Part shown: one piece after another, positions 1-64,000 of the stretch | Position numbering within the stretch: the first letter of the stretch is position 1 | Layout of the letters: each line of letters begins with the position of its first letter | Assembly (NCBI RefSeq): GCF_011174675.1 | Contig: NZ_JAANIG010000027.1 | Span: forward strand, 1 to 64,000 | Reading direction: 5' to 3' | Origin: Perlabentimonas gracilis | Lineage (GTDB): Bacteria > Bacteroidota > Bacteroidia > Bacteroidales > Tenuifilaceae | DNA: 64,000 nt | Notes under the pieces: generated by a model | The model's input: the letters and a program-made list of their open reading frames with translations, nothing else | Database searches by the model: none | What the model was told of the DNA's origin: nothing | Translations under genes and position numbers: made by a program

Positions 1-14
1 ACTTTCAAGAGGTC

Positions 15-67
15 TAAGGGGTGAGGGGGTGAAGGCGGCGAAGCCGCCTTCACCCCCTCACCCCTTA
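15..67. repeat. Perfect 25-bp inverted repeat with 3-nt loop
   Basis: Positions 15-39 and 43-67 are exact reverse complements separated by the loop gaa. The stem is very GC-rich in its inner half. No T-run follows on either side, so it looks more like a REP-type or transcript-end hairpin than a classical terminator. The gene it would serve to the left lies outside the window. Confidence 0.75.
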
Positions 68-80
68 CAGCGTAATAGCC

Positions 81-108
81 TGTCATTTCGAGCGAAGCGA
101 GAAATCTA
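81..108. repeat. Dispersed intergenic repeat (GTCATTTCGAGC-type)
   Basis: The phrase GTCATTTCGAGCGAAGCGAG followed by AAATCT is a short intergenic repeat type. A related inverted copy occurs at 48377-48407. Its function is unknown. Confidence 0.4.
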
Positions 109-155
109 TTACATTATTATCATTTAAAAAATATTTAGTCGGACACTAGTGAGAA

Positions 156-192
156 ACTATAGTCAATAGTAGTGTAACTATAAAATATAGTT
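156..192. promoter_or_regulatory. Putative BlaI operator region
   Basis: An 8-bp self-palindrome ACTATAGT (156-163) and a perfect 7-bp inverted repeat AACTATA-aaa-TATAGTT (176-192) lie just upstream of the BlaI-type gene. TATATTTG at 194-201 fits the Bacteroidota -7 box. BlaI/MecI repressors bind dyads in their own promoters, so autoregulation is inferred. The binding itself is not shown. Confidence 0.45.
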
Positions 193-205
193 ATATATTT
201 GTGGT

Positions 206-607
206 ATGAAAACTAAAGAGTTAACCAAAGCCGAAGAGCAAGTAATGGAATACTTGTGGAAGCTTGAGCGAGCCTTTGTTCGCGACATTCTAGAGCTGTT
301 CCCGGAACCCAAGCCTGCCTACACAACGGTATCGACCATTGTGCGAATTCTGGAGCAAAAGGGAATGGTAAGCCATACCGCGTATGGTAAAAATCATCAG
401 TACTACCCGGTTGTTAGCCGGAGGGACTATGCACGCCTAGGTTTTAAGCATGTGCTGTCGAAACACTTTAACAGCTCGGTAAAGCGATTTGCCTCTTTTT
501 TTGCAGCCGACAGTAACTTAAGTTTAACCGAACTCGAGGAGATGAAGGCTATGTTGGAAGAGGAGATCAGTAAACGTAAGGAGGAGGGGGGCGATGGTAA
601 TTCCTAG
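206..607 (+). CDS. BlaI/MecI/CopY-family transcriptional repressor
   Basis: A 133-residue protein with the usual BlaI layout: an N-terminal winged helix (about residues 5-75, with the TKAEEQVMEYLW start and PAYTTVSTIVRILEQKG recognition helix) and a C-terminal dimerisation and cleavage region. In this family the repressor is cleaved when the partner M56 membrane peptidase is activated. The gene overlaps the next one by 14 bp, and a dyad-rich promoter precedes it, which fits an autoregulated two-gene signalling operon. The genes it controls beyond itself are not evident here. Confidence 0.9.
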   Translation: MKTKELTKAEEQVMEYLWKLERAFVRDILELFPEPKPAYTTVSTIVRILEQKGMVSHTAYGKNHQYYPVVSRRDYARLGFKHVLSKHFNSSVKRFASFFAADSNLSLTELEEMKAMLEEEISKRKEEGGDGNS

Positions 608-2651
608 TATATTCATATACCTAGCAAAAGTAACCGTTTGCTTTTCGCTGCTGTATGGGCTTTACTTGCTCTTTTTGGCAAGGCAGAACAAGCCAGTTGC
701 AAATCGATTTGTTTTGCTTGCAGCAATAATCGTTTCGCTTGCGTTGCCCTTGCTGTCAGTAAGCTATACGGTTACTAAGGTGGTTGATGTTGCCGAAAAC
801 ACCAATCATAATGCAAACCCTAATTTTTTATCAACAGATATTTCTGATGCAGATAGTATGGTTGAAGCTACTGTCGCAAGCAATAATGTAGATCCAATAG
901 TTCACCCATTTATCCTGAATTGGCAGTTCTGGCTAATGACCTATTTGGCCGTTGTTTGTGTAATGGCTGTGCGATTGGTATGGCAGGTTGTAAGGTTTGC
1001 TTTATCGATACAAAAAAATGCTCGTGTTGAGCTTGTGGGAGATACTAAGATTTGGGTGTGCGATAGTTGGGGCCAAACCTTTTCGTTTTTTGGTTTGATT
1101 GTTTTTTCGGAGAAAGATCTTCGAAATCCCAATCGCCACCTCTTGCTGCAGCACGAGTTGGTGCATGCCCATCAGCTGCATTCGCTCGATTTGCTTCTGG
1201 CCGAACTGTTTGCCGTTGTGTTCTGGTTCAATCCCCTTGTTTATTGGTATAAGCGATCCTTAGCCGAGGTGCATGAGTTTATTGCCGACAAGTGCGTTGT
1301 GCGCCACGGGGTCGATAGCCTGGAGTATAAGCAGCTTATACTCGACTGCATATCTACCTTGGTTGCCCCACGGGTTGCCAATTCCTTTAGTGCTAAACTT
1401 TTAAAAAATCGATTTGCTATGCTTACAAATGTTAAAGAAAGTAGAGGCATCTATAGATATTTACTTCTTATGCCCAGTGCGGCTGTGCTTTTTGGATTGT
1501 TCTCGTTTACCGTTGAGCGTAAGGTGGAATACCGCTTGCAATCAGAAGATGATGTAAATGAACAGGTAAGGTTAGCTGAGCCAAATGAGAGCCAAGAAAC
1601 AGATTTTCTTTCGAAGGAGGCAAGTTTAAATCAGCCCAAGGCTTTGGCTGATATTAATGAAAATGTAGAGAAGGACTCTTCCGTACTTTATTCCCGCCTC
1701 GATAAGGAGATTGATGCTGATTTGGAGAAGATTATATCCATTCTTCAAAAACCACAGGCCGACCTCTTTTTCGGGAACCTTGCTCTAGGTAATAATACAG
1801 CTTTTACAATTTTGGGAACAGCATATGGTGAGCATATGCCCAAGTTCGTAATTACGTCAAAGAGTGATGGATCAGTGGTAAAGCCCTTGTCTGATTTAGT
1901 GCTTAACGACTTTGTTAAGCAATCATATATGATTGAAGCCGAAGGTGAGTACACTATGCGAATTAGCAACTATCAGCAGTTAGATTCGGTGCTGTACTAC
2001 CTAGTTCTACCCAAAGGAAGTGATGGTAAGGTTGACTTTGGAATAAAGGTGATGGATAGGACGGTTTATCTTAGGGAGAAGGAAACCAATTCAAAAGCAG
2101 CAATTGAGGCTTATCGTATTACGCTAGAGAACGAAAACGATGGTGAGGTTACTGTAGTTCAACATTCGAGTAAGGGTGAAGTTGATAGCCTTGGCAAGAA
2201 GCAGGAACAAGAACTTTCGATCAATGCTAGAAAACTTGAGTTTTCAATGAAAAGAGGTGAGCCCGGTAACCCCAATTATCTTTCAGTAGGTGTGAGGTGC
2301 AATAACTTCGAGCTGCCACAACCCGATTTTCATCCCGACATTGACAATACAAACTTAACTAGGATTGGGGAAGATGCCACAAGCTGGCCCCTTAGCTATA
2401 TTCATGAGAGTATAAATTACCCCAAATCGTACAAACCGAAACGCCGCAACCCCGATTTGGTTGAGGTTGAATTTGACCTATCAGAGGGAGGAGAGATAGG
2501 TGATGTAATGGTAACCAAAGGAATAAACCCTGAGGTAAATGCTGAGCTGGTGCGGGTAATTAGCCAAATGCCCGGCTGGAAATCCGAAAAACCCTATGGT
2601 AAACCCGTATCGGCGAAAGTTACTATGGGGTTTTGCTTGGTTAAAAACTAA
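594..2651 (+). CDS. BlaR1-like M56 family membrane metallopeptidase with TonB-like C-terminus
   Basis: A 685-residue protein. Residues 1-310 form an M56 peptidase with several membrane segments and the zinc motif HELVH at about residue 187, followed by the EFIADK motif typical of the family. A last membrane segment lies near residues 288-306. Residues 310-590 are a long periplasmic region without a recognised domain. The last 90 residues (from about YPKSYK) resemble a TonB C-terminal fold. The penicillin-binding sensor domain of true BlaR1 is absent, so the signal is unlikely to be a beta-lactam. It is expected to cleave the upstream BlaI repressor. Confidence 0.85.
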   Translation: MVIPSIFIYLAKVTVCFSLLYGLYLLFLARQNKPVANRFVLLAAIIVSLALPLLSVSYTVTKVVDVAENTNHNANPNFLSTDISDADSMVEATVASNNVDPIVHPFILNWQFWLMTYLAVVCVMAVRLVWQVVRFALSIQKNARVELVGDTKIWVCDSWGQTFSFFGLIVFSEKDLRNPNRHLLLQHELVHAHQLHSLDLLLAELFAVVFWFNPLVYWYKRSLAEVHEFIADKCVVRHGVDSLEYKQLILDCISTLVAPRVANSFSAKLLKNRFAMLTNVKESRGIYRYLLLMPSAAVLFGLFSFTVERKVEYRLQSEDDVNEQVRLAEPNESQETDFLSKEASLNQPKALADINENVEKDSSVLYSRLDKEIDADLEKIISILQKPQADLFFGNLALGNNTAFTILGTAYGEHMPKFVITSKSDGSVVKPLSDLVLNDFVKQSYMIEAEGEYTMRISNYQQLDSVLYYLVLPKGSDGKVDFGIKVMDRTVYLREKETNSKAAIEAYRITLENENDGEVTVVQHSSKGEVDSLGKKQEQELSINARKLEFSMKRGEPGNPNYLSVGVRCNNFELPQPDFHPDIDNTNLTRIGEDATSWPLSYIHESINYPKSYKPKRRNPDLVEVEFDLSEGGEIGDVMVTKGINPEVNAELVRVISQMPGWKSEKPYGKPVSAKVTMGFCLVKN

Positions 2652-2679
2652 CTGCTTGGCTCCTGCCAAAAACTTTCGC

Positions 2680-2752
2680 AGCGCCCCTTTGCGCCTTTAG
2701 GTATTCCGTAATTCAAGTGTTTTATATACACGCTAAAGGCAAAATGGGCGCT
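2680..2752. terminator. Long imperfect inverted repeat between convergent genes
   Basis: About 20 bp on each side (2680-2700 and 2733-2752; AGCGCCC...GCCTTTAG and its complement with a few mismatches) flank a 32-nt loop. It lies between the converging M56 gene and the arsC gene, so it may end both transcripts. Confidence 0.45.
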
Positions 2753-2760
2753 TTGCTTTG

Positions 2761-3204
2761 CTATCCACAACAGCAGCAGCCTCCTCCCTTTTTTATCTCC
2801 GACTTGTAGAACCCAGCAAAGCCCTCACCAATCTCGTCGCGCACGCGACGGAATACTGCCATCACCTCATCGTCGGTTCCGGTGGCCTCTGCTGGATCGT
2901 CGAATCCAATATGCCATCGATTGCTTACTCTACCGGTAAAGGTTGGGCAGCTCTCGTTGGCTTCAGCGCAAACGGTTATCACGTAGTCGAACGATTGGTT
3001 TATAAACTCATCAACGCTTTTGGGTTGATGCGTTGAAATATCGATATTAATCTCGGCCATTGCCTTTATGGCTAGAGGATGAACCTCATTTGAGGGTTGG
3101 GTGCCAGCCGAGAAAACCTCAATGGTTTCGTCGAACGATTTTAGGAAACCCTCGGCCATTTGGCTGCGGCATGAGTTTCCGGTGCAGAGAATTAGAATCT
3201 TCAT
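2761..3204 (-). CDS. arsC: Arsenate reductase, LMW-PTP type, with Cys-rich tail
   Basis: 147 residues from the ATG at 3204; an upstream in-frame start would add 18 residues unlike the family. The P-loop CTGNSCRSQ carries the catalytic Cys, and VCAEANESC supplies the two Cys used in thioredoxin-coupled reduction of arsenate to arsenite. It is 38 bp downstream of an arsR gene and should be co-transcribed with it. The protein ends in GGGCCCCG, a four-cysteine tail absent from the second arsC at 37366-37785; such a tail could bind arsenite or a metal. No efflux pump gene is adjacent. Confidence 0.9.
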   Translation of the reverse strand: MKILILCTGNSCRSQMAEGFLKSFDETIEVFSAGTQPSNEVHPLAIKAMAEINIDISTHQPKSVDEFINQSFDYVITVCAEANESCPTFTGRVSNRWHIGFDDPAEATGTDDEVMAVFRRVRDEIGEGFAGFYKSEIKKGGGCCCCG

Positions 3205-3242
3205 GGTTGCTTTTAAATTGATCAATACGTTTCTGTGTGTTC

Positions 3243-3584
3243 TTATTTTGTATTGCACGAGTTGGAGCTGCTGGCTTCTATTTCTTGAAAGAATCCATCG
3301 AAAAGGAGTTTAGCCCGCTGCATACTTTCCTTGCAAATGCAGTAGCACACTCGCGTTCCTTCAATCTCGCCGTGTATTAGCCCTGCTTTTTTAAGCTCTT
3401 GCAAGTGTTGCGAAACGGTGGTGCGGCTTAGGGGTATTTCGTTCGATATATCGCCCGATATGCAGGTGTTGGCATTGGCCAAATACCTAAGTATGGCAAG
3501 TCGTGCCGGATGTGCTAGAACCTTCGAAATAATGGCTATCTCCTGCAAATCGGCATCAAATAGGTCTGTCTTGTGATACGTCAT
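3243..3584 (-). CDS. arsR: ArsR-family metalloregulator
   Basis: A small winged-helix regulator with the helix-turn-helix around PLSRTTVSQHLQELKKAG. Cysteines in NTCISGD and VCYCIC could sense As(III)/Sb(III). The start at 3584 is preferred because a further upstream ATG (3609-3611) lies inside the predicted -7 box. It heads a two-gene arsR-arsC unit. The sequence closely resembles the ArsR at 37803-38141. Confidence 0.88.
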   Translation of the reverse strand: MTYHKTDLFDADLQEIAIISKVLAHPARLAILRYLANANTCISGDISNEIPLSRTTVSQHLQELKKAGLIHGEIEGTRVCYCICKESMQRAKLLFDGFFQEIEASSSNSCNTK

Positions 3585-3604
3585 GCTTTTTCTGTTTGAT
3601 GACG

Positions 3605-3612
3605 CAAACATA
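3605..3612 (-). promoter_or_regulatory. Promoter -7 box of arsR-arsC
   Basis: TATGTTTG on the minus strand fits TAnnTTTG. The extended string GTATGTTTGCG followed by (T/G)CAT is shared with the promoter of the second arsR at 38164-38171, which suggests a common regulatory design. Confidence 0.6.
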
Positions 3613-3659
3613 CTACATCTATCGGAATCTGAAATCCTTTTGAAGTGAATTTTTGCTAA

Positions 3660-4421
3660 TTAGAACCGATAGCGAATACCCATACTAATGTTCGAGTTCC
3701 CTTCGATACCCGTTGCCGTTTCGGATAGGATGTTGAAAAAGGGCGTGTTTATCCATTGGATCTGAGCCTTAATTCGATCGTTCCCAATACCTAGGGTAAA
3801 GCTGTGCTCAAGTCTAAACGCCTTGTCCCAAACATCATAACCTGACATAGCTATTTCATCAATTTCAAAAGCTGTGGACGGTCTTGAGTTGGCAAAGAAT
3901 AGTTTGGATAACCGAAGACCATAGGATAGCTCAACCCTTTTGTACCTAATGCCAATTGAGGGCTGAATAAATGGGCGGTGAATATTGTAGGTAATGCTTT
4001 GGTTAGAGTTCAGTGCCCTGTTTGCTGAATATAATCCGTATCCAGCGTACGTCTCAAAAACAAAAACGCTATCCTTACTAACAGGTATAAAGAAACCTAC
4101 CCCAGCCTCGGCCATAAAGGCTCTAACGCTTGAGTTGTAGTTTCTGTTGTTTTCAATTTCTATGGGTGAGCTTACTTCTTCAGGTTTATGATCAGTAATA
4201 AACGCGGAAGTGTTGAACATAAGGGCAGTGTTTTTCCCAATGGCATGTGCTGCGTTTAGTCCAAAAAAGTTCATGTCGTCGGTTGCTCCATAATGTGCTT
4301 GCGCTACCGTTTCACCCTCTTCTTTTAGCAAAGGTATATTGGCATTGTTAGGCATATAGTATAGTGGAACGCATGAGGAGAATGCTAGCGTTACAAGCAT
4401 AAGGTTTACTATTCGCTTCAT
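3660..4421 (-). CDS. Hypothetical outer-membrane-associated lipoprotein
   Basis: 253 residues with a lipoprotein signal (LVTLAFSSC, lipidated Cys near residue 17). The rest is rich in alternating polar and hydrophobic stretches with aromatic ends and finishes in GIRYRF, as in small beta-barrel proteins. I do not recognise a named family. It stands alone between the arsR unit and a plus-strand HTH gene. Confidence 0.6.
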   Translation of the reverse strand: MKRIVNLMLVTLAFSSCVPLYYMPNNANIPLLKEEGETVAQAHYGATDDMNFFGLNAAHAIGKNTALMFNTSAFITDHKPEEVSSPIEIENNRNYNSSVRAFMAEAGVGFFIPVSKDSVFVFETYAGYGLYSANRALNSNQSITYNIHRPFIQPSIGIRYKRVELSYGLRLSKLFFANSRPSTAFEIDEIAMSGYDVWDKAFRLEHSFTLGIGNDRIKAQIQWINTPFFNILSETATGIEGNSNISMGIRYRF

Positions 4422-4645
4422 GGGAAAGTTGTGTTGATTATGTGACCAAAGTTATCTAGGTTTTATAGATGTTGAAAACTGAATTATGGTCAATGCCTAG
4501 TGTTTGCAACTAATGGATGCAAATTTATTGCTTAAGCAGCCAGTAAAAACTAAAGGTTTGCATTTTCTGCAACGCTTTGGTAAAAAGGTTGTATATTTCG
4601 CAAAATTAAAACTGCTAGTTCTCATTATTTCGATAATATTAAAGT

Positions 4646-5686
4646 ATGACTACATCCGAAGCATCGTCAATACAAGCACAGTTCCTAAGAGGAATTGAAG
4701 ATGTTATTCCTGCAAACACATCATTAGTATCAGAACTCTCCGACATACTAGAAATAAGTAACGACAGTGCTTACAGACGAATGCGTGGCGAAACGCTGCT
4801 CAATATTTATGAGATTGTTAAGCTGTGCGAGCACTATCAAATCTCGTTTGATGCCTTTAGCAAGGTTAAAAGCGGTATGGTTACCTTTAGCTACTTACCT
4901 TTAGAGATAAGTGCTGAGAGCTTTGCCGAGTTTCTCGAGATAACCAGAAAACAGCTGGTGCAGCTGGCTTCGGCCAAGGATTCACGAATGTTACTGACCT
5001 GTTGCGAGGTTCCAATGTACTACCACTTTAACTACCCCGAGCTGGCCAACTTCGTTTTCTTTTACTGGATGCGAACCGTGATGAACTTGCCCGACCTGAG
5101 CAAGGTGAAGTACGACGCAGATTTTAGATTCGATGAGTTGCTAGCGAAAGGACAGACAATCTATGATGCCTACATAAGAATCCCTTCGGTTGAGGTTTGG
5201 ACCAATTCTACTGTAGGTAGCATTATTAAGCAAATTCAATTTTACTGGGAGGCTGGTATATTTGAATCCAAAGAGGATGCCCTGCGCGTTTGTGCCGACC
5301 TGAGCAAAGAGATTGAGGATATTGAGCGTATGGCCGAAACGGAAACCAAGGTGCTAGTTTCCAACGATGGGGAGCAACCACAAAGTGTTGAGGCCGACAC
5401 CCAACGGCCAGCCAACTTTAAGCTGTTTTTAAGCGATATTGAAATTAGCAACAACGGCCAGCTTAGCAACTATGGTGAGTTGCAGGCTGTTTCCCTTGGG
5501 CACTTCAGTTTTAATGCCATGCATACCAACAACGACACCTACTGTAAGAATACCGAGCAGTGGCTAAACAATATAATTAAGAAATCGACTCTAATTAGCG
5601 GTACATCAGAAAAGCAGCGTTTTCAGTTTTTTCAGAACATCAATAAGCAAATTGATGACCTCATGAAGAGGATTGCCGAGGGATAA
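4646..5686 (+). CDS. HTH-domain protein of unknown function
   Basis: 346 residues. The N-terminus (about 20-75) has a helix-turn-helix-like segment (LVSELSDILEISNDSAYRRM) and the phrase CEHYQISFDAF seen in a group of Bacteroidota regulators. The remaining 270 residues are helical with no clear domain. A longer ORF beginning upstream in another frame (4504) has no support. Its tail runs directly into the dehydratase gene remnant at 5692, which is on the opposite strand. Confidence 0.65.
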   Translation: MTTSEASSIQAQFLRGIEDVIPANTSLVSELSDILEISNDSAYRRMRGETLLNIYEIVKLCEHYQISFDAFSKVKSGMVTFSYLPLEISAESFAEFLEITRKQLVQLASAKDSRMLLTCCEVPMYYHFNYPELANFVFFYWMRTVMNLPDLSKVKYDADFRFDELLAKGQTIYDAYIRIPSVEVWTNSTVGSIIKQIQFYWEAGIFESKEDALRVCADLSKEIEDIERMAETETKVLVSNDGEQPQSVEADTQRPANFKLFLSDIEISNNGQLSNYGELQAVSLGHFSFNAMHTNNDTYCKNTEQWLNNIIKKSTLISGTSEKQRFQFFQNINKQIDDLMKRIAEG

Positions 5687-5691
5687 AATCT

Positions 5692-5790
5692 TTAGAATGG
5701 AAGAGTTTTAACATCTACATTTCCACCCGACAGGATTATCCCCACCTTTTTGCCAGCAAAAAGTTCCCCGTTGGCTGATTCACCATCCTC
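5692..5790 (-). pseudogene. 3' remnant of a second threonine-dehydratase-like gene
   Basis: Read on the minus strand this stretch encodes NGELFAGKKVGIILSGGNV then DVKTLPF and a stop, nearly matching the C-terminus of the intact dehydratase at 6736-7680 (VFEGKKVGIIISGGNVDVEKLPF). Upstream of about 5790 the similarity is lost and in-frame stops appear. About 30 codons remain, so this is a truncated relic. The roughly 900 bp between it and the intact gene is filled with repeats. Confidence 0.75.
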
Positions 5791-6091
5791 TGTCGCACCT
5801 AATCATTTCGGACACAACTGCCACCGGGGTGTCAAAGATTTAAACGTTTACCTGCCAAAAAGATAGCAGGCAAAAGCGCAAGTACGCAAAGGATAGTAAG
5901 ATATTAGCCAGCGCTCACTCCTCACCAATTTTAAGAATTTGCCGCAGGGCAAAGGCTTAAAAACAAACTCTGTGTCCTTAGTGTTACCTCAAGTATTGTA
6001 AGCAAACCATCCAGTTGCCCAGGCATAAGCAACAGCAAGTTCTTGCCGTAAGCAAGCAAAAAATACTCTGTGTTAATTGTTTAAATGTTTA

Positions 6092-6210
6092 CCTGCCAAA
6101 AATATAGCAGGCAAGCCTGCCAAAAATATAGCAGGCAAGCCTGCCAAAAAGATAGCAGGCAAGCCTGCCAAAAAAATGTCAGGCAAGTTTGCCGTTCCCT
6201 TGGCAGGCAA
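6092..6210. repeat. 24-bp tandem repeat array, copy 1
   Basis: Four units of the type CCTGCC-A(n)-TAGCAGGCAAG (6092-6115, 6116-6139, 6140-6163, 6164-6187) are followed by a degenerate fifth. Each unit is itself a small dyad (CCTGC...GCAGG). There are no spacers, so it is not a CRISPR. The repeat is a multiple of three and yields spurious ORFs. Confidence 0.85.
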
Positions 6211-6239
6211 AAACTCACATATCCTACCCAATACCTATT

Positions 6240-6303
6240 GCACCCCGCTGGGGTGCTGTTTGCTATGGTTTTGTTTCTATCGCTATTTGCCCCCGCTGGG
6301 GGC
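6240..6303. repeat. Two GC-rich mini-hairpins
   Basis: GCACCCC-gct-GGGGTGC (6240-6256) and GCCCCC-gct-GGGGGC (6289-6303) are perfect small inverted repeats with the same loop, 33 bp apart. They may be REP-like or mark a transcript end. Confidence 0.6.
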
Positions 6304-6565
6304 ATCAAACAGCCATAGCTATTACACATTTGGCCCCAAGTTTAGAAGCAGGAGACATACAGAAACGTAATAACGAGCGCCCACGCCCCACCCATTTTAA
6401 GCATTTGCCAAAGGCAAAGGCGCAAAACAACCTCTGTGCCCATTGTGTTTCCTCAAGTATTGTCAGCACCCCATCCAATTGCCAACAGGCATAAGCTACA
6501 TCAAGTTCTTGCCGTAAGCAAGCAAAAAAACTCTGTGTTAAAAGAATCTCACGCCAAGGCGCTAA

Positions 6566-6658
6566 CCTGCCAAAAAGATAGCAGGCAAGCCTGCCAAAAA
6601 AATGTCAGGCAAGCCTGCCAAAAAGATGTCAGGCAAGCCTGCCAAAATTCTAGCAGGC
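6566..6658. repeat. 24-bp tandem repeat array, copy 2
   Basis: Three full and one partial unit of the same CCTGCC...GCAGGCAAG family (6566-6589, 6590-6613, 6614-6637, 6638-6658), about 470 bp from the first array. Confidence 0.85.
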
Positions 6659-6735
6659 TCAAAAAATCGCTCTATAATTAAATGAGAAATTGAGTGAAAA
6701 GAAAAACGGTTAACCTTATTTAGGAATTTACAAGG

Positions 6736-7680
6736 TTAAAAAGGAAGTTTTTCAACATCAACATTACCACCCGATATGATGATACCCACCTTTTTCCCTT
6801 CGAAAACCCCGCGGTTTTGCATTATGGTGGCAACGGGTACTGCCGATGATGGCTCAATAATTATTTTCATCCTTTCCCAAACAAGCCGCATAGCCTCAAC
6901 AATAGCCTCTTCGCTAACGGTTAAAATACCATTGGCATACCTCTGTATAACTGATAATGTTAGAGGACAAAGCGAAGTGCGGAGACCATCGGCAATTGTA
7001 TTGGGTTGTACCGAGGGGTAAAGCACCCCATCGCGAAGCGAGCGGAAAGCGTCGTCGGCATTTTGAGGCTCGCCAGCGTAAACCTCAATTTTTGGGTTGG
7101 TTTCCTTGGTGTAGATTAGCGTTCCGGAGAATAGCCCGCCGCCGCCAACGGGTGTAATTATTGCTTGTAAATCGGTAACTTCTTGAAGCAACTCGAGCGA
7201 TGCAGTGCCCTGTCCGCATATCACATGAAAGTTTTCGTAGGGATGGATAAAGGTTGCCCCCGTGTCGGCTTGAACTTTTTTCAACTCCCTTTCGCGAGCC
7301 TCCTGGGTCGATTCGCAGGTGAAAATCTTGGCACCATAGCCCTCAACCGCCTTGCGCTTTATGGCTGGGGCATTTTCTGGCATTACAATGTACGCAGGAA
7401 TCCCTCGCATCGATGCAGCTAATGCCAGCGCAGCGGCATGGTTGCCCGAGCTATGGGTGCAGACCCCTTTTTGGGCAAGATCTTCGGAGAGACTAAACAC
7501 TGCATTTGATGCCCCGCGAAACTTAAAAGCCCCAACCTTTTGAAAATTTTCGCACTTGAAGTACGCATTACAGCCTAAGATCTTACTTACCGATTGCGAA
7601 GTGAGTACTGGGGTACAGTGGGCGTATTGTTTTACAATGCTATAGGCTTTAACAATATCATTTTTTGTTGGAGCGATCAT
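6736..7680 (-). CDS. PLP-dependent threonine/serine dehydratase (or serine racemase)
   Basis: 314 residues, fold-type II PLP enzyme. The lysine in AFKFRGASN (about residue 51) forms the Schiff base, TPVGGGGLFSG is the phosphate-binding loop, and IIISGGNVD is the usual C-terminal cofactor motif. Family members deaminate threonine to 2-oxobutyrate or serine to pyruvate, and close relatives racemise serine; the sequence alone does not decide. There is no C-terminal ACT regulatory domain, so it is of the short catabolic type. It overlaps the start-proximal end of the next minus-strand region (7658-8437) by 23 bp. A truncated homologous tail lies at 5692-5790. Confidence 0.88.
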   Translation of the reverse strand: MIAPTKNDIVKAYSIVKQYAHCTPVLTSQSVSKILGCNAYFKCENFQKVGAFKFRGASNAVFSLSEDLAQKGVCTHSSGNHAAALALAASMRGIPAYIVMPENAPAIKRKAVEGYGAKIFTCESTQEARERELKKVQADTGATFIHPYENFHVICGQGTASLELLQEVTDLQAIITPVGGGGLFSGTLIYTKETNPKIEVYAGEPQNADDAFRSLRDGVLYPSVQPNTIADGLRTSLCPLTLSVIQRYANGILTVSEEAIVEAMRLVWERMKIIIEPSSAVPVATIMQNRGVFEGKKVGIIISGGNVDVEKLPF

Positions 7681-8437
7681 AGTTCAACTGTTTGTATGCT
7701 TCGAAATTATCTAAAATGCGCTTTTTAACTTCGTACTCGCTGGCAATAAGGAGAAAACCTTCGGTAAAACTGCAAAACTCCATAAACCTGATGGCTTCAA
7801 CCCCCTCCAGTCCTGTTAGTTCGTTCACTATCCCAGCCGAGAATTTTCTTGAAATAATATCCCATCGCTGCTCTTCAACCCTTTTCTCCTCAATCTTTTT
7901 CATCTGTTTCGAGTACCAGTCCTCGCCAAACACAAACCCACCTGTTGCTGGGGGAGTATTCACAAGTTCCATTCGGTCGATGACTTTCTTTACGTACTCA
8001 TTAAGCTTCTCCTGTAGCTCCTCGTTTTCCGATTTGGGTATATCCATAGAGGCAACCTCCTTTATAAATCGTTGGTATGAACCGAAGCGGGTTATCTTAA
8101 CTTCTCTTATCTCGTACGATTTGGGAGTAAGCCGAATGGGGTAGTAAAGAGAGTCGGGGTTAAATTGTCCCCACGAGGGAATCCTCATCTGGTGAAAACC
8201 TAGGGCCGAAATCACAAGGGTGTCGCCAGCCGCAACTGGCATTTCAAAATAGCCTAGCATATCGGCAACAACACCCTTTCGGATACCTGTATTTACCACA
8301 TGGCCAAGTGCAATGGGGCTACCATTGCTGGCGTTTACCAGCTGAAAATGAACGGTACGTAAGGTGTCCTTGTTATGCTGAGCCAATGCGGCTGAGCAAA
8401 GTATTGTAAGCAAAAAAATTTGGGGTATCGTTTTCAA
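7658..8437 (-). CDS. Secreted protein with carboxypeptidase-regulatory-like domain
   Basis: 259 residues with a signal peptide (IFLLTILCSAALAQ). Residues 25-110 resemble a CarboxypepD_reg-like beta-sandwich, a domain common at the N-terminus of Bacteroidota surface proteins (SNGSPIALGHVVN, VADMLGYFEM, LVISALGFH). The remainder is charged and helical, with no recognised fold. It precedes the dehydratase gene and overlaps it by 23 bp, so the two may be co-transcribed. The function is unknown. Confidence 0.7.
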   Translation of the reverse strand: MKTIPQIFLLTILCSAALAQHNKDTLRTVHFQLVNASNGSPIALGHVVNTGIRKGVVADMLGYFEMPVAAGDTLVISALGFHQMRIPSWGQFNPDSLYYPIRLTPKSYEIREVKITRFGSYQRFIKEVASMDIPKSENEELQEKLNEYVKKVIDRMELVNTPPATGGFVFGEDWYSKQMKKIEEKRVEEQRWDIISRKFSAGIVNELTGLEGVEAIRFMEFCSFTEGFLLIASEYEVKKRILDNFEAYKQLNYDRSNKK

Positions 8438-8572
8438 ATCTTCTGATTTTTCGATACCCCAAATTTATAAGGATGTTTGGAATTATTTAGCCATCGGAGT
8501 TTTACTTAGCTAATTTTAACGGCATCATGCTGATCTATAGAGGGCCATCTAATCAACCAATAAAAACTGAAT

Positions 8573-10987
8573 CTACCTGCCAAGATGTTGCTTTAGCCAG
8601 CTGTCAATTTCCCATGCCTGATGTAATATCGATTGCCTGGCTCTATACCCATGGCTTTCGAAGGGTAGCATAACCAAACGTGCAGGCCCACCATGGCCAT
8701 TGATGGCCTGATAGAATCTCTCGCTTTGCATGGGGAACGTACCGCTATTGTTGTCGTCAACCCCGTGAATTAGTAGTATTGGGGTTTTAATCTTGTCGGC
8801 ATGCATGAATGGCGACATGCTGTTGTATACATCGGGAGCCTCCCAGTAGGTGCGCTCCTCGCCTTGAAAACCAAAGGGCGTTAGCGTTCTGTTGTATGCT
8901 CCGCTTCGGGCAACTCCCGCTGCAAACAGGTCGCTGTGGGCAAGTAGGTTGGCAGTCATGAATGCACCGTACGAGTGCCCACCAATTGCTATGCGCTTTG
9001 GGTCGGCTACACCATCGTTTACCAAGTGGTCAATGGCTGCCTTGGCATTCGCAATAAGTTGTTCAACAAAGGTGTCGTTGGGGAGGAGTGAGTCTTGTCC
9101 CACAATGGGCATACCAACCTGATCGAGAACGGCGTATCCACGGGCAACCCATAAAATTGGCGATAATCGGGAAGGGCGAATAAAACGATATGGAGAGCCT
9201 GTAACCTGTGCGGCCAATTCTGGATCGACATATTCTCTGGGGTAAGCCCACATGAGAACGGGGAGTTTCTTGGAACCCTTTTTGTATCCAGCTGGTAGAT
9301 ATAGGGTTGCCGACAGATCAACTCCATCGTTGCGCTTGTAGCGCACCATCTCCTTCTGAACCTCTTTTAGCTGTGGGTAAGGATGTGGGTAGTCGGTAAA
9401 TGGCGTAATACGCTTCCTACGTAAATCTCTGATGTAGTAGTTGGGCTGCTCTGTTTCCGATTCGCGTTGGGTTAAGATGTTACGAATGGGGTCGTCAAGA
9501 ATTGCTACGAACCGCTCGTAGTAGGGTGCCTGGCATTGCCATAGCCTTTTGGTGTTAAGCGTTTCAATATCTAATTCGTCAAGAAAAGGCATGTCACCTT
9601 CGGGCGATGCACCTTGACCCGATAGGTATAGCTTCGTTCTATGCTTATCGGTTCTAAGCGTTCGGTACCCATTGGGGTTTGCTTCGGTGATAAGGCTGCC
9701 GGGATCGCCATATGCATCTTGATAGGATCTATCCCAAACTACACGCTTGGGTTGTCTCTCATCCGATGGGTTGAAGAAACTAACCACCATTCGGCGTGTT
9801 TCCCACCAGCGTTCGTAAACAACGGCCATCTGGTCCCAGCCCCAAGTAATTCCAGCATATCTGAAGTTAAGCGAGAGGAAAGGGGTAGCGCTGGTGTTGA
9901 ATGGAGCATCAAGCGTGTAGAGAAGATCACGAATCTCGGCAATCCTTTTGGGATCTCCCTCGTCTTGCGCTTCTACCCAAACTATGGTCGATGGCTTGTC
10001 GTTGCGCCACTGGTGGCTACGTGGACCTTTGCGCACAGCGCTAAATCCTTGGGGAATGCTTTCGGTAAGCGGTACCTCGGTAAGTTTCTTAATTAGCTTT
10101 CCGTTGGTATCCCAAACCTCCACTAGCTGAGGAAACCGATGGTAAGGCACAATGTACGAAAAGGGGCGAATGATTTGTTGAACCAGAATATACTCCCCAT
10201 CGGGCGATATGGAGTAACTACCAATAAGTCCAGGGTTTCCAATGGTTTCGGGATCGTTCCCCTCGGATGCTTTTTTTAGAACGCTGGTGGCGTAGTACTC
10301 AAACTTTTGCTCATCAAGTGGATTTTGCAGAAGATCCTGATAGGTACGTACCGTTGTTTTTTTCCCTGATGAAACCTGAATCGATGGGCCCTCGGGTAAA
10401 GCATCCTCGAAGGTTAGTCCTTCGCGCTCGAGTACCCGTGATGAGTAGATGAAATATTGGCTGTTGGGTGCCCACTCAACGGTTCCGCGCCCAAGCACCT
10501 CGTGCACATTGCTTGCCCAGCGTGTGGCCTCTCCATTGGCAACGTTGGCTACCCAAATCTCAATATTCTTTGGAAAGTATATGGTGATGGCCAGCTTGTT
10601 ACCGTCGGGCGACCAGCTAAAACCTTTAATATTGCCGTTGCTTGGTAGCCCAGTAACGGGGTACTCATCTTTTGCTTCGAATTTACGAAAGGTGAGTTTT
10701 TCCCAAAGCCGAGGCTTGCTCGATCCGAAGTTTTCGGGGTTTAGCCTTATGCCAGCTAACCTCAATTCGGTTTGCGCCATCTCGGCAATGTCGGGCATTC
10801 CCTGTGGGTAGGCAAATAGCACGTGCGAGCGTGTTGGGTTTAGATATAGTGATGGTGTTGAGGGTGCATCAATTAGCTCAAGAAGTTCCTTCGCAGGTTC
10901 CATATAGCGCGTTGGCTCTTGGGCAATGCTTGCTATTGTGCAGGCAATAAGCACTAGCGTAATTGGGAAGATGGCAATTCTTTTCAT
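8573..10987 (-). CDS. S9-family prolyl oligopeptidase-like serine peptidase
   Basis: 804 residues with a signal peptide (ITLVLIACTIASIAQ). An N-terminal beta-propeller region (WSPDGNKL, ISPDGEYIL repeats) is followed by an alpha/beta-hydrolase catalytic domain from about 560. The catalytic serine is in GGHSYGAF (Ser672), with Asp near GVDDNNSG (about 743) and His in ESHGYRAR (about 779). The layout is closest to the glutamyl-endopeptidase-like S9 group. It is likely periplasmic or exported and degrades peptides. It appears to be transcribed alone. Confidence 0.88.
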   Translation of the reverse strand: MKRIAIFPITLVLIACTIASIAQEPTRYMEPAKELLELIDAPSTPSLYLNPTRSHVLFAYPQGMPDIAEMAQTELRLAGIRLNPENFGSSKPRLWEKLTFRKFEAKDEYPVTGLPSNGNIKGFSWSPDGNKLAITIYFPKNIEIWVANVANGEATRWASNVHEVLGRGTVEWAPNSQYFIYSSRVLEREGLTFEDALPEGPSIQVSSGKKTTVRTYQDLLQNPLDEQKFEYYATSVLKKASEGNDPETIGNPGLIGSYSISPDGEYILVQQIIRPFSYIVPYHRFPQLVEVWDTNGKLIKKLTEVPLTESIPQGFSAVRKGPRSHQWRNDKPSTIVWVEAQDEGDPKRIAEIRDLLYTLDAPFNTSATPFLSLNFRYAGITWGWDQMAVVYERWWETRRMVVSFFNPSDERQPKRVVWDRSYQDAYGDPGSLITEANPNGYRTLRTDKHRTKLYLSGQGASPEGDMPFLDELDIETLNTKRLWQCQAPYYERFVAILDDPIRNILTQRESETEQPNYYIRDLRRKRITPFTDYPHPYPQLKEVQKEMVRYKRNDGVDLSATLYLPAGYKKGSKKLPVLMWAYPREYVDPELAAQVTGSPYRFIRPSRLSPILWVARGYAVLDQVGMPIVGQDSLLPNDTFVEQLIANAKAAIDHLVNDGVADPKRIAIGGHSYGAFMTANLLAHSDLFAAGVARSGAYNRTLTPFGFQGEERTYWEAPDVYNSMSPFMHADKIKTPILLIHGVDDNNSGTFPMQSERFYQAINGHGGPARLVMLPFESHGYRARQSILHQAWEIDSWLKQHLGR

Positions 10988-11145
10988 TGTGTAGAGTTTA
11001 TGGGTTAAAATATTCTGAAGTTCGATGTTGAGGCTGCTTGAACTGTTTTGACCAAAATTACCATTTTTGGTTTAAGGAATTTTACAAACCTCCAAAAAAC
11101 AATTATTTTTGGCATTCGGTAAACTAGAATAAAAAATCAACAAAG

Positions 11146-11964
11146 ATGATGGAGAAGTATAAGGCTATAGTTGAGAACACTTGGGAAAATCGTCAGAGTG
11201 GTTTCTCGGAAGAAACCCTAGAGGCTATTGAGCATATAATTGAGATGTTGGACAAGGGAACTATTAGAGTTGCTGAGCCAAAGGGCGATGAGTGGATGGT
11301 GAACGAGTGGGTTAAAAAGGCCGTAATTATGTACTTCCCCACTCGCCAGATGGAGACCATTGAGGTGGGGCCATTTGAGTTTCATGATAAAATAGCCCTA
11401 AAGAAGAATTATGCCGAACTAGGGGTGCGCGTGGTGCCACATGCTATAGCCCGCTACGGATCGTTTGTGGCCAAGGGGGTTATCATGATGCCATCGTACG
11501 TTAATATCGGTGCTTTTGTTGATGAGGGTACAATGGTTGACACTTGGGCAACTGTGGGTTCGTGTGCCCAGATTGGAAAGAATGTCCACCTCTCCGGCGG
11601 AGTAGGCATTGGTGGCGTGCTTGAACCAGTGCAGGCAGCCCCAGTAATTATTGAGGATGGTTGTTTTATTGGTTCGCGCTGCATAATTGTTGAGGGCGTT
11701 AGGGTTGGTAAGGAGGCTGTGCTGGGAGCCAATGTGGTAATAACCAAATCGACCAAAATAATTGACGTTACTGGAAGTGAGCCCATTGAGTATAAGGGCG
11801 AGGTTCCTCCACGCTCGGTTGTTATACCGGGGTCGTATACCAAAAAGTTTCCTGCAGGGGAGTTTCAAGTTCCATGCGCCATGATTATTGGTCAGCGTAA
11901 GGCGTCGACCGATCTTAAAACCTCCCTAAACGATGCCCTAAGGGAGCATAGTGTTGCGGTTTAG
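11146..11964 (+). CDS. dapD: 2,3,4,5-tetrahydropyridine-2,6-dicarboxylate N-succinyltransferase
   Basis: 272 residues, full family length. It has a helical N-terminal domain and a left-handed parallel beta-helix (hexapeptide repeats from about residue 100; VGSCAQIGKNVHLSGGVGIG). MMPSYVNIGAFVDEGTMVD is a family signature. The enzyme succinylates tetrahydrodipicolinate in lysine and diaminopimelate synthesis. Two ATGs in a row leave the start uncertain by one codon. TATTTTTG at about 11104 could be its -7 box. Confidence 0.93.
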   Translation: MMEKYKAIVENTWENRQSGFSEETLEAIEHIIEMLDKGTIRVAEPKGDEWMVNEWVKKAVIMYFPTRQMETIEVGPFEFHDKIALKKNYAELGVRVVPHAIARYGSFVAKGVIMMPSYVNIGAFVDEGTMVDTWATVGSCAQIGKNVHLSGGVGIGGVLEPVQAAPVIIEDGCFIGSRCIIVEGVRVGKEAVLGANVVITKSTKIIDVTGSEPIEYKGEVPPRSVVIPGSYTKKFPAGEFQVPCAMIIGQRKASTDLKTSLNDALREHSVAV

Positions 11965-12063
11965 CTTATTGTTTTCTTTCTCAATAATTCTTTATTAATT
12001 GTGGTAGAGTCGTTTGGTAAGATGCGCTTGTTTAGGCCAGTGTTTCTTAGGTAATGGGATAGT

Positions 12064-13206
12064 ATGCATATGTCATTTGCAAGGAGTAAGGTTGAGGCTT
12101 GGCTAAAGTCAGTAATTGCTACGGCTCTTTCTGTTCTGTTGGCCCAATCGGTAGTTGTTGGTTCTGAAACATCCCACAATAAGGATTATGATGTGGTAAA
12201 CCAGTCGTTCTTTCAGGCTGCATACTATCGGGGGGCTGTATATCCGCACCATGATTATATCCAGTTTCATGCAAGTGGATTTGTTAATGGGCTCGACCTA
12301 CGCGTGGGCAAAAATTTGCCTAAGGTTCGTCCGTTAAATCCGCCTATGCTGGGAGTGGGGGTATATGCGTCTGGCCTTGGGAATAGCCGTGTGTATGGCA
12401 ATTTGTACAGTGGCTTTGTATTCTTCACATCGCAATACGTTACAGGTAAGCAATTCTCGCTTGGTACAACTATCACCAGCGGTTTAGGGTATATTACCCG
12501 GCCATACCATAGGATAGACAACCCTATGAATCAGGCCAATGGTTCGCACTGGAATGCATTTATACAGCTATCGCTCGAGATGCAATTCAGGGTTTCATCA
12601 GACCTTTCAATAATGGTAAGCCCTATTTATTCACATGCATCGAACGGAAGAGTTAAGTTGCCCAACTCGGGCATAAACACTTTTGCCTTAAGGCTGGGGG
12701 CAAACTATATGCTTAAGCAATCGCCTAGTGCAATTAGTCAAGTTGATGATTTAACAGATTTACCCAATAGGCATAGAATTACGCTGTTGTTTAATGGTGG
12801 TGTGTTTGAGGATAACAAATCTAAACCTATTCCCTGCTATACGCTGGGTTATGCTACTTATTACTCGTACTATGTTAACCCAATGGCTAGGGTAGGGGCT
12901 GGAGTTGATATGTTTTATATCCCCATAGATTATTCGATATACCCCGAAAATAAGATGGTAAGTGATTACGCCCCTCTGTCGGGAGGTATACACTTTGGCT
13001 ACGAGTTTGTTTGGGATAAGCTTTCGTTTGTAATTCAACAGGGTGTAAGGGTGTTAAGTTCGAACCCCAACGAGTCGATACTTTTTTCAAGGGTAGGCAT
13101 AAGGTATAGGTTTGCCAATAAGCTTTTTGTTAACTGTAGTCTAAAATCGAGTAAACTAGCTGCCGAATACATCGAGTGGGGAGTAGGTTACGATATTAAT
13201 CTTTAG
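12064..13206 (+). CDS. PagL-like lipid A deacylase (acyloxyacyl hydrolase family)
   Basis: 380 residues with an N-terminal hydrophobic export segment (about 15-35), then an outer-membrane beta-barrel. The segment YSHASNG with PNSGINTF (about 190-205) matches the PagL catalytic His-Ser motif. Family members remove the 3-O-linked acyl chain from lipid A in the outer membrane. It is longer than Pseudomonas PagL because of a C-terminal second barrel-like half. The next gene starts 3 bp downstream. Confidence 0.75.
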   Translation: MHMSFARSKVEAWLKSVIATALSVLLAQSVVVGSETSHNKDYDVVNQSFFQAAYYRGAVYPHHDYIQFHASGFVNGLDLRVGKNLPKVRPLNPPMLGVGVYASGLGNSRVYGNLYSGFVFFTSQYVTGKQFSLGTTITSGLGYITRPYHRIDNPMNQANGSHWNAFIQLSLEMQFRVSSDLSIMVSPIYSHASNGRVKLPNSGINTFALRLGANYMLKQSPSAISQVDDLTDLPNRHRITLLFNGGVFEDNKSKPIPCYTLGYATYYSYYVNPMARVGAGVDMFYIPIDYSIYPENKMVSDYAPLSGGIHFGYEFVWDKLSFVIQQGVRVLSSNPNESILFSRVGIRYRFANKLFVNCSLKSSKLAAEYIEWGVGYDINL

Positions 13207-13209
13207 GTA

Positions 13210-13947
13210 ATGGGTATGTGTCGCAAATTATTAGCCATAGCAATTATATGTATGCTTTCGCTTTGCGGATGCGAAGATATGATATTGGATAGATACGGCG
13301 ATATTGAAACGGTTGAGGAGACGCTACCTGTTATCACCAAGTTTGAAGTGCTTAACGGATTTAACATCTACCTAAAACCCGATACTCTTTATAAAATTAT
13401 TGTTGAGGCACCCAGTGCAATGTTGGGTGATATTGTTTTTGATGTGAATGAGGGTGTGCTCACGCTCTCCGATAAAAACGGTTTTAAGTGGAATCCTGCA
13501 TACGTAACCCCTAGTGTTACCATTTGCTTTCCAGTACTCGAACATATTTCCATTGCTGCACCTGCCAACATTAAAACCATAGGCACTGTTCAGCAGGAAT
13601 CGTTATACATACTAACAACCTTGCATACCGGTGTAGTTGAGCTGGATGTAGATGTGGATCGACTTAATATCATCACTGGTAATTCAATCGACTCTGGGAT
13701 CTTTATTGTGTCGGGAAGGGCTGCCAACGCAAGTTTTTGGATGCGCAATTCCGCCTCGCTTAACGCCCTATCGCTCGATGCTGGGTTTGTTAGGATGATA
13801 AATAATACCAAGGGCGATAGCTATGTGCAGGTAAACCAAACCTTAAGGGTCGTTCTCAACTCGTACGGTAACGTATATTACACCGGAAACCCTACCACTA
13901 TCGATATCCAAGAGCGAAGCTCCACGGGTAATCTGTATCCTCTTTAG
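13210..13947 (+). CDS. GIN-domain (DUF2807) lipoprotein
   Basis: 245 residues with a lipoprotein signal (IICMLSLCGC). The rest follows the putative auto-transporter adhesin head GIN pattern: FEVLNGFNIYL at the start, then repeated short beta-strand turns as in a beta-helix, and VYYTGNPTTID at the end. Unlike the paralogue at 16251 it lacks SGSGD repeats. It begins 3 bp after the PagL-like gene, so both are probably one transcript. Confidence 0.75.
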   Translation: MGMCRKLLAIAIICMLSLCGCEDMILDRYGDIETVEETLPVITKFEVLNGFNIYLKPDTLYKIIVEAPSAMLGDIVFDVNEGVLTLSDKNGFKWNPAYVTPSVTICFPVLEHISIAAPANIKTIGTVQQESLYILTTLHTGVVELDVDVDRLNIITGNSIDSGIFIVSGRAANASFWMRNSASLNALSLDAGFVRMINNTKGDSYVQVNQTLRVVLNSYGNVYYTGNPTTIDIQERSSTGNLYPL

Positions 13948-14016
13948 CCAAGAACCATAATTAAGTTGACTCGAAAGGTTTTTAGCTATAACTTGTACTC
14001 CCAAAAACAAGTTGTC

Positions 14017-14361
14017 ATGCTTAAGATTTTTCATAATCCTCGCTGCAAGCATAGCCGTGCAGGGCTAGAGTATCTGAAATCGAAAACCGGTGAGTTTGAA
14101 GTTCGTGAGTACCTAAAGAACACCCTTACCACCGACGAGATAAAGGAGATTCTTTTGAAGACCAACCTCGAACCTTCGGCCATTGTTCGCCCGCAGGAAG
14201 ATTATTTCAAAAAATTCCTGAAAGGGAAGAGTTTTACCGTGGACGAATGGGTTAAGATCATCAGGGAAAATCCCAAGCTGTTGCAGCGTCCTATTGTTGT
14301 AGGCAAGTTAAAAGCCGTTATCGGAAACCCTCCCCATGAAATTGATAAGGTGCTGCGATAA
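14017..14361 (+). CDS. ArsC/Spx/YffB-family thioredoxin-fold protein
   Basis: 114 residues from the ATG at 14017; the longer reading uses a TTG and adds 17 unrelated residues. FHNPRCKHSRAG has the single active-site Cys of glutaredoxin-type ArsC, and QRPIVVGKLKAVIG is the family C-terminal motif. Glutaredoxin-type ArsC reduces arsenate, but many homologues (YffB, Spx-like) have other redox roles; the isolated position next to a fumarase gives no arsenic link. Confidence 0.8.
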   Translation: MLKIFHNPRCKHSRAGLEYLKSKTGEFEVREYLKNTLTTDEIKEILLKTNLEPSAIVRPQEDYFKKFLKGKSFTVDEWVKIIRENPKLLQRPIVVGKLKAVIGNPPHEIDKVLR

Positions 14362-14420
14362 TACCGGTGTTCTTTGTTAGTAGTCACTTTTTTGTTTGCT
14401 AAACCCTAAAACCAAATACT

Positions 14421-16037
14421 ATGGCTACCCCACAATTTAAGTATTTCGACCCCTATCCTCTGGGTGATGACAAAACCAACTACTACCTGCTTACCAAGGA
14501 CTTTGTGTCTACCTCAAATTTCGAGGGGCATGAAATTCTAAAGATTAAGCCCGAGGGGCTAACCCTTTTGGCGCAAACGGCGCTTCGCGATGTGTCATTC
14601 ATGCTTCGTACGGAGCATTTGCAGCAGCTGGGCGAGGTGCTAAGCGACCCCGAAGCCAGCGAAAACGATAAGTACGTGGCGCTTACCCTCCTTAGGAATG
14701 CCGAAGTGTCGGCCAAGGGTGTACTTCCCTACTGTCAGGATACAGGTACTGCGGTTATTTTTGCCCGTAAGGGGCAAACCGTTTGGACAGGAGCGAACGA
14801 TGCGGAGGCGCTGTCGCTGGGCGTATACAAAACCTACACCGAGGAGAATCTGCGCTACTCGCAAATCGTTCCCCTCGATATGTATACCGAAAAGAATTCT
14901 GGCACAAATCTTCCAGCACAGATAGATATAACCGCCACATGCACCGATGATTATAGATTTATTTTTATAGCCAAAGGAGGGGGCTCGGCCAATAAAACCA
15001 TGCTTTTTCAAGAGACCAAGGCTTTGCTTAACCCCGAAAAGTTAGAGCAGTTTTTAATTGACAAGATGCGCTCGCTGGGAACGGCTGCATGCCCGCCCTA
15101 CCACATTGCATTTGTGATTGGTGGAACATCTGCCGAGGCCTGCCTCAAGTACGTGAAGTTGGCATCGGCCAAATATATGGATAGCCTGTCTACCGAAGGG
15201 AATGAGGGGGGGCAAGCCTTTCGTGATGTGGCTCTGGAGAAGAGGATATTAGATGCTGCGTATAAGCTGGGCATTGGAGCTCAGTTTGGTGGAAAATATT
15301 TTGCTCTCGACCTCAGGATTATCCGCCTGCCTCGTCACGGTGCTTCCTGCCCAGTGGGTATGGGAGTGTCCTGTGCAGCCGATAGAAATATCAAAGCAAA
15401 AATAAACAAAGAGGGTATTTGGATTGAGAAACTCGACGGTAAGCCTGGGCGCTTTATTCCCGATGAATATCGAAAGGATAATACAGAGGGTGCTGTAAGC
15501 ATCGACTTAAATCAACCAATGGAACAGATCCTAGCGCAGCTTTCAAAGCATAAGGTGGGCACAAGATTATCGTTAAGCGGCATCATTGTGGTGGGGCGCG
15601 ATATAGCCCATGCTAAGCTTAAAGAGCGAGTTGAGAGCGGCGAGGGACTTCCTCAATACATTAAGGATCACCCCATATACTATGCCGGACCAGCTAAAAC
15701 ACCAGCAGGAATGGCATCGGGTTCCTTTGGCCCAACCACCGCTGGGCGAATGGATTCGTATGTGGATCTGTTCCAAAGCCACGGCGGCAGCATGGTGATG
15801 ATTGCCAAAGGCAATAGGAGCAAGGCAGTTACCGATGCGTGTAAGAAGTATGGTGGGTTCTATCTGGGTAGTATTGGTGGGCCAGCAGCCATACTGGCTC
15901 AGGAGAATATTAAAAAGGTTGAACTTATTGAGTATCCCGAGCTGGGAATGGAGGCTGTTTACCGCATCGAGGTTGAGGATTTTCCAGCCTTTATCCTTGT
16001 GGATGACAAGGGCAACGACTTTTATGCCATGATATAG
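14421..16037 (+). CDS. Class I fumarate hydratase (iron-sulfur)
   Basis: 538 residues. The N-terminal alpha domain carries CQDTGTAV, and [16 protein letters not shown] provides the other cysteines expected to bind a [4Fe-4S] cluster. The C-terminal beta domain begins near residue 360 ([28 protein letters not shown]). It interconverts fumarate and malate and is typical of anaerobes because the cluster is oxygen-sensitive. A class II enzyme is encoded 1 kb downstream. Confidence 0.92.
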
Positions 16038-16250
16038 CATCAAGATATCTCCAGCAATTTCAATGACCCAGACGTTGTGGCTAAATTATTGGACAGGTTA
16101 TACAGAATTATAGCACGGAATTGATGATTGTCTTGTCTTCAGTCTTAAGACACGCATTTTTACCCGAATTATTAAAAAACATTGAAACTTATGCAGCAAA
16201 TAAATTTTCAACTCGTCGTTTTGGTGTCAAATCAATTATGTAAAAAGATC

Positions 16251-16976
16251 ATGAAAAATGCGATTCAACACCTAAGCGTAGCCATAGCATTAAGCGTGGC
16301 CATTATTACATCGTCATGTGTAACCACATATAGCGGCGAAACCGTTAAGGAGGATAGGGCTTTAGCTAACTTCTCATCCATTCAGCTGGCCATTCCGGCC
16401 GATTTGTACCTATCGCAGGGCGATACCTATAGCTTTACCATCGAGGGTGATAAAGATTTTTTGAGCGAAGTTATCACCGAGGTAAAGGGTAGCTCCCTTG
16501 TTATTAAAACCGAGGGTTGGGTAAACTTTGGATGGAGAAATCTGAAGGTAAAGGTTTTTGTAACTATGCCCGAGGTTAATGGCCTTACCGTTTCTGGCTC
16601 TGGCGATATTCGGGCTCAAACCCCAATCGCTACAGAGAACCTAAGTGTACGTGTTTCGGGAAGTGGCGATGTGAACATATCCAACCTAACGGTTCGTGAT
16701 TTGGATGTTGCCGTCTCTGGTTCGGGCGACGTGAAGCTGTCGGGCAAAGGGAGTGCTGGAGATGCCAGCGTTAAGGTTACCGGTTCGGGCGATGTTGCTC
16801 TTCATGGAATTGAGTTCAATAATGCCGAGGTAAGCATTTCTGGTTCCGGTGATGCTTACCTAGTCGCTAGTCAGAGCCTTAAGGCTCGTGTTGTTGGGAG
16901 CGGCGACATTGTGTACTCCGGAAACCCATTGGTCGATGGTAAGGTATCGGGTTCGGGACGAATTAGAAACAAATAG
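16251..16976 (+). CDS. GIN-domain (DUF2807) lipoprotein with SGSGD repeats
   Basis: 241 residues from the ATG at 16251, which directly precedes the signal sequence (AIALSVAIITSSC). The mature protein carries about seven repeats of the type VSGSGDV / VTGSGDV / VVGSGDI at 18-25 residue spacing, giving a regular right-handed beta-helix, as in the head-GIN family. It is probably surface or periplasmic; the function is unknown. It is flanked by the two fumarase genes and followed by a strong terminator. Confidence 0.8.
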   Translation: MKNAIQHLSVAIALSVAIITSSCVTTYSGETVKEDRALANFSSIQLAIPADLYLSQGDTYSFTIEGDKDFLSEVITEVKGSSLVIKTEGWVNFGWRNLKVKVFVTMPEVNGLTVSGSGDIRAQTPIATENLSVRVSGSGDVNISNLTVRDLDVAVSGSGDVKLSGKGSAGDASVKVTGSGDVALHGIEFNNAEVSISGSGDAYLVASQSLKARVVGSGDIVYSGNPLVDGKVSGSGRIRNK

Positions 16977-16983
16977 CCTCAAG

Positions 16984-17057
16984 TTTTGTTACTAAATATA
17001 AAAGGGAGAAAGCGTTACGGTTTCTCCCTTTTGCTTAAAACTATTTTAGTAACAAAA
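16984..17057. terminator. Nested inverted repeats, terminator between GIN gene and fumC
   Basis: An inner perfect 12-bp stem (17000-17011 with 17021-17032, 9-nt loop, AAAAGGGAGAAA) ends in TTTT and looks like an intrinsic terminator. An outer perfect 13-bp pair TTTTGTTACTAAA (16984-16996) and its complement (17045-17057) encloses it, ending 10 bp before the fumC start. Confidence 0.8.
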
Positions 17058-17067
17058 GACTTCAACT

Positions 17068-18453
17068 ATGTACAGGGTCGAAAGAGATACTATGGGCAAG
17101 GTGAATGTGCCAGCCGATATGCTATGGGGGGCTCAAACCCAGCGATCGCTTCAGAATTTTAGGATAGGCAGTGAGCGGATGCCCGAAGAGGTGATAAAAG
17201 CATTTGCCATTATTAAAAAGGCAGCTGCATTAGCTAACCATAAACTTAGGGTTTTGCCCCAACATAAAATGGATTTGATTGTAGCCGTGGCCAATGAGAT
17301 TATTGACGGCAAGCATATCGATCAGTTTCCGTTGGTGGTTTGGCAAACGGGTTCGGGTACTCAAACCAATATGAACCTGAACGAGGTTATTGCCAATAGG
17401 GCGCATCTGCTAAGCGGTGGTTCGCTCCTTGATGCAAAGAAAATCCTTCATCCCAACGATGATGTGAACCTCTCGCAGAGTAGCAACGATACATTTCCAA
17501 CAGCCATGCATATTGCATCCTACTCAACCTTGATAGAACAAACCATACCTGCATTAAGCGCTTTGCACAAGCTGCTCGTTGCAAAAAGCAATGAGTTTTC
17601 TGAGGTAGTAAAGATTGGTCGCACCCACTGGATGGATGCCACACCGCTAACCCTTGGGCAGGAATTCTCTGGGTATGCATCTCAGGTTGAGCATGGCATA
17701 AAGGCTTTAGAGAATACGCTGCCCCATATGCTCGAACTGGCGTTAGGTGGCACCGCAGTGGGTACAGGGATAAATGCCCCCAAAGGTTTTTCCCTGCTGG
17801 TGGCCGAAATCATAGCAGATCTTACTGGATATCCATTTGTTTCGGCAGGCAATAAGTTTGAGGCATTGGCTGCACACGATGCCTTTGTTGAAACCCACGG
17901 GGCGCTCAAGCAGATAGCCGTAAGCCTTATGAAGATTGCCAACGATATTCGAGTGATGGCCTCAGGTCCACGCAGTGGAATTGGTGAGCTAATCCTGCCG
18001 GCCAATGAGCCCGGCTCATCCATAATGCCCGGTAAGGTTAACCCAACACAGGTTGAGGCGCTCACCATGGTATGTGCACAGGTTATTGGTAACGATACGG
18101 TCATTGCCGTAGGTGGGATGAATGGCCATTTTGAACTCAACGTGTTTAAACCGCTCATTATTCAAAACTTTATGCAGTCGGCTAAGCTGCTAGCGCAGGC
18201 TGTGCAGAGCTTCAATACCAATGCGCTACAGGGATTAAAGCCCAACTTGCAAAATATTGATCGTAACCTTGCCAACTCGCTAATGCTTATCACAGCCCTT
18301 AACCCACATATAGGTTACGAAAAATCGGCTGAGATAGCCAAAATGGCTTACGACCAGAATCTGACGCTCAAAGAGGCTGCAATGCAGCTGGGCTATGTGT
18401 CCGAAGAGCAGTTTGATAGGTGGGTGGATCCTAGGAGGATGGTGGGGAGGTGA
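17068..18453 (+). CDS. fumC: Class II fumarate hydratase
   Basis: 461 residues, normal length. It has [34 protein letters not shown] and the family signature [13 protein letters not shown] with the catalytic serine. It needs no iron-sulfur cluster and is oxygen-stable. Having it beside the class I enzyme suggests alternative use under oxidative or iron-poor conditions, which is an inference. The right half of the outer inverted repeat lies just upstream of the start and could be a regulatory site. Confidence 0.93.
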
Positions 18454-18541
18454 AAGAATGATGAATAATGAATATTGAACACCGAATTTTGAAGTTGTAA
18501 TCCCAACGGTTGGTGGTGTTAGATTTATTATCGATAGCTAA

Positions 18542-19042
18542 TTAGAATGTTTCTCCTAATTCTCTAAACATTTCCATTGATCTTATGTAACGAATATTAA
18601 GAGCTTTACAGGGTTCTGGGATTTTAATTTTGCTCTTCATTTCAGGTCTACTCACTTCTTGGGTAACAATTGTCCTTGTGGTTGTGTCACCCAAAGCGTA
18701 AGCAATAATAAAGGCATCTGCTTCGTCAGCATCTAAGAATTCATTTATAGCATTCTGTGAATAATGAGAGTTTCTTGAAAAAGCCCAAAGTGTAACTAGC
18801 CTGTATTCATTAATAACTTCTATAGTGTCTTTGAAAAAATTAACAGGTAAATTATTTGTGCACCAATATTCTAATGCATCATTTTTATCGTAAATCTCAT
18901 TTTTCACCTTATCAATGCTAATTATTTTACCTTCAAGTGCTAATTGTTTTACTTTATTCCAAAAACTGAAAGCAACGTCAAGTGGGTAGGTGTCTCTATG
19001 CGCCTGAATAAAAAAATTGCTATCTACTATATAGACTCCCAT
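18542..19042 (-). CDS. DUF4411 PIN-like toxin
   Basis: 166 residues. It begins with VYIVDSNFFIQAHR, the first acidic motif of a PIN-fold ribonuclease, and has DADEADAFIIAYAL with further acidic residues in the middle. DUF4411 proteins are usually paired with XRE-ImmA/IrrE proteins as type II toxin-antitoxin systems, as here: the partner ends 3 bp upstream. Base composition is clearly more AT-rich than the flanking genes, which suggests acquisition. Confidence 0.82.
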   Translation of the reverse strand: MGVYIVDSNFFIQAHRDTYPLDVAFSFWNKVKQLALEGKIISIDKVKNEIYDKNDALEYWCTNNLPVNFFKDTIEVINEYRLVTLWAFSRNSHYSQNAINEFLDADEADAFIIAYALGDTTTRTIVTQEVSRPEMKSKIKIPEPCKALNIRYIRSMEMFRELGETF

Positions 19043-19045
19043 CCA

Positions 19046-20173
19046 CTATATGTGTTTTGTGAAATATGTTTGAAAAGTGTCTCCTTTTAAACTTGTGAGT
19101 TTATAGGCGTCACGATACAATAATTTTCCTGACTTTACTGCATTATTAATGTGTGCAGAAAAAGCTATACCTAACCTCTTTCTCGTTGTAGCATAGAAAT
19201 CACCACCCGAACTTTGAGTTTCTTTTTTGATGAACTCTCTATTTGTATATTCATCGTAAAATCCCAAAAATTGAGTTTTTGTTATTTTTCCTAAGTCTAA
19301 AGCCCTTCGAGCAATAACGATTTCACTAACTTTAAAATACCTTGCAGTATTTTTAATGTTAGGATTAGTATTCCAAACCTCATTAAAAGCAATTTCTGGA
19401 ACAAGAAATTCTGCTGCTACTTTATCGCAAAGTCTCTCAATCGGATCATCTGCTGGTTCAAGTTTTCTGAAGTCAAAACCGGCACTATGTCCAATCCAAA
19501 TATGGGCTAATTCATGAGCAATAGTGAACATTTGAGCAGCTTTTGCATCAGAGTTATTGATAAACATGAAAGGTGCCATTTCATCTACAAGGACAAAACC
19601 ACGACATTCTTCAACGCTAATTGGTCGATGAGTATTATTCCCAACAATTCCATTGAATACTGTAATAATACCAATATCCTCAATATGACGAATTAAGGAC
19701 TCTAAAGCATCTTGCCATGTTTTATAATGACTTGCCCAATTCTCAGATAAATTTAGACTTCTCCGCAAATCTGCTGCAATTTCCCGAAAATTATTACTAT
19801 TACTGTATTTACCAACAAAGCTTAATGTTTCAAATTCACTCTCTTTAAGGTAATCTTTAAGCCAATCCTGTCTTTGTTGTAATAACAAGATTGTATCATA
19901 AATATTTACACCTACTTGAGTGGCTTGAGTATTGTTGGTTCTGAAAAAAGGAATTGGAATTTTTTCTTTGGGTGGTTCGGGTAAGAAGAAATAACCAAAA
20001 GGTAGATAAACCTTTTTAGATAAATTTTCAAGTTGCTTAATTGTTGGTTTTTTCTCACCCTGAATCCAATCAAAAATACTAGGAACTTTGTTGGCAAAGT
20101 CATGCAGATCATATCCAGCACGGGCAATTGCCCATGTAAGCATATCTGCGTTGATATTTACTTCAGTTCTCAT
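19046..20173 (-). CDS. XRE-ImmA/IrrE metallopeptidase-domain antitoxin
   Basis: 375 residues from the ATG at 20173. The N-terminal 70 residues form a helix-turn-helix region (WAIARAGYDLHDFANKVPS). The middle has the ImmA/IrrE zinc motif in FTIAHELAHIWIGHSAG (about residue 217) with the downstream acidic ligand near CDKVAAEFLVP. Such proteins act as the antitoxin of DUF4411 toxins. The pair is AT-rich and sits between fumC and recX, apparently an insertion. Confidence 0.82.
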   Translation of the reverse strand: MRTEVNINADMLTWAIARAGYDLHDFANKVPSIFDWIQGEKKPTIKQLENLSKKVYLPFGYFFLPEPPKEKIPIPFFRTNNTQATQVGVNIYDTILLLQQRQDWLKDYLKESEFETLSFVGKYSNSNNFREIAADLRRSLNLSENWASHYKTWQDALESLIRHIEDIGIITVFNGIVGNNTHRPISVEECRGFVLVDEMAPFMFINNSDAKAAQMFTIAHELAHIWIGHSAGFDFRKLEPADDPIERLCDKVAAEFLVPEIAFNEVWNTNPNIKNTARYFKVSEIVIARRALDLGKITKTQFLGFYDEYTNREFIKKETQSSGGDFYATTRKRLGIAFSAHINNAVKSGKLLYRDAYKLTSLKGDTFQTYFTKHI

Positions 20174-20334
20174 ATTGCAAATATATAACAATTTAGACCA
20201 TCAAACTAAGACAATTAATTACACCAAATATTTGGATTGTATGTCAACGTCTTAATTTACTTATCCTTTCACCAAATAAATTTCCTTATGCGTACTTTCA
20301 CTTGCAGCCAATAAAGTTATTAGAATCAACTACT

Positions 20335-20793
20335 TCATAATTCAACTATCTTCTCCACTATACCCAACACCCTCCCGTACTCGAACCCACGCGACATCCC
20401 AAACCGTATTAGTTTGGTTTTAAGGTCGTAGCTATCCTTAGCTTTTATGGTTTTAGCCTTGGCGGCAAGGAGTTCACGGAGCATATCGTCGTTGCTGTGC
20501 TCTGCCGATTCGGAGAGGGCTGTGGCAATGTGCTCATCGGCTATGCGCTTGGCGCGGAGCGCCATCTCAATCTTTTTAGGACCCCACTTGTTAAACCGGG
20601 CCTTCTCGCGGGCAAAGGAAATGGCATATCGGCTCTCGTCAATAAATCCATCTTTAACTAGTAGGTCGATAATTTTCTTGATCTCTTCCGTGTCTACCCC
20701 CCACTGAAGAAGCTTTTGCCTAATATCGTAGGGGCATTTTTCGCTTTGGCTGCAAAGCCATTGGGCCCGGTCGAGCGCTTTTTTTGTATCCAT
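20335..20793 (-). CDS. recX: RecX-family regulatory protein
   Basis: 152 residues made of tandem three-helix units (LLQWGVDTEEIKKIIDLLVKD; DESRYAISFAREKARFNKWG). RecX binds RecA filaments and limits recombinase activity. The gene stands alone; recA is not in the window. Confidence 0.85.
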   Translation of the reverse strand: MDTKKALDRAQWLCSQSEKCPYDIRQKLLQWGVDTEEIKKIIDLLVKDGFIDESRYAISFAREKARFNKWGPKKIEMALRAKRIADEHIATALSESAEHSNDDMLRELLAAKAKTIKAKDSYDLKTKLIRFGMSRGFEYGRVLGIVEKIVEL

Positions 20794-20859
20794 TGGCTTA
20801 ATTTATTCCGAAATTCTTAAGTTTTCTACACTTTTTACGCAAAACACGAATACGCAAAA

Positions 20860-21165
20860 ATTGATTGATTGACTGATTGATGTTTTCACCAAGATTGATT
20901 GAAACGACTAGCCTTCTGAAATTCGCATCCTCCCTTTTTAAACGCTAGTACGCTAAAAAGATTAAATATTAGCCAGCGCCCACTCCCCATCGCAACTTCA
21001 TCATTTTTCATTCTACATTTTACATTTTACATTCAAAGAATCTCACGCCAACCTGCCTGTCGGCAGACAGGGACGCCAAGTTGCTAAGAAGAATAAATAT
21101 AAACAAACGCCCACTCACTCCCCAAGACTTTTGACTTTCTGACTTTCAACTTTCAACTTCCCCTC
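20860..21165. repeat. Composite intergenic repeat between recX and prmC
   Basis: About 350 bp without a gene. It contains the dyad CCTGTC-ggca-GACAGG (near 21055-21071), phrases such as TCTCACGCCAACCTGCC and CGCCCACTC, and pyrimidine-rich GACTTTCTGACTTTC strings, all shared with 5850-6665 and 52905-53600. Confidence 0.6.
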
Positions 21166-22018
21166 TTCTGCATCTCAGCATTCTTTCTTTGCCATTAATA
21201 TCTTTGCGCAGTGTGACATTCACAAACCCCCTCTCGGCAAATACCGATGCGGTTTCAATTCCAAAGGCTTCGTTAATCTCGCAATAAACCCAACCCTTAG
21301 GTTTTAAGTGTTTTTGCGCCACGCTGGCAATGGCTTTGTAAAACTCCAGAGGGTTAACATCGCTAACGAATAGCGCCAGCTCCGGCTCGTTCTCCAGCAC
21401 ATTGGGAGCCATTAGTTCCTTCTCGCTTTCGCGTACATATGGCGGATTGCTCACAATAATATCAAAAGGAGAACCGCTCAGCTCAGCGGGCAGGTTGAGT
21501 ATGTTTTCATTGATTAATGTTAGGCTTACCCCATTCTCCGTTGCATTTTTCGATGCCACCTCAAGGGCTTCGGATGAAATGTCGAGCGCAAAAACCTTGG
21601 CTCCGGGGATGTTCTTGGCAAGGGCAATGGCAATACAACCCGACCCAGTACCTATGTCGAGGATTGACGGAGAACTTTCGTTGTGTGTCGTTAAAATCCA
21701 GTCCACCAGTTCCTCGGTTTCGGGGCGTGGTATAAGTACGCTTGGGGCTACCTTGAGGTTAAGACCAAAAAACTCGGTATTTCCCAAAATATATTGAATT
21801 GGCTTTTGTAACTTTAGCTGCGAAATATAGTATTCTAGCTGGGTGATCTCACCGTCCGAAAGGGTAAGCTGAGGATTTGCAATGGCATCGTGAATTTTTT
21901 TGTTGGAAACAGATTCAATTGCCATACGGGCTATGGCCTTAGCCTCCGACAAAGGGTAGATAGGTTCGAGTTCGTTACATATCGATTTGTACCTTAAAAG
22001 GATGCTGTTGTCGCTCAT
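21146..22018 (-). CDS. prmC: Peptide chain release factor N5-glutamine methyltransferase
   Basis: About 290 residues from the ATG at 22018, which gives the normal HemK/PrmC N-terminus. SAM-binding motif I is DIGTGSGCIAIALA, and the substrate glutamine motif NPPY is present (SNPPYVRESE). It methylates the GGQ glutamine of release factors RF1/RF2. It is divergent from ribD with 41 bp between the starts. Confidence 0.9.
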   Translation of the reverse strand: MSDNSILLRYKSICNELEPIYPLSEAKAIARMAIESVSNKKIHDAIANPQLTLSDGEITQLEYYISQLKLQKPIQYILGNTEFFGLNLKVAPSVLIPRPETEELVDWILTTHNESSPSILDIGTGSGCIAIALAKNIPGAKVFALDISSEALEVASKNATENGVSLTLINENILNLPAELSGSPFDIIVSNPPYVRESEKELMAPNVLENEPELALFVSDVNPLEFYKAIASVAQKHLKPKGWVYCEINEAFGIETASVFAERGFVNVTLRKDINGKERMLRCRRGEVES

Positions 22019-22059
22019 GGTAGTATTGCAGAATTGTATCTCAAAAGTAATCAATAAAT

Positions 22060-23151
22060 ATGGAACAGCCGAGTCTTGATCAACTCTATATGAGCCGCTG
22101 CCTTGAGCTGGCTAGCAACGGTATGGGTAACGTGGCACCAAACCCTATGGTGGGATCAGTTATAGTGCATAATAACAAGATAATTGCCGAGGGATACCAT
22201 ACGGAGTATGGAAAGGATCATGCCGAACGGGCAGCCATTAATGCGGTTAAGGATACCGATGTTCTCAGTGAATCAACCCTATACGTATCGCTTGAACCCT
22301 GCTCTCACTTTGGTAAAACACCCCCTTGTGCAAACCTAATAATTGACTCAAAGATAAAGCGGGTAGTAGTGGCAACACTGGATCCCAACCCAAAAGTGCA
22401 AGGCCGGGGGATTGAATTGCTCAAAAATGCAGGTGTTGAAGTGAAGGTTGGTGTGCTCGAAAAGGAGGCCAAGGAGTTGAACCGTAGGTTCTTTGTGTAC
22501 CATATCAAAAAGCGGCCATACGTAATTCTTAAGTGGGCACAAACCCTCGATGGCTACATAGATGCTGTTCGTAAACCATCTGATCCCATTGCCCCGGTTT
22601 GGGTAACCAACGAGTTGTCGCGAACCCTGGTTCACCGATGGCGTAGCGAGGAGCAGGCCATAATGATTGGAACCAACACTGTGGACAAGGACAATCCAAG
22701 GCTCGATGTGCGCGATTGGAGCGGACGCTCACCCATGCGAATAGTGCTCGACCGCAAGCTTAGGCTATCGCCCGATGTGAACGTGTACGACGGTTCGTTG
22801 CCAACCATAGTTTTTGTTGGGAACAACAGTAGCGCTGCCAGCAAACGGCAAACATTTGCCTCGGTACCCAACATAGAGTTGCTTACCATCGATTTTGCGA
22901 AGGGGGCCGAGGATCAGGTTCTGAAAGAGCTGTACGATAGGGGTATTAACTCGGTAATTGTTGAGGGTGGAGCTATGCTTATCAACAGCTTTGTGAAGAA
23001 AAACTATTGGGATGAAGCCCGTGTGTTTGTTGGCAATAAGTTTTTTGGCGATGGTGTTAAAGCCCCTGAGCTAAGTGGCGAGCTGTTCAGCTACGATGAG
23101 GTGGGCGATAGCAAGCTGTTTACTTACAGGAATAGACTCTCGAGGGGTTAA
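22060..23151 (+). CDS. ribD: Bifunctional riboflavin biosynthesis deaminase/reductase
   Basis: 363 residues. The N-terminal cytidine-deaminase-like domain has the zinc motifs HAERAAINA (about residue 53) and PCSHFGKTPPC (about 79-89), and the C-terminal reductase domain starts near 150 (YVILKWAQTLDG). It carries out the second and third steps of riboflavin synthesis from GTP. Its TAA stop overlaps the stop of the convergent LOG-like gene. Confidence 0.93.
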   Translation: MEQPSLDQLYMSRCLELASNGMGNVAPNPMVGSVIVHNNKIIAEGYHTEYGKDHAERAAINAVKDTDVLSESTLYVSLEPCSHFGKTPPCANLIIDSKIKRVVVATLDPNPKVQGRGIELLKNAGVEVKVGVLEKEAKELNRRFFVYHIKKRPYVILKWAQTLDGYIDAVRKPSDPIAPVWVTNELSRTLVHRWRSEEQAIMIGTNTVDKDNPRLDVRDWSGRSPMRIVLDRKLRLSPDVNVYDGSLPTIVFVGNNSSAASKRQTFASVPNIELLTIDFAKGAEDQVLKELYDRGINSVIVEGGAMLINSFVKKNYWDEARVFVGNKFFGDGVKAPELSGELFSYDEVGDSKLFTYRNRLSRG

Positions 23152-23723
23152 ACGGCTGCAAATTCAATTGCCGACTCATCCCAATGTGGAGCCGACTTAA
23201 TTGCCGGAATTATCTCCTCTGGGGTTGATACCATTTGCCAAATTTGCCTGTGTTCGGGGCGCATGAAGCGCTCCTCAATCATCTTCTCTATTAGTAGCTC
23301 CAGGTGTGAGTAAAAACCGTCGGTATTAAGAACTATAATGGGTTTTGTAAACTTTCCCAACCGCTTTAGTGTGAACACTTCCATCAGCTCCTCAAGTGTT
23401 CCACACCCACCGGGTAGGGCAACCACCGCATCTACGTTTTCGGTAAGCTGCTTTTTGCGCTCGCGCATATCCTTAACAAGCACCATTTGGGTAAGCCCCT
23501 TGTGACCCCATTCCACCTTATCCATGAACTGTGGCAGGATACCAACCACCCTTCCCTGTAGCGAGAGGGCTGTGTCGGCTAAGCAGCCCATTAGGCCTAC
23601 TGATCCCCCACCGTATAGAATTGTGGCGTTGGCTTTAACCAACTCGTGGGCAACGGTTTTGGTTGCCTCAAAATATTTCTCATCAATCTTTGCGCTGGAG
23701 GCGCAAAATACACATATTTTCAT
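23148..23723 (-). CDS. TIGR00730 / LOG-family Rossmann-fold protein
   Basis: 191 residues from the ATG at 23723, where the family sequence starts (MKICVFCASS). It has the lysine-decarboxylase-like motif PGGCGTLEEL. LOG proteins release free bases from nucleoside monophosphates (cytokinin riboside phosphate phosphoribohydrolase), and bacterial members often act on AMP. It ends in an overlapping stop with ribD. Confidence 0.85.
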   Translation of the reverse strand: MKICVFCASSAKIDEKYFEATKTVAHELVKANATILYGGGSVGLMGCLADTALSLQGRVVGILPQFMDKVEWGHKGLTQMVLVKDMRERKKQLTENVDAVVALPGGCGTLEELMEVFTLKRLGKFTKPIIVLNTDGFYSHLELLIEKMIEERFMRPEHRQIWQMVSTPEEIIPAIKSAPHWDESAIEFAAV

Positions 23724-23807
23724 GGTAAAAGTTGTAAGCGAGCGGTAGTAATAATACGAATATCGCCAAACCGGCAATGATTTGGCGATATATATTATGT
23801 AGGTTGT

Positions 23808-24125
23808 TTATAGTAACGCTTCGAGCTTTGAAACCAATGTTGCCTTGGGTACAGCACCAACCTGCTTATCGGCTATCTCACCGTTTTTGAAGAATAGGAT
23901 GGTGGGGATATTGCGAATGCCAAACCTGCCTGCTACGCCGGGGTTGCTGTCAACATCAACCTTGCCTACAACTGCTTTGCCTTCGAATTCCTCGGCAATC
24001 TGTTCAACAAAAGGGGCAACCATGCGGCATGGTCCGCACCATTCTGCCCAAAAATCGAGTAGTACAGGTTTGTCAGATTTGAGAACAATCTCTTCAAAAT
24101 TAGCATCGGTAATTGCAAGTGCCAT
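23808..24125 (-). CDS. trxA: Thioredoxin
   Basis: 105 residues, canonical length. DFWAEWCGPCRMVAPF holds the WCGPC redox site (about residues 30-35), and the cis-proline motif NIPTILFF is present. It is a general dithiol reductant and could recycle the thioredoxin-coupled ArsC enzymes encoded elsewhere in the window. Confidence 0.94.
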   Translation of the reverse strand: MALAITDANFEEIVLKSDKPVLLDFWAEWCGPCRMVAPFVEQIAEEFEGKAVVGKVDVDSNPGVAGRFGIRNIPTILFFKNGEIADKQVGAVPKATLVSKLEALL

Positions 24126-24228
24126 AGTTCGTAAGTTTTATTTGTTAATGAATTTTTATTTGTAAAGATAACAGCTTTGGTTTAAAAATGTTCCTCAATG
24201 CTTAAACGATGAGAAAAATGATTTGTCG

Positions 24229-27200
24229 CTAATTCACCTTGTAGTTGATATCCATTTGGTTAAGATGTTTGACTAGCTCGTTGCTTACGCTTATGCGGAA
24301 AGTGCGCGAGAACAGCTGAATGCCAATGCTCGACTCGGGATCGAGCAGCTTAAAGTTTAGCGTAACATTTCCTGGATGCTCCGATACCACATGCTTGATA
24401 TCCTTGATCAAATCGTCGGTTACCTCATCGAGCATTAGGGTTAGGGTAATCTTTTTAACCAGTTCCTCCCGCACATCGGATAGCATATGCATACTCTTGA
24501 TGCTAAATTCCAGCTCGCCCTGTCTGAATCGGCTGGGGTTAAATCGGCCTTTAATCATTAGGGGGTAACCCACGTAAAAGAACCTACGATATAGCTCGAA
24601 ATCTTTTCCAAAGAGGGTGAATTCGTACGAGTCGGTAAAGTCCTCGATGGTAATGCGTCCGTAGTATGTTCCTTTTTTGGTAGGCAGCACCTTGGCATCT
24701 GACACAATGCCGGCTACCGTAATATCTCGTCCGTTAAGCGAAACGGGATCATACATCTCGGCAAGGGTGGTGTTACAGAAGTTGTCCACCTCAAGCTTAA
24801 AGTCATCCAGCGGATGCGCCGATAGGTATATCCCAATAAGCTCCTTTTCCTTGCTTAGGTTTTCAAGTTTCGACCATGGTTCAACCTGCGGAGCCTCGGG
24901 TTTTTGTAACTCGAAGCCCGATTCGGTTCCTCCGAATAGCGTTTGCTGAACGTTGTTCTTCTCGGTTTGGGCCTTGGCACCATAGCGCATGAGCTGCTCA
25001 ATGTAGGATACACCTTTGGGGTCGACCCCAAAATACTGCTCCCTTTTCAGTCCCCCCAAATTGTCGAGAGCTCCTGCTAGCACTAGTGCTTCCACGTTTT
25101 TCTTGTTAACCGTTTGCAGGTTGATGCGTTCCACAAAGTCGTATAAATCTTTGAATGGGCCATCCTTTCGGGTTTCAATAATGTTGGCAACGGCTCCCTC
25201 GCCAACCCCCTTAACGGCTCCAAGCCCAAAGCGTACATCACCGTTGGGCATTACGGTAAACTTGTAGTTACTGTGGTTTACATCGGGGCCAAGCACCTGA
25301 ATACCCATTCGGCGGCATTCATCCATGAAGAGGGTAATCTTCTTAATATCCGATAGGTTTCGGCTAAGCACTGCCGCCATGAATTCGCTGGGGTAGTGCG
25401 CTTTTAAGTAAGCAGTTTGGTACGATACGTAGGCGTAGCATGTGGAGTGTGACTTGTTGAATGCGTACTGAGCAAAGGCCTCCCAGTCGTTCCACACCTT
25501 TTCCACCTTTTTCTTATCGAAGCCCCGCTCATGGCACCCATCAACAAACTGGGCCTTAAGTTTATCCATTACGGCCTTTTGCTTTTTACCCATGGCCTTA
25601 CGCAGCGAGTCGGCTTGCCCCTTGGTGAACCCAGCCAGCGATTGAGAAAGGCGCATCACCTGCTCCTGATACACGGTAATGCCATAGGTCTCCTCAAGGA
25701 ATTCTTTCATCTCGGGGATATCGTACTCAATCTTTTCGCGTCCGTGTTTACGGGCAATAAAATTGGGGATGTACTCCAGGGGGCCCGGACGGTAAAGGGC
25801 GTTCATAGCGATAAGGTCTTCGAATCGGTTGGGCTTAAGCGCACGCAGGTGTTTCTTCATCCCGGGCGATTCAAACTGGAAAAGCGCTGTGGTGTCGCCC
25901 CGCGCGTAGAGTTCGAAGGTTTCCTTATCGTCGAGCGGAATTCTATCTATATCAATGTCAATATCTTTCGACTCCTTAATGAACTGCAATGCATCCTTAA
26001 TAATGGAGAGGGTTTTAAGCCCAAGGAAGTCCATTTTAAGCAGGCCTACATCCTCAACGTGCTTCCCATCGTACTGGGTTACGTAGAGTTCAGCATCCTT
26101 GTTAATGCAAATGGGGATGTGCTCCTCAAGGTTATCGCGACCAATAATAATACCGCAGGCATGCACACCGGTTTGTCTAACCGACCCCTCAAGAACCTCG
26201 GCGTACTGTAGGGTTGAGCGAACCAGGTCGTCGGGTGATTTTTTACACTCCAACAGCTCGGGAACCTCCTTGTATGCCTTGGCAAGCGTTGTTCCGGGTC
26301 GTTCGGGTACCAGCTTGGCGATACGGATTGCCTCGGGTAGGGGGAGCTTCTGTACGCGGGCAACATCGCGAATGGCCATCTTGGCAGCCATGGTGCCAAA
26401 GGTGATGATGTGTGCTACCTTGTCCTTGCCATATTTATTTACAACCCATTGCAATACGAGTTCGCGTCCATCCTCATCAAAATCGATATCGATATCGGGC
26501 ATGGATATACGCTCGGGGTTTAGGAAACGCTCAAACAGCAGGTCGTACTTTATGGGGTCAATATCGGTAATGCGGAGGCAGTAGGCCACAGCCGAACCCG
26601 CTGCCGAGCCCCTTCCCGGGCCAACGGAAACGCCCATCTCACGAGCAGCGCGCAGGAAGTCCCATACAATAAGGAAGTAGCTGGGAAACCCCATGCCCTT
26701 GATAACCTCAAGTTCAAAGTCGAGGCGCTCGCGAATATCATCGGTAATACTATCGCCCCATCGCATTTTTGCACCCTCGTAGGTGAGGTGCCTAAGGTAC
26801 TCGTTATCCTCGGTAAAGCCCTCGGGTAGGGCAAAGTGGGGCATAATGGGGGCGTGGTTAAGGGAGTAGACCTCAACTTTATCGGCTATTTCGAGCGTGT
26901 TGTGAATTACCTCGGGATGGTTTGGAAAAAGCCTAATCATCTCGTCCTCGCTTTTGAGGTACTCCTGCATGGTGTAGTGCATACGGTTGGGGTCGTCTAT
27001 ATCCTTCCCGGTATTTAGGCATATAAGCCTGTCATGCGCTTGAGCATCCTCGGCGTTGATGAAGTGAACATCGTTGGTGGCAATACACTTAACGCCAGTT
27101 TTTTCGGCTAGCTGAAAAATGACCTCGTTCACCTTCTTCTGTTCAAGATAGGTGTCCTCTGAGAACCCTCCCGGCTTAACCGGATGCAGCATAACCTCGA

Positions 27201-27831
27201 GGTAGAAGTCGTCGCCAAAAATCTCTTTAAACTCGTATATTACCTCCTCGGCTCTTGCAAGGTTTCCCTTTATAATGGCCTGTGGGATCTCGCCACCCAG
27301 ACAGGCTGATGAAACAATTATTCCCTCGCTATACTTGCGTAGCAGCTCCTTGTCGATACGAGGTTTCTGGTAAAAGCCCTCGGTCCAGGAGTACGATACC
27401 ATTTTAGTGAGGTTATGGTATCCGGTTTTATTCTTGGCCAGTAGAACCAGGTGATCGCCACCCCTGTCGTCCTTATCGCGACTTCTCCTGTCGGGAGTTA
27501 CGTAGGCCTCGCAGCCAATAATGGGTTTGAAAAGCTTCTGCTCGGCAGCTTTTAACTTCTCTTGCAGCTCGGTAAGGGTTGCGTTGGGTTCGCCCGATTC
27601 CTCCAGCTTCTTGATATCCTCCTTAAGCAGCTTAATTTCGCAAGTGTGCTGGTCGTTTACCTTGTTCACCGTGTTAAGAAACTCCTTAACCCCAAACATA
27701 TTACCATGGTCGGTAATGGCTATTCCGCGCATACCAAGGCTTTTGGCTCTTTCTACAAGACCTTTTATGCTCGAGGCGCCATCGAGAATGGAGTACTGGG
27801 TGTGAACGTGAAGATGTACAAACTTGCTCAT
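24229..27831 (-). CDS. dnaE: DNA polymerase III subunit alpha
   Basis: 1200 residues. The N-terminal PHP domain (HLHVHTQYSILDG) carries an inserted charged coil at about 55-95. The polymerase core contains the catalytic aspartates in MPDIDIDFDEDG (about 443-455), followed by finger, helix-hairpin-helix and OB-fold regions (about 990-1100). It is the replicative polymerase of the DnaE1 type. The minus-strand string TAACTTTG at 27883-27890 is a possible -7 box. Confidence 0.95.
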   Translation of the reverse strand: MSKFVHLHVHTQYSILDGASSIKGLVERAKSLGMRGIAITDHGNMFGVKEFLNTVNKVNDQHTCEIKLLKEDIKKLEESGEPNATLTELQEKLKAAEQKLFKPIIGCEAYVTPDRRSRDKDDRGGDHLVLLAKNKTGYHNLTKMVSYSWTEGFYQKPRIDKELLRKYSEGIIVSSACLGGEIPQAIIKGNLARAEEVIYEFKEIFGDDFYLEVMLHPVKPGGFSEDTYLEQKKVNEVIFQLAEKTGVKCIATNDVHFINAEDAQAHDRLICLNTGKDIDDPNRMHYTMQEYLKSEDEMIRLFPNHPEVIHNTLEIADKVEVYSLNHAPIMPHFALPEGFTEDNEYLRHLTYEGAKMRWGDSITDDIRERLDFELEVIKGMGFPSYFLIVWDFLRAAREMGVSVGPGRGSAAGSAVAYCLRITDIDPIKYDLLFERFLNPERISMPDIDIDFDEDGRELVLQWVVNKYGKDKVAHIITFGTMAAKMAIRDVARVQKLPLPEAIRIAKLVPERPGTTLAKAYKEVPELLECKKSPDDLVRSTLQYAEVLEGSVRQTGVHACGIIIGRDNLEEHIPICINKDAELYVTQYDGKHVEDVGLLKMDFLGLKTLSIIKDALQFIKESKDIDIDIDRIPLDDKETFELYARGDTTALFQFESPGMKKHLRALKPNRFEDLIAMNALYRPGPLEYIPNFIARKHGREKIEYDIPEMKEFLEETYGITVYQEQVMRLSQSLAGFTKGQADSLRKAMGKKQKAVMDKLKAQFVDGCHERGFDKKKVEKVWNDWEAFAQYAFNKSHSTCYAYVSYQTAYLKAHYPSEFMAAVLSRNLSDIKKITLFMDECRRMGIQVLGPDVNHSNYKFTVMPNGDVRFGLGAVKGVGEGAVANIIETRKDGPFKDLYDFVERINLQTVNKKNVEALVLAGALDNLGGLKREQYFGVDPKGVSYIEQLMRYGAKAQTEKNNVQQTLFGGTESGFELQKPEAPQVEPWSKLENLSKEKELIGIYLSAHPLDDFKLEVDNFCNTTLAEMYDPVSLNGRDITVAGIVSDAKVLPTKKGTYYGRITIEDFTDSYEFTLFGKDFELYRRFFYVGYPLMIKGRFNPSRFRQGELEFSIKSMHMLSDVREELVKKITLTLMLDEVTDDLIKDIKHVVSEHPGNVTLNFKLLDPESSIGIQLFSRTFRISVSNELVKHLNQMDINYKVN

Positions 27832-27882
27832 TGCTTATTAGTAGGGGATTACAGTATTTGCGTACGAATTGATTTGGTTTTC

Positions 27883-27890
27883 CAAAGTTA
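27883..27890 (-). promoter_or_regulatory. Possible -7 box upstream of dnaE
   Basis: TAACTTTG on the minus strand fits TAnnTTTG, about 52 bp before the start. A matching -33 element was not clear. Confidence 0.3.
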
Positions 27891-28082
27891 GCTCATTGCG
27901 TAGCAAAATTTGAGTGATGTTGAAAACTATTGAATAAAATATATATCTACCTATGATATAGTGTTTTTAGTAGGAACAAGGATGTTGGTTGCAGAACTTT
28001 GATGATGTAAACAATTTGCAATGGTAATGGTTAAATTATACAAAGACCAGTTCATCTAATCGGGTGGTTGGCTTAAAATTGC

Positions 28083-28090
28083 TATCTTTG
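28083..28090 (+). promoter_or_regulatory. Promoter -7 box of the rhomboid pair
   Basis: TATCTTTG fits TAnnTTTG; the transcript would start near 28097 with a leader of about 28 nt before the ATG at 28125. Confidence 0.55.
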
Positions 28091-28124
28091 AACTTCGAGA
28101 GAAACCATATTAAAATCAACAAAA

Positions 28125-28871
28125 ATGAGCTTTAGCGGACAATCCCCCTTCGCAAATATCCCCCCAGTTGTTAAGAATCTGATAATTATCAATGCCATTA
28201 TGCTGCTTGCCACTTTTATGTTTGGTAGCGTAATGCGCATCGACCTTAACCGTGAACTGGGGCTTTTTTACTTCGAATCGCCTCAGTTTAAACCATTCCA
28301 GCTGGTTACACACATCTTTATGCATGGGGGTATCGCCCACCTTTTCTTCAATATGTTTGCCCTGTTCATGTTTGGTCGAGTGCTAGAGCAGGTGTGGGGT
28401 AGCAAGCGTTTCTTTATCTACTATTTTTTCACGGGGTTGGGTGCTGCGGTGCTTCACTCCATGGTGAACTTTATTGAGGCCAAATCGATTATGGCAAACC
28501 TTACCCCCGAGCAAATCAACTTGGTTAAAACTGAGGGTACTGCCATCTTTATGCAAGGCAAAAACTATATGCACTCGGGAATGGCTTCGCTTAATATGCT
28601 GTTTAATATTCCTACGGTTGGTGCCTCTGGAGCCGTGTTTGGAGTGCTACTGGCGTTTGGTATGTATTTCCCAAATACACAGCTGATGCTGCTTTTCCCG
28701 CCAATTCCCATTAAAGCTAAATACTTTGTAATTGGCTATGGTTTAATTGAACTATACCTAGGTTTTACACAAGCAAATAGCGGAGTTGCACACTTTGCCC
28801 ACCTGGGGGGTATGGTGTTTGGCTTTATTTTGATAAAGATCTGGTCCAAGAAACGTGATAGATTTTTCTAA
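28125..28871 (+). CDS. Rhomboid-family intramembrane serine protease
   Basis: 248 residues, six predicted membrane segments. VGASGAVFG has the catalytic serine (GxSx), and the partner histidine is in HFAHLGGMVFG in the last membrane segment. HxxxN-type residues in HIFMHGGIAHLFFNM support the rhomboid fold. Substrates are unknown. A second rhomboid follows at once, a frequent Bacteroidota arrangement. Confidence 0.9.
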   Translation: MSFSGQSPFANIPPVVKNLIIINAIMLLATFMFGSVMRIDLNRELGLFYFESPQFKPFQLVTHIFMHGGIAHLFFNMFALFMFGRVLEQVWGSKRFFIYYFFTGLGAAVLHSMVNFIEAKSIMANLTPEQINLVKTEGTAIFMQGKNYMHSGMASLNMLFNIPTVGASGAVFGVLLAFGMYFPNTQLMLLFPPIPIKAKYFVIGYGLIELYLGFTQANSGVAHFAHLGGMVFGFILIKIWSKKRDRFF

Positions 28872-28881
28872 AAGTTTTGGT

Positions 28882-29769
28882 ATGGGTAGCATTTTCGATG
28901 AGATAAAACAATCCTTTAAGCAGGGTGGAACGCTGGTTAGGTTGATATATATAAACCTAGGAGTGTTTTTGGCTTTCAATATTTTAAAAGCGATACTCTT
29001 TTTAGGGGGTATTGATATTGGCTTTAAGCTATCGCAATATATTGCTGTTCCTGCATACTTCCCTAATCTAGCCAGTAGGCCCTGGACCCTTTTTACGTAT
29101 ATGTTTTTTCATGAGGGGTTTATCCATATACTATTCAATATGCTCTGGCTTTACTGGTTGGGACGCATATTTTTAGGATTTATGACCGAGCGCAAGCTGC
29201 TTGGCGTGTACATCATGGGGGGTATTTCTGGCGGCTTTTTGTATATTTTGTTTTACAATATCTTCCCAGCATTCAGCGAGGTGTTGCCAAGTTCATTTGC
29301 CTTAGGTGCATCGGCATCGGTGCTTGCAGTGGTGTTTGCGGCGGCAGCTTACGCACCAAACTTTACGCTTAACCTTATGTTTATTGGGCCAGTAAGGCTC
29401 AAGTATATCGCTGCCTTCATGGTTGTGCTCGATATTATTGGTATTGCAGGAGCCAATGCTGGTGGCCATATTGCCCACCTGGGCGGAGCGCTGTTTGGAT
29501 ACCTATTCATCTACTTTCAAAAGCAGAATGTTGATTTGGCCAAGCCGGTTTACTTTTTTATTGATGCCTTTACCTCCAGCCCTTCGGCTCAGCGTCGGAA
29601 GAAAATGAAGGTGGAGTATAGCAAGCCCAAGGACGATTACGAGTACAACAAGATGAAAGCCGAACAGCAGAAAGAGATTGATGCGATTTTAGACAAGATA
29701 TCGAAGGGTGGATACGATAGCCTTACGGCTGAGGAGAAGAAGACCCTTTTTAGGATGAAGGGACATTAG
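28882..29769 (+). CDS. Rhomboid-family intramembrane serine protease, second copy
   Basis: 295 residues from the ATG at 28882; a GTG 27 bp earlier is in frame but would overlap the preceding gene. GASASVLAV holds the serine and GGHIAHLGGALFG the histidine. The last 80 residues form a cytosolic charged tail ending in DSLTAEEKKTLFRMKG, seen in Bacteroidota rhomboids. Translation may be coupled to the first rhomboid (10-bp gap). Confidence 0.88.
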   Translation: MGSIFDEIKQSFKQGGTLVRLIYINLGVFLAFNILKAILFLGGIDIGFKLSQYIAVPAYFPNLASRPWTLFTYMFFHEGFIHILFNMLWLYWLGRIFLGFMTERKLLGVYIMGGISGGFLYILFYNIFPAFSEVLPSSFALGASASVLAVVFAAAAYAPNFTLNLMFIGPVRLKYIAAFMVVLDIIGIAGANAGGHIAHLGGALFGYLFIYFQKQNVDLAKPVYFFIDAFTSSPSAQRRKKMKVEYSKPKDDYEYNKMKAEQQKEIDAILDKISKGGYDSLTAEEKKTLFRMKGH

Positions 29770-29821
29770 ACATCGATATACGTGGCACCAATAAACTTTT
29801 GTTGAACTAACTGAATGCCAA

Positions 29822-30898
29822 TTGCGAAAGTTTGTCGACATAATTCTGCAAATACTTACGCTTGTGTCAGGGCTTTCGCTGCTGCTGGCATACCTTTCTG
29901 TTCACATTAAGCCTACCGTTTTCTGGTTTCTGGGGTTAGTAGGTTTATCGTACCCGTTCCTACTGCTTATAAATGTTGCCTTTTTGGTTTACTGGATTAT
30001 TCGCTGGAAATGGCTTTTCGTGTATCCTACACTTGCCATACTGTTGGGTGTATCGCATTTTGCCAATTTTTTTCAGTTTCCCTTTGGGAAAAATAGTGCG
30101 GTGACTACCGATGATCTGAAAATTGTATCGTACAATGTAAACCTTTTTCAGCTCTATTCATGGGCCGAAGAGCCACCTACACATAGCCATGTTTTCGCCT
30201 TTATTCGCGACGAGAATCCAGATATAGTTTGTTTGCAGGAGTTTTACGTGGTTAGCGATAAGTTTACAGAGCAGCAGGCGCGTGAGGCTCTTAGCTACGA
30301 TGTGCATATTGGATACATTACCAAGGGCAAGAAAACAGGATACGGTTTGGCCACATATAGCCGTTTCCCAATTGTGAATTCAGGCGAGATAAAGTTTGAG
30401 AATAGCGCCAATGCCTGCATCTATTCCGACGTTCTGATTGGATCAGATACTGTTAGGATTTACAATAACCATTTACAATCGCTAAGGCTTAGGGAGAGTA
30501 ATATAAGTTTTTTACAAAACCAAAGTAGCCGGAAGGAAGCTCAGGCAATGGACGAAATCAAAGATATTTCATTCAGATTTAGGGATGCGTTGCGCAAGCG
30601 AGCTCAGCAGGTGGAGCTGGTCACCGACCACATACTAAGCAGCCCATACCCTGTGATAGTTTGTGGCGACTTAAACGAGTCGCCCATATCCTACAACTAC
30701 CGAAAAATGAGGGAAAACCTGAACGATGCGTTTGTTGAGGCAGGGGCTGGGGTAGGGTATACGTACAAGGGCTTTTTCCCATCGTTTAGGATTGATTACA
30801 TTTTGTACAACCCAAAGTTTTCGGCTACCAGCTACTACAGCCCAAGGGTTTACCATTCCGATCATTACCCTGTGGTGGCCACCTTGCGAAAGGAGTAG
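29822..30898 (+). CDS. Endonuclease/exonuclease/phosphatase-family membrane protein
   Basis: 358 residues if read from the TTG at 29822; no in-frame ATG exists upstream before a stop. Three hydrophobic segments fill residues 5-85. The EEP catalytic fold follows: VSYNVNLF, PDIVCLQEF, VCGDLNESP and YHSDHYPVVA, which carry the metal-binding and His-Asp residues. Substrates could be nucleic acid or a phosphodiester lipid; unknown. Confidence 0.82.
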   Translation: MRKFVDIILQILTLVSGLSLLLAYLSVHIKPTVFWFLGLVGLSYPFLLLINVAFLVYWIIRWKWLFVYPTLAILLGVSHFANFFQFPFGKNSAVTTDDLKIVSYNVNLFQLYSWAEEPPTHSHVFAFIRDENPDIVCLQEFYVVSDKFTEQQAREALSYDVHIGYITKGKKTGYGLATYSRFPIVNSGEIKFENSANACIYSDVLIGSDTVRIYNNHLQSLRLRESNISFLQNQSSRKEAQAMDEIKDISFRFRDALRKRAQQVELVTDHILSSPYPVIVCGDLNESPISYNYRKMRENLNDAFVEAGAGVGYTYKGFFPSFRIDYILYNPKFSATSYYSPRVYHSDHYPVVATLRKE

Positions 30899-30907
30899 GA
30901 ACAATTT

Positions 30908-31327
30908 CTAATCCTTCTTCTTTTTCCAAACCCTTAGCTGGCACATACAACCTCCGGTCATGGTTTGATCCTTGTCAACAATAAGCGGAAGCCCATCGCG
31001 CTCCCAGTCATGAATTCCGCCAGCAAGATTTGCCACGTTAGTATACCCTTTGCCCTGGAGGAATTCGACCACCTCCTTACTGTGAATTCCCACGGCATCG
31101 GCAATAATTATTGGGCGGTCGGTGGGTAGGTGGTGGTAGTAGTTTTCAATCTCCTTATCGTGGCAGTAGAGACATTCTGGAACATCGAAAAGTTTGTTTT
31201 TAAGGAGGAGTTCAAGACGGAGGTCGAGTAGGATTGCACCATTCTTACACAGCTCGTTGGCCTCGCGGGGCGAGAGGTGTAGCATGCCATCAATGGTAAA
31301 TCCATACCCTTCGAAAAAGTATTTCAT
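30908..31327 (-). CDS. Rhodanese-like protein lacking the catalytic cysteine
   Basis: 139 residues from the ATG at 31327. The rhodanese fold is clear (LLDLRLE, GYTNVANLAGGIHDWERDGLPL), but the active-site loop reads ADAVGIHS where the relative at 32519 reads ACNNGVRS; Asp replaces the Cys. The segment PECLYCHDKE and the C-terminal GGCMC add other cysteines. It is probably a binding rather than a sulfurtransferase domain. It closes a compact operon with DksA-like, thioredoxin-like and zinc-ribbon genes. Confidence 0.75.
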   Translation of the reverse strand: MKYFFEGYGFTIDGMLHLSPREANELCKNGAILLDLRLELLLKNKLFDVPECLYCHDKEIENYYHHLPTDRPIIIADAVGIHSKEVVEFLQGKGYTNVANLAGGIHDWERDGLPLIVDKDQTMTGGCMCQLRVWKKKKD

Positions 31328-31334
31328 ACTCAGT

Positions 31335-31667
31335 TCATTTTGCACATTTCACACAGAATAAGCTCTGGGGCATAAGCGCAAGCCTTCCTAAAGGGATATC
31401 GCCACCACAGCGGCGGCATATTCCAAACTCTTCGGAATCGATTTTGCTAAGGGCATAGTTTAACTTCTTCAGCTTATCTTCGGCTTGCCTTAAACCTGCG
31501 TCAGCAACCGCCTTATTGTTAATGGCATCCATTCGCGATACGCGCCCTATTGCATTGTCGGGTGCAACTGGCTGCGATATCTGCTTGAAGTCCTCAATTA
31601 TCTTTTGAGTTTTTTCAATTTCGTATGCAATAAGCGCTTCAAATTCTTGCTTTTTGGCTTGGTCCAT
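31335..31667 (-). CDS. TraR/DksA-family zinc-finger protein
   Basis: 110 residues with an N-terminal coiled coil and the C4 zinc finger CRRCGGDIPLGR ... LFCVKCAK. DksA-like proteins bind the RNA polymerase secondary channel. Its ATG overlaps the TAA of the upstream thioredoxin-like gene (TAATG), so translation is probably coupled. Confidence 0.85.
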   Translation of the reverse strand: MDQAKKQEFEALIAYEIEKTQKIIEDFKQISQPVAPDNAIGRVSRMDAINNKAVADAGLRQAEDKLKKLNYALSKIDSEEFGICRRCGGDIPLGRLALMPQSLFCVKCAK

Positions 31668-31906
31668 TATGTTGCACTCTTAATCCACCCCTTTAGTGTG
31701 GCTGGTGTAGGCATTTTCCCTTGGATTTTTAGTTCTCCATTAATTATTAGTCCAGGCGAAAGCCACACGCCGTAGCTGGGGAACAGGTTTACGTCGGTTA
31801 TCTTCTCAACTTTGGCATCTATGCCAAGCTCATCCGCAATTTCACGACACATTGCTTCGAGCCGTAAGCAGTTTGGGCAACCGGGGCCGAGAACCTTAAT
31901 ATCCAT
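31667..31906 (-). CDS. Thioredoxin-like redox-active disulfide protein (CPNC)
   Basis: 79 residues. LGPGCPNCLRLE is the CxxC site of the small thioredoxin-family proteins often linked to ars or permease genes; the paralogue at 48411 has CPKC. The cis-Pro region is LSPGLIING. It probably transfers electrons in the cytoplasm. Confidence 0.85.
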   Translation of the reverse strand: MDIKVLGPGCPNCLRLEAMCREIADELGIDAKVEKITDVNLFPSYGVWLSPGLIINGELKIQGKMPTPATLKGWIKSAT

Positions 31907-32057
31907 TGTTTTGATTTGTTTATAGGTTAATGTGATTTAATATCGAACACTGAATCTCGAATTTCGAAAGATGAAGTTTTGGTTTGGATTGGTCATTATC
32001 ATTTTGTGCATTTGTCCTTGGTGTCCTAATCCTTCACTATTTGTTATTCTTTGTTTC

Positions 32058-32285
32058 TTACCCTCCGCACCCACAGCACCCTCCTTGCATACCACACGCA
32101 GGGGCGCTAGGCATAGCAGCTTCTTTCGATTGTTTTGGTGGTTGATACTCGCTGCACTCCTCGCCATTGGTTGGACAAGGAGCAGTTAGCTTGCTGCAGG
32201 GGCCAAAGGTTGGGTCTATCCACTCCTGTTTTGTGCCCTCAGCTTCAAATTTTAAATCGCACGTTTTGCAGTAGAATGTTGGCAT
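32058..32285 (-). CDS. Small zinc-ribbon protein with Cys-rich C-terminus
   Basis: 75 residues from the ATG at 32285. The N-terminus FYCKTCDLKFEAEG with later CPTNGEEC suggests a zinc ribbon. The C-terminus ends in CGMQGGCCGCGG, five cysteines in twelve residues, a likely metal or metalloid binding tail. No function is known. It lies between the rhodanese and thioredoxin-like genes. Confidence 0.6.
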   Translation of the reverse strand: MPTFYCKTCDLKFEAEGTKQEWIDPTFGPCSKLTAPCPTNGEECSEYQPPKQSKEAAMPSAPACGMQGGCCGCGG

Positions 32286-32331
32286 ATTAGAAATGATTGG
32301 TTGATTGATTGGATACCTGCCTGTCTCGGGT

Positions 32332-32350
32332 CTCGTCATTATTTGACGAG
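32332..32350. repeat. Small inverted repeat upstream of the zinc-ribbon gene
   Basis: CTCGTCA-ttatt-TGACGAG (32332-32338 and 32344-32350) in the gap between the two small genes; could be a terminator-like or regulatory hairpin. Confidence 0.4.
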
Positions 32351-32518
32351 ATAACGAGAGCAGGATTAGCTAACGAGTGACGGGTTCCTAGTTGCAACGG
32401 TAACCCATTGCCAACTGCTTCTTGCCAACTGCCAACTATAAGGTTCACTGATTGGTTGACTGATTGCTCCAGTGATTATAGGAGGTGTAGCCATTTATCC
32501 TTTGCTATTTAAAATTTA

Positions 32519-32962
32519 CTAACATCCGCAGCCACATCCACCGCAACCGCCCGACTGATTGTGGCCTCCGCAGTGCTCGGCATCATCAATTAAATCCTGA
32601 CGAAGGATAAGCGGCAGCCCATCGCGGTTCCACTGAATAATACCCCCGTCGAGGTTGCTGGCGTTACTATACCCTTGGTAGTTCAACAGATTTACTGCTT
32701 TAACGCTTCGCACGCCGTTGTTGCAGGCAACTATAAGCGGCCTGTCCTTGGGCAGCTCGCCATACCTATCGGCAATTACCGACATGGGCAGATGGATTAC
32801 CTCGGTGGAGTCGAACTTGATAATGTCGAGCTCATCGTCCTCCCTTATATCAACAATAAGTGCGTTATGGTTTGCAACGGCATCGGCGGCTGCATAGGAG
32901 CCAATATGGCTAACCCCGGGCAGGGTAAAGGCTTGGTGCTTTGGTGTATCGGTAGTATTCAT
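32519..32962 (-). CDS. Rhodanese-like sulfurtransferase with Cys-rich tail
   Basis: 147 residues. The active-site loop ACNNGVRS carries the catalytic Cys, with VDIREDDEL and GYSNASNLDGGIIQW in support. The C-terminus ends in GGCGGCGCGC, again a Gly-Cys tail like those on the zinc-ribbon protein and one arsC. A persulfide or metal transfer role is plausible. Confidence 0.82.
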   Translation of the reverse strand: MNTTDTPKHQAFTLPGVSHIGSYAAADAVANHNALIVDIREDDELDIIKFDSTEVIHLPMSVIADRYGELPKDRPLIVACNNGVRSVKAVNLLNYQGYSNASNLDGGIIQWNRDGLPLILRQDLIDDAEHCGGHNQSGGCGGCGCGC

Positions 32963-32975
32963 AATTATTTTTTTG

Positions 32976-32983
32976 CAAAGATA
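32976..32983 (-). promoter_or_regulatory. Promoter -7 box of the rhodanese/zinc-ribbon genes
   Basis: TATCTTTG on the minus strand fits TAnnTTTG; transcription would begin only about 7 nt before the start codon at 32962. Confidence 0.5.
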
Positions 32984-33044
32984 ATAAATATGGTATGGAT
33001 GTGCTAAATGATAGTAACAGGATGACTAAGGAGAATGTTGAATA

Positions 33045-33515
33045 CTATATCCTTAGAGTAGCTGCAATACGTTTGGGGTTTAGCAGAAGATTAAGGCCGT
33101 CAATTATGCTGGTGCATATAATATCAGCATTCATCAGCGCCTGAACCGATGCTCCTTCGGCTTGAACAACTGCAATGCCAAGAGTAGCCAGTTTAAGCAT
33201 TTGCGCATCGTTTGCTCCGTTACCAATGGCCACAACCGATTGGGGGTTTAGGCTGGCAACAAAATCGGCCTTTTGCCTCCCCTGCTCTTTCCCATCAATA
33301 ATTTTTACGTTGATATTGGTATTGGCAAAGCTTTTCTCAACCGTTCCAAACGTGTCGGCAGTAATAACGTGAACCGAAAGGTGCTCCGAGAGCTTGCCGA
33401 GCAGTTTAATTACGCCATTAATTTGCTGTCCGTCGATGGCTAGTGTTCCGTTGTAGTCGAGCACTAAATGCTCGGCAACAATTGGCTCTATATTGGGGAT
33501 ATTAATTCTAATCAT
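33045..33515 (-). CDS. HAD-superfamily hydrolase, soluble P-type-ATPase-like
   Basis: 156 residues. The nucleophile loop is LDYNGTLA (Asp followed by NGT), the Thr motif is VITADTFG and the terminal acidic motif is IGNGANDAQML. This matches the small HAD group resembling the phosphorylation domain of P-type ATPases. It follows the crcB-DUF190 genes with a 60-bp gap and could belong to the fluoride-responsive unit. Confidence 0.78.
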   Translation of the reverse strand: MIRINIPNIEPIVAEHLVLDYNGTLAIDGQQINGVIKLLGKLSEHLSVHVITADTFGTVEKSFANTNINVKIIDGKEQGRQKADFVASLNPQSVVAIGNGANDAQMLKLATLGIAVVQAEGASVQALMNADIICTSIIDGLNLLLNPKRIAATLRI

Positions 33516-33575
33516 ATCAATCCTATGTTTTGTGCACCTACACCGTGTTAGTTTTAAAAAACAGACAATAAAAAT

Positions 33576-33929
33576 CTAATGCTTTTGTCCTGTTTTGTAT
33601 AAGAGGATATTCGCCTTCTCAATAGTCATAACACAACCCGTTTTCAGCTTATCGAAGTAGGGCAAAATGGTTTTGGCAAAGCTTTCCACCTTCTCGGCCT
33701 CATCAATTATCTCAATTACCAGGGGTAGTTTTTCGGTGATCTCCCAAAACTTCATCGACTTAACCGTGCTGCTCGATCCATAGCCCATCACCCCTTTGAG
33801 TACGGTGACGCCCGCCATACCGTAGCGCTTGGCGGCAAATACAATTACCTCGTAAAGGGGCGAGTACCTAAACTTATCGGTGTTGCTAATAAAAATGCGC
33901 AAATGCTTGGCTTCTCTATTGGTTTCCAT
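33576..33929 (-). CDS. DUF190-family protein
   Basis: 117 residues, PII-like fold family (RIFISNTDKFRYSPLYEVIV, VTVLKGVMGYG, LPLVIEIIDEAEKVESF). DUF190 genes commonly sit beside crcB; here the start is 3 bp after the crcB stop. A regulatory or accessory role in fluoride export is likely but unproven. Confidence 0.85.
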   Translation of the reverse strand: METNREAKHLRIFISNTDKFRYSPLYEVIVFAAKRYGMAGVTVLKGVMGYGSSSTVKSMKFWEITEKLPLVIEIIDEAEKVESFAKTILPYFDKLKTGCVMTIEKANILLYKTGQKH

Positions 33930-33932
33930 AGG

Positions 33933-34310
33933 TTAGTATAGTTTAGTAATAAGGTTTCCAAGGTAAACGGCCACTAAGCAAAGAAATACGCTAAGGCTGG
34001 TGTATAGGGCAAAAAGCACAAAGTTGCCATCCCTTAGCAGGAAGATATTCTCGCTGCTAAAGGTAGAGAATGAGGTGAACCCACCGCAAACCCCAACGGT
34101 AAGGAATAGCCGTAGGTCGGGGCTAATGATGTTGCTTTTGCCCGATATTCCATAGATAATGCCAATAAGTAGGCAGCCGATAATATTTACGGTAAAAGTT
34201 CCCAGAGGGAACGAGGTAAGGGTGTTGGCGTGAATTAGGCGCGAGAGCAGGAAACGGCCAACGGTTCCAATAAATCCGCCAGCACCAACAATAAGAATTA
34301 AACGAAGCAT
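33933..34310 (-). CDS. crcB: Fluoride channel CrcB/Fluc
   Basis: 125 residues with four membrane segments. GGFIGTVGRFLLSR, FPLGTFTVNIIGC and GGFTSFSTFSSE are the family motifs lining the pore. It exports fluoride as a dual-topology dimer. The start at 34310 is chosen because the next upstream ATG lies inside the riboswitch. Confidence 0.92.
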   Translation of the reverse strand: MLRLILIVGAGGFIGTVGRFLLSRLIHANTLTSFPLGTFTVNIIGCLLIGIIYGISGKSNIISPDLRLFLTVGVCGGFTSFSTFSSENIFLLRDGNFVLFALYTSLSVFLCLVAVYLGNLITKLY

Positions 34311-34330
34311 TTTACTAAATATATTGATTG

Positions 34331-34378
34331 TTGCAGGAGCCATTAGCATGTAAGCGGTTTATGGCTAGCCCCATAGCC
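34331..34378 (-). ncRNA. Fluoride riboswitch upstream of crcB
   Basis: On the minus strand the sequence runs GGCTATGGGGCTAGCC, then ATAAACCGC, then GCTAATGGCTCCTGC. This follows the crcB-motif consensus (GGCgATGG...GCC, AAAC, cTgATGgC...C). GGGGC in the first loop can pair with GCTCC near the end, giving the pseudoknot that holds fluoride. It ends about 20 nt before the start of crcB, so translation control is likely. Confidence 0.82.
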
Positions 34379-34507
34379 AGAGGTAGCAAAGATAGTGAAA
34401 ATATAAGATGATAAATTAGCAAGAACTATTCGACCTAAGAAGTTCAAAAAACGTTGAATATCTTTGGTCGAATTCACTTGAAATTTAAGAGTGGCTCAAA
34501 AGCTTAA

Positions 34508-35281
34508 TTATGGCTTAATCTTTTGGAAAAGCGAAAAAAGTTTATCTCTATATATATCATTAATACTTTCTTCATGCTCGCCAATGGGCTTTACGGGGAT
34601 AAGGTCAATCACCTCATCAGGGGTTAATCCAGAATGGAAGTAGGTGTTTAGGGCTGCCACCATCGACTGATGAACAGATTGCTCACGCTCAATCTTTGAC
34701 AAGCCCATCTCATCGCCAAGCCTGATAAGTTCCCGCCATTGGAACCAGAAATAGGTTGGTAGCATGGCCGATAGTATGGCGTAGGCCTCCAACTTTGGCT
34801 CATCAACCTCAAATGTTTTACCAAGTAATTCAAGAAGTTTTAGTAATTCCTGTTTATGTGTTGGGTTAAAGGTTTTAGCAAAACTAATTGGATTGTAGCC
34901 CTCGTTAATGTATGAGGTGGCGTTGGGGATCATCCGCGCTAAGTTGGGCGATTTTACCTGCGTGGCAATTTTATCAATTGAAATCTTGGGGGCAAGGGAG
35001 ATGACCATTGCATTCTCAGAAATCTTTGTAGAAACCTGAGTAAGCGACTCCATAATTGCTGGAGGATGCAGGGCAATAAATACAATGTCGCATTGTGCGG
35101 GTTGATCGGCCGTATTAACTGTTTGTATATCGGGGGATTGCCCTTTTAGGCCAGATAGGACATCGCTATTCATGTCGAACACAATGGTTGACGATAAATC
35201 CACACCCTTGTTTTGAAATGCTTTCAGAAAGATCTTGGTTATCCTTCCGCCTCCAATAAAACCAATTGATTTTGTTTTCAT
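34508..35281 (-). CDS. Pyrroline-5-carboxylate reductase-like NAD(P) oxidoreductase
   Basis: 257 residues. IGFIGGGRITKIF is an N-terminal Rossmann dinucleotide-binding motif, and the C-terminal helical part is ProC/F420-oxidoreductase-like. ARMIPNATSYINEGYNP resembles the ProC substrate region. It may not be the true ProC because the final dimerisation motif is weak. It is separated from acr3 by a terminator. Confidence 0.7.
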   Translation of the reverse strand: MKTKSIGFIGGGRITKIFLKAFQNKGVDLSSTIVFDMNSDVLSGLKGQSPDIQTVNTADQPAQCDIVFIALHPPAIMESLTQVSTKISENAMVISLAPKISIDKIATQVKSPNLARMIPNATSYINEGYNPISFAKTFNPTHKQELLKLLELLGKTFEVDEPKLEAYAILSAMLPTYFWFQWRELIRLGDEMGLSKIEREQSVHQSMVAALNTYFHSGLTPDEVIDLIPVKPIGEHEESINDIYRDKLFSLFQKIKP

Positions 35282-35410
35282 AGCAAACTGTTTTTAATTA
35301 ATTTTTGATTTCTTCAATCTTTGTAATTTATAAGTTTCTGATGGTTTGAATCAAAATTCTATGTAAAATTAGGGAACAATGATTTAAAGATCAATACTAA
35401 TTGTTGATAT

Positions 35411-35451
35411 AATGAAAAACTCCTTCCACGGTGAGTAAAAGGAGTTCTTTT
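35411..35451 (-). terminator. Terminator after the arsR-arsC-arsM-acr3 operon
   Basis: The stem AACTCCTT/AAGGAGTT (35418-35425 with 35439-35446), extended by A/T pairs, is followed on the minus strand by a T-run (GTTTTT). It lies 15-55 bp past the acr3 stop and separates the operon from the ProC-like gene. Confidence 0.75.
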
Positions 35452-35465
35452 AAGTGTAATGTAGT

Positions 35466-36527
35466 TTAAAACCTATTTCTATTGGCAAATGCCACTAAAG
35501 AAAGCATCACTGGAACTTCAACCAATACTCCTACCACAGTTACCAGTGCAGCTGGCGATTGCAACCCAAACAGCGCAATGGCAACCGCAACGGCCAGTTC
35601 AAAAAAGTTACTGGCACCTATCATGGCCGCCGGACCACACACAGGGTATGGTAGTTTTAACTTTTTGCCACCGTACCAAGCAATGAAGAAGATAAAGTAG
35701 GTTTGTATTACAAGTGGAACAGCGGCAAGTAGTATTATTAGGGGATTGCTAATAATGTTCTGACCTTGGAAGGCGAATAGTAAAACTAGTGTTACTAGCA
35801 AAGCAATGATGCTAACGGGCTTTAGCCTTGGTAAGAAAACTTCCTTGAACCACTTCTCTCCTCTACTACTTAGTAGAATTCGTTGGGTTATGACTCCTGC
35901 AACCAGAGGTACAACAACAAAAATTAGCACGCTAGCCACCAGGGTATCGTAGGGGATAACCACATCGGTAATGCCAAGTAATAGTCCAACAATTGGAATA
36001 AATGCAACAAGGATTATCAGATCGTTTACCGAGACTTGAACCAGTGTGTAGTTGGGGTCGCCGTCGGAAAGGTAACTCCATACAAATACCATAGCAGTAC
36101 AGGGGGCGGCTCCCAGTATAATGGCTCCAGCAATATATTCGCCCGCCATCGATGGATCAATCCATGCTTGGTAAAGTTTGGAGAAGAAAAGCCAAGCAAA
36201 GAAAGCCATGGTAAAAGGCTTAATAAGCCAGTTAATTATAAGGGTCCATACCACTCCTCTAGGCTTCTTCCCAATTTTTTTTATGCTCGAAAAATCCACC
36301 TGTAGCATCATGGGGTAAATCATGAGCCAGATTAGGATTGCCACAGGAATATTCACCCTTGCAATTTCAAGGCTGCTAATAAATTCAATGCTATCGCCAG
36401 CAATATGGCCTATGGCAATACCCACCAGTATTCCCAGGGCTACCCATATGGTTAGGTATTTTTCAAAAAGACCGATAGTTTTTTTAGGTTTACCGGTAAT
36501 TGTAATCTCCTTGAACTCTTTGCTCAT
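35466..36527 (-). CDS. acr3: ACR3-family arsenite efflux transporter
   Basis: 353 residues with about ten membrane segments. GAAPCTAMVFVW carries the conserved cysteine (about residue 141) needed for arsenite transport, and QVSVNDLI is another family motif. It exports As(III) using the proton gradient. It is the last gene of arsR-arsC-arsM-acr3. Confidence 0.93.
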   Translation of the reverse strand: MSKEFKEITITGKPKKTIGLFEKYLTIWVALGILVGIAIGHIAGDSIEFISSLEIARVNIPVAILIWLMIYPMMLQVDFSSIKKIGKKPRGVVWTLIINWLIKPFTMAFFAWLFFSKLYQAWIDPSMAGEYIAGAIILGAAPCTAMVFVWSYLSDGDPNYTLVQVSVNDLIILVAFIPIVGLLLGITDVVIPYDTLVASVLIFVVVPLVAGVITQRILLSSRGEKWFKEVFLPRLKPVSIIALLVTLVLLFAFQGQNIISNPLIILLAAVPLVIQTYFIFFIAWYGGKKLKLPYPVCGPAAMIGASNFFELAVAVAIALFGLQSPAALVTVVGVLVEVPVMLSLVAFANRNRF

Positions 36528-36556
36528 TGCTTTTCTTTTTTTATGGTTAGATATTA

Positions 36557-37363
36557 TTACACTTTTGTCCCACTCACAGTGATTGAGTATATGCCTATAT
36601 CGCCATTGGTAAAACTATGAATCTCATTATCGTTAAGATAATTCCTAAGAATACTCTCAGGAATATCAATTTTTCGCTGCTTGTGAACATTAACATTTTC
36701 AAAGCCCGCCTGCCTAATGGCATCAAGGTACTCTTCAATTGGTAACGCTCCAGATACACATCCAGCGTACATCTCGGCATCGGCTTTCAGTTTTTCTGGT
36801 AAATCGCCCTTAACAACCACATCGGATACACAGAAATGCCCGCCCGGCTTTAGTACCCTTAATATCTCTGCAAAAGCCTTGTTTTTATCGGGAACAAGGT
36901 TAAGCACGCAGTTTGAAATTACCACATCGAACTGGTTGCCCCCAAGGGGCATCTGCTCAATATCGCCTTTAACAAAGGTGACGTTGCTGTAGCCAAGTTT
37001 TGTTACATTATCATTTGCCTTGGCAAGCATGGCCTCGGAGAAATCGAGCCCAACAACCCTACCCTTTTCACCCACAATTGCTCTTGCTACAAAGCAATCA
37101 TTGCCTGCTCCGCTGCCCAAATCTAAAACGGCATCGCCCGTTTTAATGTTCGCAAACTCGGTTGGAATACCACAGCCCAAACCAAGGTCTGCATCGGGAT
37201 TATGACCATCAATATTGTTGTACTCATCGCCAATCATGCTAAAGCCAAACCCATCGCAGCAACTAGAGGTGCCACAGCACGATATGTCGAGTTTGAGGTT
37301 GCTGCTTTGGGCTATCTTGTCGTACTTCTCTCGTACGGAAATTTTTATATCGTTAGGTTTCAT
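36557..37363 (-). CDS. arsM: Arsenite S-adenosylmethionine methyltransferase
   Basis: 268 residues. LDLGSGAGNDC is the SAM-binding motif, and the arsenite-binding cysteines appear in the N-terminal CCGTSSCC, SNCVLNLVPDK and MYAGCVSGAL. It methylates As(III) to mono- and dimethyl forms. It begins 2 bp after the arsC stop, and acr3 follows after 29 bp. Confidence 0.92.
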   Translation of the reverse strand: MKPNDIKISVREKYDKIAQSSNLKLDISCCGTSSCCDGFGFSMIGDEYNNIDGHNPDADLGLGCGIPTEFANIKTGDAVLDLGSGAGNDCFVARAIVGEKGRVVGLDFSEAMLAKANDNVTKLGYSNVTFVKGDIEQMPLGGNQFDVVISNCVLNLVPDKNKAFAEILRVLKPGGHFCVSDVVVKGDLPEKLKADAEMYAGCVSGALPIEEYLDAIRQAGFENVNVHKQRKIDIPESILRNYLNDNEIHSFTNGDIGIYSITVSGTKV

Positions 37364-37365
37364 GG

Positions 37366-37785
37366 CTATGCTTTAATTTCATCAGCATAAAATTTATGGA
37401 ATCGCTCCTTGATCTGATCCCTGACCCTGCGGAACTCACTCCATATAAACTCATCGGTTCCGGTGGCGTGGCTGGGATCCTCAAAGCCAATGTGCAGGCG
37501 ATGCTTAACCTTTCCAAAGAATGCGGGGCAGGTCTCGTTGGCATCATCGCAAACTGTGATCACGTAGTCCCACTCGTCGTTCAGGTACTCATCAACCATT
37601 TTTGGTGTGTGATGGCTAATGTCGATACCCACCTCGCTCATTACCTTAACCGCCCTGGGGTTTACCTGTGCGGCTGGCTGGGTTCCTGCGGAACGAACAG
37701 TAATTTCATTGTCGAATGATTGTAAAAATCCGTGAGCCATTTGGCTGCGGCAGCTATTGCCGGTGCAGAGAATTAGAATTTTCAT
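37366..37785 (-). CDS. arsC: Arsenate reductase, LMW-PTP type, second copy
   Basis: 139 residues. The P-loop CTGNSCRSQMAHG and the VCDDANETC pair match thioredoxin-coupled ArsC. It closely resembles the arsC at 2761-3204 but lacks the Cys-rich tail. It supplies arsenite to ArsM and Acr3. Confidence 0.92.
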   Translation of the reverse strand: MKILILCTGNSCRSQMAHGFLQSFDNEITVRSAGTQPAAQVNPRAVKVMSEVGIDISHHTPKMVDEYLNDEWDYVITVCDDANETCPAFFGKVKHRLHIGFEDPSHATGTDEFIWSEFRRVRDQIKERFHKFYADEIKA

Positions 37786-37802
37786 GGTTGTAGTTTATTG
37801 TT

Positions 37803-38141
37803 TTAATAATAATTATTTGAGCACGATACGTTTTGCAAATCAATAGTAGAGAAGAACCCATTAAAAAGATTTAAAAATCTTTCAAGTTCGGTTGCGCATA
37901 TGCAATAATTTATCTTTAGCCCATCAATAGTTCCGTTAATAAGCCCCAAGTCTCTCAACTCTTTTAGATGCTGTGATACGGTTGTTCGGCTCAAAGGCAA
38001 ATGCTCAGAGATATCGCCCGAGATACAGGTTTTTGTTTCGGCCAAGTACTTTAGTATAGCTAGCCTTGCTGGGTGCGATATAACCCTTGCAAATTTTGCT
38101 AACTCCTGCAGCTCTTTGTCAAATTTTTCTGATTTATTCAT
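37803..38141 (-). CDS. arsR: ArsR-family repressor of the ars operon
   Basis: 112 residues, winged helix with PLSRTTVSQHLKELRDLG. Cysteines in TKTCISGD and NYCICATE are candidate As(III) ligands, at the same places as in the ArsR at 3243. It heads arsC-arsM-acr3 and should repress its own promoter. Confidence 0.9.
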   Translation of the reverse strand: MNKSEKFDKELQELAKFARVISHPARLAILKYLAETKTCISGDISEHLPLSRTTVSQHLKELRDLGLINGTIDGLKINYCICATELERFLNLFNGFFSTIDLQNVSCSNNYY

Positions 38142-38163
38142 CGTCTTTTAATAACTAATGCCG

Positions 38164-38171
38164 CAAACATA
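38164..38171 (-). promoter_or_regulatory. Promoter -7 box of the ars operon
   Basis: TATGTTTG on the minus strand, in the same GTATGTTTGCG context as the promoter at 3605-3612. The leader would be about 16 nt. Confidence 0.6.
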
Positions 38172-38245
38172 CGACATTCAAGTGTGTAATAAAACTTCTT
38201 TACGTTAAAAAATTATTAAATTGATTGCATTAGTACATTTCTTTA

Positions 38246-38383
38246 TCAGATAGCAGGGTAACCGTTAATTGCCAGAATGTAGGTTTGCTTAAGCCGTTTA
38301 ACCGAGGTGCTAATATTTGTTCCAACAGCGGTAAGTAAAATCAATTTGTGAGTTCCATCATTGCTTGGTTTATATGCCACCAT
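38246..38383 (-). other. Small possible ORF in the gap between arsR and a rhodanese gene
   Basis: A 45-codon reading frame begins at an ATG (38383) and includes THKLILLTAVGTNIS and KRLKQTYIL. No ribosome-binding site or family is recognised. The rest of the 350-bp gap (38142-38493) holds the arsR promoter and nothing else I can name. Confidence 0.2.
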
Positions 38384-38493
38384 ATCTTATAAACGCGCAC
38401 ATTCAATGGGTTTGAGCAGACCAAATATGTTCTCTTCCAAGGCATTGCTTTTGATAATTTAACAACTATCAAAACTCTTGAGTTTAATGCCCA

Positions 38494-38940
38494 TTAATCA
38501 TCTTCCCCAATAAACTTCAGCGCATTGTTCCCTCGCAGGTAGTTAGCAAGTTCAAGCAATCCATCGGAAAGGTACTTAACCTTGTAGCCCTGCGTTTTTA
38601 GGTATACCATGGCTATAATTGCACGGTCGTTGTGAGGGCAGGCGGTAACAATTAGCTTATCCTTGCTGATTTTATGCAGATTCTTAGGTAGTTCTGGTAA
38701 GGGAATGCTTATGGCAAAAGGCATATTCCACGATTTAAACTCCTCCTCAAAGCGAATATCAACCAGTTGAACTTCCCCTTTTTTGATAAGATCTGCCAGT
38801 TGGCTGCTTCTAATTTTCATCTCAATTCGTGCTTCATAATCGAAGTTGAGCAGGTAGTTTTCAATAGTTAGCTTCTGTCCCTTAGACGTAATGGACAAGC
38901 AGAAAAGCGTAAAAAATAGTATTAATGTTTTTAACTTCAT
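38494..38940 (-). CDS. Secreted rhodanese-like protein
   Basis: 148 residues with a signal peptide (LILFFTLFCLSITSKGQ). The rhodanese fold shows as VQLVDIRFEEEF and VTACPHNDRAI, where Cys lies in the active-site loop. It should act in the periplasm. It is 43 bp downstream of the rhodanese-porin fusion gene and is probably co-transcribed with it. Confidence 0.82.
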   Translation of the reverse strand: MKLKTLILFFTLFCLSITSKGQKLTIENYLLNFDYEARIEMKIRSSQLADLIKKGEVQLVDIRFEEEFKSWNMPFAISIPLPELPKNLHKISKDKLIVTACPHNDRAIIAMVYLKTQGYKVKYLSDGLLELANYLRGNNALKFIGEDD

Positions 38941-38983
38941 GGCTAGCGTTGTTTAGGTTGATAAATACCAATTATTTAGAGTT

Positions 38984-40423
38984 TTATAATCTGTACTCAA
39001 ATGAAAGCAGGATATGGTGCTGAAAATCTAAACTCGTATTCTCTGGACTCCATCCCTGATAGTTTATAGAAAGGTTAATGCCTTTTACCGGATTGTAGTG
39101 AATACCCGTGATGTAAGCATTACCGGTGCTGTCGAAGTACCAACCGTTTTGCTCACCGCTAAGTGAATTCGATTGTAAATTATCGTAACGGGCAAAGAGC
39201 TCAACTTTCTCGGCAACCCTTAAACTTCCGTAAATTGAAAACCCAAATAGGTTATGCTCGTTGATATTGAGATGATTCATGCGGTAGTTGTACTCGCCGC
39301 CAAGCCGAAATGCATTCTCGTGCTTATACCCTACGAATGCTGAAAGCAGCTGTTGGTCTGCTGGCTTGGCGGGGTTTTGCGAACTAGTAAAATCGTAAAA
39401 AAGTCGGGTTTGCAAACCTTCGATAGGATTAAAATTAAGCCCTGCCGCAAGTTTTACGTCACCGTATTGATCTTGGTCAAATCGAAAACCTTCACCGTTA
39501 GTTAGCGCCAAATCAAAACCAAACATCTTGTTAATTGTGAAGTAGGCAATAACGCCCAGGTCGGCACTTGGAATCCCGAAGTACTGATCCTGAAAAGTAG
39601 GGGCAAGGTAGCGGTAACCCCAAAATTTTTCCTGAGTGATGTAGTGGTTTTGAAGTATGCTTCCAGCTTGTATTTTTATAACTTCGTTAGGTTTCCACTC
39701 CAGCGAGGCAAACTTTAGGGTCATGGTGTGGTAGCTGCCCTCTTTGGATGAATTACTAACATTTAGCTCATTGCCAATTGGGTCGGTAATCTGAATTTGT
39801 CCTACCGTTGTGGGCCTCCCAGCATCGATAATAATTTTTCCGGCGAACTGCTCGCTATACTGATGTTCGTAGCCAAAATGTGCTCGTCCAAACCAAAATC
39901 CGTATTGCTTTTGTGCATTTTGGGTAGCGTTGTAATCGAAGTTACCAAAAACCTGCACAATGGGTTTACCTTTAGGTACTTTGCTATCTTTTGTTGTGGC
40001 AACGGGGGTTTTGGTTTCAGCTTGATAGCTGTTCCCCAAAACGGGTTCAAAACCATTGGCTTTCCATCCGGTTATCCCATCAACCATTTTCACAATATTG
40101 CCCTTGTACCCAATATCCTTTAGGATTTTCTCCATTTGGTTTATTCTATTGGTTTTGGTGCAGTAAATGTAAAGCGTTTTGTTGTGTTTAAGTTTTGCCA
40201 GCTTATCGCCCGCATCGTTGCTATATGCATCAATATTTACAGCATTAGCAATATGCCCAGCGTTAAACATTTCGGTGCTACGACCATCAACTATCACCGA
40301 GCGGCGCTTGCTGCGTTTCTCAATCATCGGCTTAAACTCGCTTGATGTTACCTCGGTTACGGTTTGCCCCATTGCTATGGATGAGAGCAGGAGAAAAATG
40401 GTAATGTTTAAAGCTACTTTCAT
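38984..40423 (-). CDS. Rhodanese domain fused to an outer-membrane porin barrel
   Basis: 479 residues in one uninterrupted frame. A signal peptide (ITIFLLLSSIAMGQ) is followed by a rhodanese domain at about 22-130 (VIVDGRSTEMFNAGHI, active loop YCTKTNR, DGITGWKANGF). A linker of about 25 residues leads to a beta-barrel of the phosphate-selective-porin type (about 155-479; FGNFDYNATQNAQ, FWFGRAHFGYEHQ) ending in LLSFEYRL. This would put a sulfurtransferase on the periplasmic side of an outer-membrane pore. I know of no described protein with this layout. The neighbours point to sulfur compounds as cargo. Confidence 0.78.
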   Translation of the reverse strand: MKVALNITIFLLLSSIAMGQTVTEVTSSEFKPMIEKRSKRRSVIVDGRSTEMFNAGHIANAVNIDAYSNDAGDKLAKLKHNKTLYIYCTKTNRINQMEKILKDIGYKGNIVKMVDGITGWKANGFEPVLGNSYQAETKTPVATTKDSKVPKGKPIVQVFGNFDYNATQNAQKQYGFWFGRAHFGYEHQYSEQFAGKIIIDAGRPTTVGQIQITDPIGNELNVSNSSKEGSYHTMTLKFASLEWKPNEVIKIQAGSILQNHYITQEKFWGYRYLAPTFQDQYFGIPSADLGVIAYFTINKMFGFDLALTNGEGFRFDQDQYGDVKLAAGLNFNPIEGLQTRLFYDFTSSQNPAKPADQQLLSAFVGYKHENAFRLGGEYNYRMNHLNINEHNLFGFSIYGSLRVAEKVELFARYDNLQSNSLSGEQNGWYFDSTGNAYITGIHYNPVKGINLSINYQGWSPENTSLDFQHHILLSFEYRL

Positions 40424-40561
40424 TTTTTTTGATTTTGAACTATGCGAATTATTGGGGTTTATTTATCCTAAAGTATTCCTTATATAAGCATAAGCTGAGT
40501 TTAGCGTAAAGTAAAAAGATCTTTAAAGAATTCCTACCTATAAACTTGTTTGTAAGATATT

Positions 40562-41342
40562 TTAGTAAAAGATTTTGAAAACCATAATGATGGCAGCAAT
40601 AAAAGAAGTGGAAGCAAAAATGATTTTAAGTTTTTTTGCATTAAACTTCACGGTCATTCGGGTTCCAACAAAAGCACCAATGACACCACTAACAGCAAGA
40701 GGTAACGCTATGGAGGCATCAAAATGGCCAGTGGTAAGATGCCCTAAAAATCCTGCCGAAGCAGTGAACATTACCAATGCGGTTGATGTACCCACGGCAA
40801 TGTGCATTGGCACGCCAATAGCCAAAACCATTAGCGGCACAAGGAACGAACCCCCCCGAAATACCAACCATCCCCGAAATAAATCCGGTGACCAAAACAA
40901 ATGGAATGGTAAGCAGCAGGTTAATCCTGTAGGCGTTTTCGCCTGATTTTAGTGTAATACAAAACCTATTATTCAGGTTCTTCTTCTCTTTAACGGGTTT
41001 AAGCATTAGAAACGATGCGATGGTGATAAAAACCGCAAAGACAATCTTTAGCACTTTCCCATCGAAATTTCCAGAAAAAAAGCCTCCCAGAAAAGCCGAT
41101 AGGATGGTCATTGTTCCTATTAAAGCTATGAGTTTCCAATCGGTTATTCTTCGCTTTGCGAAGAAAAGGGTTGCTGTAAGCGACGAAATAACTAGGATAA
41201 ACTGACCCGTAGTGGCTGATTGGTGCATTCCTATTCCCGAAAGGGCGAGAGCCAGAACGTAGAAGTTTCCACCTCCACGCCCTGTTGTTGTCATTACTGC
41301 AGCAAGCAAAAATATAATAACGGCCAATAACAGAATATCCAT
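40562..41342 (-). pseudogene. TauE/SafE-family sulfite exporter, interrupted by a frameshift
   Basis: The N-terminal frame (41342 to about 40858) covers several membrane segments and ends near GFISGMVGISGG; the C-terminal frame (to 40562) continues SFLVPLMVLAIGVP. They are joined at a run of seven G on the minus strand (40851-40857). Six G would give a single protein of about 260 residues with the normal GISGGSFLVP motif. It may be a sequencing error, a phase-variable tract or a true mutation. It starts 3 bp after the rhodanese gene stop. Confidence 0.75.
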
Positions 41343-41345
41343 TGC

Positions 41346-41735
41346 CTAGCTGTTGATGTGTTTGTAAATTTTACCCGGAAGCAGGTTGGTCATAAGGTTG
41401 CTGTATCCTCCTTCAAGTATTTTCACCTGCTTAAACCCTTTGGCTTTAAGGTATGCAAACGCTATAACGCACCTTACCCCCGAAGAGCAGAATATGCCAA
41501 TAAGCTTATCCTTTGGTATTTCGTTAATCCTTTTAGGAATTTCATTTAAAGGAATTTCAAGCACAGGTATATGTAGCTTTAGATGAAACTTTACTGTTTG
41601 CGTTTCTTCCGATGCGCGCACATCTAAAAAAACTGCTTCTTTTGATTTTAGGAAAGCATCTGGCTCAATTTTATGCTGTGCGGTTGCAAAAAAAATGAAA
41701 TCCATCTCTTCAATTACATTTTCTAACTCATTCAT
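41346..41735 (-). CDS. Cytoplasmic rhodanese-like sulfurtransferase
   Basis: 129 residues, no signal peptide. VFLDVRASEETQ and the active loop FCSSGVRCV (catalytic Cys in CSSGVR) are clear. It lies between an ArsR gene and the TauE/SafE gene, an arrangement resembling sulfide-responsive loci of the BigR type. Confidence 0.85.
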   Translation of the reverse strand: MNELENVIEEMDFIFFATAQHKIEPDAFLKSKEAVFLDVRASEETQTVKFHLKLHIPVLEIPLNEIPKRINEIPKDKLIGIFCSSGVRCVIAFAYLKAKGFKQVKILEGGYSNLMTNLLPGKIYKHINS

Positions 41736-41795
41736 ATTAATTGTCTTTTAACTAAACTTTGGGTTGATATTGATAATTTGGTGTATGTAGAAGTG

Positions 41796-42128
41796 TTACT
41801 TAATAATCTTCATAAAGCACTCTGCTTGACACCCCGAGTGATCACTAGTGCTAATTCTTTGGGCACATTTAAAAAACTCGAACAGGCAGGGAATGTTAAG
41901 CTTGTAGTACACGCTGTTCTTATTCTTTTCGCCCACAACTATTTGGTATCGTTTCATTATATCGAGATGCTTTGACATGGTTGAAATATCAATGCCTACC
42001 ATGTCAGCCAGTTCCGAAACTGTATGTGGCTCCTTGTTGATGACATCAAGTATAAAAAGCCGGGTAGGGTGCGATAGGGCTTTAAAAATGCCTGCTTCCT
42101 TTTGGTAAATATTGGTTATAACCGTCAT
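41796..42128 (-). CDS. ArsR-family regulator, possibly sulfur-responsive
   Basis: 110 residues, winged helix with VSELADMVGIDISTMSKHL. Cysteines lie in the C-terminal part (IPCLFEFFKCAQ and DHSGCQAEC). It precedes a rhodanese and a TauE/SafE gene. In BigR/SqrR-type regulators a Cys pair senses persulfide; here the positions differ, so the ligand is unknown. Confidence 0.82.
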   Translation of the reverse strand: MTVITNIYQKEAGIFKALSHPTRLFILDVINKEPHTVSELADMVGIDISTMSKHLDIMKRYQIVVGEKNKNSVYYKLNIPCLFEFFKCAQRISTSDHSGCQAECFMKIIK

Positions 42129-42164
42129 GTGCACTTAGTTTTTAGTAAAACCTACTTGGTTAAT

Positions 42165-42187
42165 TTGCCAAACAGGCAACAAACATA
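42165..42187 (-). promoter_or_regulatory. Promoter and dyad upstream of the sulfur-linked arsR
   Basis: TATGTTTG (42180-42187 on the minus strand) fits the -7 box. A 5-bp inverted repeat TTGCC-aaaca-GGCAA (42165-42179) sits just downstream of it and is a candidate operator. Confidence 0.5.
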
Positions 42188-42203
42188 GTAAAAATTTTAT
42201 AGA

Positions 42204-42740
42204 TTATGGTTGCGTCATCCTAAAATTTTTATTCCCAATAATCCATTCCATCAGGTATCCGATGATAATAAACACAGCAAGAGTTATGAGCGAGCGTAGG
42301 AGGGAAAACTTTAGCCCAAGAAAACCAATTTCGAAGGTGAGCATTGGGATTTTTATGGTGGAGTAGGCACCTAGGTATATAAACACATTTTTAACCGAGC
42401 AGCCCTTTTTCCAGAGTAAATAGGCAAACGGAAACGTGCCGTATAGCGGTCCAGCCTGAAGCGTGGCCAAAACGATAACCAGCAACGTACCTTTTATTCC
42501 CGACTCGTGGCCAATATGTTTCTCAACCCTGTCGCGAGGAACCCAAACATCGAATAGTCCAATCAGAATAAACATCAAGGGCAGAAATAGCATCATCTCC
42601 ACAAAGAAATCCCAGAAGTTTTTCGACACCTCTTTACCTATGGCAAAATCAAATAGCCACGAAAGTCCAATTAGTAATCCAAAGAGGATTACAAATGAGT
42701 ATTTTAGTATGGGTTTAACTTTAAGTGGCATTTTTAACAT
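42204..42740 (-). CDS. Half-size permease, second part of a split pair
   Basis: 178 residues with about four membrane segments. It starts in a TGATG overlap with the upstream gene, so the two are translationally coupled. Motifs such as FGLLIGLSWLFDFAIG and LATLQAGPLYGTFPFAYLL match half-size members of the DUF318/ArsP-like permease group. Cargo unknown. Confidence 0.72.
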   Translation of the reverse strand: MLKMPLKVKPILKYSFVILFGLLIGLSWLFDFAIGKEVSKNFWDFFVEMMLFLPLMFILIGLFDVWVPRDRVEKHIGHESGIKGTLLVIVLATLQAGPLYGTFPFAYLLWKKGCSVKNVFIYLGAYSTIKIPMLTFEIGFLGLKFSLLRSLITLAVFIIIGYLMEWIIGNKNFRMTQP

Positions 42741-43210
42741 CAATAGAATAATCCGATTATTAATGCACAAATTACGGCTCCAACTAAGCTTAATCCATTT
42801 CGGAGAAGGCTAACCCGCCAGCCAAAGTATTGCTTCTCAATTGGCAGAGTGAAAATTCCAACCATTAGCAGCGTGGTGATAAACATAGCCAAAACGGGGT
42901 ACGAAACACCACTTTTAATTAGCACGCTAGCCAGGGGAAAGGCAATAAATCCGGGAATTAATGATAAAGAGCCAGTGATGCCTGCAATAATGTACCCCTC
43001 AACCCCTGAACTTTCGCCCATCCACAGCACTAATTTATCGTTGGGGACAAGGTATAAGAATATGCTAACCAAAATAAGTACATTGATAAGCGTTGGGAGC
43101 AGTTTAAGGAACATCATCAACCCACGCTTTAACCCATCCAGCGTTTTTTGCCTATTGGCAATTACCGAAATAGATATTGCAACTAGCGAGACGACGATTA
43201 GTAGTTTCAT
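42740..43210 (-). CDS. Half-size permease, first part of a split pair
   Basis: 156 residues from the ATG at 43210; about four membrane segments (LIVVSLVAISISVIA; IIAGITGSLSLIPGFIAF). It resembles half of a DUF318/ArsP-like permease. With the overlapping second gene it likely forms one transporter next to the ArsR/rhodanese genes. Confidence 0.72.
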   Translation of the reverse strand: MKLLIVVSLVAISISVIANRQKTLDGLKRGLMMFLKLLPTLINVLILVSIFLYLVPNDKLVLWMGESSGVEGYIIAGITGSLSLIPGFIAFPLASVLIKSGVSYPVLAMFITTLLMVGIFTLPIEKQYFGWRVSLLRNGLSLVGAVICALIIGLFY

Positions 43211-43368
43211 TCTAAACAAAATGAAGCATTAAACAGAAAACACAAAGGTATAAAACAGATGAATGTTTGTACCCTTGTGCTTTCAAAAATAACAATCGCT
43301 TACTACCACCCGTTTTTCTATGTTTAGGGATAGGGGGGCAATAAGCGATTATTGGACTATATCATTAA

Positions 43369-45396
43369 CTAGTTGATATGACTTTGAATTATTTTTAGGT
43401 TCTTGGTTAAGTTCCCTTCAATATCTGCAAATGCTTTGAACTGGCCTTCAAGTTCAGCTCTGGCCTTATCAACAGCTTCGTACTTGGGCTTAAATTCCTC
43501 AATGACAGCCTCCAACTCAGCAATGCCTGGTATTTGAGGGATTTCTATTCCTAACCCTTTCATGGCGGGCTCTAGGAGTTTCATTGCAGCATTAGCAATG
43601 TAATCGGCTTTGGAGAGGGCGTCCTTAACAGAAAAACCAAATACCTTTTGGCTTAAAACCTTGTCTATCTCCTTAGTAACTTTACCAACTTGGTTTAATG
43701 CAGGCTCAATGGCCTTTATCCCCCCCTCAACGGGTGCAATAACTTTTGATACCTCAATTACCATATTTGCAGCTTTCACCACTTCGTTTGTGGTATTGTT
43801 AAAACCTTTAAATTGAGTTTCGGCTACATTCAGACTTTTGTTTAGTTCCCTTATCGCCGCCTCAATTGCCTTAAGCGCCTCAACATCTTTCACCTTATGA
43901 ATGTTGTTCTCAAGGTCTCTTGCTGTTTTCTGGCCGCTAGTCATGGCGTTGTTTATGCTCTTCATTTTGTCGCTAGTGGAGTTAGAAACACTCTTCATCT
44001 TTGCTGTTGCGTTTTTTGCAGGTGTGATAAATGGTTTCTCGGCTTTATTAAAAGTTGACACACTTTTACTAACAGGAACCTTGGCCATAAAAACTGCCCT
44101 GTCCACACCAGCAGCAACAATTCCTATAACCGGTATTAAACTAATTGGTTTTAGAGCTGCGTTAGCGGTTCCCATAGTTTTGTCAATTTTCTTAAGAGAA
44201 CTTGATATGTACGTAATTTTACCCATTACTTCATCGGCAGAGTTGGCGGCCTTGTTAACCGTATTCACGCTGCCCTGTATTTCATTGTATTCCCTTTGAG
44301 TGCTGGCAACATTTTTCTGAAACACAATAATCTCTTGGCGTATGGTAAGGCTATATATTCTAGCCTCGGTGTCTTTATAGTTGGGAACCCATTTCTGAGC
44401 GTTCTCATACATCTGCTTAACCTCAGCCAAGTTAACGTTAGGCTGTCGCTCGGCAGCTACGGCCTCTTGGTAGTAAGCCTCTGCAATAGTTGGTTTAATC
44501 TCCTCCTGCAGTCTTGCGGCTTCGGTATTGTCTTTGTCCCAGCCAACGGCCCAACCATACAGCTGCTCGGCGCGCAGCAACGAGGGGATATCGCCCTTTG
44601 ATGTGTGTGCCTTTCCATCCTCGGTTAGTAGTTTCGACACTCTTTTTGAAGTATATACATACTCCTCATCGGCTCGTGCAGTATCGTTAAGTAGCGACTT
44701 TGCGTGGAAAAAAGCTTGGGCTGCAGGTATTACCTTCTCCCAGGTGTCGGCATCTTTAAATTTATCTCCATATGCAAATAGCTCGTTCTGGAAGTTTTTT
44801 AACGATTCTTGCCTTTTTTCAGTACCAGATTCGGTGTAGCGGTTGTGCCCTGTTGCAAAAATTGAGTTTGCGTTAGTAACCTCTTCTCTAGTTGTGCTTG
44901 CATGCAGTTTCTGTACAGCAAAATTATAGAAGACTGTATATGCGTATTCTTTTGCTTCTTCCTTATGGCTAGAGTAGTCGATGAATTTGGTTTCCCATTG
45001 CCACTTGTTTTTATGATGCTTTAAAGGCATATCAATTTTGGCGATGTTGCTGTAGATATCAACAAGCGTGCTGTAGATATGCAGTCTTCTTACTGCTTGG
45101 GCAGTATCCTTGGTGTTCTCGTACTGCTTTAGCTCAGCATGAATCTTCTGCATGGTGTTATCGAAGTTCTCGTACAGAAACTCCTTGGAGTTAGTATAGG
45201 CACGATCGGCAAGAACCCCTTGTGTAGCTAGGTATATTGCCTCAATTTCCATGTTGTCGCGGTATAGACTTCTTGCGTCTTGGTAGTATGTTCTCGACGG
45301 GGAACTGAGCTTGTTGTGTGCGCCACAACTTGTAAGCAGCGTAATAGCTATTAAAACTGCTAGGTTTGTTAACTTAATTTTTGTAGAGATTTTCAT
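43369..45396 (-). CDS. Large coiled-coil lipoprotein of unknown function
   Basis: 675 residues with a lipoprotein signal (LIAITLLTSCG). Residues 30-330 are helical and TPR-like (EAIYLATQGV, AEQLYGWAVGWDKDN, KQMYENAQKW). Residues 330-675 are long coiled coils with many Ala, Lys and Ser and one hydrophobic stretch (LIPVIGIVAAGVD, about 415-430). The family is not recognised. It is a lone gene among the permease and ars-like genes. Confidence 0.6.
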   Translation of the reverse strand: MKISTKIKLTNLAVLIAITLLTSCGAHNKLSSPSRTYYQDARSLYRDNMEIEAIYLATQGVLADRAYTNSKEFLYENFDNTMQKIHAELKQYENTKDTAQAVRRLHIYSTLVDIYSNIAKIDMPLKHHKNKWQWETKFIDYSSHKEEAKEYAYTVFYNFAVQKLHASTTREEVTNANSIFATGHNRYTESGTEKRQESLKNFQNELFAYGDKFKDADTWEKVIPAAQAFFHAKSLLNDTARADEEYVYTSKRVSKLLTEDGKAHTSKGDIPSLLRAEQLYGWAVGWDKDNTEAARLQEEIKPTIAEAYYQEAVAAERQPNVNLAEVKQMYENAQKWVPNYKDTEARIYSLTIRQEIIVFQKNVASTQREYNEIQGSVNTVNKAANSADEVMGKITYISSSLKKIDKTMGTANAALKPISLIPVIGIVAAGVDRAVFMAKVPVSKSVSTFNKAEKPFITPAKNATAKMKSVSNSTSDKMKSINNAMTSGQKTARDLENNIHKVKDVEALKAIEAAIRELNKSLNVAETQFKGFNNTTNEVVKAANMVIEVSKVIAPVEGGIKAIEPALNQVGKVTKEIDKVLSQKVFGFSVKDALSKADYIANAAMKLLEPAMKGLGIEIPQIPGIAELEAVIEEFKPKYEAVDKARAELEGQFKAFADIEGNLTKNLKIIQSHIN

Positions 45397-45674
45397 AGTT
45401 TAATTATGTTTAGATGGTTTAATATTCTTTTGTTTAAATCTAGGTTGCACCTAAGGCACCAGTTTGAAATTTTTTTCTGACAACCTGGATGAGAATAAAT
45501 ACTTGTAAATGTTTTCTAGGATTCCTTGAACGTTTAGGTTTGTTTTCTACATAAGGGTTTTGGTCGTTTCGGAGTAGTAAAACATTCTATGCCGTATGTA
45601 TGTGGCTAGCTATAAAGTCAATCTAGATAGATTTGTTTGCCAATTTTTTTAGTTCATTAGCACCTAAAGGAAAG

Positions 45675-45702
45675 AGGCCCTTAGATTAAAATCTAAGAGC
45701 CC
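45675..45702. terminator. Hairpin downstream of the YraQ-like permease
   Basis: GGCCCTTAGATT pairs with AATCTAAGAGCC apart from one mismatch. It lies 40-70 bp past the permease stop, in a 346-bp gap (45397-45742) that holds no gene, and probably ends that operon. Confidence 0.55.
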
Positions 45703-45742
45703 CTTCTGTAATGTTATTATTTCCTTGTTGGCTCTACATATC

Positions 45743-47074
45743 CTACATCGCCCCAAAAATCATCCCGCTAATGGTGGCCATAATTACAACTAGTACTAGG
45801 TAAACCACGGTTTTTTTAGTTCCCATTACACCACGGATTACCAGCAGGTTGGGTAGCGATAGCGATGGCCCGGCCAGTAGTAATGCCAGTGCAGGGCCTT
45901 TGCCCATACCCGATGCAATTAGCCCTTGTATTATTGGCACCTCCGTTAGCGTGGCAAAGTACATGAATGCACCCACAATTGATGCGAAGAAGTTTGCAAA
46001 AATTGAGTTGCCACCAACAAGGTTCGATATCCAATGGCTTGGAATAATGCCAGGTATATTGGTCTCGTCGTGGGTTGAGCCAAGTAAAAATCCTGCTACA
46101 ATAACGCCCAATGCCAGTAATGGCATGATCTGCTTGGCAAAGTCCCATGAGGCTAGTGTCCATTCGCGATTCTCATCATCCCTTTTTAGCGTGATGATGC
46201 TAAGACCAGTAATGGCCACAAGCATAGGAACAAGTGGGCTTAGTGGTCCACCAATATATGTTGAAGCAAGCACACCTGATACGCCAGTGGCAACGGCTGC
46301 TGATATTACCCACCACCACTTAATCTTCAAAATTTTGATAAGCGAGTAAACCAAGCCTATACCGAAAATACTGGTGATGTACCACTTATTGCTCCATATA
46401 AAGTACCAGGCGCCGCTGGTTTCGTCGGCTGAGGGTTTGCCCCAGTTGGCGAATACCAAAATCAATACAAGGATAAAGAAATGGAAAGAGGTTTGCCACA
46501 TGGGTCGAGTTTCGGGAGGGAGCTGAATGTTCATTTGCTCCTCCTTCTTAGCTTTTTCCTCCTTACGATAAATAAACGACATAATGCTACCAATAACTAT
46601 GGCAAAAACCACTGCACCGATTATACGGGCAACTCCCATCTCGAACCCGAGGATTCGAGCGGTAAGAATTATTGCCAAAATATTAATGGCAGGCCCAGAG
46701 TATAGGAATGCCACAGCAGGCCCTAGGCCAGCACCACGCTTGTGAATGCTCGAGAAAAGGGGTAGAATGGTGCAGCTGCATACGGCCAGAATGGTTCCCG
46801 ATACCGAAGCCACAGTGTAGGCTATCCATTTCTTAGCATTGGCACCAAAGTACTTTAGCACCGCCCCCTGACTTACAAATACCGAGATTACGCCCGCAAT
46901 AAAGAATGCGGGAAGTAGGCATAGCACAACATGCTCCTGAGCGTACCACTTGGTTAAATCCAGGGTAGCATCCACCGCTGTGCGGAAACTAGCGCTATCA
47001 ATAGGCATAAAGAATGCCAGGGCAAAGAAAAATACAATCCAGTATAGGATTTGAAGTTCTTTTTTAATTTCCAT
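45743..47074 (-). CDS. YraQ/ArsP-family (UPF0718) permease
   Basis: 443 residues with ten or more membrane segments. CSCTILPLFSSIHKRGAGLG and YSGPAINILAIILTARILG are the family repeats, seen again at the C-terminal half (AGPSLSLPNLLVIRGVMG). ArsP members export trivalent organoarsenicals; others are uncharacterised. It lies last in the ArsR-thioredoxin-ArsF-ArsG-permease run. Confidence 0.82.
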   Translation of the reverse strand: MEIKKELQILYWIVFFFALAFFMPIDSASFRTAVDATLDLTKWYAQEHVVLCLLPAFFIAGVISVFVSQGAVLKYFGANAKKWIAYTVASVSGTILAVCSCTILPLFSSIHKRGAGLGPAVAFLYSGPAINILAIILTARILGFEMGVARIIGAVVFAIVIGSIMSFIYRKEEKAKKEEQMNIQLPPETRPMWQTSFHFFILVLILVFANWGKPSADETSGAWYFIWSNKWYITSIFGIGLVYSLIKILKIKWWWVISAAVATGVSGVLASTYIGGPLSPLVPMLVAITGLSIITLKRDDENREWTLASWDFAKQIMPLLALGVIVAGFLLGSTHDETNIPGIIPSHWISNLVGGNSIFANFFASIVGAFMYFATLTEVPIIQGLIASGMGKGPALALLLAGPSLSLPNLLVIRGVMGTKKTVVYLVLVVIMATISGMIFGAM

Positions 47075-47148
47075 TGATTTTTTTTGATGCTAAACGCAAA
47101 ATCGCAAAGACACAAATATTATTGCATTTAGCTGTGAAACTTAACGGG

Positions 47149-47862
47149 CTAGGTGAATACAATAATTGTGTAGTACAGCCCAACCCCAATAAACAGCACG
47201 GCAACCACCCGGCGAAACCAAAGCTCAAAGGTTTTTATCTTGTTGTAAACGCTACCTATACTAGAAACGCTGAAGGCCAATATCCACGAGAAGATAATTA
47301 CTGGCAGCCCTGTTGCAATGGCAAAGACAAACGGTAGCAAGTAACCAGTTGTCGATGAAACCGACAGTGGAATTAGCCCACCAAAGTATAGCACTCCGCT
47401 ATAGGGACAAAAGGCCAGGGCGAACACAATGCCGAGAAGCAATGCACCCCAATGGCTTCCCCCGCTGGCTTTTTCCTCGGCTTTAGCCGAGAGTTTTCCC
47501 GAGCCTTTAAGGTTTATTTTAATAAGATCGAGCATGAACACCCCAATTATAATGAGTAGTGGGCCAATAAACATCTCGCCATAGGTGCTAATAGCCTTTT
47601 GTATTTTAAAGATACTTGAGCCCTGCCTTAAAATTACTATCAGAATAGTTCCAAGCAATGTATAGGTTATTGCACGCCCAAGGGTGTATATTACACCGTT
47701 GATAAAAACCCTTCTTCTGTTCTGTACATCCTTGCTAATAAAGCCAATGGCCGAGATGTTGGTGGCCAAGGGGCAGGGGCTAATGGCGGTCATTAACCCC
47801 AACGCAAAGGCTGTAAGTATAGGGAACTGAGAGTTGTCTATTAGGTTTTGCAGAAGCTCCAT
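47149..47862 (-). CDS. ArsG-like efflux permease (CcdA-type)
   Basis: 237 residues, six or seven membrane segments. AISPCPLATNISAIGF and AFCPYSGVLYFGG carry the paired Cys-Pro motifs of the CcdA/DsbD-like fold. The family is associated with aromatic arsenical efflux (ArsG). It starts 3 bp after the ArsF-like gene. Confidence 0.78.
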   Translation of the reverse strand: MELLQNLIDNSQFPILTAFALGLMTAISPCPLATNISAIGFISKDVQNRRRVFINGVIYTLGRAITYTLLGTILIVILRQGSSIFKIQKAISTYGEMFIGPLLIIIGVFMLDLIKINLKGSGKLSAKAEEKASGGSHWGALLLGIVFALAFCPYSGVLYFGGLIPLSVSSTTGYLLPFVFAIATGLPVIIFSWILAFSVSSIGSVYNKIKTFELWFRRVVAVLFIGVGLYYTIIVFT

Positions 47863-47865
47863 GGG

Positions 47866-48291
47866 CTACAAGTGATTGTTTACCTCGTTAACAATTGTTT
47901 CCTTAAGCACATCGGGATTTCTAACTGCATTGGCAAATGCAGCGCTGGTTAGGTTTACGTGCTCGTTACCCGATACAATAATCAGGCTGCTGCCTGCTAT
48001 CTCGTACTTTGTGGAAATGGCCTCGTTGGCTTTTTCTGTATAGTCGAGTTCAACAAATTGTACATCTGCGTTATCTGCAAAATTCTCAGAAATGGTTTGC
48101 CCTGCCACATCCTGAATAGCTAAGCAGGTTTTGCAGCGTTGCTTACTGTGAAAGTAGTAAACCATTACCTTTGCCGTTTCGGCAACTTCAGCCTTTGTAG
48201 TTTCTGTAGATTTTTTTTCGGTTGAGCCTCCGCAGCTTACCATAATCATTGCTATTAACGCAATCGATAGTACTAATGCAATTCTTTTCAT
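47866..48291 (-). CDS. ArsF-like lipoprotein (nitrophenyl-arsenical reductase subunit family)
   Basis: 141 residues with a lipoprotein signal (IALIAMIMVSCGG). VYYFHSKQRCKTCLAI has the CxxC motif of a thioredoxin-like fold. ArsF-family proteins accompany ArsG and are proposed to help reduce aromatic nitro-arsenicals. Direct evidence is from other species. Confidence 0.75.
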   Translation of the reverse strand: MKRIALVLSIALIAMIMVSCGGSTEKKSTETTKAEVAETAKVMVYYFHSKQRCKTCLAIQDVAGQTISENFADNADVQFVELDYTEKANEAISTKYEIAGSSLIIVSGNEHVNLTSAAFANAVRNPDVLKETIVNEVNNHL

Positions 48292-48376
48292 TGTTTAGTT
48301 TTTTATTTGGTTAAACACTTTTGTAATTGCGAGTCTCGTAATCCTTTTTGAGGAAACGAAGAGATTGTTTGTTAAA

Positions 48377-48407
48377 AGATTGCTTCGCAAAGAGCGCTCG
48401 CAATGAC
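48377..48407. repeat. Dispersed intergenic repeat, inverted copy
   Basis: On the minus strand this reads GTCATTGCGAGC...GAAGCAATCT, related to the copy at 81-108. It fills the gap between the ArsF-like and thioredoxin-like genes. Confidence 0.45.
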
Positions 48408-48410
48408 GCT

Positions 48411-48653
48411 TTATTGCTTATTTTTTGTGATGATCTCCTTTAGCTCGCTAACGCCTGGTACCTTACCCGAGAAGATTACCTTCTCGTCGATTACCAATGC
48501 TGGTGTGCGCATTACGCCGTAGTTCATGATTGCTACAATGTCGTCAATCTTTGTAATATTGGCATCAATGCCAAGTTCGCTAACCGCATTTTGTGTGGCC
48601 TGTTCGAGTGTTTTACACTTTGGGCAGCCGGGACCTAGTACCTTTATTTCCAT
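48411..48653 (-). CDS. Thioredoxin-like protein (CPKC)
   Basis: 80 residues; LGPGCPKCKTLE is the redox site, and MRTPALVIDEKV is the cis-Pro region. It resembles the protein at 31667-31906. It probably passes electrons to the ArsF/ArsG pair or to the permease. Confidence 0.85.
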   Translation of the reverse strand: MEIKVLGPGCPKCKTLEQATQNAVSELGIDANITKIDDIVAIMNYGVMRTPALVIDEKVIFSGKVPGVSELKEIITKNKQ

Positions 48654-48761
48654 AATTTGAGTTAATTTTATTAATAATATGAATATCGATTGAAGATTAA
48701 CGATTTTAGATTTATGAAGTATTCGTTACTTCCAAAATCAAAAATCATCAATCCTTGTTCA

Positions 48762-49055
48762 TCATTCAAAAAACTCACCCATCATCCGCTTTGCTTCTTC
48801 CCATCCCTCTTTGCGAATGCAGTACTTAATTTTGGGCGGATTAAACTCGCCTTGTATCAATCCTGCCTCTTTAAGCTCGCTTAAGTGCTGCGATAGCGTG
48901 CTACGGGCAATGGGAAGGTCGTTGGTTATATCGCCGCTGTAACAGCAGCTTTGCTTCGAGAGAATTTCCATTATTGAAACCCTTGCCGGATGACTCAACG
49001 CTTTGGCGTAACGGGCTAGGGCTATTTGTCTATCGGTATAGTTTGGCTTTGTCAT
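48762..49055 (-). CDS. ArsR-family repressor of the ArsF/ArsG-like operon
   Basis: 97 residues, winged helix with PIARSTLSQHLSELKEAG. QSCCYSGD and KYCIRKEG provide cysteines. It heads the thioredoxin-like/ArsF/ArsG/permease run and is preceded by two matching inverted repeats. Confidence 0.88.
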   Translation of the reverse strand: MTKPNYTDRQIALARYAKALSHPARVSIMEILSKQSCCYSGDITNDLPIARSTLSQHLSELKEAGLIQGEFNPPKIKYCIRKEGWEEAKRMMGEFFE

Positions 49056-49072
49056 AGATGATAAGTTATAAT

Positions 49073-49118
49073 ATTTCGCAATATTACGAAATGTTTTTAT
49101 TTCGGCGAAATACGAAAT
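49073..49118. promoter_or_regulatory. Paired ArsR-type operators
   Basis: ATTTCG-N8-CGAAAT occurs twice (49073-49092 and 49099-49118), centres 26 bp apart. They lie between the minus-strand arsR start (49055) and the plus-strand reductase gene (49190), so one repressor could control both directions. Confidence 0.7.
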
Positions 49119-49189
49119 GATTTTTTTAGATTTTTAAATCATTTGAACTAATGTTGGTGTTTAGGGTTAACTATTAAAATATTTATATA

Positions 49190-49855
49190 ATGAAAAGTTG
49201 GAACGACCTACAATACGCCAAACAGCGAATTTTAAGCCATAGGCAAATTGCCAATGGTGCGTATATTCTCTCTTTTAAAAGGAATTTTGATTTTAAAGCG
49301 GGGCAAGTAATTGGGCTTGGGATTAACAAGGAGATTGCCCCAAGGTTATACAGCATTGCCAGTGCAGAGAAGGCCGAGATGGTTGATATCCTTTATGCCG
49401 AGAAATCGGGGGGAGAGCTATCACCTGCCTTGCCGCTTTTTCGATCTGGCGATGAGATTTTGGTTTCGGAACCATTTGGAACGTTCACGCAGTTCTCCGA
49501 TGACGCTGTTTATGTTGCTGCGGGTACGGGCATTGCACCGTTTATGTCCAGAATTCTTTCGGAGAAAGGGAATAACCCTACGCTAATTCACGGTGTTAGC
49601 TACCCCGAGTACTTTTACTATAGCGATTACCTAACCCAAAAGCTTGGTCGTAATTATATCCAGTGCTGCTCCCGCTGCCCTGCCGACGATTACTTTCAGG
49701 GGAGGGTAACCGACTACTTAAAGCAGTGGCAAAACCTCGATACCACCAAAAAGTATTACCTTTGCGGCAGCGCCGAGATGGTTGTTGATACCCGCGATGT
49801 GTTGATATCTAGGGGAGTGCCATTTGGGAGTATCAATGCGGAGATTTACTTTTAA
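49190..49855 (+). CDS. Ferredoxin-NADP reductase-like FAD oxidoreductase
   Basis: 221 residues. RLYSIASA is the FAD-binding motif (RxYS) and AAGTGIAPFMS the NAD(P)-binding one, followed by CGSAEMVVDTRDVL. It lacks an iron-sulfur domain. Divergent from the arsenical operon and sharing its operators, it might supply electrons to it. Confidence 0.82.
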   Translation: MKSWNDLQYAKQRILSHRQIANGAYILSFKRNFDFKAGQVIGLGINKEIAPRLYSIASAEKAEMVDILYAEKSGGELSPALPLFRSGDEILVSEPFGTFTQFSDDAVYVAAGTGIAPFMSRILSEKGNNPTLIHGVSYPEYFYYSDYLTQKLGRNYIQCCSRCPADDYFQGRVTDYLKQWQNLDTTKKYYLCGSAEMVVDTRDVLISRGVPFGSINAEIYF

Positions 49856-49952
49856 TTGTAACGCAAAAACGCAAAGGCGCGAAGCAATAGGTTTAGAATC
49901 TCAACTTAATTTGTAAATTAAATTTGCGCATTAGCGCCTTAGCGTTTAAGAT

Positions 49953-50984
49953 ATGCCAAAACCCCCTCTTCTCGGACTAACCCTTTCGCAGCTAACCGAC
50001 TTGGTGCTGGTCGAAGGCTTACCCAAATTCACTGCAAAGCAGATAGCCCACTGGCTATACAAAAAGGATATCGAGAGTATCGACCAGATGACCAATCTGT
50101 CGCTCGATGCTAGGCGCAAACTGAGCGAGAAGTATCGTATAGGTTTGGTAAAACCAAAAAAAGTGGCAGCGTCGGTCGATGGAACAAAAAAATATCTGTT
50201 TACCACCGAGTCGCTTAAGTTTGTTGAGGCGGCATATATTCCCGATGCAGACAGGGCTACGCTTTGCGTATCGTCGCAGGTGGGCTGCAAAATGGGCTGC
50301 CTGTTCTGCATGACTGGCAAGCAGGGCTTTCAGGGAAACCTGTCGGCAGGCGAAATTGTGAACCAACTCCGTAGCATCCCCGAGTGGCAAGGGATTACCA
50401 ACATTGTGTACATGGGTATGGGCGAACCCTTCGATAATCTCGATAATGTGCTGGCATCGCTCGAAATTCTCACATCCGATTGGGGAATGGCCATGAGCCC
50501 ACGCCGTATTACCGTTTCTACCATTGGCGTTAAGCCAGCTATGATTACGTTCCTTGAGCACAGCCAGTGCCACTTGGCCGTGAGCCTGCACACCCCATTC
50601 GACGATGAGCGCCGGGCGCTCATGCCCATACAAAATGTTTACCCCATTCAAGAGGTGGTTGATGAGATTCGGAATTACGATTTCTCGGGACAGCGACGCG
50701 TTTCGTTCGAGTACATTATGTTCGATGGGGTAAACGATACCCCACGCCACGTAAAGGAGCTAACAAGGTTGCTTAGTAACCTTAATTGTAGGGTAAACCT
50801 AATTCGTTTTCATCCCATCCCCGATAGCCCGCTCCGAGGATCTTCGGATGAAAAAATTCTTGCATTCCGAGATGCTCTAACAGCCAAAGGATTATTTACT
50901 ACTATCCGGGCATCCCGAGGCGAGGATATTCAGGCGGCATGTGGACTGCTTTCCACCAAGGAGCTGTTAAATCAGAAGAAGTAA
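49953..50984 (+). CDS. rlmN: 23S rRNA (adenine(2503)-C(2))-methyltransferase
   Basis: 343 residues. CKMGCLFCMTGKQGF holds the radical-SAM CxxxCxxC motif, and MGMGEPFDNLDNV is a family signature. It methylates A2503 of 23S rRNA. The closing ACGLLSTKE has the conserved catalytic cysteine (ACG). Confidence 0.94.
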   Translation: MPKPPLLGLTLSQLTDLVLVEGLPKFTAKQIAHWLYKKDIESIDQMTNLSLDARRKLSEKYRIGLVKPKKVAASVDGTKKYLFTTESLKFVEAAYIPDADRATLCVSSQVGCKMGCLFCMTGKQGFQGNLSAGEIVNQLRSIPEWQGITNIVYMGMGEPFDNLDNVLASLEILTSDWGMAMSPRRITVSTIGVKPAMITFLEHSQCHLAVSLHTPFDDERRALMPIQNVYPIQEVVDEIRNYDFSGQRRVSFEYIMFDGVNDTPRHVKELTRLLSNLNCRVNLIRFHPIPDSPLRGSSDEKILAFRDALTAKGLFTTIRASRGEDIQAACGLLSTKELLNQKK

Positions 50985-51077
50985 TTACCTCGATGCCTAT
51001 TGGCACAGCCTTTGCCTTGGGTTCATGGTTTTTCACTATTATTTGCTAACTTGCCATCATTAATACACCATTGCGAT

Positions 51078-52262
51078 ATGAAAACGAGTAGCCTAACACT
51101 TGTCCTTATGCTCATATTTAGCATAGCCAATTCTCAGCAAACTAGCTATACCGCCACCGAGGCCAACTCCTTTGCGTTGAGTATGTACAAACAGTTTGCA
51201 CAGGCCGATAACGACAATGTTTTTTTCTCTCCCATTAGCATTAGTATGGCCCTAGGGATGACCTACGCCGGAGCCGATGGCGAAACCAAAAAGCAAATAT
51301 CCGAGGTGCTTAACTTCCCATACAACGATAAGAATTTTCACGCCCAAATGGGCCAACTTCAAAGCAATTTGTTAGATAAGCAATCGGAGGGCGTTGATAT
51401 TGCCCTGGCCAACCAGCTGTGGGCCGAAAATAGCTACCGTTTTAAATGCCGATACCTACGTACCACACAAAAATTGTATAACTCCCCAGTAAAAAGGCTC
51501 GATTTCAGCGGAAACCCTAATGCAAGTCGTATTGAAATTAACCAGTGGGTTGAGGAGCTAACCCGCGATAGAATAAAGGACTTGCTGCCCGATGGATCCA
51601 TATCGAGCCTAACCAAAATGGTTCTTACCAACGCCATATACTTCAAGGGACAGTGGGATAAAAAGTTCGAAGCGGAGAATACCCGCGACGATATCTTTAC
51701 CACGTTAGAGGGTAAGCAGGTGAAAACCCCTATGATGAATGCCAAGGAGAAATTCAACGTATATCAGGGTGATGGTATAAGTCTGCTTGAGCTTCCATAC
51801 CAAGGCAACGACTTCTCAATGCTTGTGTTGCTGCCAAACGAGGACAGATCGATTGGCGAGATTGAAAGAGGACTGAGCGTCGATAATTTGAACGAATACA
51901 TCAGCAAGCTCTCGGAGAAGGAGGTGCAGCTTATGTTTCCCAAATTTAAGTTCGATGCCGAGTACCAGCTTAAACCCGTACTATCGGATATGGGGATGCC
52001 AATAGCCTTTAGCAATGCAGCTAATCTTTCTAGGATGTCGAGAAGTAACGATTTGAAGATTGACGAGGTGTTTCACAAAGCCTTTGTTGAGGTATCGGAA
52101 GAGGGAACCGAGGCTGCTGCTGCAACAGCAGTAGTTATTGTACTCAAGTCGATTACGATGCCCGTAGAGTTTTTTGCCAATAGACCCTTTATCTTTATAA
52201 TCCGCGAGAATAAGGATGGTAATATCCTATTCATGGGGCGAGTTACAAATCCAAATATTTAG
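51078..52262 (+). CDS. Serpin-family protease inhibitor
   Basis: 394 residues from the ATG at 51078, which is followed by a signal peptide (LTLVLMLIFSIANS). The hinge of the reactive loop GTEAAAATAVVIV has small residues as in inhibitory serpins, and FFANRPFIFIIRE is the C-terminal signature. The scissile bond lies in the K-S-I-T-M stretch. It is probably exported to guard against foreign or own proteases. Confidence 0.9.
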   Translation: MKTSSLTLVLMLIFSIANSQQTSYTATEANSFALSMYKQFAQADNDNVFFSPISISMALGMTYAGADGETKKQISEVLNFPYNDKNFHAQMGQLQSNLLDKQSEGVDIALANQLWAENSYRFKCRYLRTTQKLYNSPVKRLDFSGNPNASRIEINQWVEELTRDRIKDLLPDGSISSLTKMVLTNAIYFKGQWDKKFEAENTRDDIFTTLEGKQVKTPMMNAKEKFNVYQGDGISLLELPYQGNDFSMLVLLPNEDRSIGEIERGLSVDNLNEYISKLSEKEVQLMFPKFKFDAEYQLKPVLSDMGMPIAFSNAANLSRMSRSNDLKIDEVFHKAFVEVSEEGTEAAAATAVVIVLKSITMPVEFFANRPFIFIIRENKDGNILFMGRVTNPNI

Positions 52263-52270
52263 CACAGGCA

Positions 52271-52909
52271 GTGAGCAAACATATTGCGAACCTTATTAGC
52301 CAGGGCGAGCATCAGCAGCTCGATTTTAAGCATTCCATTTCCGACTCAAAAAAGATAGCCCGTTCGCTGGCCGCCTTTGCCAATACCGCAGGCGGTACGC
52401 TGCTGATTGGGGTTAAGGACAATGGCAATGTGTCGGGCGTAAACTCCGACGAGGAGTTCTATATGCTAGAGGGCGCTGCCCAAATGTACTGCAAACCCGA
52501 GGTTAAGTTTAAAATTACCCATTGGGAAATTAACGGAAAAATTGTGCTAGAGGTTTACGTTAAGCACGATCCAAAAAATTTATACAAAGCACCCGATAAA
52601 GGCGGGAAATGGAAAGCCTACTTTAGACTCGACGACGAGAATATGGTGGCCACACCACTACAGGTGAAAATATGGAAAGCTATCCGCTACCGAAAAGCCG
52701 TTCAGCTTTCATTAACTGCACAGGACAATACTTTGCTCGATTTTATTAGAACCAAGCAAATGGTTACTGTTGAGCAGTGTGGCCGCGCCGCTTTCATGTC
52801 GTACGCCGAGGCTGAGAAAAGGCTTGTAAATTTGGTTGTTTTGGGAGTTGTCGATTTTAAATCGACCCACGAAGGCGATTTTTTTGAGGTTACAAAAGAG
52901 GTTGATTGA
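52271..52909 (+). CDS. AlbA_2 (Schlafen-like) DNA-binding-domain protein
   Basis: 212 residues, GTG start. LDFKHSISDSKKIARSLAAFANT and GGTLLIGVKDNG are the AlbA_2 motifs (residues 15-60). The C-terminal part (about 150-212) is a winged-helix-like segment. It starts 8 bp after the serpin gene. Confidence 0.75.
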   Translation: MSKHIANLISQGEHQQLDFKHSISDSKKIARSLAAFANTAGGTLLIGVKDNGNVSGVNSDEEFYMLEGAAQMYCKPEVKFKITHWEINGKIVLEVYVKHDPKNLYKAPDKGGKWKAYFRLDDENMVATPLQVKIWKAIRYRKAVQLSLTAQDNTLLDFIRTKQMVTVEQCGRAAFMSYAEAEKRLVNLVVLGVVDFKSTHEGDFFEVTKEVD

Positions 52910-53600
52910 AACGATTAGCCTTCTGCAATTTCCATCCCTCCCCCTCTTTTTAACGTTAATACTCAAAATTGCAAAGAAGAATAAATGTAAACAAACGCCC
53001 ACTCCCTACCCAACTTCATCATTTTACATTTTACATTCTTCATTCAAAGAATCTCACGCCAACCTACCAAAAAGATAGCAGGCAGGCCTGCCAAAAATCT
53101 AACGCCAAATCGCTAACCTGCCAAAAAAAAGGCAGGCAGGGCCGCAAAGAAAGATAACTATTCGCCATCGCCCACTCTCCACCCAAAACTTTCGACTTTC
53201 TGACTTTCGACTTTCGACTTCCCAATATGCATAAGCAACAGCAAGCCCTCGCCGCAAGCAAGCAAAAAATCCTCTGTGTTAAAAACTTACAACGCTAAGG
53301 CACTAAGCCGCAAAGAAAGATAACTATTCGCCATCGCCCACTCACTCCCCAAGACTTTTGACTTTCTGACTTTCGACTTTCTGACTTCCCAATATGCATA
53401 AGCAACAGCAAGCCCTCGCCGCAAGCAAGCAAAAAATCCTCTGTGTTAAAAATTTACGACGCTAAGACGCTAGGCCGCAAAGAAGAATAAATATTAACCA
53501 TCGCCCACTCACTCCTCAAAACTTTTGACTTTCTGACTTTCGACTTTCTTACTTCCCAACAGCCATAAGTAGCATCAAGCAATATCCTTAAGCAAGCACA
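52905..53600. repeat. Composite intergenic repeat with 166-bp tandem copies
   Basis: Two full copies and one truncated copy of a 166-167-bp unit start at GCCGCAAAGAA (53141, 53307 and 53474). The unit contains CCATCGCCCACTC, a GACTTTCTGACTTTCGACTT string and AAGCAACAGCAAGC. The area also holds CCTGCC...GCAGGC units as at 6092-6658. No gene is present between 52910 and 53891. Confidence 0.78.
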
Positions 53601-53669
53601 AAAACTAAGGTGTCCCCGCAAATTGTTGTAAAAGAATTAGAAAAGATTTTTTATGGCAAAGTAAATGAG

Positions 53670-55505
<1,836 letters not shown>

Positions 55506-55538
55506 CACTTTTTCAGAACATTAAGTGGTAAATACAAA

Positions 55539-55566
55539 GCAAGGCGCAGCTGAAGCTGCGCCTTGC
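55539..55566. terminator. 13-bp perfect hairpin between convergent genes
   Basis: GCAAGGCGCAGCT (55539-55551) and its complement (55554-55566) form a strong stem-loop, 35 bp past the ABC-F stop and 26 bp past that of the opposite gene. No clear T-run. Confidence 0.6.
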
Positions 55567-55591
55567 TCTGTACTGTTGCGTTGACAATTGG

Positions 55592-56350
55592 TTATAAGTC
55601 AATTATCTGCCCATTAGCAATTCTGAAAACATTCCAGGTTTTGCCCTGGTGGTTCTGCGGAACCTGATAGGTTTTTAGCAACCTGTTGTTGCCATACACC
55701 CTAACCGTTGCCTTCGACTGGGAAAGTGGAACTGCCGAGCTGCTTACATGATGCGAGTAGTTATGCACCGAGTAGATGTATTCACCGTTTGAGTCGATTC
55801 GCTCCACGGTAATAGTCTCAGGCCCATAGCCATCCATATCGTCCCTGTCGAGCATACCCGTTCCATCGGCTAGTACACGAGTGTTTCGGTAGCTTATGTG
55901 GTACTGGTTCGATTTCACGAAGTGAGCATCCAGGTCGTTTGGCCTTTGATCCCAATCGAGCACCACCCTAAACTGGTCGATATTCATGATGGGTGAAACC
56001 GAGAACCGGTTGAAGAATATGGTTTCCACAATCACCTCAACGTTAAACACCGCCGAGATAAACTTGTCCTTTTTGAATAGCACCCGCATCATGCCGTCGG
56101 GCTGACGGGGAAAAGTGATTTTCCCCTCCTCATCGGTGGTGAATTCGCCTAGGTTTTCAACCAGAATGGTTGCATTGGGCACAGGGTCGCCAGTTACAGC
56201 ATTGGCAAACCGGAGCGTGAAAATATCCTCCTCTATTTCGAGCAGAACATCATCAAACTTATTCTTCATCTGCTCAAACTGAGCAACAGAAGGTAACGAT
56301 ACGAACAGACCTGCTAATGATACTAGCAGTGAGAACAAAAATCTTTTCAT
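55592..56350 (-). CDS. Secreted protein with DUF2135-like domain
   Basis: 252 residues from the ATG at 56350, which gives a signal peptide (FLFSLLVSLAGLFVSLPSVAQ). Residues 40-110 resemble a carboxypeptidase-regulatory-like sandwich (NATILVENLGEFTTDEEG). VVLDWDQRPNDLDAHFVK then DDMDGYGPETITV and GEYIYSVHNYS match DUF2135/YfaP-like domains. Function unknown. Confidence 0.65.
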   Translation of the reverse strand: MKRFLFSLLVSLAGLFVSLPSVAQFEQMKNKFDDVLLEIEEDIFTLRFANAVTGDPVPNATILVENLGEFTTDEEGKITFPRQPDGMMRVLFKKDKFISAVFNVEVIVETIFFNRFSVSPIMNIDQFRVVLDWDQRPNDLDAHFVKSNQYHISYRNTRVLADGTGMLDRDDMDGYGPETITVERIDSNGEYIYSVHNYSHHVSSSAVPLSQSKATVRVYGNNRLLKTYQVPQNHQGKTWNVFRIANGQIIDL

Positions 56351-56408
56351 AGGAATTGGGTTAGTGTTTACACAATTATTAGTGTGCAAAAATTTTATTT
56401 TTGAAAAA

Positions 56409-57908
56409 CTAACCCAAAATAACTCCCACAATGGTTGCCGATATTAGCGAGGCCAGTGTGCCGCCAAGAAGTGCTCTCATACCGTAACGCGATAGAAGAA
56501 CCCGCTTGCCCGGGGCTAGCGAGCCAATCCCTCCAATTTGTATGCCAATGGAGGCAAAGTTGGCAAATCCGCAAAGCATATAGGTGGCCATAATTATCGA
56601 TTTCTCGCTGGCGAAAGCCCCTGCTGCCTTTAATTCAGCTAAGCTAACATATCCAATGAATTCGGTCATGATTAGCTTTTCGCCAAGCAACCGACCAAGC
56701 AGGGTTATATCTTCCTTGGCAACACCAATTAGCCACATTACAGGGGCAAACGTATAGCCAAGGATAAATTCAAGGGATAACGAATTGTACTGCCCCTTAG
56801 TAAAAGCGGCAATGGAATCGTTCAGGTTGGTCCAGTCGCCAATTTTTTGTACAATAAAATTGAACATGGCGATAAAGGCTATAAAAACCAGCAGCATGGC
56901 TGCAACGTTAACGGCTAACTTAAGGCCTTCGCTGGTTCCGTTCGAAATGGCATCGAGCACGTTATTCCCAATCTTCTCTTTAGGAACCTCAACGTCGGTG
57001 TTGATTTTCTGATCCTGAGGCACTAGTATCTTCGATAGTACTACCGCTCCAGGAGCAGCCATGATGGAGGCCGCCAAAAGGTGCTTGGCAAAAACCAGTC
57101 GTTGTACTGGGTCGTCGCCACCAAGGAAGCTAATGTATGCTGCAAGCACACCCCCTGCCAGGGTTGCCATTCCGCCAGTCATCACCAGAAGAATCTCCGA
57201 GTTGGTCATCTTCTCAAGGTAGGCCTTAATCATCAGAGGCGATTCGGTTTGGCCTAGGAAGATGTTTCCAGCAACCGATAAACTCTCGGCTCCTGAAAGC
57301 CTCATGGCCTTGGTCATAACCCAAGCCAAAGCCCAAACTACTTTTTGGATTATACCTAGGTAGAATAGCAGGCTGGTAAGTGCCGAGAAAAAGATGATGG
57401 TTGGTAGCACCTGAAAGGCGAAGACAAATCCAAAGGTGTTAACATCCAAAAAGCCGGGGAATAGGAACTCGGTTCCAGCTTTGGAGAAATCGAGGATTTT
57501 TACAAAGAACTTTCCGGCAAAATCGAAAAACATTTGAACTGGTGGGAACTGAAGTATGGCAATGGCTAGTAGGATTTGAATACCTAGCCCAATGCCCACA
57601 ACTCGCCATGACACCGCCTTTCGGTTTGCGCTAAAAAGGTAGGCTATGCCAATAATAACCAGCATACCCAGCAAGCCTCTAAGTAGCGATACGAAGCTAA
57701 ATGAGAATGTTTTCCTTTCCATAAGGATTTGATTCATCTCTTGACCATCATTTGCTTCGGAGGCTTCAACCGGTTGGCTGTTGGCTATTGTTTCAATGGT
57801 CGCGGTGTCTTGCGGCAAGGTGGTGTCGTCCTGCTTTTCGGATGCCACTACGATCATTCCAGTTAGCACAATGCCAATGGAAAGACCAAAAAGAATTTTC
57901 TTTATCAT
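56409..57908 (-). CDS. NupC/CNT-family nucleoside transporter
   Basis: 499 residues. A signal-like N-terminal hydrophobic segment and about 60 extra residues precede the core. FLGQTESPLMIKAYL and SIGIQIGGIGSLAPGKR are CNT signatures. It imports nucleosides with Na+ or H+. The neighbouring nuclease gene ends a little upstream on the same strand. Confidence 0.88.
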   Translation of the reverse strand: MIKKILFGLSIGIVLTGMIVVASEKQDDTTLPQDTATIETIANSQPVEASEANDGQEMNQILMERKTFSFSFVSLLRGLLGMLVIIGIAYLFSANRKAVSWRVVGIGLGIQILLAIAILQFPPVQMFFDFAGKFFVKILDFSKAGTEFLFPGFLDVNTFGFVFAFQVLPTIIFFSALTSLLFYLGIIQKVVWALAWVMTKAMRLSGAESLSVAGNIFLGQTESPLMIKAYLEKMTNSEILLVMTGGMATLAGGVLAAYISFLGGDDPVQRLVFAKHLLAASIMAAPGAVVLSKILVPQDQKINTDVEVPKEKIGNNVLDAISNGTSEGLKLAVNVAAMLLVFIAFIAMFNFIVQKIGDWTNLNDSIAAFTKGQYNSLSLEFILGYTFAPVMWLIGVAKEDITLLGRLLGEKLIMTEFIGYVSLAELKAAGAFASEKSIIMATYMLCGFANFASIGIQIGGIGSLAPGKRVLLSRYGMRALLGGTLASLISATIVGVILG

Positions 57909-57927
57909 TTTATTTCGGAGTTAATAA

Positions 57928-58518
57928 TTAGGAGCGTTTGTTAATCTCGTCGCGAATGTTCGATGCCCTTTCGTAGTCTTCTTTCGATATGGCATCGTCG
58001 AGCAGCATATTAAGTTCCGCCAGTGTAAGGTGCTTAAGCGCTTCGGATTCGGTATCGGTTTTTGGAGGTTCCTCGGTGGTGGGTGTGGCTTCTGCTTCGC
58101 CCTCTTCCACATCAAGCACAATGCCAGCCTTTTCTATTATCTCGTTGGTTGTGTATATTGGGCAGCCAAACCTTAGGGCTAGGGCAATGGAGTCGGAGGT
58201 TCTGGCATCGATAAATACTTCCTTCTTGCCATTGTCGCAGCGGAGCTTCGAGAAGAAAACACCCTCCTCGAGCTTGTATATCTGCACATCAAGAATTTCA
58301 ATGCCAAACGATTTTGCGAAGTTTAAAAAAAGGTCGTGCGTAAGTGGTCGGGGAGGGGTGAGCCCCTCGAGCTGTATGGCTATGGCTTGCGCTTCAAACC
58401 CTCCAATTATAATGGGTATACGTCGCTTCCCGTCTTCCTCGCTTAGTACCAGAGCGTATGCTCCCGACTGAGTTTGGCTATATGATATCCCTAGCACATT
58501 TAGCTTAACCTTATTCAT
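57928..58518 (-). CDS. Bifunctional nuclease (DUF151) with UVR domain
   Basis: 196 residues. Residues 1-130 form the BFN/DUF151 domain (LPIIIGGFEAQAIA-like segment RIPIIIGGFEAQAIAIQL, DARTSDSIALALRFGCPIY). The last 35 residues (LDDAISKEDYERASNIRDEI) form a UVR motif as in UvrB/UvrC. The family is described as having DNase/RNase activity. It precedes the transporter gene by 19 bp, so they are probably one transcript. Confidence 0.85.
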   Translation of the reverse strand: MNKVKLNVLGISYSQTQSGAYALVLSEEDGKRRIPIIIGGFEAQAIAIQLEGLTPPRPLTHDLFLNFAKSFGIEILDVQIYKLEEGVFFSKLRCDNGKKEVFIDARTSDSIALALRFGCPIYTTNEIIEKAGIVLDVEEGEAEATPTTEEPPKTDTESEALKHLTLAELNMLLDDAISKEDYERASNIRDEINKRS

Positions 58519-58680
58519 TTACAACACTTACTTTATATGCATAATCTTTGAAAAATAGATAGGATACAAACCTAGTTTAATTTGTTAAATAATACAAGAT
58601 GGGATAAGCTTTGTTGATTTTTTTGTAAGCAAAAATTGCTATTTACCAGATAATCAAAACCGAAAATTGATAGACAAACC

Positions 58681-59115
58681 CTAATTGGTAATGTTCAAGA
58701 AGGATCCGCTTAGCGAGGTTTTGTATCTTTTCAAGGGATAACCACTTGATGCCTGCCCCCAGTTGTGGAACGAGTACGTTGTGTTGCAATGTGGGCATTT
58801 CCCTGTGTCAAAACCATCCTCAATAATCTCAATGGCCGTGCTCTTCTCTATATGCTGTGGGCAGGTTGCATCAAAGGCAAAGAACTCGTCGGTTGTGTAA
58901 CGGTAAATAACAATTCCATTGTTATCGAACCCCTCGTTGGGGTACATTATGGCATTGCCCGGTACTTGGATATGACTAAATTGCGTAAGATCTAAGTTGA
59001 TTCTAAAACTTACGTAAACATCAGGAACTATCTTGGGCTCCTCCTCTACGCATGAGGCAAAAGGAAACATTAACCCTACCGCTATCCCCAGAAACTTTAT
59101 CTTTGTCCAATTCAT
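58681..59115 (-). CDS. Rieske-like lipoprotein with altered cluster motif
   Basis: 144 residues from the ATG at 59115, followed by a lipoprotein signal (AVGLMFPFASC). The fold is Rieske-like, but the two ligand motifs read TCPQH and KCPHC instead of CxH and CxxH. It could bind a different metal or none. It is divergent from the next lipoprotein gene. Confidence 0.6.
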   Translation of the reverse strand: MNWTKIKFLGIAVGLMFPFASCVEEEPKIVPDVYVSFRINLDLTQFSHIQVPGNAIMYPNEGFDNNGIVIYRYTTDEFFAFDATCPQHIEKSTAIEIIEDGFDTGKCPHCNTTYSFHNWGQASSGYPLKRYKTSLSGSFLNITN

Positions 59116-59191
59116 GATCGTTGCCTTTTTGCAAATATACACTACCTTTACAAAATGCTCAGGTATTATTTTTCGAATAAATATTTACACA

Positions 59192-59593
59192 ATGAATATT
59201 GGCAAAAGTACTAACACATTTTGTATATTTGTAATCTTAGCATCGTTAGTTTTTTCGTTAGGTTCTTGCAATAGAAAGGTATACCCCTCGGGGCTTGAAG
59301 GAAACCTGCTTGGTACGCAGAAAAATTACAAGAAAGAGGTTAGGCAGCGCGAACGGATGGCTCGTAGGGCTGAGAGGCGCACAGCAAGGCTAGAGCGAAA
59401 GGCGCTTCGCCCACAAGCCAAGGAGAAGCGAAGGGCAGAAAAAGGCAGTAAGCAGGCAGTTGAAAATCACATCAAAAAGCAACACCCCGATGTGCAGGCA
59501 CGCATGAAGGAGAACCAGCGCTACACAAAGCAACGCTACGCTTCGAGAAAGACCTTTTGGGAACGAGTTCAATTTTGGAAAAAAAGAAAATAG
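59192..59593 (+). CDS. Basic lipoprotein of unknown function
   Basis: 133 residues from the ATG at 59192, which places a lipoprotein signal (ILASLVFSLGSC) at the N-terminus. The rest is extremely rich in Arg and Lys with a coiled-coil look (RRAERRTARLERKA). Its next gene starts 2 bp after the stop. Not recognised. Confidence 0.6.
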   Translation: MNIGKSTNTFCIFVILASLVFSLGSCNRKVYPSGLEGNLLGTQKNYKKEVRQRERMARRAERRTARLERKALRPQAKEKRRAEKGSKQAVENHIKKQHPDVQARMKENQRYTKQRYASRKTFWERVQFWKKRK

Positions 59594-59595
59594 AG

Positions 59596-60168
59596 ATGGA
59601 ATTTGACAGCTTAATTTATATTATAATTGCCGTAGTTCTGGCCATTGTGAATGCAGTAGCCCAAAAAAAGAAGAAGGAGCAGGCTGTTGGTGCCGCACCT
59701 AAACCGGCGAACTTTGACGAGCAATTTCAGCATTCTGATGAAGAGTATGAGGAGCAATACCACGACGAGGAGCGAGTTGCAGCTAATCCTTTAGAGATAC
59801 TTTTTGGGCAGTTGGAGAATGACCGGGTTAAGATGGTGGAGGTAGCCTCGGATGAGGTAGAGGTGAAAGAACCATCTAGGGTAGAGCCAGCCCCTGAGCC
59901 CGAACCTCAGTTCAACGATTTTCATACCAAAATGCAGGAGAAGGCACAGGAGTTTATCGACTTTAAGCATGAGAAGAATTTCTTCGATTTTGAGGAGGAT
60001 AGTATTGCTAGCACTGCCATAGGTGATGTTCTTACCGAAGAGGAAGAGGAGGCTCAGGCTGAGATAGAGAGGAAGAACGATATACTAATGGATTTTACCG
60101 CTGCTAAAGCTATTGTGTTCTCGGAAATTATCAAACCCAAATATTTTGCAACAGGAGTAAATAGCTAG
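59596..60168 (+). CDS. Single-pass membrane protein with acidic domain, unknown
   Basis: 190 residues from the ATG at 59596. An N-terminal membrane helix (LIYIIIAVVLAIVNAVA) is followed by a KKKK cytoplasmic stop and a long Glu-rich region. The ending AAKAIVFSEIIKPKYF looks like a short conserved motif. Linked to the preceding basic lipoprotein. Confidence 0.6.
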   Translation: MEFDSLIYIIIAVVLAIVNAVAQKKKKEQAVGAAPKPANFDEQFQHSDEEYEEQYHDEERVAANPLEILFGQLENDRVKMVEVASDEVEVKEPSRVEPAPEPEPQFNDFHTKMQEKAQEFIDFKHEKNFFDFEEDSIASTAIGDVLTEEEEEAQAEIERKNDILMDFTAAKAIVFSEIIKPKYFATGVNS

Positions 60169-60170
60169 TA

Positions 60171-60202
60171 TTGTTTTTATTATAAAATAATCCGTATCTT
60201 TG
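60171..60202 (+). promoter_or_regulatory. Strong promoter of greA
   Basis: TTG at 60171-60173, a 21-bp spacer and TATCTTTG (60195-60202) match the Bacteroidota -33/-7 consensus; transcription should start about 60209. Confidence 0.7.
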
Positions 60203-60206
60203 CAAC

Positions 60207-60242
60207 GGAAAAAGAGTTCCGATTTCTCGGAATTCTTTTTTA
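60207..60242 (+). terminator. Terminator-like hairpin in the greA leader
   Basis: AAAAGAGTTCCGA pairs with TCGGAATTCTTTT (one wobble), followed by a T-run. It lies just after the greA promoter, so it would end short transcripts before greA. It may also stop read-through from the upstream gene. Confidence 0.6.
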
Positions 60243-60274
60243 TTTATTCTACTTATCAATAATGTTTTTATGCT

Positions 60275-60748
60275 ATGTCGAATGTAACCTATTTAACCAA
60301 GGACGGGTTGCAAAAGCTTCAAAAAGAGCTTGAGCACCTACGAACAGTTGAGCGTCCGGCTATCTCACAAATGATTGCCGAGGCTCGCGATAAAGGCGAC
60401 CTTTCTGAAAATGCCGAGTACGATGCCGCCAAGGAGGCGCAGGGTATGCTCGAGATGCGCATAGCCAAGCTTGAGGATGCCATTGCTAAAGCGAGGGTTA
60501 TTGATGAGACTAAGATTGATATAAGCAAGGTGCAAATTCTCAATAAGGTAAAGCTTAAGAACACAACCAATAACTCCATGGTGGAGTACACCCTTGTACC
60601 CGAGAGCGAGGCAAATATTAAGGAGGGCAAATTATCCGTTGGCACTCCCATCGCTAAGGCTTTGCTTGGCAAGAAGAAGGGCGAAAAGGTTGAGGTAAAT
60701 ATCCCTTCGGGAGTGGTAACCTTCGAAATCATTGATATCTCAAGATAG
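60275..60748 (+). CDS. greA: Transcription elongation factor GreA
   Basis: 157 residues. The N-terminal coiled coil (KLQKELEHLRTVERPAISQM) with acidic tip DKGDLSENAEYDAA, and the C-terminal FKBP-like domain (VSTPIAKALLGKKKG-like VGTPIAKALLGKKKG). It rescues stalled RNA polymerase by stimulating transcript cleavage. Preceded by a promoter and a terminator-like leader hairpin. Confidence 0.95.
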   Translation: MSNVTYLTKDGLQKLQKELEHLRTVERPAISQMIAEARDKGDLSENAEYDAAKEAQGMLEMRIAKLEDAIAKARVIDETKIDISKVQILNKVKLKNTTNNSMVEYTLVPESEANIKEGKLSVGTPIAKALLGKKKGEKVEVNIPSGVVTFEIIDISR

Positions 60749-60763
60749 ATTAATACTAATCCT

Positions 60764-61156
60764 ATGGCATCGATATTCTCAAAAATTGTAGCTGGCGATA
60801 TTCCCTCGTACAAAGTTGCAGAGGACGATCGCTACTTCGCCTTTCTTGATATTAACCCATTGGCCAAAGGCCATGTGCTGGTGATTCCCAAGCAGGAGGT
60901 TGACTATATTTTTGATGTTGATGACAAAACGCTTGCCGACATGATGGTATTTGCCAAGCGCGTGGCTTTAGCAATCGAGAAGGTTGTAACGTGCAAGCGA
61001 ATAGGTGTTGCCGTGCTGGGGCTAGAGGTCCCGCACGCCCATATTCACCTTGTACCCCTTAATCAGGAAACCGATATAAGTTTCACGAAACCAAGGGTGA
61101 AGCTAACAAACGATGAGTTTATTGATCTTGCGCAAAGCATTTCGGCAGCTTTGTAA
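60764..61156 (+). CDS. HIT-family protein
   Basis: 130 residues. The motif HAHIHLVP is the nucleotide-binding histidine triad (HxHxH). FLDINPLAKGHVLVIPK is the family N-terminal signature. Members hydrolyse nucleoside phosphoramidates. Located 15 bp after greA, probably on the same transcript. Confidence 0.92.
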   Translation: MASIFSKIVAGDIPSYKVAEDDRYFAFLDINPLAKGHVLVIPKQEVDYIFDVDDKTLADMMVFAKRVALAIEKVVTCKRIGVAVLGLEVPHAHIHLVPLNQETDISFTKPRVKLTNDEFIDLAQSISAAL

Positions 61157-61182
61157 AGCAATCTATCAATATCTACCTATGA

Positions 61183-61207
61183 AGCAGCCAAATGGCTGCT
61201 TTTTTTA
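61183..61207 (+). terminator. Intrinsic terminator after greA-HIT
   Basis: AGCAGCCA-aa-TGGCTGCT followed by seven T (61183-61207), 26 bp past the HIT stop. Confidence 0.85.
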
Positions 61208-61284
61208 TTTGCATAAGCGTAATTTTTACTACATTTGGTACCAAGCAGATTTGATTGTTGTAAAACCCTAACTCGTAGCATCAG

Positions 61285-62823
61285 ATGCTGGTTAAAACCT
61301 ATGGCAGTGCAGTGCACGGCATAAAGGCAACTACAATTACCATTGAGGTAAGCGTTAGCCAGGGGATTAACTTTTTCCTTGTGGGCCTACCCGATAATGC
61401 TGTGCGAGAAAGCCAACAGCGCATTGTCACCGCATTTGAATCCATTAGGCAGAAGATGCCCAAGAAGCGGGTTGTAATAAATATGGCCCCTGCCGATATA
61501 CGCAAGGAGGGAGCAGCCTACGATTTGCCTCTGGCGGTTGGTATTATGGCTGCATCAGAGGTTATCCGGCCCGATGAGCTGTCCGAGTTTGTTATTATGG
61601 GCGAACTCTCGCTCGATGGCTCAGTAAAACCCATTAAAGGAATTCTGCCCATTGCCATTCAGGCAAGGGAGGAGGGGTTCAAGGGGTTAATTGTTCCACA
61701 CGATAATGCGCGCGAGGCAGCAGTAGTTAATAACCTGGAGGTGTATGGCGTTGAGAACCTTGGACAGGTAGTCGACTTTTTTAATGGCGATACGAAGCTC
61801 GATCCCTTTGTAGTTGATACCCGTGCCGAATTTATGCAGCATGCCAACGAGTACGAGGTAGATTTTTCCGACGTGAAAGGGCAGGAGAATGTTAAGCGTG
61901 CCTTTGAGGTGGCCGCTGCTGGCGGACACAATTTAATTATGATTGGTTCGCCTGGTGCCGGAAAAACCATGCTGGCCAAACGATTGCCCACCATTATTCC
62001 ACCACTGACCCTTCGCGAGGCGCTTGAAACCACCAAGATTCATTCTGTTGCCGGAAAGATTGATAAGGATACCTCCTTGATGACCCGAAGGCCATTTCGT
62101 AGCCCTCATCATACCATCTCGGATGTTGCCCTTGTGGGAGGGGGAACGTACCCTCAGCCTGGCGAAATTTCCCTGGCGCACAACGGAGTTCTTTTTCTCG
62201 ACGAGCTCCCTGAATTTAAACGAACGGTGCTTGAGGTTATGCGGCAACCCCTTGAGGATAGGGTGATAACCATATCTAGGGCGAAGTTCTCGGTGGAGTA
62301 CCCCGCCTCATTCATGCTGGTTGCATCAATGAACCCCTGCCCTTGTGGATACTATAACCACCCCGAGAAGGATTGTGTTTGTTCGCATGGGGTCGTCCAA
62401 AAGTATCTGAATAAAATATCGGGTCCACTGCTCGATAGGATTGACATCCACATTGAGGTAGTGCCTGTTCCGTTCGAGAAGCTGGCCGAGGCTCCTCCGG
62501 CTGAGTCATCGGCCAATGTGCGCGAAAGAGTGGTTAAGGCGCGCGATATCCAAGCCGAGCGTTTTATTGAGTGGAAGGGCGTTTATTGCAATGCCCAGAT
62601 GACTAGTAAGCTTATACGTAAGTTTTGTGTGCTAGATGCCGCAGGGATGGCGCTGCTTAAGAATGCAATGGAACGATTAGGCCTTTCGGCTAGGGCTTAC
62701 GATCGGATTCTCAAGGTGTCGCGTACCATAGCTGATTTAGAGGGTAGCCCCGCCATAAAGCCCGAGCATGTAGCCGAGGCAATTCAGTATCGAAGCCTCG
62801 ATAGGGATACTTGGATAGGTTGA
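61285..62823 (+). CDS. YifB/ComM-family Mg-chelatase-like AAA+ ATPase
   Basis: 512 residues. The N-terminal ChlI domain (residues 1-170) is followed by AAA+ (Walker A GSPGAGKTM about residue 222; Walker B LFLDELPEF) and a C-terminal helical domain. A CxCG type zinc-like site appears in NPCPCGYYNHPEKDC. ComM is a branch-migration helicase in natural transformation; in Bacteroidota its role is not established. Confidence 0.92.
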   Translation: MLVKTYGSAVHGIKATTITIEVSVSQGINFFLVGLPDNAVRESQQRIVTAFESIRQKMPKKRVVINMAPADIRKEGAAYDLPLAVGIMAASEVIRPDELSEFVIMGELSLDGSVKPIKGILPIAIQAREEGFKGLIVPHDNAREAAVVNNLEVYGVENLGQVVDFFNGDTKLDPFVVDTRAEFMQHANEYEVDFSDVKGQENVKRAFEVAAAGGHNLIMIGSPGAGKTMLAKRLPTIIPPLTLREALETTKIHSVAGKIDKDTSLMTRRPFRSPHHTISDVALVGGGTYPQPGEISLAHNGVLFLDELPEFKRTVLEVMRQPLEDRVITISRAKFSVEYPASFMLVASMNPCPCGYYNHPEKDCVCSHGVVQKYLNKISGPLLDRIDIHIEVVPVPFEKLAEAPPAESSANVRERVVKARDIQAERFIEWKGVYCNAQMTSKLIRKFCVLDAAGMALLKNAMERLGLSARAYDRILKVSRTIADLEGSPAIKPEHVAEAIQYRSLDRDTWIG

Positions 62824-62863
62824 TTTTTTAGGCTTTATGAAATTTGGCTTTTTAAAAGTTAGT

Positions 62864-64000
62864 ATGATAGCAATAAGAACTGTACGCAGATTTCTTTTTC
62901 TTCTGCTTGTGGCCTTCCAACTTCAAGTTGGATTAGCCCAAGATGGGAACCCTTTCCTTACGCATTACAAACTTCCCGATGGTGTAAGCAATCAGAATTG
63001 GGACTTTGTTCAGGGCGATAATGGCCTGATGTACATCCTTAACCGCAAGGGAATATTTTCATTTGATGGCTTACAGTGGGAAAACCTCAAGGTTATGGGA
63101 AGACCCATAGCCTTGGCCTATAGTAACGACTTGTTCTACTGTACCGACAGAGGTGTGGGCTACATGGATATTAGCCCCGAGGGCCAATTCCAAGAGCATC
63201 TCTTGATCCAATCGACAGATGAGAATTATTTTTACAAGTTTTGCCACCTGTCCGATGGGCTGCTTGTAGTATCACCAACAACTATTTGTAAGATAACAAC
63301 TCAGCCGCAGATAAAGGTTGACACAATACACTTCGATGATCGGCCCCAGGTGTTTATCTCCGATTTATTTGAACTCGAGGGTGGAGTTTATCACATTCAG
63401 AATAGGGCCTTAATCTGCTTAAACAAGCCCGACGGAGGATACGAAATAGTTGCGGGATTGCCCATAGGTTTTGATATGACCTTCTCGTTTGTTCACTCAG
63501 AAAATGCTTACTTCGGTGCAACCGACAATAAGCTATACCGGTTTGATGGTGATAGGTTGACTCCATTTAGTTTTGACGATCAGGACTACATCGTGGCAAG
63601 TGTGCCCACAGGGGGAGTATCTGTTGATGACAAAACCTTTGCCCTGGCAACCCTTAACGGGGGAAGCGTTCTGGTAAATAGCAACGACGGTACTACAGCG
63701 TATACGCTCAATTACGTTAGTGGCCTGCCCGATGATGAGATCTATTCGCTGGGTAGAGATAGCGACAAAGGCTTATGGCTATCGCACGGTATGGGTATCT
63801 CACGAGCCGATTTGAACGTTCCTGTTAAATCCTATAGCTATTACCAAGGCCTTAGGGGAAATGTTCTCTCAGCTGCAATGTACAATAGCAAGCTGTACGT
63901 AGGAACCAGCGAGGGGCTGTTCTCCCTCGATGAGAAGCGCGACTACAAGGCCATTAGCGTGCCAATTAGGAGGAAAGTTAAACCTGCTGTGGCACAGCCC
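62864..64000 (+). CDS. Two-component-regulator propeller-type protein, partial at window edge
   Basis: The frame is open to the window end. An ATG at 62837 is also possible; 62864 gives a compact signal peptide (FLFLLLVAFQLQVGLAQ). The protein shows beta-propeller repeats typical of two-component-regulator propellers (LPDGVSNQNWDFVQGDNGLMY; GLPDDEIYSLGRDSDKGLWL; VLSAAMYNSKLYVGTSEGL). A sensor or HTH module probably follows beyond the window. Confidence 0.75.
   Translation, partial: MIAIRTVRRFLFLLLVAFQLQVGLAQDGNPFLTHYKLPDGVSNQNWDFVQGDNGLMYILNRKGIFSFDGLQWENLKVMGRPIALAYSNDLFYCTDRGVGYMDISPEGQFQEHLLIQSTDENYFYKFCHLSDGLLVVSPTTICKITTQPQIKVDTIHFDDRPQVFISDLFELEGGVYHIQNRALICLNKPDGGYEIVAGLPIGFDMTFSFVHSENAYFGATDNKLYRFDGDRLTPFSFDDQDYIVASVPTGGVSVDDKTFALATLNGGSVLVNSNDGTTAYTLNYVSGLPDDEIYSLGRDSDKGLWLSHGMGISRADLNVPVKSYSYYQGLRGNVLSAAMYNSKLYVGTSEGLFSLDEKRDYKAISVPIRRKVKPAVAQP

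Follow-up and report, generated by a model that had tools for sequence, protein, structure and literature searches.

The locus analysed here raises the question of what a protein of Perlabentimonas gracilis might do in which a rhodanese domain and an outer-membrane porin barrel are joined in one chain. The initial annotation of the window (the whole stretch of 64,000 nucleotides that was analysed) had read a signal peptide, a rhodanese, and a porin-type barrel in one frame, and this reading was confirmed at exactly 38984-40423(-), where a single open frame of 479 amino acids is supported by a Pfam match and an AlphaFold2 model. The product comprises a signal peptide (residues 1-19, MKVALNITIFLLLSSIAMG; 40367-40423(-); read from the sequence, with a model helix at residues 2-14), a rhodanese domain (residues 20-128; 40040-40366(-)), a linker without a hydrophobic signal sequence (residues 129-149; 39977-40039(-)), and a 16-strand porin barrel (residues 150-479; 38987-39976(-)). 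The full-length model, built with 50 related sequences, has a mean pLDDT of 88.2 and a disordered linker (pLDDT <50 at residues 132-147), and it shows a separate confident rhodanese and a separate 16-strand barrel, as the structure-prediction check proposed with the annotation had anticipated.

The Pfam profile PF00581 matches residues 34-122 (E = 3.3e-13; 50.4 bits vs. a cut-off of 22.2), and the rhodanese blocks reach a pLDDT of ~91-96 in the full-length model and 93.2 when the domain is predicted alone. Nearly all of the top 50 PDB matches to the lone-domain model are rhodaneses (Z 12-15.3), GlpE-type proteins among them, and the Leishmania As/Sb reductase 2j6p is also present (Z 12.0). The loop reads Y-C88-T-K-T-N-R93 (YCTKTNR; C88 to R93 at 40145-40162(-)), a six-residue Cx4R motif whose Cys and Arg do not vary among 16 aligned rhodaneses. 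Rhodaneses with this motif are transferases of sulfane sulfur, and both sequence and model indicate that the domain is complete with an intact active site. The second exported rhodanese that had been reported to follow the fusion is present as well (148 aa, loop CPHNDR; 38494-38940(-); PF00581, 44.7 bits).

The barrel half has no Pfam match and was identified by its fold and its relatives. AlphaFold2 places 16 strands between residues 152 and 478; strands 5 and 6 are separated by two short helices (259-268 and 277-282) that form an L3-like insertion. The best VIA-align matches are OprO (Z 25.3, rmsd 2.7, 296 residues), OprP (25.2), and PorB (25.1), with PorB and other porins lying within 1 Z unit of OprO/OprP and matches spanning 283-296 residues; closure of the barrel was read from alignment to these closed barrels, not from coordinates. 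A barrel-profile sequence search of the PDB gave weak lysozyme noise only. Porin_O_P (PF07396) had no match in the window's own genome, where two control profiles did match, and none among 50 relatives, while BBP2 porins (PF07642) matched 4 of these 50 (best 8.4e-8) and not the window protein.

The genomic surroundings of the fusion are rich in arsenic-resistance genes. On its 5' side lie, in order, an ArsR-type regulator that opens the arsEFG operon (48762-49055(-); NF033788, 55.2 bits, cut-off 55), an ArsE family thioredoxin-like protein (48411-48653(-); TIGR00412, 115.8 bits, cut-off 62), an ArsF family protein (47866-48291(-); NF040494, 93 bits, cut-off 60), an ArsG efflux permease (47149-47862(-); NF040495, 314.6 bits, cut-off 200), an ArsP-type permease of 443 aa (45743-47074(-); PF03773, E = 4.7e-74), a coiled-coil gene, two half-size ArsP-type permeases (42204-43219(-), i.e., 42204-42770 and 42740-43219; PF03773), and a module of arsR, rhodanese, and TauE-type genes; arsE, arsF, and arsG form one run and all exceed curated NCBIfam cut-offs. 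Downstream of the fusion, the second exported rhodanese is followed by a second arsenic block (35466-38141(-)) composed of arsR (37803-38141), arsC (37366-37785), arsM (36557-37363; PRK11873, 326 bits), and acr3 (35466-36527; TIGR00832, 390 bits), in which arsC and arsR were named from their sequences and from conserved blocks in relatives. The two half-size ArsP-type genes overlap, are intact in three related loci (L033, L040, and L101), and precede a separate porin in L033 and L101; to judge from sequence, the pair looks like a working split transporter. The coiled-coil gene between the ArsP gene and this pair (43369-45396) encodes a lipoprotein-like product of 675 aa and was not seen at that site in the relatives read.

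Similar surroundings were found for barrel relatives in other genomes. One or more ars-cluster genes (arsR, ArsG, ArsP, acr3, arsC, or a DGC protein) occur within 5 kb of 37 of 42 non-redundant barrels (>=38% identity) vs. none of 14 distant barrels, counts that are not population frequencies since the barrels were collected for their similarity to the window protein and some contigs are short. Within 5 kb and on the same strand, ArsP-type genes accompany 30/42, arsR 31/42, and ArsG 24/42 barrels (ArsP-type neighbour, 42 vs. 14 barrels: p = 1.7e-6), and a rhodanese is fused or located within 5 kb in 15/42 arsenic-type barrels vs. 0/14 others (p = 0.012). The core order in these relatives is arsR-arsE-arsF-arsG-arsP-porin-DGC protein. 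It appears from this gene context that the barrel of the fusion belongs to a porin subfamily of arsenic-resistance operons, which was found only in Bacteroidales in the sequences gathered here. Four genomes of the same genus (G001-G004) contain no barrel match and keep the arsEFG-arsP core with no porin behind it, so the porin seems to be an optional accessory.

The L3-like constriction segment (residues 258-287, NHYITQEKFWGYRY...PSADLG; 39563-39652(-); from alignment and AlphaFold2) is the best-conserved part of the barrel. Its His260 is found in 98% of arsenic-type and in 0 of phosphate-type porins, and two basic residues elsewhere in the barrel differ in the same direction (R203, 95% vs. 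38%; R314, 100% vs. 22%). In the four loci examined, distant barrels (~30-34% identity) adjoin phosphate transporters, namely pstS-pstC-pstA-pstB-phoU in L106 and likewise in L113, and PHO4 permeases in L104 and L107. Considering these neighbours and the high ranking of OprO/OprP (level with PorB) in the fold comparison, the simplest reading of sequence and model is that an oxyanion porin was recruited into arsenic operons.

Most barrel relatives are separate exported proteins without rhodanese, including the closest ones (L033, L035, L101, and L102; up to 70-71% identity), each of which has its own signal peptide, and L059 has neighbouring genes for an exported rhodanese (133 aa) and a porin (362 aa) behind arsP. 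Separate porins are also encoded in two cultured relatives, Gaoshiqia sediminis A06 and Marinifilum breve JC075 (L037 and L052). Since most arsenic-type porins have no fused rhodanese, sulfur transfer should not be essential to the channel. A homologue search elsewhere in Bacteroidota, as had been recommended, detected four further fusions (L032, L040, L041, and L087), giving five in four Bacteroidales genomes; L032 and L040 are in one MAG, and L040 is cut by a contig end. It had been considered that the two parts might always be separate genes in homologues, which does not hold, although separate genes are the commoner state. In every one of the five, a signal peptide precedes a rhodanese with the Cx4R loop, and a linker that has no hydrophobic stretch leads to the barrel; PF00581 matches 5 of 50 aligned sequences, the same number as the fusions. 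An assembly artefact was ruled out because four genomes carry fusions and at the junction the barrel no longer has a signal peptide of its own, features of sequence that mark the fusion as a genuine gene architecture. Searches with the fusion protein gave no match in plasmids and only its own genome in partial class-wide and phylum-wide samples at E 1e-60.

Among fusion pairs with unsaturated dS, dN/dS is ~0.18-0.39 for the rhodanese part and ~0.08-0.20 (<0.21) for the barrel part, and the rhodanese part diverges faster (35% vs. 68% identity between the window and L032 proteins). Recurrence, the features kept in all five fusions, and low dN/dS together indicate, at the sequence level, that selection favours the join or at least tolerates it. 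The fusions are scattered on the porin tree (minimum 5 changes, a count that cannot tell gain from loss), and a single origin without loss was rejected, as were single clades of all five fusions (p-AU = 2.6e-60) and of four without L087 (p = 0.007); both groups were fixed by architecture, whereas four-row and three-row subsets were picked after the tree was seen. In the rhodanese tree, the five fused domains and four single ones fall in one group (98/91) with the single ones inside; a first alignment with single rhodaneses (A1) was excluded because MAFFT had placed them on the barrel. The rhodanese tree is compatible with fusion or splitting having recurred, and the scatter on the porin tree means that one or the other took place more than once.

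The sulfur module of the window, which stands between the half-ArsP pair and the fusion, may provide a clue to how the fusion formed. It consists of an ArsR-type regulator (41796-42134(-); NF033788, 68.5 bits; 55% to the L148 copy), a rhodanese of 129 aa without signal peptide (41346-41735(-); 58% identical to the L148 module's rhodanese), and a TauE/SafE-type exporter (40562-41342(-); PF01925, and tblastn with an intact relative). Against the BigR model NF040642, the regulator scores 37.5 bits, below the cut-off of 155. A C7 run at 40851-40857 (G7 in the coding strand) splits the TauE-type gene into two frames, across both of which the intact L148 relative aligns; the break may be a true frameshift, phase variation, or a sequencing error. 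In L148, the ArsR-rhodanese-TauE module is 52-58% identical to that of the window, and the rhodanese is still separate. The single rhodaneses closest to the fused one came from four genomes; in two of these (L148 and L149, the latter with acr3 and arsC ~5 kb away) they adjoin TauE-type genes, and those of L147 and L150 have no TauE-type or such neighbours. Because the half-ArsP pair runs directly into the porin in genome G010 (L101) while the module lies between them in the window, gene order suggests that the fusion arose as a sulfur module entered between the half-ArsP pair and the porin and its last gene was joined to the porin. In L032, the fusion lies directly behind ArsP without a TauE or ArsR module.

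The claim that no protein of this architecture has been described stands in so far as searches of open-licence literature on rhodaneses and porins, barrels, or ars operons brought up no rhodanese-porin fusion, but two close precedents exist. Cyc2, a cytochrome fused to a 16-strand porin (PMC8406198), likewise carries an N-terminal redox/enzyme domain predicted at the periplasmic mouth of a 16-strand porin; however, this domain is a cytochrome rather than a rhodanese, and the protein serves iron oxidation and is not part of an arsenic operon. In Geobacter, the rhodanese ExtH and the OprO/P-like outer-membrane porin ExtI are encoded together and tied to toxic oxyanions, the extI mutant being impaired in selenite and tellurite reduction (PMC5877670, PMC6148476); in contrast to the fusion, they are separate genes in a cytochrome cluster without arsenic genes, ExtH, a lipoprotein, is classed with the extracellular components, and ExtI is filed as Porin_O_P, the family without a match in the window's genome. 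OprO and OprP share the 16-strand fold, and phosphate transporters adjoin the barrel's distant relatives, but their identity to the fusion barrel is 14% and they have no N-terminal enzyme. Described arsEFG/ArsP systems (Chen 2019, 2015, via PMC9144182) resemble the ArsE, ArsF, ArsG, and ArsP-type genes directly upstream of the fusion, whereas no outer-membrane porin or rhodanese fusion was seen in that description. Single-domain rhodaneses such as GlpE and PspE share the fold and Cx4R but are not tied to a membrane pore. The fusion is real, recurrent, and functionally suggestive, and it combines the features of Cyc2 (enzyme on porin) and ExtH/ExtI (rhodanese and porin) in one chain within an arsenic operon.

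Arsenic-resistance studies centre on inner-membrane pumps, and the crossing of the outer membrane by arsenicals is little studied. The porin subfamily tied to arsE-F-G-arsP operons may be a candidate for this route, in which the fused rhodanese hints at a role for sulfur chemistry. On balance, gene context and models make it somewhat probable that the fusion serves an arsenic-resistance operon as its outer-membrane arm, to which a sulfurtransferase is attached. As the porin subfamily belongs to arsenic operons, its cargo is more likely to be arsenic species, and sulfur would act as a co-substrate. Organoarsenicals reach the periplasm through ArsG and ArsP and arsenite through Acr3, and porin N-termini face the periplasm; we infer a periplasmic position, an arsenic cargo, and an export direction. 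From the signal peptide and porin topology, the rhodanese would sit on the periplasmic side, at the channel's inner mouth within the 16-strand design; ArsG, the ArsP-type permeases, and Acr3 of the cluster would bring arsenicals into the periplasm, and the channel would let them out across the outer membrane. The rhodanese might load sulfane sulfur (from thiosulfate, persulfide, or polysulfide) onto Cys88 and hand it to a pore-mouth acceptor, in our preferred reading an exported trivalent arsenical, which would become an anionic thiolated pentavalent species, leave via the basic pore, and re-enter cells less easily. That the rhodanese thiolates arsenic itself is speculative and somewhat unlikely, and it is improbable that the pore-mouth sulfurtransferase both thiolates periplasmic arsenicals and passes the thiolated anions through its own channel, thereby completing a two-membrane efflux. 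If true, biological arsenic thiolation, which is important in sulfidic water and the gut, would be linked to a defined gene.

The initial annotation had proposed that a sulfurtransferase tethered to a pore could handle sulfane sulfur. An undamaged Cx4R loop and a neighbouring arsR-rhodanese-TauE module agree with this idea, which missed the arsenic-operon setting. Plain sulfane-sulfur handling also fits the nearby TauE-type exporter and rhodaneses: the module might sense and clear sulfane sulfur and the pore release sulfite, thiosulfate, or thiocyanate, considering that the TauE-type, rhodanese, and ArsR genes lie directly upstream of the fusion, that L148 has an equivalent module with a separate rhodanese, and that comparable CsoR-PDO-TauE-RHOD circuits are known (PMC7533328). 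We regard this as unlikely, however, as the L032 fusion lacks such a module, in most genomes barrels of this family stand behind arsenic genes, the window's TauE is frame-broken, and the upstream ArsR is well short of the BigR cut-off. The direction of transport cannot be read from sequence, and the channel might instead admit arsenate, thioarsenate, selenite, or another oxyanion that the rhodanese processes on arrival. Such uptake, which has been suggested for Geobacter ExtH/ExtI, would be in line with the fold match to the uptake porins OprO/OprP, the distant relatives in phosphate-uptake operons, and the lower selenite/tellurite reduction upon loss of ExtI (PMC5877670). Yet the genes of the operon are for efflux permeases and detoxification, and none of the neighbours listed was seen to be a respiratory reductase of arsenate or selenite (no dedicated model used), which makes uptake quite unlikely.

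An arsenate reductase of the Acr2/Cdc25 type might also be envisaged for the rhodanese domain, given that Acr2 and Cdc25 share the rhodanese fold, that 2j6p is among the fold matches, and that the operon is an arsenic one; however, a cytosolic arsC is already present in the window, and the periplasm is without the usual glutathione/glutaredoxin partners. Because the loop is Cx4R in 5/5 fusions, whereas CDC25 enzymes that reduce arsenate are described as having HCx5R (PMC10135228), we consider this extremely unlikely. The two halves may, on the other hand, have been joined without a working link, through a recombination that gave the porin a new signal peptide carrying the rhodanese by chance, and barrels that stand alone in most genomes, the faster divergence of the rhodanese, and the scatter of fusions on the porin tree would all agree with this. 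It is nevertheless very unlikely in view of five fusions with Cx4R in each, dN/dS well below 1 where measurable, and the occurrence of an exported rhodanese as a gene adjoining the porin in L059.

Several other observations concern the neighbourhoods of these porins. In many loci the arsenic-type porin is followed by a small protein with a DGC domain (PF08859; e.g., L032:9410-9784), which lies within 5 kb in 23/42. A TolC-MFP-RND efflux set is located directly upstream of the second rhodanese-porin fusion of the MAG mentioned above (L040:2367-7993) and also upstream of a separate porin in L047/L090. Rhodaneses without an evident signal peptide recur beside arsenic-type porins (L035:6374-6859, L048:8974-9405, L036:9389-9802, and others); several have Cys-rich tails, and those of L036, L041, and L085 appear to be without the loop cysteine. 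In a related genome, an exported rhodanese is fused to a thioredoxin-like domain (L118:6238-7059), and similar two-domain frames are present in L136, L138, L142, L144, and L146.
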